IMG/VR virus record: IMGVR_UViG_3300005747_000097
Location: 1 to 20,997 of that record
DNA from: a virus
Reading direction: 5' to 3' (one strand)
DNA length: 20,997 bases
Shown: positions 1 to 20,997 of the stretch, in pieces
How the letters are laid out: each line of letters starts with the position of its first letter
Position numbering within the stretch: the first letter of the stretch is position 1
Translations under genes and position numbers: made by a program
The notes under the pieces: model-generated
What the model was told of the DNA's origin: nothing
What the model saw: the letters and a program-made list of their open reading frames with translations, nothing else
Databases searched by the model: none

Positions 1-110
1 CATATCGTGACCCTGACAGCTTCGCTGACATTGTTCGTGGTATGCATTTGTATGGCCGCAAGATTCTTCGTCCTGAAGCTCTTGTTAACGCCGCTTACCA
101 TTTAGCATAA
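1..110 (+). CDS. Major capsid protein, C-terminal fragment (partial, 5' end outside window)
   Basis: An open frame enters from the left edge (first full codon at base 3) and ends at TAA 108-110, giving the last 35 residues of a protein. The readable tail contains FADIVRGMHLYGRKILRPEALV. The LYGRK-(I/V)-LRPEALV pattern matches my recollection of the C-terminus of N4-gp56-family major capsid proteins, the shell subunit of the phage head. The position fits: decoration-like, adaptor and nozzle genes follow on the same strand, as in podovirus structural modules. The other two frames give either an early stop (TGA at 8-10) or a composition unlike a phage protein. The family call rests on about 20 residues, so it is probable, not certain. 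Confidence 0.6.
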   Translation, partial: YRDPDSFADIVRGMHLYGRKILRPEALVNAAYHLA

Positions 111-124
111 AGGAGATTTGAAAA

Positions 125-604
125 ATGGCTACAATTACTGCTACTCTTGCTCCTGCTATGGGTAATTCCCAGCGTGGACGCAATCCATACATGGTTGAAC
201 AGGTCATTGACCTGACTGCTAACAGCATTAGTCCAAACGGTGACGTAGTACAGTGTATCACTGTCCCTGCAAACACCAAGATTATTGCTGCTGGTTTTCA
301 GGTAACTTCCAGTGCAACTCAGAATACTGGTACTGACGCAACCGCTGCTTTAGGCACGGGTGCAGATGCCGATGAATACGTAACAGCGTTTGACATTGAC
401 GGTGCTGCTGATGGTGCTTATGCACCTAGCGTAACTGTTTCTGCTGATCTTGTTATTGGTTCTGCGGATACTCTGGACCTTACCCTTGCGGGTAGTGGCG
501 CATCCTTTACTGCTGGTGAAATTCGTGTTTTCGCCGTAATGATGGATGTAAGTTCACTTGGTGAAATGGAAGCTGCTGAAGTTGACCGTGACGCACTTGC
601 GTAA
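125..604 (+). CDS. Putative head decoration / capsid-associated structural protein
   Basis: This 159-residue protein starts at ATG 125 behind a strong ribosome site (AAAGGAGA at 110-117), 14 bases after the capsid stop codon. It is rich in Ala, Thr, Gly, Val and Asp, has no membrane segment and no cysteine except one near residue 43, and alternates short hydrophobic strands with polar turns, as expected for a small beta-sandwich. Immediate location after the major capsid gene, strong translation signal and beta-rich composition fit a head decoration or capsid-stabilising protein that coats the shell. I do not recognise a specific family motif. An alternative is a capsid fibre or minor head protein. 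The hairpin at 617-638 follows directly, so capsid and this gene probably form the 3' end of an abundant mRNA. Confidence 0.6.
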   Translation: MATITATLAPAMGNSQRGRNPYMVEQVIDLTANSISPNGDVVQCITVPANTKIIAAGFQVTSSATQNTGTDATAALGTGADADEYVTAFDIDGAADGAYAPSVTVSADLVIGSADTLDLTLAGSGASFTAGEIRVFAVMMDVSSLGEMEAAEVDRDALA

Positions 605-610
605 ATAAAA

Positions 611-645
611 CACTAGAGGGCTGCTTTCGGGTGGCCCTTTAGTTA
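611..645 (+). terminator. Hairpin with UUCG loop after capsid/decoration genes (terminator or mRNA 3'-end element)
   Basis: Bases 617-625 (AGGGCTGCT) pair with 630-638 (GGGTGGCCCT-side) around a four-base loop TTCG at 626-629. The outer five pairs are Watson-Crick (A-T, three G-C, C-G), then three G-U wobbles surround one C-G pair. The following bases are TTTAGTTA, so the T-tract is poor. It could be a leaky intrinsic terminator, or a stability/processing hairpin at the end of the capsid mRNA. It lies in the gap between two same-strand genes. Confidence 0.55.
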
Positions 646-664
646 CTTATTAGGGGATTTATAA

Positions 665-880
665 ATGCGTAAAAGTAAAAAATATGCTTTAGGTGGTATG
701 GGAACTCCTGAACAGGAAGACAGTAAGTATCGTCCTTCTGCTGCTCGTGCGCCACAAGGCATGATGTCCTCTAGGGGTACACCCGCAGCTATGGGTTTAT
801 CTAAAGGTGGACTATTAAAAAAGAATTATGTTAATCCTGTAACAATCGTAAATAACTTAGAGCGTAAAGAAAATAAGTAA
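665..880 (+). CDS. Small basic protein of unknown function
   Basis: A 71-residue Lys/Arg/Gly/Ser-rich protein. The start is ATG 665 with AGGGGAT upstream (653-658) as ribosome site. It has no hydrophobic segment and looks disordered in its first 40 residues (many Gly, Pro, Ser, Met), followed by SKGGLLKKNYVNPVTIVNN. The GGLLKKNY-type stretch resembles short segments I associate with marine phage structural proteins, but this is not a family assignment. The stop codon (878-880) abuts the next ATG with no spacer, so the two are translationally coupled. A small minor virion protein or assembly factor is plausible from position only. Confidence 0.55.
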   Translation: MRKSKKYALGGMGTPEQEDSKYRPSAARAPQGMMSSRGTPAAMGLSKGGLLKKNYVNPVTIVNNLERKENK

Positions 881-1267
881 ATGGCAGGCATTAACTTTAG
901 AACTGATAGCAGCTTTGTTGAAGTAACAGGCAACTCAGCTAGTACAACTGGCAGCCCAAACAACGCTACACTACTGTTTACTTGCCCAGCAAGCCACGAA
1001 GCTGAAATTGTTTTTCTTATGGTTGCTAATGAAGATAGCTCTACTTCAAATATAGGCATTCAAGTATATCACGCTGATAATAATACTTATCATTTTATGG
1101 TAGGTGAAGAAGCTATAGCTGGTAATAACCACACACAGTTTATTGGCGGCGGTCCTTTGTTTTTACATTCAGGAGATAAAGTATTAGTGTTTAGGCATAC
1201 GGCTGGTCATAATTTTGATGCTACACTTTCTGCTAGACTATATTTTACACCTGCTAAAAGGCTATAA
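881..1267 (+). CDS. Putative small structural protein (head or head-tail region)
   Basis: 128 residues, starting at ATG 881 directly after the previous stop codon. There is no good ribosome site, so translation probably depends on reinitiation. The composition is beta-rich: alternating strands such as EIVFLMVAN and ARLYFTPAKRL, several His residues, one pair of well-separated Cys-poor strands and no membrane span. The size and position between decoration protein and adaptor suggest a small virion component, for example a second decoration protein or a head-closure accessory. I recognise no specific family. The gene is two bases from the next one. Confidence 0.55.
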   Translation: MAGINFRTDSSFVEVTGNSASTTGSPNNATLLFTCPASHEAEIVFLMVANEDSSTSNIGIQVYHADNNTYHFMVGEEAIAGNNHTQFIGGGPLFLHSGDKVLVFRHTAGHNFDATLSARLYFTPAKRL

Positions 1268-1269
1268 CA

Positions 1270-1986
1270 ATGAGTACATTTATTAATCTAACTAATGAAC
1301 TATTGCGTAGATTAAACGAAGTTCAAATAGATGAATCTAGTTTTGCTAGTGCTAAAAATGTACAAGCACTAGCTAAGGATGCAATTAATTCTGCTGTCAG
1401 GCAAATGCTTCAAGACGCACAAGAGTGGCCTTTTACTTTAGTAACTTACGAGCAAACATTAGTTGCTGGCACTGGTACGTATTCTTTTCCTGCAGATTAT
1501 TCAAAAGCAGACTGGGATACTTTTTATATTAAACAACTTTCGTCAAAAAATAATACACCTAAAAAATTAAAATTAATTACTTACGATCAGTATTTATCTA
1601 AGTATAGAAGCACTGAAGAGTTGGCTGGAGAAAACGGAAGAACTGATCCTGATTACGTTTATATGACGCAGGATACAAAGTTTGGTATTACTCCTGTACC
1701 TGATGCAGCGTATGTAATTGAGTACAGATACTGGAAATATCCTGCTGATCTTGTATTATATAATGATACAGTAATTGTACCTGACAGATTTAGGCACGTA
1801 ATTATTGATGGTGCTATGATGTATATGATGCTATTTAGGTCAAATGAACAAAGCGCAAATATGCACAGTACAAAGTTTGAAGATGGTATAAAAATGATGC
1901 GTAGATTAATTATAGATCAACACACTAATGTTATTTCTACAGTAATACAGAGGTCTAGCAACAGCGTAAGTGTTGATAGAATCTAG
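1270..1986 (+). CDS. Head-tail adaptor protein (phage adaptor family, SU10-adaptor-like)
   Basis: 238 residues. The N-terminus is helical (TNELLRRLNEV, then AKDAINSAVRQML), followed by a beta-rich middle (TYEQTLVAGTGTYSFPADY; YVIEYRYWKYPADL) and a helical C-terminus with FRHVIIDGAMMYM. The order LLRRLNEV / AINSAVRQ-(x)-W-F / G-x-Y-x-FP / Y-x-YWKYP / P-x-RF-x-HVI-x-GA is the pattern I know from phage adaptor proteins that sit under the portal ring of short-tailed phages and hold the nozzle. The length is typical. The start ATG 1270 lies two bases after the upstream stop, with a weak AAGG at 1257-1260. The next gene, nozzle-like, begins two bases after this stop, which supports the role. Confidence 0.7.
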   Translation: MSTFINLTNELLRRLNEVQIDESSFASAKNVQALAKDAINSAVRQMLQDAQEWPFTLVTYEQTLVAGTGTYSFPADYSKADWDTFYIKQLSSKNNTPKKLKLITYDQYLSKYRSTEELAGENGRTDPDYVYMTQDTKFGITPVPDAAYVIEYRYWKYPADLVLYNDTVIVPDRFRHVIIDGAMMYMMLFRSNEQSANMHSTKFEDGIKMMRRLIIDQHTNVISTVIQRSSNSVSVDRI

Positions 1987-1988
1987 GT

Positions 1989-3773
1989 ATGGCAGATAAT
2001 CTACAAACCTTTGTCTCTGTTTGTTCAGGGGGGCTTGTCACTAATGTTGACCCGCTTACTCAAAGTAATACTTTATCTGGAAGTGCCATACGTCTGATTA
2101 ATATGGAACCTTCACTTGAGGGTGGTTATAGACGTATAAGCGGGTATGCAAATTCTTATGGTACACTACCGGGTACAGGTAAAGTTTTAGGACTGGCAGT
2201 AAATGGTGAAATAAATCAAGGCATACTTGGTTGTAGGACACCTTCTTCTGGAAACAATTACCTACATTGGTATAATCACTATTACGATGTAGCACTAGGG
2301 ACAGGCGAAGGCGCAGGTTTTACTGTAGGTGAAACACTTACCGGTGTAGTTAGTTCAGGTGATAGCACGGCTGTAACAGCGACAGGTACAGTAATATCAA
2401 AAACATCGGATGCTCTTGTAGTAGATTTTGGTAAGCTACCTGACAATATTTTTGCTACAGGTAACGTAATTACAGGTGGCACATCCAGTGCAACGGGTAC
2501 GGTAGCAAGTACCCCTACTGTTAAAGGTTGGCAGGCTGTAACTACTTCAGGTAGCCCCACCATGACAGGAGTTGATGTTGTACGATTTGAAAGGTATAAT
2601 TGGTCTGAAGAAATATTGTTATTAACAGATGGTGTTAATCCAGCAGCTAAGTATAATGGGACTACGTACACACAGATTACACATACTAATGCACCTAACA
2701 ATCCTAAATTTTCTAGTGCATTTGCAAATCACCTTTGGTTAGCTGGAGACCCTGACGAACCTTTTAATATTTATTTTTCTTCTCCTAATGTAGACACAGA
2801 CTTTGATCCTGCAAATGGAGCAGGTGTTATTAACATAGGCTTTACAATAACACAGTTAAAGTCTTTTCGTAATCAACTGTATGTATTTGGTCAAAATCAA
2901 ATTAAACGTATTGTTGGGGATAACTACTCTAACTTTAGTGTAGAAAGTGTTACTAATGACTTGGGTTGTGTTGCACCCGATACTGTAGTTGAATTTGGTG
3001 GAGACATTATCTTTCTTGGTCCAGATGGTGTTAGACCAATTTCAGGAACCTCTAGGATTGGTGACGTTGAACTTGAAACAGTATCCCGTGAGATACAAAA
3101 AACATTTGAAAACTACACGGCAAACGAAGATGTAACTAAATTAAAAGCTCTAATAATTCGTAGAAAATCGCAGTTTAGATTATTCTTTGAAGCCAACACT
3201 TCTTTATCCCTGTTAGCAGCTATACGTAAAAGTTCTTCAGCCCAGTCCACATTTGAATATAGTCAGCTTGTAGGGATTGAAGCAACGGCAGTAGCTAGTG
3301 GATATGTAGGGCAGTTTGAGTTTGTGCTTCATGGGGATACTACTGGTAAAGTATTCAAACAAGAACAGGGTAACTCATTTGATGGGAGTGATATACTAAG
3401 TGTTTATCAAACTCCTTTTTATTTTATGCAAGACCCTGAGTTACGCAAGGTATTTTATAGAGTTAAAACCTTTCTTAAATCAGAAGGTGAGTCAACAATA
3501 TCAGTAGGCATAGAATACAATTTCGGTGATGCAGAAATTGCTGCACCTTTTAACTTTGATTTAACTACAGCAGGTGCCGCTTCTTTCTTTGATGCAAGTT
3601 CAACTATATATGATGACACAGACATCTATGACGGAAACCCTACACCAATTCGTAGTACTAACATAAGCGGTTCCGGCGATTCTATTTCAGTAGCTTATGT
3701 TACCAACAGTACAAGCCCCAGCCATACCATACAGGCTGTATCAATATTGTATGGAACAGGGGATAGGAGATAA
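1989..3773 (+). CDS. Putative tail nozzle / stabilisation protein (beta-propeller-like)
   Basis: 594 residues. The N-terminus reads GGLVTNVDPL...LINMEPSLEGGYRRISGY (about residues 14-53), which matches the start of phage tail nozzle or tail stabilisation proteins, whose repeated strands form a propeller-like ring that extends the tail below the adaptor. Later segments fit the same fold: LLLTDGVNPAAKYNG (about 208-222), LWLAGDPDEPFNIYFS (about 250-265), QLYVFGQNQIKRIVGDNYSNF (about 297-317), and FLGPDGVRPISG (about 341-352). Residues about 105-176 are an extra Gly/Thr/Val-rich block containing two VTG-x-TS-x-ATGTV-like elements, probably an inserted small beta domain. Its place after the adaptor and before the fibres supports the call. 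A tail-needle or tail-hub role cannot be excluded. Confidence 0.6.
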   Translation: MADNLQTFVSVCSGGLVTNVDPLTQSNTLSGSAIRLINMEPSLEGGYRRISGYANSYGTLPGTGKVLGLAVNGEINQGILGCRTPSSGNNYLHWYNHYYDVALGTGEGAGFTVGETLTGVVSSGDSTAVTATGTVISKTSDALVVDFGKLPDNIFATGNVITGGTSSATGTVASTPTVKGWQAVTTSGSPTMTGVDVVRFERYNWSEEILLLTDGVNPAAKYNGTTYTQITHTNAPNNPKFSSAFANHLWLAGDPDEPFNIYFSSPNVDTDFDPANGAGVINIGFTITQLKSFRNQLYVFGQNQIKRIVGDNYSNFSVESVTNDLGCVAPDTVVEFGGDIIFLGPDGVRPISGTSRIGDVELETVSREIQKTFENYTANEDVTKLKALIIRRKSQFRLFFEANTSLSLLAAIRKSSSAQSTFEYSQLVGIEATAVASGYVGQFEFVLHGDTTGKVFKQEQGNSFDGSDILSVYQTPFYFMQDPELRKVFYRVKTFLKSEGESTISVGIEYNFGDAEIAAPFNFDLTTAGAASFFDASSTIYDDTDIYDGNPTPIRSTNISGSGDSISVAYVTNSTSPSHTIQAVSILYGTGDRR

Positions 3774-3776
3774 CAA

Positions 3777-6608
3777 GTGGCAGGATATACAAGACAATCT
3801 TCAGCAGATATTATTGCAACGGCTGTTGTACGTGCTAATCCGCTTAACGTAGAATACAATGCTATTCGAGATGCCTTTAGCGCAAGCACAGGACACAAGC
3901 ACGATGGTACTACGGCAGAAGGTGCATATGTACCTTTAATTGCTGACTCAGATGCACTAAACAAAGTAGTTATTGATACAGCAAACAATCGTGTTGGTGT
4001 ATTTGTAGAGGTGTCTAGTGCTGCTGTAGAACAAATACGTATACAAGACGGTGCAATTGTCCCTGTTACCACTAATGATATTGATTTAGGCACATCTAGC
4101 CTACAGTTTAAAGATTTGTATCTTGATGGTACAGCCACAATAGACGTATTGCAAGTAGACACTAACTCTACTCTTACCGGAAATCTTACAGTAAATGGAA
4201 ACACTACACTTGGAAATGCTGCAAGTGACACAGTTACAGTTACTGCAGATGTGGCCTCTCCTCTATTACCTTCTGCTGATGATACATACGACTTAGGTGC
4301 TGTAGGCTCTGAGTGGCGTAATTTGTACGTTGACGGTACTGCTACCATTGATGCCCTAGTAGCTGACACGGCAGATATTAACGGCGGTACAATAGATGGT
4401 GCTACTATTGGTGGGGCTAGTGCTGCTGCTGGTACATTTACATCCTTAAATGCTTCTGGTACATCTACACTTGCTACAGTAGACATTAATGGTGGTGCTA
4501 TTGACGGTACTATTATTGGTGCTAATTCTGCTGCTGCTATTACAGGCACAACAATCACTGGTACGTCCCTTGTTGGCCCAGTTACAGGTGATATAACAGG
4601 TAACGCAGATACTGCAACAGCATTAGAAACAGCACGTACTATTGGCGGTGTATCTTTTGATGGTACTGCTAATATCAACCTTCCCGGTGTAAATACTTCA
4701 GGCAATCAGGACACTTCAGGTAATGCTGCTACAGCTACAGCATTAGAGACTGCTCGTACTATAGGTGGTGTTAGCTTTGATGGTACGGCTAACATAAGTC
4801 TTCCGGGCGTTAACACCACAGGCAATCAGGACACATCTGGCAATGCTGCTAGTGCAACTGTATTAGAAACAGCTAGGTCAATTGCTGGTCAATCTTTTGA
4901 CGGTAGTGCAAACATTACCATTGCTGCTACAGATTTGTCGGACACTGACCAGAGTTTAGCTACAAGTGATAACGTACAGTTTGCTCAAGTAACCACCACT
5001 GGTAATGCTATTATCGGTGGTAACTTAACAGTAAATGGTACTACAACTACAGTTAACTCAAGTAATATGACTGTGGATGACCAGCTTATTGAATTAGGCA
5101 ATGGACGTTCAGGTTCAGCTTCTGGTGATGCAGGTATTGTTATTGAACGTGGTAGCGATGCTAATGCGTTTATTGGCTTTGATGAGAGTGCAGATAAATT
5201 TACTGTAGGTACTGGCACATTTACAGGTGCATCTACTGGCGACCTCACTATTACTACAGGTACACTTGTAGCTAACATTGAAGGTAATATTACTGGTGAT
5301 GTTACAGGCAATGCCGATACAGCTACTGCACTAGAAACTGCACGTACAATTGCTGGTCAGTCTTTTGATGGTACAGCTAATATTAGTATTGCACCCACTG
5401 ACCTTACAGGTGTAAATGCTACTGCTGCTGAAATAAATATTGTAGATGGTGACACATCAGCTACTGCTACTACTCTTGCAGATGCAGACAGGGTTGTAGT
5501 CAATGATGCTGGTACTATGAAGCAGGTAGCATTAACTGACTTTGAAACATATTTTGAGACATCTTTAGATACACTTAGTAATGTAACAACTGTAGGTGCA
5601 TTAAATAGTGGTAGTATTACAAGTGGTTTTGGTGCTATTGACAATGGTTCAAGTGCTATTACCACTACAGGTACAGTAACATTTGGTAGTATTACAGACG
5701 GTACTATAACTGCTACTGGATTTGTAGATGAAGATAACATGTCTTCTAACAGTGCAGTACTTATTCCAACACAACAATCTGTAAAAGCTTATGTAGATAG
5801 TGTAGCCGCAACATCTAATAACGTAACAGGTCTTAATGCTACAGGCGCAGAGCTAAACACAGTAGCTGACTTTTCTGCTGTAAGTGTAGACACAAGTACC
5901 GCAATAGCTAACAATGATGCCCTACTAGTATTTGACAATGGCAACAATATTGGTTATCGTGATGTAGACTTACTAGACACATACTTCTCAGCTACAACCA
6001 AAACACTTACTAATAAAACACTAACAAGTCCTATTGTAACAGGTATGCACCTTAACGACTCAGGCTTTACTGTAGAAGGTTCTGCTGCAGACGGTAATGA
6101 TACTACTGTAGCATTTACAAACCCTACGGCTAACCGTACAATTACCTTCCCTAATGCTACGGGTAATGTAGCTGTATTTACTACGGCTCCTGCTGCAGCT
6201 ATTGCTGATGGTACTAATGGACAAGTCTTAACTACAAACGGTTCAGGTGTATTATCTTTTGCTACTACAAGTGGTTACACCCACCCTAATCACACAGGTG
6301 AGGTTACTTCATCATCAGATGGTGCAACTGTTATTGCTGACAATATAGTAGATGAGGCCAACCTAAAAGTTAGTAACAGTCCTGTTAATGGTTATTTTCT
6401 TTCAGCACAATCTGGTAATACTGGTGGTTTAACTTGGGCTGAGGTAGCGACAGGTGCTGTAAACGATATATTTTATGAGAATGGTCAAACAGTTGATGCT
6501 AACTACACAATTACAAGTAATAAAAATGCAGTAAGTGCTGGTCCTGTAAGCATAGCATCGGGCGTTACAGTTACAGTACCTTCAGGATCAAGATGGGCGG
6601 TGGTATAA
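3777..6608 (+). CDS. Large repeat-rich tail fibre protein
   Basis: 943 residues. The start is GTG at 3777, four bases after the previous stop, with GGAGA at 3766-3770; no in-frame ATG lies near. Residues about 20-55 (NVEYNAIRDAFSASTGHKHDG) match the N-terminal virion-attachment region seen in many podovirus fibres. The shaft is built from familiar marine-phage modules: DLGTSSLQFKDLYLDGTATID (about 102-122), a second DLGAVGSEWRNLYVDGT copy, DINGGTIDGATIG, and 40-residue repeats around ATALETARTIGG (see repeat entry). The distal part contains TLTNKTLTSPIV, NRTITFPNATGNV, HPNHTGEVTSS and NGYFLSAQSGNTGGLTW. It ends in VTVTVPSGSRWAVV, a common last segment of such fibres. Likely a trimeric side fibre or fibre shaft. 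No intramolecular chaperone domain is visible. Confidence 0.8.
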   Translation: MAGYTRQSSADIIATAVVRANPLNVEYNAIRDAFSASTGHKHDGTTAEGAYVPLIADSDALNKVVIDTANNRVGVFVEVSSAAVEQIRIQDGAIVPVTTNDIDLGTSSLQFKDLYLDGTATIDVLQVDTNSTLTGNLTVNGNTTLGNAASDTVTVTADVASPLLPSADDTYDLGAVGSEWRNLYVDGTATIDALVADTADINGGTIDGATIGGASAAAGTFTSLNASGTSTLATVDINGGAIDGTIIGANSAAAITGTTITGTSLVGPVTGDITGNADTATALETARTIGGVSFDGTANINLPGVNTSGNQDTSGNAATATALETARTIGGVSFDGTANISLPGVNTTGNQDTSGNAASATVLETARSIAGQSFDGSANITIAATDLSDTDQSLATSDNVQFAQVTTTGNAIIGGNLTVNGTTTTVNSSNMTVDDQLIELGNGRSGSASGDAGIVIERGSDANAFIGFDESADKFTVGTGTFTGASTGDLTITTGTLVANIEGNITGDVTGNADTATALETARTIAGQSFDGTANISIAPTDLTGVNATAAEINIVDGDTSATATTLADADRVVVNDAGTMKQVALTDFETYFETSLDTLSNVTTVGALNSGSITSGFGAIDNGSSAITTTGTVTFGSITDGTITATGFVDEDNMSSNSAVLIPTQQSVKAYVDSVAATSNNVTGLNATGAELNTVADFSAVSVDTSTAIANNDALLVFDNGNNIGYRDVDLLDTYFSATTKTLTNKTLTSPIVTGMHLNDSGFTVEGSAADGNDTTVAFTNPTANRTITFPNATGNVAVFTTAPAAAIADGTNGQVLTTNGSGVLSFATTSGYTHPNHTGEVTSSSDGATVIADNIVDEANLKVSNSPVNGYFLSAQSGNTGGLTWAEVATGAVNDIFYENGQTVDANYTITSNKNAVSAGPVSIASGVTVTVPSGSRWAVV
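4611..4920 (+). repeat. In-frame 120-base tandem repeat in the fibre gene
   Basis: The ATALETARTIGGVSFDG-type motif begins at 4614, 4734 and (diverged, ATVLETARSIAG) 4854, a period of exactly 120 bases or 40 residues. Two units are full (4611-4730 and 4731-4850); the third matches through about base 4920 and then diverges. An isolated fourth copy of the same motif lies at about 5319-5400. Synonymous differences between copies show that they are not a very recent duplication. Confidence 0.8.
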
Positions 6609-7748
6609 ATGGGTAAGATTAAAGTAGATACAGTTACTAATTTAGCTGGGACAGGTGCGCCGAACATATCAGATGGTGTTACAATTGGTGGTGTGGCTTT
6701 AGCTTCTGTAAATAAACAAGAGCATTACGCACAGAGTGCAGCACCGACTAGTCCTGCTGATGGTGCAGTGTGGTATGATACAGATGATGACAAAGCGTAT
6801 GTTTATATTAACAGTGAGTTTTATGAATTAACGTATACTAATTTACCTACTAACGCAGGTAATCGTGGTGTGTTTGGTGGGGGAGATAATGGTTCTGGAT
6901 CGGGTACTGCTTGGCAAAACGTAATAGACTATATAAGCATTCCTACTGCAGGAAACGCTACAGATTTTGGTAATCTTACTCAAGCAATATCAATGGGTGC
7001 ATCCGCTTCTAATGGTAATAGAGGCGTGTTTGCTGGGGGTTTAAATGGGAGTACCGTATATAATATAATAAACTACATTACTATAGCTAGTGCAGGAAAT
7101 GCTACAGATTTCGGTGATCTTACAGTGGCTAGAAGGCAGGTAGGAGGATGTTCCGATAGCAGTAGGGGTGTTTTTGGAGGCGGTAATTCTAGTGGTGGTG
7201 CAAATAACTATGTTGATGTAATAGACTACATTACTATAGCATCAACAGGCAATGCAACAGACTTTGGTAATTTAACTGTCAGTAGAGGTGGTGTTACAGC
7301 AGAAGCTAATCTAACTAGAGCTTTGTTTGGTGGGGGACATGCTCCCAGTAACGTAATAGATTATATTACGGTAGCATCTGCGGGTAATGCAACAGACTTT
7401 GGCGATCTTACTATTGCGATCCACATGCCGGGAAGTTGTTCTAGTTTAACTAGGGCTTTGTTTGCTGGTGGCTATATTGGTGCGCCGTCATATGGCAATA
7501 CCAATACAATTCAATATGTAACTATAGCATCAACAGGCAATGCAACAGACTTTGGCGATCTTACTTTAGCGGCCCAACGACTTGGTGGCACATCAAATCA
7601 CACGAGGGGGGTTTTTGCTGCAGGTAAAACGAGCGAGTCTTCTTTTCTCCCCATAGACTATGTGACTATAGATACTACAGGTAATGCCACGGATTTTGGT
7701 GATCTTAGTGTGTCAAGATATGGCACTGCCGCATGTTCAGGAGATTAA
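6609..7748 (+). CDS. Six-repeat putative beta-propeller tail protein, paralogue 1
   Basis: 379 residues; ATG 6609 follows the fibre stop directly, with GGCGGTGG in the last fibre codons as possible ribosome site. The N-terminal domain (1-85) starts KVDTVTN and contains PTSPADGAVWYDTDDDKAYVYI, a short module common at the N-terminus of phage fibre-like proteins. From R86 to the end there are six repeats of about 44-52 residues with the consensus R-G-V-F-x-G-G, a variable loop, NVIDYITIA-(S/T)-x-GNATDFG-(D/N)-LT-(V)-AR, then a second variable loop. All six carry GNATDFG. The repeat length and the Gly-Gly pair resemble kelch-like blades, so a six-bladed propeller is the natural reading, though this is an inference. 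Likely role: fibre tip, or an accessory adhesin that contacts the host surface. The two following genes are paralogues. Confidence 0.7.
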   Translation: MGKIKVDTVTNLAGTGAPNISDGVTIGGVALASVNKQEHYAQSAAPTSPADGAVWYDTDDDKAYVYINSEFYELTYTNLPTNAGNRGVFGGGDNGSGSGTAWQNVIDYISIPTAGNATDFGNLTQAISMGASASNGNRGVFAGGLNGSTVYNIINYITIASAGNATDFGDLTVARRQVGGCSDSSRGVFGGGNSSGGANNYVDVIDYITIASTGNATDFGNLTVSRGGVTAEANLTRALFGGGHAPSNVIDYITVASAGNATDFGDLTIAIHMPGSCSSLTRALFAGGYIGAPSYGNTNTIQYVTIASTGNATDFGDLTLAAQRLGGTSNHTRGVFAAGKTSESSFLPIDYVTIDTTGNATDFGDLSVSRYGTAACSGD

Positions 7749-9942
7749 ATAATGAGTGAATTTAAAGTATCAAGTATGGAAAATACCTCAGATGGGTCTC
7801 CTTCTTTCTCGCAGGGTTTAAACATAGCTGGGGCAGATATTACGGCAAGCCATGCAATTTCTGAGTACTACACAGGTGCATCAGAACCTAGCAGCCCAGC
7901 TAATGGTGCGTTCTGGTTTGATGGTACAGACTTGTATCAGTATATAAATGGTAAATTTAGGATATTTAGTGTGACGGCACCACCTGCGGTGGGGGATAGA
8001 GCAGTTGCTACTGGTGGAAATGCTGGTAGTTATGATATGCAATATGTATCTATTACTACACCGGGAAACACTACAGACTTTGGTGATCTTACTGTTGCTA
8101 GAGGTAAAGGGGGTAGTGCTTCAAATGGTTCAAGGGGTATATATGCAGGAGGGGAAATAAATGGTTCTCCGTATTTTCAAAATGTAATAGATTATTTTAC
8201 TATAGCAACACCCGGAAATACTACAGATTTTGGTGATCTTACAGTTGCTACGTCAGATGTAGCAGGGTGTTCTAATCCAACTTACGGTATTTTTGCTGGT
8301 GGTAGTTCCTCTGGCGTTGCTGGCTCTAATGTTATAAATTATATAACTATAGCGACTACAGGAAATGCTGTAGACTTTGGTGATCTTACAGTTGCTAGAA
8401 GGCTTGGTGATTGTGGTGCTTCCAATCAAACATACGGACTTTTTGCTGGTGGTAGAAATGCTTCCTATGCTGATGTTAATACAATAGACCGCATTACTAT
8501 AGCAACAGCAGGAAATGCAACAGACTTTGGTGATCTTCTTGGGTCAAGTTTGAGTGTAAGTGGTACTTCTAACCTTACTAGAGCTGTTTTTACAGATGTT
8601 GGAAATGCTAGTGATACAATTTCTTATGTAGCACCAGCTACCCCCGGCAATGCTGCAGACTTCGGTAATCTATCTGTTGGCAGAAGTTTTTCGGCATGTA
8701 CTACAGATTTAACTTACGCTATTTTTATGGGTGGAAGTGGAACAGCAGAGGTAGCTGAAACAATAGATAGGGTTGCAATAGATACTTTAGGTAATGCTAC
8801 AGACTTTGGAAACATGATTGGCACGGTTGATTATTATTATAGTGCGTGTTCAGGAGATTAATTTTATGAGTACAATAAAAGTAGACACAATTACCAATGG
8901 CGGTAGCACTGTAGACTTCACCTACAATGCTAAAGTAGGTGCAGGTAGTGGCACACTCAAAAAAGAGTACTATGAACAATCCACAGAACCTACTTACCCT
9001 TGTGACGGTGCATTATGGTTTAACACTTCTGATGATGTATTTAAAATCTATGCTAATAACGGGTGGTATACTACTGCTGTAGTACAACCTCCCAGTAATT
9101 CTTTTGGTACTAGGGGTGTATTTTCGGGTGGACTAGGTAGTCCTACCAATGTAATTGACTATGTGACTATAGCTAGTCCGGGCAATGCCACTGATTTTGG
9201 CGATCTTACAGTAGCTAGAGGTTATAACTGTGGATGTTCTAACGGCACTAGAGGAATAACTGGTCCCGGTTCACCATCGGGGGGTGGCACTGCTAATAAT
9301 ACACTAGATTATATAACTATAGCTACACCGGGTAATGCCACGGACTTTGGCGATTCGTTCACTACAGGTTATGGTCAAGCAGGTCTTGGTAATAGTGTTA
9401 GAGGTGTATTTGGTGGGGGATGGGTTTCTTCTTATAACGATATAAGTTATATTACTATTGCTACCACAGGCAATGCTACTGAATTTGGTGAATTAGTTAC
9501 ACCGCAGCCAGAAATGGGTGCTACAGCTAATTCCACCAGAGGATTATTTGCTGGGGGATGGTCAGGAACTTCAAATGTTATTCAGTATATCACAATAATG
9601 AGTCCCGGTAATTCTACTGACTTTGGTGATCTTACTGTAGCTAGATTTAGCACAACAGGCGCAGCGTCTGAAACCAGAGCTTTATTTGCTGGCGGTAATA
9701 CCAGCGGAAATGTAATAGACTATGTGACTATAGCTACACCGGGTAATGCCACAGACTTTGGTGACATGACAGTAACAAAAAGTTACAGAGCTGCTGCTTC
9801 TAGTGGTACTAGGGCTATTTTTGGTGGAGGAAGTTCTCAAACAAATGTAATAGACTATGTGACTATATCTACACCGGGTAATGCCACAGACTTTGGAAAC
9901 TTAACTCAATCCAGAGAAGGTGCGGCTGGTTTTGCGGGTAGC
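6864..9942 (+). repeat. Eighteen blade-like protein repeats in three blocks of six
   Basis: Repeat blocks lie at about 6864-7745, 7998-8858 and 9112-9942, each interrupted by a stop codon, a start codon and an N-terminal domain of 82-85 residues. The consensus is RG-(V/L/I)-F-x-GG ... N-V-I-D-Y-(I/V)-T-I-A-x-x-GNATDFGDLTVAR. At DNA level the segment encoding DY-x-TIA-x-x-GNATDFG is nearly identical between several units; for example the copies at about 7519 and 7230, and those at about 9718 and 9850, differ by few bases. Confidence 0.85.
7752..8861 (+). CDS. Six-repeat putative beta-propeller tail protein, paralogue 2
   Basis: 369 residues; ATG 7752 lies three bases after the previous stop. 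The ribosome site AGGAGA (7739-7744) is formed by the last codons of the upstream paralogue. The N-terminal domain (1-82) opens KVSSMEN and contains PSSPANGAFWFDGTDLYQYI. Six repeats run from R83 to the end. The GN-x-x-DFG element reads GNTTDFG, GNTTDFG, GNAVDFG, GNATDFG, GNAADFG and GNATDFG, so this copy has diverged most within the framework. The fifth repeat lacks the Gly-Gly pair (RAVFTDVG), and repeats three, four and six start with Y rather than R. It ends SACSGD like paralogue 1. Presumed receptor-contact or fibre-tip protein, by the same reasoning as its neighbours. Confidence 0.68.
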   Translation: MSEFKVSSMENTSDGSPSFSQGLNIAGADITASHAISEYYTGASEPSSPANGAFWFDGTDLYQYINGKFRIFSVTAPPAVGDRAVATGGNAGSYDMQYVSITTPGNTTDFGDLTVARGKGGSASNGSRGIYAGGEINGSPYFQNVIDYFTIATPGNTTDFGDLTVATSDVAGCSNPTYGIFAGGSSSGVAGSNVINYITIATTGNAVDFGDLTVARRLGDCGASNQTYGLFAGGRNASYADVNTIDRITIATAGNATDFGDLLGSSLSVSGTSNLTRAVFTDVGNASDTISYVAPATPGNAADFGNLSVGRSFSACTTDLTYAIFMGGSGTAEVAETIDRVAIDTLGNATDFGNMIGTVDYYYSACSGD

Positions 9943-9945
9943 TAA
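8866..9945 (+). CDS. Six-repeat putative beta-propeller tail protein, paralogue 3
   Basis: 359 residues from ATG 8866. This start is preferred over the longer frame beginning at 8818 because MSTIKVDTITN aligns with the N-termini of the two upstream paralogues, and because AGGAGA (8852-8857), in the last codons of paralogue 2, sits at a suitable distance. The longer version would also overlap the upstream gene with a low-complexity leader. The N-terminal domain is residues 1-82, with YPCDGALWFNTSDDVFKIY. Six repeats start at R83; four read GNATDFG, one GNATEFG and one GNSTDFG. The second repeat lacks the usual F-x-GG (RGITGPGSP). It ends FAGS instead of CSGD, and no gene follows closely. Role inferred as for paralogues 1 and 2. 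Confidence 0.7.
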   Translation: MSTIKVDTITNGGSTVDFTYNAKVGAGSGTLKKEYYEQSTEPTYPCDGALWFNTSDDVFKIYANNGWYTTAVVQPPSNSFGTRGVFSGGLGSPTNVIDYVTIASPGNATDFGDLTVARGYNCGCSNGTRGITGPGSPSGGGTANNTLDYITIATPGNATDFGDSFTTGYGQAGLGNSVRGVFGGGWVSSYNDISYITIATTGNATEFGELVTPQPEMGATANSTRGLFAGGWSGTSNVIQYITIMSPGNSTDFGDLTVARFSTTGAASETRALFAGGNTSGNVIDYVTIATPGNATDFGDMTVTKSYRAAASSGTRAIFGGGSSQTNVIDYVTISTPGNATDFGNLTQSREGAAGFAGS

Positions 9946-9952
9946 TAAAGAC

Positions 9953-9981
9953 TTGCATTTTTAGTAAAATATCTGTATAAT
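9953..9981 (+). promoter_or_regulatory. Sigma70-type promoter
   Basis: TTGCAT at 9953-9958 and a perfect TATAAT at 9976-9981 are separated by 17 bases, the optimal spacing. The predicted transcription start is about 9988. The site occupies the 64-base gap between the last fibre paralogue and the TTG-started gene at 10010, and points towards the ejection-protein operon. It is the only intergenic promoter of this quality that I found in the window. Confidence 0.75.
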
Positions 9982-9997
9982 GTAATTTTTTATACAG
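9973..9997. promoter_or_regulatory. Perfect 8+8 palindrome across the -10 and start site (operator-like)
   Basis: CTGTATAA at 9973-9980 is the exact reverse complement of TTATACAG at 9990-9997, with nine bases between. The left arm contains most of the -10 hexamer; the right arm ends at the ribosome site (AGGAG at 9998-10002). A repressor bound here would block RNA polymerase. Transcription starting at about 9988 would include only the right arm, so an RNA hairpin would need read-through from upstream. Confidence 0.5.
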
Positions 9998-10009
9998 AGG
10001 AGAAGTAAA

Positions 10010-10831
10010 TTGACTAATGAAATAATAACTACAAGGGTAGCCTTTGATCTACCCATGATACAAGAGAATAAAATTAATACGGCTGCTGTAGCAAAAGTAA
10101 ATGAATTTCTTCCAGAGATAGAAGAAAAAACTCGTAGCTTTGATCGTAACAACAGCCAGCATACTCTATCACTAATGACACTAACTATGCTCAATGGTCA
10201 ATCACCAATGCGTATGATGCGTCAGATTATGGCAGAGATTGAAAAGCGTAAGATGGCATTAGCAGAAGCACAGGTTAGCTACGCAGAAACACAAAAAGAA
10301 ATTCAAGACTTAGAGTTTGAAGATGACCCAATCTCACAAGCAAAGTTTCGTCAAAAGAATGTTTCTATGTTTATGCTAGAGTCAAAGATTAACGGATCGT
10401 TTAAGGATATAGCTACGCTTATTGATCAGTATAATAACATTAAAGAAAAACACGGTATTGACGAATGGGATGAATCTACATTTGAAGCTGAAGAAAAACG
10501 ACACCATGTTCGTAGAGGCTTTGAACTTATGTACCGTAATTTACTAGAAGGTGGTCGTGCGCAAACAGCCACAATTGAGTACCTGCAACAGTATGGGGTA
10601 CATCCACAAGTAGCGTTAACAGAGACCTCTGGTTACGTACAACATACTGGAGAACAAATTAGTAATGGTGTTGTATTACACTCAAATGACTTAGAAGAGT
10701 TTTTAGACCAAATGGCAGATAAGTATTGTGTCAATGTAGACAAAACTGCGGAACGTATGTTTGGCAAAGTAAACTTTACTAATTCTGAATATATGAATCT
10801 TCTAGAAAACAAACAGGAGAAAGAAGAATGA
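10010..10831 (+). CDS. Unknown protein with coiled-coil segment, first gene of promoter-led operon
   Basis: 273 residues from a TTG start at 10010. AGGAG at 9998-10002 is seven bases upstream, and no in-frame ATG lies nearby, so the rare start is well supported. The protein is acidic overall and mostly helical. Residues about 68-110 (MMRQIMAEIEKRKMALAEAQ and onwards) show a charged heptad-like pattern suggestive of a coiled coil. A second helical block follows at about 125-190, and the C-terminus is charged (KQEKEE). I see no catalytic motif, membrane segment or signal peptide. It is followed by an overlapping gene (ATGA). It could be a virion-associated scaffold or assembly protein; I do not recognise the family. 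Confidence 0.65.
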   Translation: MTNEIITTRVAFDLPMIQENKINTAAVAKVNEFLPEIEEKTRSFDRNNSQHTLSLMTLTMLNGQSPMRMMRQIMAEIEKRKMALAEAQVSYAETQKEIQDLEFEDDPISQAKFRQKNVSMFMLESKINGSFKDIATLIDQYNNIKEKHGIDEWDESTFEAEEKRHHVRRGFELMYRNLLEGGRAQTATIEYLQQYGVHPQVALTETSGYVQHTGEQISNGVVLHSNDLEEFLDQMADKYCVNVDKTAERMFGKVNFTNSEYMNLLENKQEKEE

Positions 10832-11133
10832 TTATTGAATATAAACTAGATGCAGGTCCACAGGGCATGACTGTACCTCTATGGGTAAAGGATGGTGGAT
10901 ACTACCCTGACCCGGATAACTTTACTATGGTGGGCTGGACCAATGACGCACCTCGTGAGTTTAAAGTGCCAGAAACAGTAACGGTACTAGACAAGGCAGG
11001 GCTTACCACTCGTGTACTTAACATTCATGGTCGGTACGCTATGCAGAAAGAAAACAGTGACGGTGACTTAGTTGATATGACTACAGATGAAGTCACCGCT
11101 GAGGTATCTACTTGGTTTGATTCTTGGAGCTAG
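10828..11133 (+). CDS. Small protein of unknown function
   Basis: 101 residues; its ATG overlaps the upstream TGA (ATGA at 10828-10831), and AGGAGA lies at 10815-10820, so it is translationally coupled. The composition is mixed alpha/beta, acidic and rich in aromatic residues (PLWVKDGGYYPDPDNFTMVGW near residues 17-38; a final TWFDSW). There is no membrane span and no recognisable motif. The next gene starts two bases after its stop. Confidence 0.6.
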   Translation: MIIEYKLDAGPQGMTVPLWVKDGGYYPDPDNFTMVGWTNDAPREFKVPETVTVLDKAGLTTRVLNIHGRYAMQKENSDGDLVDMTTDEVTAEVSTWFDSWS

Positions 11134-11135
11134 AA

Positions 11136-11342
11136 ATGAAACTAGAGCAGTCTGTAACCCCTGAACTTCGTGTGGCACTAGAACTAGAAGCACATGAAAA
11201 AGAATGTGCAGTGCGTTACGCTGCTGTAGGTGAGAAACTAGAAGCACTAGACAAACGCATGTGGCGTCTAGAAGCAATGATAATGGGTAGCACTATAATG
11301 GTAGTAGCTATGGTGGTTACAGTATTTATGGGACTTAATTAA
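11136..11342 (+). CDS. Small membrane protein with N-terminal helix and C-terminal transmembrane segment (possible holin-like or virion membrane protein)
   Basis: 68 residues from ATG 11136, two bases after the upstream stop, with GGAG at 11126-11129 six bases before it. A TTG start at 11124 would add four residues but would lose this ribosome site and overlap the upstream gene. Residues 1-48 are a charged helix including the motif HEKECAVRY (20-28). Residues about 49-66 are a hydrophobic span (IMGSTIMVVAMVVTVFMG) with almost no tail, so it would be C-terminally anchored. Similar small proteins with an HE-x-x-C-x-x-RY helix and one span occur in many phages, some near lysis genes (XhlA-like); I recall this pattern but not a proven function. 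No endolysin lies beside it, so lysis is only one option. Confidence 0.55.
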   Translation: MKLEQSVTPELRVALELEAHEKECAVRYAAVGEKLEALDKRMWRLEAMIMGSTIMVVAMVVTVFMGLN

Positions 11343-11343
11343 T

Positions 11344-14301
11344 ATGGCAATGTTCAAAGGATTTAAACCTCAAGCAATGAATAAGATTGCAGGGGCTATG
11401 GGCTATCAAGGTGATATGAACCAGTTTCAACAGTATGTTGACCAAGACCCTGCACGGCAACAACAGATGAATATGTATACGAATGCTGCACGGAAGATGG
11501 CAGCAGGTGGGTATGTGCCACGGTTTAATACTGGTGGCGTAGCAAATAATCAAGAAGAAGAAGAACAGCCTGTTAATCAAGAAGAAGAACAGCCTGTATC
11601 AAACAGAGGTACTGTAAGTAATTTTGAGGCAACACAAGCTGCCACACCTGTTTATACAGGTGCTAGTCCTACACAATATAATATAACTCCTGCTACATAT
11701 TATCAAGAAGGAGATGAGTTACCTGAAGGTGTAAATGTAGGCGATCAAAAAACAGCAGAAATTAAAAACCCAGTTCCCGGTGTAGCACAATTTAGTGTAG
11801 AACAAATGTATCAACCCGGTCTGCCTATTGGTGGCACAACAATTTCTAAAGCTACAAAAACAGAAGAGGCACAAAAAATAGCAGCAGGAACAGGTACACT
11901 GACCGGCCCATACCTTGAAAGTGATCCTACCCCCGGCGTAGTACGTCCAACAGTAATGCCGCAAGAAGGTAATAAATTTGCATTTACACCAGATGGTACA
12001 CGATTTGAAGTTCCTATTAGCTATGACTTTTCAGCAGGTGCTGTACAAGTACCGACTGCTACTGCAAATACGTATCAAGCTGGACTAATTACTTCGTCAG
12101 ATGCTAATAAAGCTGCTGTAACAACTACAGAATCTGATATAGACTCTGAAATGAAAAAAGTGGTCGCTGCAGAGGGATCAACTAGCGGTATAACAGCAGC
12201 ACAAGGTGTGTTATCTACTGGGGCTAAACCCGGCGCACCAGAGTTTGATACTGCTTTAAAACAAGGGGTTGGGTTTGGCGATCTAAACGTGACACCAGAC
12301 CAGTTAGCAGAAGCTAAAGGTCAAGACGAAGTTGTACCAGCAGCTAAGATTGCACAGTCCTCTGGCATTGACCCAGCTATAGCTCAACAAGCTACCGTAT
12401 CTGTAAATGAAATACCGCAGGCTGCGCAAATTCAAGAGTCTAACATGGCTCAAGCGCAACTAGCGCAATCAGGTGGGTTCCTCAGAGAAGATGCTGTAGC
12501 TTATGCAGCTAAACTAGATTCATTTAGTGTAGACAATGGCACATTAGCTAAAGCTATTCAAGGCGAGGTAGGTGCATTAGGAACTGTACAGGGTCAGCTA
12601 GAAGGGCTGATGAAGCAGTTTGATGATGGCACACCTGTATGGGCAGCAGGGGCTTTAAGGGCTGCTAACGCTGCTATGGCCTCAAGGGGTCTAGCTGGTA
12701 GCTCAATGGCAGGTGCGGCTATCCTACAGGCTGCTATGGAGTCTTCACTACCTATTGCTACACAAGATGCTCAAACATTTAACCAAATGAATATGAGCAA
12801 CTTAGATAGGCGGCAACAAGTGGCACTAACTAATGCTGCTGCACAACAAGGTCTTTCACTGCAGAACTTATCTAATGAGCAACAAGTAGCATTACAGAAC
12901 AGTACTAATGCTTTCGCACTACAGACACAAGACTTGTCTAACATGCAACAAACCTTCTTAGCTAATGCACAGATAAAGGCGGCTTTCCAAGGACAGAATT
13001 TAAGTAATCAGCAACAAGTAAACTTAGTTACTGCTGCTAGATTTGCTGAAGTTGCTAACATGAATTTAAACAATCGACAGCAGACAGCACTAGTAAACAA
13101 TGCCAACAATCTTCAAATAGATTTAGCTAATCTGTCTAATAGACAACAATCTTATATGTCTAATGCTCAACTTTCTGCAGCCTTACAAGGTCAACAGATT
13201 AATGTACAACAACAAACAGCTATGCAAAACGCAGCTAGATTTTCTGAGGCAGCTAACATAACATTTAGTGCAGACCAGCAAGAGCAATTACATAATTCAG
13301 AGTTGATGAAAACTATTGGGTTAGCTAATCTTAATACTGCACAAGCTACGACCCTGCAGAATGCTGCGACAATTGCTGCTATGGATAGCCAGAACCTGAG
13401 TAATAGACAGCAGGCTTCTGTACAAGAGGCACAAAACTTCTTGCAGATGGATATGGCTAACTTGTCTAATGAGCAACAGACAGAGTTGTTCAAAGCACAA
13501 CAGCGTGTACAATCTTTGTTTTCAGATCAAGCTGCAACCAATGCTGCTGCACAGTTTAATGCATCCAGTGAAAATCAAGTTGATCAGTTCTTTCAAAACC
13601 TTGGTTCTCAAGTGTCACAGTTTAATGCGACACAAGCTAATGCACAATCACAGTATAATGCGGGTCAGGCTAATACAGTAAATCGTTTTAATGCAGAACT
13701 AAACAATCAACGTGATCAGTTTAATGCACAAAACCAACTAGTGATTGCACAGAGTAATGCACAGTGGCGTAGGCAGATAGCTACAGCAGATACTGCTTCA
13801 GTTAATCGTGCTAATGAGTTGAATGCGAATGCTATTCTTGACGTAAGTAAAACAGCTTACAATAATTTGTGGAACTACTACGGTGACACAATGGAATGGG
13901 CATGGAAATCTGCCGAAGGCGAACTTGATCGTCTAAATGCATTAGCAACTGCTCAACTTAGCGCAGACGCACAAAATGCTGCATCCGCTGCACAAAGGTC
14001 ATCTTCTGCGGGTAGTGCTATTGGTAATTTAATAGGAACACTTGGAACGGCTTGGCTTAAATTTGGAAGTTGCTGGGTAGCACTTGAAGTATATGGTGCA
14101 AAAGATGTTAGATGGTTTGTATTTAGAAGCTGGTTGCATAATGATGCTCCAAAATGGTTTAAGAACCTGTACCAAAAGCATGGAGAAAATTTTGCAAAAT
14201 ACATTAAAGATAAACCAGCACTTAAATGGGTTATTCGTCAGATGATGAATGTTATTGTGAATAAAAAGATGAAAAAGAGGACAAGCTATGCCATTAATTA
14301 A
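11344..14301 (+). CDS. Large Gln/Asn-rich repeat virion protein with C-terminal CWVA module (putative internal virion protein)
   Basis: 985 residues. The start is ATG 11344, one base after the upstream stop; a second ATG at 11350 is possible, and the ribosome site is weak. Residues 1-62 are helical and end GGYVPRFNTGG, a Gly-rich turn seen in phage virion proteins. Residues about 65-480 are a low-complexity Ala/Thr/Gln/Glu region. Residues 487-728 are eleven 22-residue repeats (LSN-x-QQ-x-x-L-x-NA...), and 737-813 are seven 11-residue repeats (QFNA...). A short hydrophobic stretch (about 893-905) precedes the C-terminal module 909-980, SCWVALEVYGAKDVRWFVF...APKWFKNLY...GENFAKYI...KPALKW, which occurs at the end of various phage virion proteins. 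The long helical repeats and the position before two other very large proteins suggest an ejected core protein. A fibre-like role is an alternative. Confidence 0.6.
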   Translation: MAMFKGFKPQAMNKIAGAMGYQGDMNQFQQYVDQDPARQQQMNMYTNAARKMAAGGYVPRFNTGGVANNQEEEEQPVNQEEEQPVSNRGTVSNFEATQAATPVYTGASPTQYNITPATYYQEGDELPEGVNVGDQKTAEIKNPVPGVAQFSVEQMYQPGLPIGGTTISKATKTEEAQKIAAGTGTLTGPYLESDPTPGVVRPTVMPQEGNKFAFTPDGTRFEVPISYDFSAGAVQVPTATANTYQAGLITSSDANKAAVTTTESDIDSEMKKVVAAEGSTSGITAAQGVLSTGAKPGAPEFDTALKQGVGFGDLNVTPDQLAEAKGQDEVVPAAKIAQSSGIDPAIAQQATVSVNEIPQAAQIQESNMAQAQLAQSGGFLREDAVAYAAKLDSFSVDNGTLAKAIQGEVGALGTVQGQLEGLMKQFDDGTPVWAAGALRAANAAMASRGLAGSSMAGAAILQAAMESSLPIATQDAQTFNQMNMSNLDRRQQVALTNAAAQQGLSLQNLSNEQQVALQNSTNAFALQTQDLSNMQQTFLANAQIKAAFQGQNLSNQQQVNLVTAARFAEVANMNLNNRQQTALVNNANNLQIDLANLSNRQQSYMSNAQLSAALQGQQINVQQQTAMQNAARFSEAANITFSADQQEQLHNSELMKTIGLANLNTAQATTLQNAATIAAMDSQNLSNRQQASVQEAQNFLQMDMANLSNEQQTELFKAQQRVQSLFSDQAATNAAAQFNASSENQVDQFFQNLGSQVSQFNATQANAQSQYNAGQANTVNRFNAELNNQRDQFNAQNQLVIAQSNAQWRRQIATADTASVNRANELNANAILDVSKTAYNNLWNYYGDTMEWAWKSAEGELDRLNALATAQLSADAQNAASAAQRSSSAGSAIGNLIGTLGTAWLKFGSCWVALEVYGAKDVRWFVFRSWLHNDAPKWFKNLYQKHGENFAKYIKDKPALKWVIRQMMNVIVNKKMKKRTSYAIN
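12802..13527 (+). repeat. Eleven tandem 22-residue (66-base) repeats
   Basis: Residues 487-728 of the 985-residue protein divide without gaps into eleven units of exactly 22 residues, typically L-(S/N)-N-x-Q-Q-x-x-L-x-N-A-x-x-x-x-x-x-x-x-x-N. Examples of unit starts are LDRRQQVAL, LSNEQQVAL, LSNMQQTFL, LSNQQQVNL, LNNRQQTAL and LSNRQQSYM. The 22-residue length equals two 11-residue turns, the period of amphipathic three-turn helices. Confidence 0.85.
13552..13782 (+). repeat. Seven tandem 11-residue (33-base) repeats
   Basis: Residues 737-813 read in register as 11-residue units starting QFNASS, QFFQNL, QFNATQ, QYNAGQ, RFNAEL, QFNAQN and QSNAQW. They begin eight residues after the 22-residue array ends and keep the same underlying 11-residue periodicity. 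A weaker eighth unit (TADTASVNRAN) follows. Confidence 0.8.
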
Positions 14302-14521
14302 TCCAGCACCACTAGTGTATCAAACTTTGTCAAATCAAATTGATAGAATGGCGAAAAAAGATAAAACGCCAACTGTTTCTGAAAAAATGACAAATGGATT
14401 ACTTTCCAGAAGTTCAAAAAAACAAAGTTCTTCAGGAGAGAATATGTCTGAAATTAGTCGTGTTATGCATTATATGAAGTATATAAGACAACAAAAAGAG
14501 GAATTAAAATCAAATGGCTGA
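14288..14521 (+). CDS. Small basic protein of unknown function
   Basis: 77 residues, Lys/Ser-rich, starting at ATG 14288 inside the last codons of the upstream gene (14-base overlap), with GAGG at 14277-14280 as ribosome site. The middle (about 23-52) looks disordered; the C-terminus (SEISRVMHYMKYIRQQKEEL) is a likely amphipathic helix. It overlaps the next gene by eight bases. The tight overlaps on both sides support a real, coupled gene. Function not recognised; a small virion or assembly component is suggested only by context. Confidence 0.6.
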   Translation: MPLINPAPLVYQTLSNQIDRMAKKDKTPTVSEKMTNGLLSRSSKKQSSSGENMSEISRVMHYMKYIRQQKEELKSNG

Positions 14522-15026
14522 AATGAATGAACCTAGCTTTGATGCTCCAATTCCCGGTATGTCTTTAACCGCTGAACTTGGTGGTCGTCCGTGGCAAAGC
14601 CCTCCCCAATATACAACTGTTGAACAGGCTCTTGAATACTATATTCCACGTCTTACTGCTGATGAAGTTACAGACCAACTTTTGGATGTTCTTGAAATGG
14701 GCGTACCTGTTTCAACTCTTGCAAACACAATGCAACTTTCTGGAGTTATGGAAGGTAAACATAGTGTTGATGTAGGTGTTTTGATTATGCCGGTTATAAT
14801 GGAAATGATTTCATATATTGCAGATACAGCAGGTGTTGAATATGATATGGGAACAGATAAACCTAAAAAAGTAAGCGAAACTCTCGTTGATAAGGCACTT
14901 ACAAAGTTACAAGAAGAAGAAGATAAAGATGTACAAGAAAATGAAGTTATGCCGGAGGTAGAAATACAAGTAGAAGAAGAACAAACTATGGAACAGCCTG
15001 CAGGTTTAATGTCTAGGAGAGTGTAA
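14514..15026 (+). CDS. Conserved virion-associated protein of marine-phage type
   Basis: 170 residues. The start ATG 14514 has GAGG at 14498-14501 (a long 12-base spacer); ATG 14523 is a possible alternative. Residues about 12-45 contain PIPGMSLTAELGGRPWQSPP then QYTTVEQALEYYIPRL, a pattern (GxRPWxxPPQYTTVxEAxxYY) I recall from structural modules of marine phages. The rest is helical, and the last 50 residues are very acidic (EEEDKDVQENEVMPEVEIQ). Placed between the two large putative ejection proteins, it may be a core component or chaperone for them. The precise role is unknown. Confidence 0.6.
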   Translation: MAEMNEPSFDAPIPGMSLTAELGGRPWQSPPQYTTVEQALEYYIPRLTADEVTDQLLDVLEMGVPVSTLANTMQLSGVMEGKHSVDVGVLIMPVIMEMISYIADTAGVEYDMGTDKPKKVSETLVDKALTKLQEEEDKDVQENEVMPEVEIQVEEEQTMEQPAGLMSRRV

Positions 15027-15028
15027 CA

Positions 15029-17194
15029 ATGGGTATTTTTGGTTTAGGTGCTTTTGGTGAAGGTATTGTTAAAGGATTAGCAGAAAGTGCGACTACATCA
15101 TTGCAAGATGAAATGGAACGAATTGAAGACAGTATTAAAACTGCGTCAGATATTCGTTTAAAGCGCACTGTACAGGATCAAGATAGACGTAGAGATGAAG
15201 CCGAAAAAATTGTTAAGGCACTCAAACGTGCAAGAGCAAATCTTGGTGGTGCAGATGATCAGCAAGCTGCTATACGTGCCGCTTCTTTATTAAAGCAAAG
15301 TGGAGATTTAGATGCCTTTAATACTTTAGTAGGTAGAATTTCTGATAGATCGCAATCTGGCGATTTAGACTTTAACAAATATTTTGGTGATGTTTCAAAG
15401 ATGTCACCGGCTGCAAGCGATCTTGATATTGCATATTCATTTATAGAAGATACAACAATACCTCTTCCAGATTCTAAAGAAGGTCTGAAGGGGGTTGAGC
15501 CAAAGGGTATTTTGAAATATCTTGGTCCTGATATTGATGCAGAATCTCTTGTTGAACAGCGTACTCAAGAACAAATGACTATGATGGACTTGGGTGTACG
15601 AGATGTAAAGGATATTTCAATACCTACTGTAGAATTTAAACGTGAAGCGTTTAAGTTAGACGGTATGACTGCAGATCAGGAATATAAATATGTTCGTGAT
15701 AAACTTGCAAAGGGTGACTTAGACGACAAACAAAGAACTTTTTACAGCGAAAGAGCAACTAACCTTGCATCTAATCTGGGTATTGATAAGCAAATGGAAC
15801 TTGCCATTAACGACTTTAATACCGCTCCTGATGCTGATGCTAAAGCAAAAGCAGAACAGACGATTATGAATCTTGGTAAAACGCAATCACGTCTTACTGC
15901 AATGAAAACTGGTAGCACAATTGAAATGCTTAAGGTAGACAAGCAAGAGGCTCTTGAGAAGGGTGATCTAAAAGCAGCTTCAGCTATTGATAAAAAACTT
16001 CTTGACGCAGGTGCTATCACTTTGGATTCATACCTATCACGGCTACAAACTACTGCAGCATCTGGCGGTGAAGGTGCTGAAGCAGCACGTGATGAAGCAG
16101 TTAAGATTGGCACTGTTGTAGCTAAATTAAAGCAAGACATTGGCGATGCTTCCAAGCGTGTTACCTTTGATGGTATTGTATCTGTTCAATCAAAAGCAAG
16201 AAAACTTGCAATGGCTATTGTGAAAGATAATCCTGAATTGTTGGCAGCTGGTATGCGGTTTAAAATTGAATCCGATGGTAATTATACAATTGATACAGCT
16301 AATACAGAATCAGACGCAGCCGTTAATGAGGCTTTCAATAAGGCTTTTGATGAAGCATTAAATAAAGTTTATGCAGACTTTGCTAGTAATAAAGATAGCA
16401 GTAGCGATGTCAATTTTGTTGCTGCCTATGAAGCCCACAAAGGTGGGGTTGAAATTAAACCTCAAGTTTCTTTAGTCGGCAATGGTCAAAAACCTAAAGT
16501 AGTGTTAAATGAAACGCAAATAAATGCTATTAAAGTACGTCCAGATACAGCTGAAGGTGGTGAAGCATATCTTGCAGCAGCAGAACTAGCTGCCGCAAAA
16601 AGAAGTGTACCAGTTAACACTGATGCACTTGTAGATGCGGCAAGGCAAGCAGGAAAATCAGATGAATTTATAAATGCTATAAAGCCTATAATGACACCAG
16701 AAGTGCGTAGTTTAGTTTCTCAAGGTGTGGATAAGGAAGCAGCAGCATTTGAAGTCAATATGCCTAAACAAACTTCAGGTCAGATTGTAGATGAGGACGT
16801 GTTAAAGGCAGAAAAAATTATAGAGAGTACTTCTGGATTTAAGTCAAAAGAAGTACGTGCTATTGAAAATGAAATGGACGTTTCAAAAGCAACTGCAATT
16901 AAGTTGTATGATCAAGTACAAAAACTTATAAAACAAAGAGAATCGGAGAAAAATGATAAACCGCTTTATGAATACGAAGGTGGTGTAGTTCCAGATGTTC
17001 TATTTATGGGTATGGGTAAAACAATTCCGTACAAGCAAGTTAATGATGAATATTACAGGATTAAAGACGATGGTACTTTAGCTAAATCACCAGCTAACAC
17101 TGCTAGAAAAGCTATGCTTAACGATAAAAGTAGAAAAGACGTGAAGCGTACTGGTGGTTCTGTAGAGTTTGCTGACACACTTACTAGTAAGTAA
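15029..17194 (+). CDS. Large virion protein, putative internal core / ejection protein
   Basis: 721 residues. ATG 15029 has a strong AGGAGA at 15014-15019 and follows the previous stop by two bases. The N-terminus has a glycine-rich hydrophobic patch (GIFGLGAFGEGIVKGLAES, residues 2-20), then a long charged helix (about 22-75). Most of the remainder is helical and Ala/Lys/Asp/Glu-rich, with no enzymatic motif or clear transmembrane span. A beta-richer C-terminal part (about 640-705) includes GGVVPDVLFMGMGKTIPYKQ. Size, helical character and position directly before a 1182-residue protein resemble the T7 gp15/gp16 arrangement of DNA-ejection proteins. This is an analogy of order and size; I see no sequence similarity to T7 gp15. 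Confidence 0.6.
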   Translation: MGIFGLGAFGEGIVKGLAESATTSLQDEMERIEDSIKTASDIRLKRTVQDQDRRRDEAEKIVKALKRARANLGGADDQQAAIRAASLLKQSGDLDAFNTLVGRISDRSQSGDLDFNKYFGDVSKMSPAASDLDIAYSFIEDTTIPLPDSKEGLKGVEPKGILKYLGPDIDAESLVEQRTQEQMTMMDLGVRDVKDISIPTVEFKREAFKLDGMTADQEYKYVRDKLAKGDLDDKQRTFYSERATNLASNLGIDKQMELAINDFNTAPDADAKAKAEQTIMNLGKTQSRLTAMKTGSTIEMLKVDKQEALEKGDLKAASAIDKKLLDAGAITLDSYLSRLQTTAASGGEGAEAARDEAVKIGTVVAKLKQDIGDASKRVTFDGIVSVQSKARKLAMAIVKDNPELLAAGMRFKIESDGNYTIDTANTESDAAVNEAFNKAFDEALNKVYADFASNKDSSSDVNFVAAYEAHKGGVEIKPQVSLVGNGQKPKVVLNETQINAIKVRPDTAEGGEAYLAAAELAAAKRSVPVNTDALVDAARQAGKSDEFINAIKPIMTPEVRSLVSQGVDKEAAAFEVNMPKQTSGQIVDEDVLKAEKIIESTSGFKSKEVRAIENEMDVSKATAIKLYDQVQKLIKQRESEKNDKPLYEYEGGVVPDVLFMGMGKTIPYKQVNDEYYRIKDDGTLAKSPANTARKAMLNDKSRKDVKRTGGSVEFADTLTSK

Positions 17195-17214
17195 AAATAG
17201 AAAGCACGTAAATT

Positions 17215-20200
17215 ATGAATGAATTTGATGAATTTTCATTTGCTTACGGTGATCCACTTCAAAGGGACGAAGATAATAAACTTGGAGCTGAAGACGAGTT
17301 TTCTTTTGCCTATGGTGAACCTGTAACTCAAATTGAGCAAAAAGCAAAAGAGCCAGAAGATGAGTTCGCTTTTGCTTATGGTGAGCAGTCTGATGAACAA
17401 AAAAATTACCCAACAAAAGTAAAATCATATGAAGCATTTGTTGAAAGCCCACAGATACGTGAGCAAGCTGTACGCTTTGCACGTGATCGTTTAGGTTATG
17501 ATGACATTTCCCCAGAAGATGCTGTTGAAGAGGTAATTGAACACTTCCGGTCATTCAAAGTAAATGAATTTACTGCCGGTATGGACTATAATTATACATC
17601 TGCAGCGGCAGCTGATTCAAATAAAGATAAAAAAGCCAAACAAAGGTTTGAAGATTATCGCAATCTTTATACTGCCTTTGAAGCACTTCCCGGTGCTTTT
17701 GACGAAGGTGGCGCACCTAATGCTTTCACAGACTATCTTGAAGGTATCGCCACTGCTCCTTCCACATACGTAAGTATTCTCCCCGGTATTTTCACAGCAG
17801 GTGTAGGTACAGCAGCAGTAAAAGCTGGTGCTGGTGCAACTGCGCAAGTTGCAAAAGAAGGCGTTAAGCGTCTTATTATGGAATCGTTTAAACAGCCGCT
17901 AAAGACAATTGCTGCTAATCCAATTAAAACAACAATTGCTACAGAAGCTACTATGGGTGCGCTACAGAATATTGCCGAACAAAAAACTGAGCAAGAGATT
18001 GATGTACGTGAAGATTTTAGTATGGGTGAACTTACCGCTACTGCTGCTATTAGCGGTCTGGCTCCTGCTGCACTTGCAGTTGGTTTACCTAAAAAGGCAT
18101 TTAGCGAACTAGTATCACGTAAGAGTAAAACACTTTTGTCTGATGCTGAAAAAGCTGTTGCAAAAAGAAACGAAGAAGCAACTGAAGCAGCAAGAGAAGT
18201 CTTATCAAAAAACAAAAAAGTTGCAAAGGCTGTTAAAGAAGCAAGAAAACCTCTTGATAGAGAAGCTGTAGCAGCAGGTGAAGAAGAACTGTTGAAAGCT
18301 ACACAAGAGTCAAACCTTGCAGATCATCTTGTAGCTAAACTTGACCCATCCAGAATGGAACGTCTGGATGCTCTTGCTGTTGAACTTTTAGTAGAAACAG
18401 GAACTAAAAGACAGCCAAAAGAACGCACCTCTGATTTTGTTTCTCGTATTGTTTCAGAAGCACTAGAAAAAGAAGATGATACAACTAAAAACTTGTTGCG
18501 AGGTCTGTATGACAAATATAATCTTAACAGTGATGACATTCTTCGCATGGTTGTCAATGATATGTACGTTGCTGAAAGTTCAGCTATGGGTAAAGGTCTT
18601 GGTCAAAGAGGCCAAACAGAAAAACTCATTCGTCAATTAACGGATGTTTCGGCTGCAGACGTGTTTGGTTTTAGTGAAGAAGCAGTTAAGACACTAACAA
18701 AAGCTGGTGAAAAAATTAAACGTGGTGATATGCGTAGTGCTGTTGCCAAGCTAGAAGAAACAAAAACCGGAATTTCACTTAGACGATTAGATGATCTGCG
18801 CCGTGCTTTAATGACTTCACAGCCTGCAACAACTTTCAGGAACACTATATCTGGATATACTCGTGTAGGCTTTGATACTATTACACGCGCCTTTGACCAA
18901 TCTATTGCTACTTCTCTATCCGCACTTACTTTTGGTAAAGCAGCTAAAGGAAAAGTAGGCTTGTTCACAAGTACACCAAACGCAGATGTGTTTGCTACAC
19001 TATACGGAACAATAAATCCTGTGGAATCACGTGCTATTGCTGAGTTGTATAAACAAGCATTTCCTTCAATGGCACAAAAGGTGTTTAAACAAATTACCGA
19101 CATTTCTGATGCATCTGGTGAAGTTACTGGGGCTGCAACAGATAAAATGGTAAAATTCATGCAGAACATTAACGCACTGAATACCGCTTCAGACAATTAC
19201 TTTAAAAATGTTGCTTTAGTAGGTGGCATGAAAAGAAAGCTAAACGAAGCTGCTGCTCGTGCTAGACAACTAGACCCATCAATTGATATGGATCAGTTTA
19301 ACTTAGAAAAACTTATTCGTGATGGTAAGTTTAACGATTTGTTTGGAAAAGAACTAAAAGTTGGTAATACTTTAATTTTTGATGGCAAACAAGAATTAGA
19401 AAACATAGCTAAAGAAGCAATGTATTTTACATTCCAGCGTGATCCAACAAGTGGAGTAGGAAAAGCGTTTGTAAATTTAATGCACTCTGCGCCTTTCTTG
19501 ACAACATCTTTGGTTCCATTCCCAAGATTTGTAGCTAATGCTATGAGATTTACCTACGAATATTCACCTTTATATCTGATTAATCCTCGTGTGTTAAAAA
19601 CAATTGCAGGTGGTTCTGAAAACTATGATGATATTGCTAAAGGTTTAGTTGGCAGTGCCGCTTTGTTTGGTGCTATGGCGTTTAGACAAAGTGAGTACGC
19701 TGGTGATAACTGGTGGGAAGGTAAAACTGTAGGCGGTAAAACATTTGATATGCGTCCATTCTTTCCAGCTGCACCATATCTCTTTTTTGCTGATTGGATT
19801 ACCCGATTACAAAAGGGTGAGAAAACTACTGATGACAGAAGTTTTGTTACGGAAGCATTTCAAGCGTTATCCGGTACACAATTCCGTGCAGGATTTGGTG
19901 TTTACGCATTAGATAAAGCATACAAAGATATTGCAGAAGCTGACAGTTATGAGGCGGGTGGAAGAATACTTGGACAGGCAGTGTCTAATATTATTAGTAC
20001 TTACTCTATTCCACTAACAGTGGGTCAAGATTTGTATAACACTTTCCTTGCGCCTGATGATGCACGATTGGTAAAAGATACTCGTACAGCAGATTTACTT
20101 GGTCTTATTGTTAATAAGTCACTTGCTCGTGTACCCGGAAACTATGCTATTGAAGATGCGCTGTCTAATGCGTGGGGATTTGATAAGGCACAAGTATATG

Positions 20201-20763
20201 AATCAGGAACTAGAGAAGAGCCGCTTCGTAGGATTGCACCTATAACACGGCAAACCTATGGTGTTCTATTGAATGAGCGTAAGAACTTCTTTGAAAAAGA
20301 AATTGCTAGGCTTAAAATCAGTAAGCGTGTAATCGAGTCACGTACAAATGTTCCAGAAGCAGACTTAATGTTGAACGCCATGTATGGTGAGTTTATTACT
20401 AACTTTGTGGTTCCTATGATGAAAAGAGAAAAATATAAAAACCTTTCAGACGTAGAAAAATCAATAGCTATACGTGACATTATTTCAAACTATAAAGATG
20501 ATATTAAAGAAGCAGTAAGAACTAACGCTAAACTGTCTGCTCCAGAAAGGTTTGGATATAACCCAATGGAGAGAGAGAGATTTATGAAAGCTAGACCAGA
20601 TGAAAGAGAATTAGCCCTTACAATTTATCATAACACTTATGGTGAACCAGAAGAAGGAAAGAAGGGCTATGATTATGAGGTTTTATTACAAATTATTGAT
20701 GGTATTAAAACTAAAAGAAAACAAGGTAAATACACTGGTGATTTATTTAGTTTAACAGACTAA
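17215..20763 (+). CDS. Very large virion protein, putative DNA-ejection (internal core) protein
   Basis: 1182 residues, the largest product in the window. ATG 17215 is the only usable start: an in-frame TAA lies at 17209-17211, and only a weak purine-rich AGAAAG (17198-17203) serves as ribosome site. Three DEF(S/A)FAYG motifs at residues 5-12, 27-34 and 49-56 open the protein. Residues about 180-210 (SILPGIFTAGVGTAAVKAGAGATA) and 265-290 (ATAAISGLAPAALAVGLP) are hydrophobic, Ala/Gly-rich and could insert in a membrane, as could about 812-825 (VGSAALFGAMAF). Long charged helices lie between. I see no lytic transglycosylase motif. By size and its place as the last structural gene it resembles T7 gp16-type ejection proteins that cross the host envelope ahead of the DNA; this is inference. 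A hairpin terminator follows the stop. Confidence 0.6.
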   Translation: MNEFDEFSFAYGDPLQRDEDNKLGAEDEFSFAYGEPVTQIEQKAKEPEDEFAFAYGEQSDEQKNYPTKVKSYEAFVESPQIREQAVRFARDRLGYDDISPEDAVEEVIEHFRSFKVNEFTAGMDYNYTSAAAADSNKDKKAKQRFEDYRNLYTAFEALPGAFDEGGAPNAFTDYLEGIATAPSTYVSILPGIFTAGVGTAAVKAGAGATAQVAKEGVKRLIMESFKQPLKTIAANPIKTTIATEATMGALQNIAEQKTEQEIDVREDFSMGELTATAAISGLAPAALAVGLPKKAFSELVSRKSKTLLSDAEKAVAKRNEEATEAAREVLSKNKKVAKAVKEARKPLDREAVAAGEEELLKATQESNLADHLVAKLDPSRMERLDALAVELLVETGTKRQPKERTSDFVSRIVSEALEKEDDTTKNLLRGLYDKYNLNSDDILRMVVNDMYVAESSAMGKGLGQRGQTEKLIRQLTDVSAADVFGFSEEAVKTLTKAGEKIKRGDMRSAVAKLEETKTGISLRRLDDLRRALMTSQPATTFRNTISGYTRVGFDTITRAFDQSIATSLSALTFGKAAKGKVGLFTSTPNADVFATLYGTINPVESRAIAELYKQAFPSMAQKVFKQITDISDASGEVTGAATDKMVKFMQNINALNTASDNYFKNVALVGGMKRKLNEAAARARQLDPSIDMDQFNLEKLIRDGKFNDLFGKELKVGNTLIFDGKQELENIAKEAMYFTFQRDPTSGVGKAFVNLMHSAPFLTTSLVPFPRFVANAMRFTYEYSPLYLINPRVLKTIAGGSENYDDIAKGLVGSAALFGAMAFRQSEYAGDNWWEGKTVGGKTFDMRPFFPAAPYLFFADWITRLQKGEKTTDDRSFVTEAFQALSGTQFRAGFGVYALDKAYKDIAEADSYEAGGRILGQAVSNIISTYSIPLTVGQDLYNTFLAPDDARLVKDTRTADLLGLIVNKSLARVPGNYAIEDALSNAWGFDKAQVYESGTREEPLRRIAPITRQTYGVLLNERKNFFEKEIARLKISKRVIESRTNVPEADLMLNAMYGEFITNFVVPMMKREKYKNLSDVEKSIAIRDIISNYKDDIKEAVRTNAKLSAPERFGYNPMERERFMKARPDERELALTIYHNTYGEPEEGKKGYDYEVLLQIIDGIKTKRKQGKYTGDLFSLTD
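17227..17388 (+). repeat. Three DEF(S/A)FAYG(D/E) motifs, 66-base period
   Basis: Motif copies begin at 17227, 17293 and 17359, exactly 66 bases (22 residues) apart: DEFSFAYGDP, DEFSFAYGEP and DEFAFAYGEQ. Codons differ between copies (for example GATGAATTTTCA, GACGAGTTTTCT, GATGAGTTCGCT), while the intervening linkers are dissimilar and acidic, so the motif, not the DNA, appears to be conserved. Confidence 0.85.
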
Positions 20764-20792
20764 AAAAGGGGGCAATTAAGCCCCCTCTTTCA
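20764..20792. terminator. Bidirectional hairpin terminator between convergent genes
   Basis: AGGGGGC at 20767-20773 pairs perfectly with GCCCCCT at 20780-20786 around the loop AATTAA. On the minus strand the hairpin is followed by a run of six T (complement of AAAAAA at 20762-20767), the classic intrinsic form, so it mainly ends the mazG-side transcript. On the plus strand the tail is CTTTC after the stem, which is weaker. Confidence 0.8.
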
Positions 20793-20829
20793 TAACAGAT
20801 TAGTAACCCATATCATGACAAAACTATTA

Positions 20830-20997
20830 CTACCTGTTATCTCCACTGCCGCCTAGCATACCCCTAGACTGTCTATCAGAAAGTTTTTCAATATTGTCTT
20901 CCATAACCTTGCCTAGATTAACGCCTAGTTCTTGTGCTAGTACAGCAATGTACCAACAGACATCACCTAACTCCTTCGTAATCTCTGCACGTTTAGC
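20830..20997 (-). CDS. mazG: MazG-like nucleotide pyrophosphohydrolase, C-terminal fragment (partial, runs off right edge)
   Basis: Reading the minus strand from base 20997 gives 55 in-frame codons ending at TAG (complement of 20830-20832). The fragment contains EITKELGDVCWYIAVLAQEL, then LGKVMEDNIEKL, then DRQSRGMLGGSGDNR. The ELGD (E-x-x-D) metal-binding motif followed by V-x-WY, and the closing N-x-x-KL-x-x-R...G-x-GD-x-R, are hallmarks of MazG-type all-alpha NTP pyrophosphohydrolases, which hydrolyse NTPs or dNTPs to NMP and pyrophosphate. Phage copies, common in marine phages, are thought to manage the host nucleotide pool or alarmone state. It converges on the structural operon, so it probably belongs to an early or middle gene cluster. 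The N-terminus and the remaining catalytic helix are outside the window. Confidence 0.85.
   Translation of the reverse strand, partial: AKRAEITKELGDVCWYIAVLAQELGVNLGKVMEDNIEKLSDRQSRGMLGGSGDNR

Follow-up and report, generated by a model that had tools for sequence, protein, structure and literature searches.

Three genes behind a tail fibre

The window, that is, the whole stretch of DNA analysed here, is a virus record of 20,997 bases. Its tail module is of the HMO-2011 type: a 594-aa protein is ~57% identical to one in Roseobacter phage CRP-1, the N-terminus of the 943-aa fibre is closely similar to that of the CRP-1 tail fibre, and family A DNA polymerase genes occur in several related records. 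Directly behind the fibre gene, in the same direction, lie three adjacent genes, and the start codon of gene 1 immediately follows the fibre stop. An earlier, sequence-only reading of this DNA had associated the trio with a fibre gene and had given each member one N-terminal domain and exactly six repeats; the open reading frames and repeat cores bear out both points. The features are as follows.

3777..6608, + strand: tail fibre gene, 943 aa, directly upstream of the trio, N-terminus as in the tail fibre of Roseobacter phage CRP-1
6609..7748, + strand: gene 1, docking type 1 plus predicted six-bladed kelch-fold head, 379 aa
6609..6860, + strand: docking domain type 1, residues 1–84 of gene 1
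6861..7745, + strand: predicted six-bladed propeller of gene 1, residues 85–379
7701..7745, + strand: C-terminal closing segment of gene 1, a lead-only stub, residues 365–379
7752..8861, + strand: gene 2, docking type 2 plus predicted six-bladed head, 369 aa
7752..7994, + strand: docking domain type 2, residues 1–81 of gene 2
7995..8858, + strand: predicted six-bladed propeller of gene 2
8866..9945, + strand: gene 3, docking type 3 plus predicted six-bladed head, 359 aa, start ATG 8866
8866..9108, + strand: docking domain type 3, residues 1–81 of gene 3
9109..9942, + strand: predicted six-bladed propeller of gene 3
10010..10831, + strand: conserved downstream gene, 273 aa, which served to collect relatives independently of the heads

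The start of gene 3 is placed at ATG 8866, as opposed to TTG 8818 in the mechanical ORF list. Each protein opens with an N-domain of ~81–84 residues, marked by a KVDTxTN-type start and the motif P..P..GA.W[YF], and continues with exactly six ~48-residue repeats. The GNATDFG-type cores number six per protein and 18 in total, are spaced 45–51 residues apart and include the variants GNTTDFG, GNAVDFG, GNAADFG, GNATEFG and GNSTDFG. Proteins 2 and 3 are 49–50% identical to protein 1. SGD codons at the C-termini of genes 1 and 2 (tcaggagatTAA) put a Shine-Dalgarno-like site ahead of the next start, and in a promoter and terminator scan the promoter count was not above chance expectation.

Relatives were gathered as 80 loci via protein 1, 80 via the unrelated downstream 273-aa protein and more via two other heads. 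Among isolates, the HMO-2011-type podoviruses (HMO-2011 and Roseobacter phages CRP-1 and CRP-2) have the same tail module, fibre N-terminus and gene order but differ from the window in that no GNATDFG heads were found in them; in HMO-2011 the place of the trio is taken by about a dozen small 'tail fiber' genes, some with a similar LKxDTI start. A tblastn search of isolated phages with the gene 1 protein gave no matches, and with the heads of relatives Synechococcus phage S-SKS1 was the only convincing match. Hypothetical proteins of S-SKS1, a kelch-motif protein of BcepSaruman and PHROG 19111 are sequence or fold relatives of the head, but neither trio nor docks are described there.

Six blades and the kelch fold

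The first repeat unit lacks the leading DLTVAR..S segment, which reappears as a 15-residue stub at the end of every protein; this is the sequence pattern to be expected where a C-terminal strand completes blade 1 and so closes the propeller. The sequence-only reading had not mentioned this pair of features. AlphaFold2, run with 82 sequences, gives a confident closed six-bladed propeller (pLDDT 91.3, pTM 0.81) of 24 strands spanning residues 86 to 377, with a strand at 374–377 near the C-terminus. With this model, Foldseek ranks kelch domains first (TMt up to 0.91), and VIA-align superposes it on a designed six-bladed kelch protein (7onc) with Z 40.2 and on KEAP1 (1x2j) with Z 39.0 and 1.9 A over 280 residues, an alignment that spans the full range. 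Four-stranded blades, a closed ring and superposition on kelch domains are thus all found in the model, and the stub, the absent unit 1 lead, the strand at 374–377 and the full-range KEAP1 alignment agree on closure by the C-terminal strand.

The repeats lie far beyond chance, since searching relatives with an iterated repeat profile gave six units per gene in hundreds of them. Counted with this profile on 449 distinct complete ORFs, there are 6 units in 371, 12 in 44 and 18 in 1; the remaining 33 are the two parts of split genes summing to six, fragments, or full-length ORFs with 1–2 profile-degenerate units. Blade number per propeller, as read from these sequences, does not vary freely. The tandem arrangement of the repeats might by itself suggest an expandable array or a fibre shaft; this is refuted by unit counts of 6, 12 or 18 and by the confident closed model, and we give it practically no credence. 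The constant repeat number and the closed six-bladed propeller proposed from the window alone therefore both stand.

By sequence the heads are set apart from the kelch family. Across ~2120 units the repeat columns hold GG at 86/92% and Tyr at 91%, and seven positions after the Tyr there is Gly in 94%. Kelch repeats carry Trp at that place. Of the double Gly followed by spaced Tyr and Trp that defines the Pfam kelch models, GG and Tyr are present and Trp is replaced, and these models gave no match at E <= 5. Because of the absent Pfam match and the replaced Trp, we describe the heads as kelch-fold and not as kelch-family members. Sequence searches of Pfam, NCBIfam and the PDB returned no meaningful family, and matches to PF12573 and NF011005 were discarded as short, low-information matches to the repeat. 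In common with KEAP1, KLHL12, KLHL20 and the designed SAKe6, the heads have six four-stranded blades, GG ending strand B, Tyr in strand C, closure by a C-terminal strand and a ligand face of B–C and D–A loops, the last by analogy. They differ in sharing only 12–17% identity with these propellers, in the absent kelch Trp, in the conserved GNATDFG that forms the strand D region, in having no Pfam kelch match, and in their phage tail context and hypervariable loops.

High entropy is confined to two stretches of the repeat (~2120 distinct units), columns 4–9 in the D–A loop and columns 24–30 in the B–C loop, the latter also varying in length; the variable face has no conserved catalytic-looking column. 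In kelch domains the D–A and B–C loops lie on one propeller face, as in K13 (PMC6650413), and they form the substrate surface of KLHL20 (PMC6720452). Because of this, the face that varies in the phage heads would, by analogy, be the ligand face.

Some relatives carry heads that are broken, always at one point. In ten heads from nine loci, a stop falls exactly two residues beyond the strand B GG (one residue beyond where it is GGG) and is followed immediately by ATG within the B–C loop (8 TAATG, 1 TAAATG, 1 TAATTTATG). The parts sum to six blades in every case, and a purine-rich Shine-Dalgarno-like stretch, supplied by the GG codons, lies just upstream of the restart. Random frameshift was rejected as the cause, since all ten share the break point and the immediate ATG. 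Not all cases are independent, L005 being related to L107 and L016 to L115. The genes of the window contain no split head.

Constant docks and exchanged heads

The two parts of the proteins follow different histories. In a best-match comparison of 13 trios, every N-domain (39/39) is most similar to one from another phage that occupies the same gene position, with 48% identity at the same position versus 34% (33–35%) between positions, while propellers show no position signal (46.8% same versus 46.0% different position). On trees of 22 trios, position labels change 5 times for the N-domain (shuffled mean 31.8) and 24 times for the propeller. Locus L145, in which types 2 and 3 stand in swapped order, accounts for some of the five. 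Profiles of the docking types, trained on the same family, assigned 62/66 docking domains correctly in a leave-lineage-out check, with all four misses between types 1 and 2. In sequence terms, the three docking types are three distinct old lineages kept by gene position. The trio had been read as possible heads sharing one docking domain; it is instead the heads that are the interchangeable part.

Docking types 1, 2 and 3 occur together in 41 of 44 distinct related regions, and the other three regions end at a contig end. The triple arrangement, which had been thought unusual, is thus the rule in this phage group. Expanded clusters read 112233, 112323, 1312223 and 1322 by docking type. Type 3 is present in L112 as a bare domain of ~71 residues with no head; type 1 in L114 is likewise a bare domain of ~82 residues, and the next gene starts immediately, leaving no room for a hidden head; in L069 the ORF that carries type 3 is a different one, 544 codons long and devoid of kelch units. 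These three apparent exceptions give the strongest evidence: because headless L112 and L114 and the differently headed L069 keep their docking type, the docks are, by this comparison, needed as a set and the heads are optional. Competition of alternative heads for a single docking site, with a mixed or switchable population as the outcome, would fit the homology of all three docks (33–35% identical between positions). Interchangeable docks should, however, be lost or homogenised, whereas each of these is a lineage conserved separately, and all are retained even in duplicated clusters and when headless; we regard such competition as improbable.

Trios also occur on other docks, whose classes we named here by motif. 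The N-terminal parts of class B are unrelated to those of the present class A: its first gene has a fibronectin-III-like domain and its second and third a GVWTL motif. Classes C (NHQTND) and D (LAGN) again have unrelated N-terminal parts, and class C also includes single head genes (L105, L133). Judged by these gene sets, a set of three is the norm in class A; in the other classes it is common, though not universal.

Closely related loci differ sharply in their heads. Between the window and L009, DNA identity is 95.6% downstream, 86–90% in the docks and 58–60% in the heads. L017 and L036 are 92–95% identical in docks N1, N2 and N3, with head 1 at 53%, head 2 at ~95% and head 3 at 85%, and L022 and L039 have heads 1, 2 and 3 at 86%, 56% and 53%. 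Of the 59 same-position pairs whose docks are at least 75% alike, 49 have heads < 65% identical and 10 have heads >= 80% identical, with none between; replacement would leave such a gap, gradual change would not. Near-identical heads are found on type 3 and type 2 docks (89.9%) and between class B docks (96.9% and 96.1%). Even the tail fibre of L107 carries a head at its end, 88.7% identical to the one on the type 2 dock of L005. These sequence comparisons show propellers exchanged whole, with single positions exchanged independently, and moved to other dock types or onto the fibre. A diversity-generating retroelement of the Mtd type was looked for and none was found: 0/14 related records, which are fragments or of unknown completeness, match reverse transcriptase (PF00078). 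Because of this absence, recombination is the likelier route of head exchange, probably between the conserved docking segments.

The fibre that ends in a head also bears on whether the trio might be kelch-fold enzymes or secreted proteins merely located in the tail operon. Kelch folds are found in enzymes as well, galactose oxidase being an example, which lends this idea some plausibility. It is nonetheless very unlikely: gene 1 abuts the fibre stop, the docks have motifs in common with phage tail-fibre families and HMO-2011 tail-tip genes, and the variable face is devoid of anything like a conserved catalytic column.

A proposed obligate set of docks at the fibre tip

We propose, with a probability of roughly 0.72, that the trio forms an obligate three-dock set at the tip of the fibre, each dock bearing an exchangeable kelch-fold receptor-binding head. 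In each protein a small docking domain would precede a closed six-bladed propeller, the fold being that of the prediction. Because all three types must be present, even without a head, joint assembly of docks 1, 2 and 3 at the fibre tip is most likely, in a 1:1:1 hub or at three distinct sites. The hypervariable D–A and B–C loops of the six blades would contact the host surface on one face, by analogy with kelch. We infer presence in the virion at the fibre tip, receptor binding and joint assembly of the docks, and a tip with several heads is plausible.

How the docks would assemble is a matter of two arrangements, which the sequence data do not separate. A 1:1:1 hub capping the fibre with three individually replaceable heads, along with natural split two-chain propellers, produced in some relatives through stop-restart within a loop of the ligand face, is put forward tentatively. 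Three separate homotrimers, each dock on its own fibre or tail site, branched or serial, would be another version of the obligate set, and we give it somewhat less than an even chance. Modelled alone, the docking domain reaches only moderate values (pLDDT 81, pTM 0.50). Its residues 37–84 weakly resemble the trimerisation domains of collagen XVIII/XV and parts of phage tailspikes, Mtd and phage hyaluronidase (Z <= 5.0), modules that mostly form homotrimers; among phage proteins, a lyase is known to have a collagen XVIII-like N-domain (PMC8822698). Homotrimers would also suit the expanded clusters that are not balanced (1322, 1312223), and Ackermannviridae spikes put distinct docks in one branched complex (PMC11414711). 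Keeping a headless dock to complete the set fits the mixed hub slightly better.

The trio would, by analogy, work like the branched receptor-binding complexes of Ackermannviridae, built from other parts; in these, several receptor-binding proteins with distinct docks carry exchangeable C-terminal heads (PMC11414711). Distinct conserved N-terminal docks with variable, exchangeable heads are common to the trio, known here from its genes, and to the Ackermannviridae (CBA120, S117) and G7C-type complexes. The trio differs in having kelch-fold propellers, not tailspikes, as heads and in comprising three small proteins of near-equal size behind one fibre; comparison of its docks with XD/TD (gp10-like) domains gave only weak matches, to CBA120 TSP3/TSP4 among others. 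Phage beta-propellers used or suggested for host binding include the five-bladed one of phi11, PRD1 P2 and the seven-bladed PhiKZ gp131C (PMC4901313), but these have other blade numbers and belong to other families, are part of one large protein and form no trio of swappable heads.

The novelty lies in the logic of an obligate three-dock set with exchangeable six-bladed heads, not in the triple itself. Because docks and heads evolve so differently, sequences alone separate the parts for assembly from those for recognition; headless docks isolate the assembly function, and split heads offer a natural test of how propellers assemble. The system would amount to a library, provided by nature, of six-bladed binding scaffolds whose hypervariable loops share one face. 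As a simple, testable architecture, constant position-specific docks with hot-swappable heads could let a group of marine podoviruses change host recognition.

Heads divided between two ORFs

In related loci (L-numbers), a stop-restart cuts heads into two ORFs at 10 sites, all at one point right after the double glycine (GG) ending blade strand B. TAATG is the stop-restart sequence in 8 of the 10 split heads, and the GG codons supply a purine-rich, Shine-Dalgarno (SD)-like stretch. Both parts together make six blades in every case, and the split heads look like natural two-chain propellers. The L107 fibre head has four units on the fibre ORF and the remaining two on the following ORF.

Split heads and fibre-borne head in relatives
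L005:2473-2500, split head
L016:5604-5631, split head
L047:5492-5498, split head
L090:7624-7657, split head
L107:5775-5802 and L107:7486-7492, split heads, two sites
L115:2867-2894, split head
L135:7447-7474, split head
L291:1206-1212, split head
L292:4238-4241, split head
L107:1591-5800, main tail fibre with C-terminal kelch-fold head

Gene junctions in the window

The C-terminal SGD codons (tcaggagatTAA) of genes 1 and 2 provide an SD-like AGGAGA directly 5' of the next start; gene 3, last of the trio, does not have it. Immediately 3' of the trio, TTGCAT-17-TATAAT, which scores below the promoter-scan threshold, is perhaps a promoter of the downstream module.

Window sites
7737-7754 and 8850-8868, SD-like sites at the 3' ends of genes 1 and 2
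9953-9981, TTGCAT-17-TATAAT

Multiplied, missing and alternative heads

Some individual ORFs hold 12 or 18 units, which corresponds to two or three propellers per chain; they come mostly from phages carrying other N-terminal parts. Two headless docking domains retain their place in the three-member set. Several small HMO-2011 tail genes begin with LKxDTI/LNVDSI, as the docking domain does (profile E 3e-4 and 6e-4); these small genes may pair the same docking peptide with other heads.

Other arrangements in relatives
L076:6281-9080, 12- or 18-unit ORF
L008:5046-6900, 12- or 18-unit ORF
L034:4435-6553, 12- or 18-unit ORF
L112:5638-5896, docking domain, no head
L114:6453-6792, docking domain, no head
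L303:15878-20693 (HMO-2011), ~12 small tail genes, same slot as the trio

Follow-up and report, generated by a model that had tools for sequence, protein, structure and literature searches.

The window analysed here (the whole stretch of a virus record, 20,997 bases long) encodes a protein of 985 amino acids which is probably a repeat-array virion protein belonging to an ejection cassette and having a quantised length, since among the homologs analysed evolution has altered the length of the repeat module by whole periods only. The explanation that we favour, with slightly better than even confidence, is that we are dealing with a virion protein of a short-tailed marine phage, an HMO-2011-type podovirus, and most likely with one of those proteins that travel with the DNA and assist its passage through the cell envelope. 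The gene and its parts are laid out in the window as follows.

11344-14301, + strand: open reading frame of 985 amino acids, the array protein gene (from the list of open reading frames)
11344-12492, + strand: residues 1-383, the start MAMFKGFKPQAMNKIAGAMGYQGDM and then a Pro/Thr/Gly-rich region (homolog comparison)
12586-12801, + strand: residues 415-486, conserved cap (LMKQFDDGTPVWAAGALRAANAAMASRGLAGSSMAGAAILQAAMESSLPIATQDAQTF), found in 172/172 homologs analysed
12802-13527, + strand: residues 487-728, 11 gapless units of 22 residues, LSNxQQxALxNAxxxxxxxxxN (lag identity and homologs)
13528-13782, + strand: residues 729-813, 11-mer region in register with the 22-mers
within 13528-13782, + strand: residues 729-736, QAATNAAA, between the 22-mers and the 11-mers
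13552-13782, + strand: residues 737-813, seven 11-residue units of the QFNA type
13468-13995, + strand: residues 709-884, predicted single continuous helix that takes in the 11-mers and also the QWRR...LWNYYGDTMEWAW segment, which is conserved (AlphaFold, pLDDT mostly about 47-67)
14029-14298, + strand: residues 896-985, Gly-rich hydrophobic segment, then the CWVALEVYG C-terminal extension (homologs)
14071-14298: the CWVALEVYG C-terminal extension

Over residues 487-735 the lag-22 identity is 0.30, compared with a maximum over all lags of 0.218 in 2000 shuffles. The initial annotation had described 242 residues of exact 22-residue units, which is right as to length, the array being gapless (11 x 22), but not as to sequence, the units having diverged to ~30% identity (about 0.27-0.36 on average between units in arrays of this length). 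The eight residues that it had placed before the seven 11-mers are also there, but they are not a phase break, because Asn keeps the same 11-residue phase across both arrays (20/28 positions in the window protein, 69% over all homologs). A single 11-residue period through ~330 residues is therefore upheld, both by this in-register Asn and by insertions and deletions that preserve the phase in every homolog. So is the Gln/Asn/Ala-rich composition, which goes together with low charge and with a complete absence of Pro and Cys from the 47,878 array residues of all homologs.

The comparison of repeat numbers in related phages that had been proposed with the annotation was based on the span from the conserved LPIA of the cap to the QWRR conserved in the C-terminal core, with a third anchor where the 22-mers end. 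Among the matches listed, this span is 8 mod 11 in 172/172 distinct homologs (best 80 per query, a sampling tilted to close relatives of the queries, IMG/VR scans giving hundreds more relatives), and it takes 15 distinct values between 118 and 778 residues. The 22-mer part measures whole multiples of 22 residues in all but two homologs (170/172), and those two are off by 11; its unit number goes from 2 to 31 among the homologs listed, while the 11-mer part is 1 mod 11 in all 172 (56, 67, 78, 89, 100, 111, or 122 residues). The 11-residue periodicity is therefore a conserved constraint, which makes the observation stronger than the initial annotation had claimed. Sixteen loci fetched later served as a held-out set, 15 of them with all anchors, and the 11-residue rule was kept in 15/15, two of which contain half a unit among the 22-mers; four of the 15 share identical values and are probably one sequence present several times in metagenome bins. 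The length rule reflects many separate events, as on a tree of the flanking segments the array length must have changed at least 22 times and the 11-mer part at least six times. Whole-period insertions and deletions would keep the packing faces of the helices aligned. Array length showed a weak negative rank correlation with the length of the next downstream protein (rho -0.26) and no significant one with that of the second downstream protein, both uncorrected for kinship. Length shifts by whole 11-residue units are also known from the tape measure proteins of siphophages (PMC3271669), and the QFNA part of the window protein has, like their units, a Phe marker every 11 residues; in contrast to them, the podovirus relatives of this family have no long tail and the 22-residue unit dominates.

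A coarser step of five units (110 residues) is evident in the unit numbers, which are 6, 11, 16, 21, 26, and 31 in the main clade and 9, 14, and 19 in the pelagiphage clade. All reconstructed length changes but one within the main clade (128 rows) are multiples of five units; the exceptions to the rule are a homolog with 7 units (L358) and forms with 2, 3, 4, and 5.5 units. Tandem duplication of five units is plain in the forms with 21-31 units, where identity at lag 5 is 0.38-0.59. The 11-unit class has its similarity peak instead at lag 3 (protein 0.36, DNA 0.49) and not at lag 5 (0.31, DNA 0.46), so the five-unit steps there are not simply visible block duplication. Duplication then accounts for the long forms, and another cause, perhaps a five-unit turn of the structure, may account for the 6-11-16 steps. 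Such a turn belongs to a fold that we regard as possible, at clearly less than even confidence, in which every 22-mer would form one helix and a turn, about five units would complete a superhelical turn, the long helix would follow, and the copies would stack or wrap around the DNA or the portal. The steps in both clades and the lag-3 peak speak for it, but the tandem duplication of the long forms is by itself a mechanistic source of steps, the exceptional forms break the rule, and the sampling favours the kin of the queries.

The predicted structure bears on this fold as well. An AlphaFold model of residues 384-885 (35 sequences; mean pLDDT 63, pTM 0.43, moderate confidence) is all-helical, without strands, and places in the 22-mer half one helix of ~13-17 residues per unit with a break between units (pLDDT about 67-83 mostly). 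Both halves of the array are thus predicted to be alpha-helical, the 11-mer half as one long helix. Among 1546 units of 22 residues, 92% have an N-cap residue (S/T/D/N) at position 2 and 94% a hydrophobic one at position 1, while Gly is most frequent at position 20 (15%); the N-cap and Gly pattern is consistent with helix ends. Helices spaced by 22 residues and this pattern favour one helix and turn per unit. On the other hand, breaks in the 22-mer half are disfavoured by the lack of Pro and of any insertion or deletion other than multiples of 11, as there is neither Pro nor length variation at the supposed turns.

Hydrophobicity was the periodicity that the initial annotation had proposed to check, and the outcome differs between the halves. 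The 11-mer half has its peak at 99 degrees, as in an amphipathic alpha-helix, whereas the 22-mer half has peaks at 131, 49, and 163.5 degrees, no significant hydrophobic moment at 98 degrees, and a one-face moment that is not significant (first helical harmonic, phase permutation, p = 0.60). The straight helix of that annotation is accordingly supported by prediction for the continuous QFNA half and unsupported for the 22-mer half, broken at each unit in the model. A two-seam hydrophobic pattern was dropped, the second harmonic giving p 0.30 over phase permutations.

An alternative arrangement, which we also entertain only tentatively, is that the ~330 residues make one straight hendecad helix whose oligomer would be a Gln/Asn-lined trans-envelope conduit like the H tube of phiX174. 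The absence of Pro and the restriction to multiple-of-11 changes in 172 homologs, unlike what loops would show, together with Asn in register through both halves, fit such a conduit, and a precedent exists. The H tube consists of ten Gln-rich helices with hendecads such as QKELTKMQLDN; it spans 170 A, and its lumen has Asn, Gln, or Arg at 18/23 inward positions (PMC7354561). Like the array of the window protein, H has Gln-rich hendecads and is free of Pro over the tube segment; its role in phiX174 is in DNA delivery, and it works in the way that the initial annotation had imagined. It differs in having three hendecads followed by heptads over ~120 tube residues and in coming from an ssDNA phage; hhalign of the array protein with the single sequence of phiX174 H gave a probability of 0.3-1.5%. 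Against one straight helix stand the breaks modelled at each unit of the 22-mer half, the N-cap and Gly residues that fit helix ends, the lack of a significant hydrophobic stripe in that half, and simple arithmetic, as the 31-unit form would be more than 1000 A long at 1.5 A per residue. A helical tube is plausible by this analogy, with the 22-mer half and the oligomer as candidates only. The helix-and-turn fold and the straight conduit are sub-cases of our favoured explanation and overlap with it. Under the favoured explanation, several copies could pack through their array helices into an elongated assembly in which the DNA would pass an abundant Gln/Asn surface, much as in the phiX174 H tube.

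Periods of 11 and 22 residues are typical of lipid-binding helices of the apolipoprotein/synuclein type, and the repeats might in principle line or curve membranes, as had been suggested in the initial annotation. We consider this very improbable. The strong one-face hydrophobic moment of apolipoprotein-type helices was sought in the 22-mer half and was absent (p = 0.60, see above), and the array is weakly charged, is not punctuated by Pro, and has a surface rich in Gln and Asn. The C-terminal segment lies under the usual transmembrane hydropathy in 166/167 homologs. A C-terminal membrane segment was thus rejected as a candidate, with 1/167 homologs reaching a mean hydropathy of 1.6.

The window protein has 55% identity (tblastn, E 1e-120) to gp25 of Puniceispirillum phage HMO-2011 (ADW08438.1), and its membership in the gp25 family is supported by matches of the cap and core HMMs, the homology spanning the cap, the array, and the C-terminal core. 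The two proteins share the cap, the 22-mer array, and the 11-mer region, and their gene neighbourhoods have the same order, but gp25 has 6 units of 22 where the window protein has 11, and the ends differ. Besides gp25, the best named relatives come from roseophages (CRP-1 and others) and the pelagiphages HTVC115P and HTVC103P, with further ones in Vibrio phage CHOED, Sinorhizobium phage phiM6, and Aeromonas phages; the CRP phages and similar isolated relatives are podoviruses with short tails. All the named relatives are annotated as hypothetical except one called huntingtin (MW202701, L083 1356-3947), a name that is most likely wrong and due to the Gln-rich array. The window protein had no match in Pfam or PHROGs and no credible match in the PDB, either by sequence or by profile, and in the literature searched there was neither a structural or proteomic study of gp25 nor such evidence placing the protein in the virion. 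Phage contigs of this family (L354-L357 and L360) also turn up in metagenome bins whose labels are Flavobacteriales, Neomarinimicrobiota, and Euryarchaeota; identically named contigs of identical length are present in two bins, so these are probably binning contaminants.

Downstream of the array gene, the window contains four further open reading frames in the same orientation.

14288-14521, + strand: open reading frame of 77 amino acids directly downstream, with no relatives among the fetched loci
14514-15026, + strand: conserved neighbour of 170 amino acids carrying a single hydrophobic segment (217 loci around array genes were fetched and yielded 191 relatives of it)
15029-17194, + strand: neighbour of 721 amino acids in a slot like that of T7 gp15 in size and order, without detectable homology
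17215-20763, + strand: neighbour of 1182 amino acids in a slot like that of T7 gp16 in size and order, without detectable homology

In the HMO-2011 gp25 family the gene order is fibres, array protein, ~170 aa, ~500-720 aa, and ~1100-1200 aa, an order kept in the window, with the array gene as the first of a conserved cassette that ends the late region. The array cassette resembles the ejection proteins T7 gp14/gp15/gp16 and P22 gp7/gp20/gp16 (PMC8954989) in lying at the end of the late region with neighbours in a similar size order, although none of the T7 and P22 ejection proteins has a 22-residue array. With hhalign, the array protein and its neighbours gave probabilities <4% against profiles of P22 gp7, T7 gp14, and DB2 gp18 and against the single sequences of T7 gp15/gp16 and P22 gp20/gp16; as gp7, gp14, and DB2 gp18 do not match one another either, this is a weak test of homology. 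A GSSM-type motif seen by eye in common with T7 gp14 was unsupported by the profile comparison. Several relatives show a connection with the cell wall: the array protein of CRP-235 has a LysM domain in its N-terminal part, a lysozyme gene lies two to three genes upstream in CRP-3, CRP-212, CRP-235, and CRP-738, and in CRP-603 a cell wall hydrolase gene is directly downstream.

The ends of the protein are variable. The start MAMFKGFKPQAMNKIAGAMGYQGDM is kept in near relatives, and the Pro/Thr/Gly-rich region that follows varies in length and sequence between homologs. At the other end, the CWVALEVYG extension is present in 27/167 homologs, Peptidase_S74 takes its place in two (L094 and L095), and most others end short, 128/167 having a short C-terminus without such a domain; the window protein itself had no Pfam match to Peptidase_S74. 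The C-terminal end may therefore be an exchangeable module and, judging from these sequences, the array core appears to stay across phages while the ends are swapped (LysM at the N-terminus, S74 or CWVA at the C-terminus). The relatives ending in S74 match PHROG 4287 "DNA ejection protein" through their C-terminus; in phage PVA1, S74 ends the protein just before an annotated DNA injection protein, and DB2 has a protein ending in S74 in a comparable slot. This link to ejection proteins depends on a C-terminal domain that is mobile and is found at the end of tail fibres as well, and the LysM, lysozyme, hydrolase, and S74 links are associations, not proof of a role in DNA ejection. Our favoured explanation draws on these links together with the length rule, the lack of Pro and Cys, the all-helical model, and the late position beside the conserved cassette genes; weighing against it are the negative comparisons with known ejection proteins and phiX174 H, the insignificant one-face moment of the array, and a C-terminus that is not clearly transmembrane.

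Upstream of the array gene there are an adaptor gene (Pfam SU10_adaptor), a nozzle-like gene, and fibre-like genes, the array gene coming directly after the latter. Given this position, and S74 being common on tail fibres (long tail fibre distal subunit), the protein might itself be a tail fibre or another external appendage, with the repeat as stalk and the S74 or CWVA ends as trimerisation chaperones. We judge this unlikely, as 128/167 homologs lack such an end, the array, unlike the variable ends, is kept in phages of different hosts, and the cassette partners and the LysM and cell wall hydrolase links point to envelope penetration.

A bolder proposal, which we put forward as doubtful, is that short-tailed phages carry a modular helical DNA-delivery device of quantised length, an adjustable ruler or conduit previously undescribed. 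Under the same joint and equally doubtful proposal, the device would step by 11 residues in the long helix and by 22, mostly in blocks of five units, in the array of 2-31 units. The more than six-fold range of lengths in fixed quanta offers a natural series (2, 3, 6, 11, 16, 26, and 31 units) for asking whether ejection proteins work as rulers, tubes, or solenoids. The array is in addition a recognisable marker for annotating a phage protein now called hypothetical, or even huntingtin.

Other repeats were found in the window. The start of the 1182-residue protein has three copies of a DEFSFAYGEP-like motif (17215-17420), and a tandem DNA repeat of 120 bp (4597-4905, ~2.5 copies, 72-78% matches) lies inside a fibre-like open reading frame of 943 amino acids. 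Three adjacent related proteins (6609-7748, 7752-8861, and 8869-9945) each consist of six repeats of ~45-50 residues with an [AT]TDFG motif (RGVFGGG...IDYITIA..GNATDFGDLT), an arrangement reminiscent of a six-bladed propeller.
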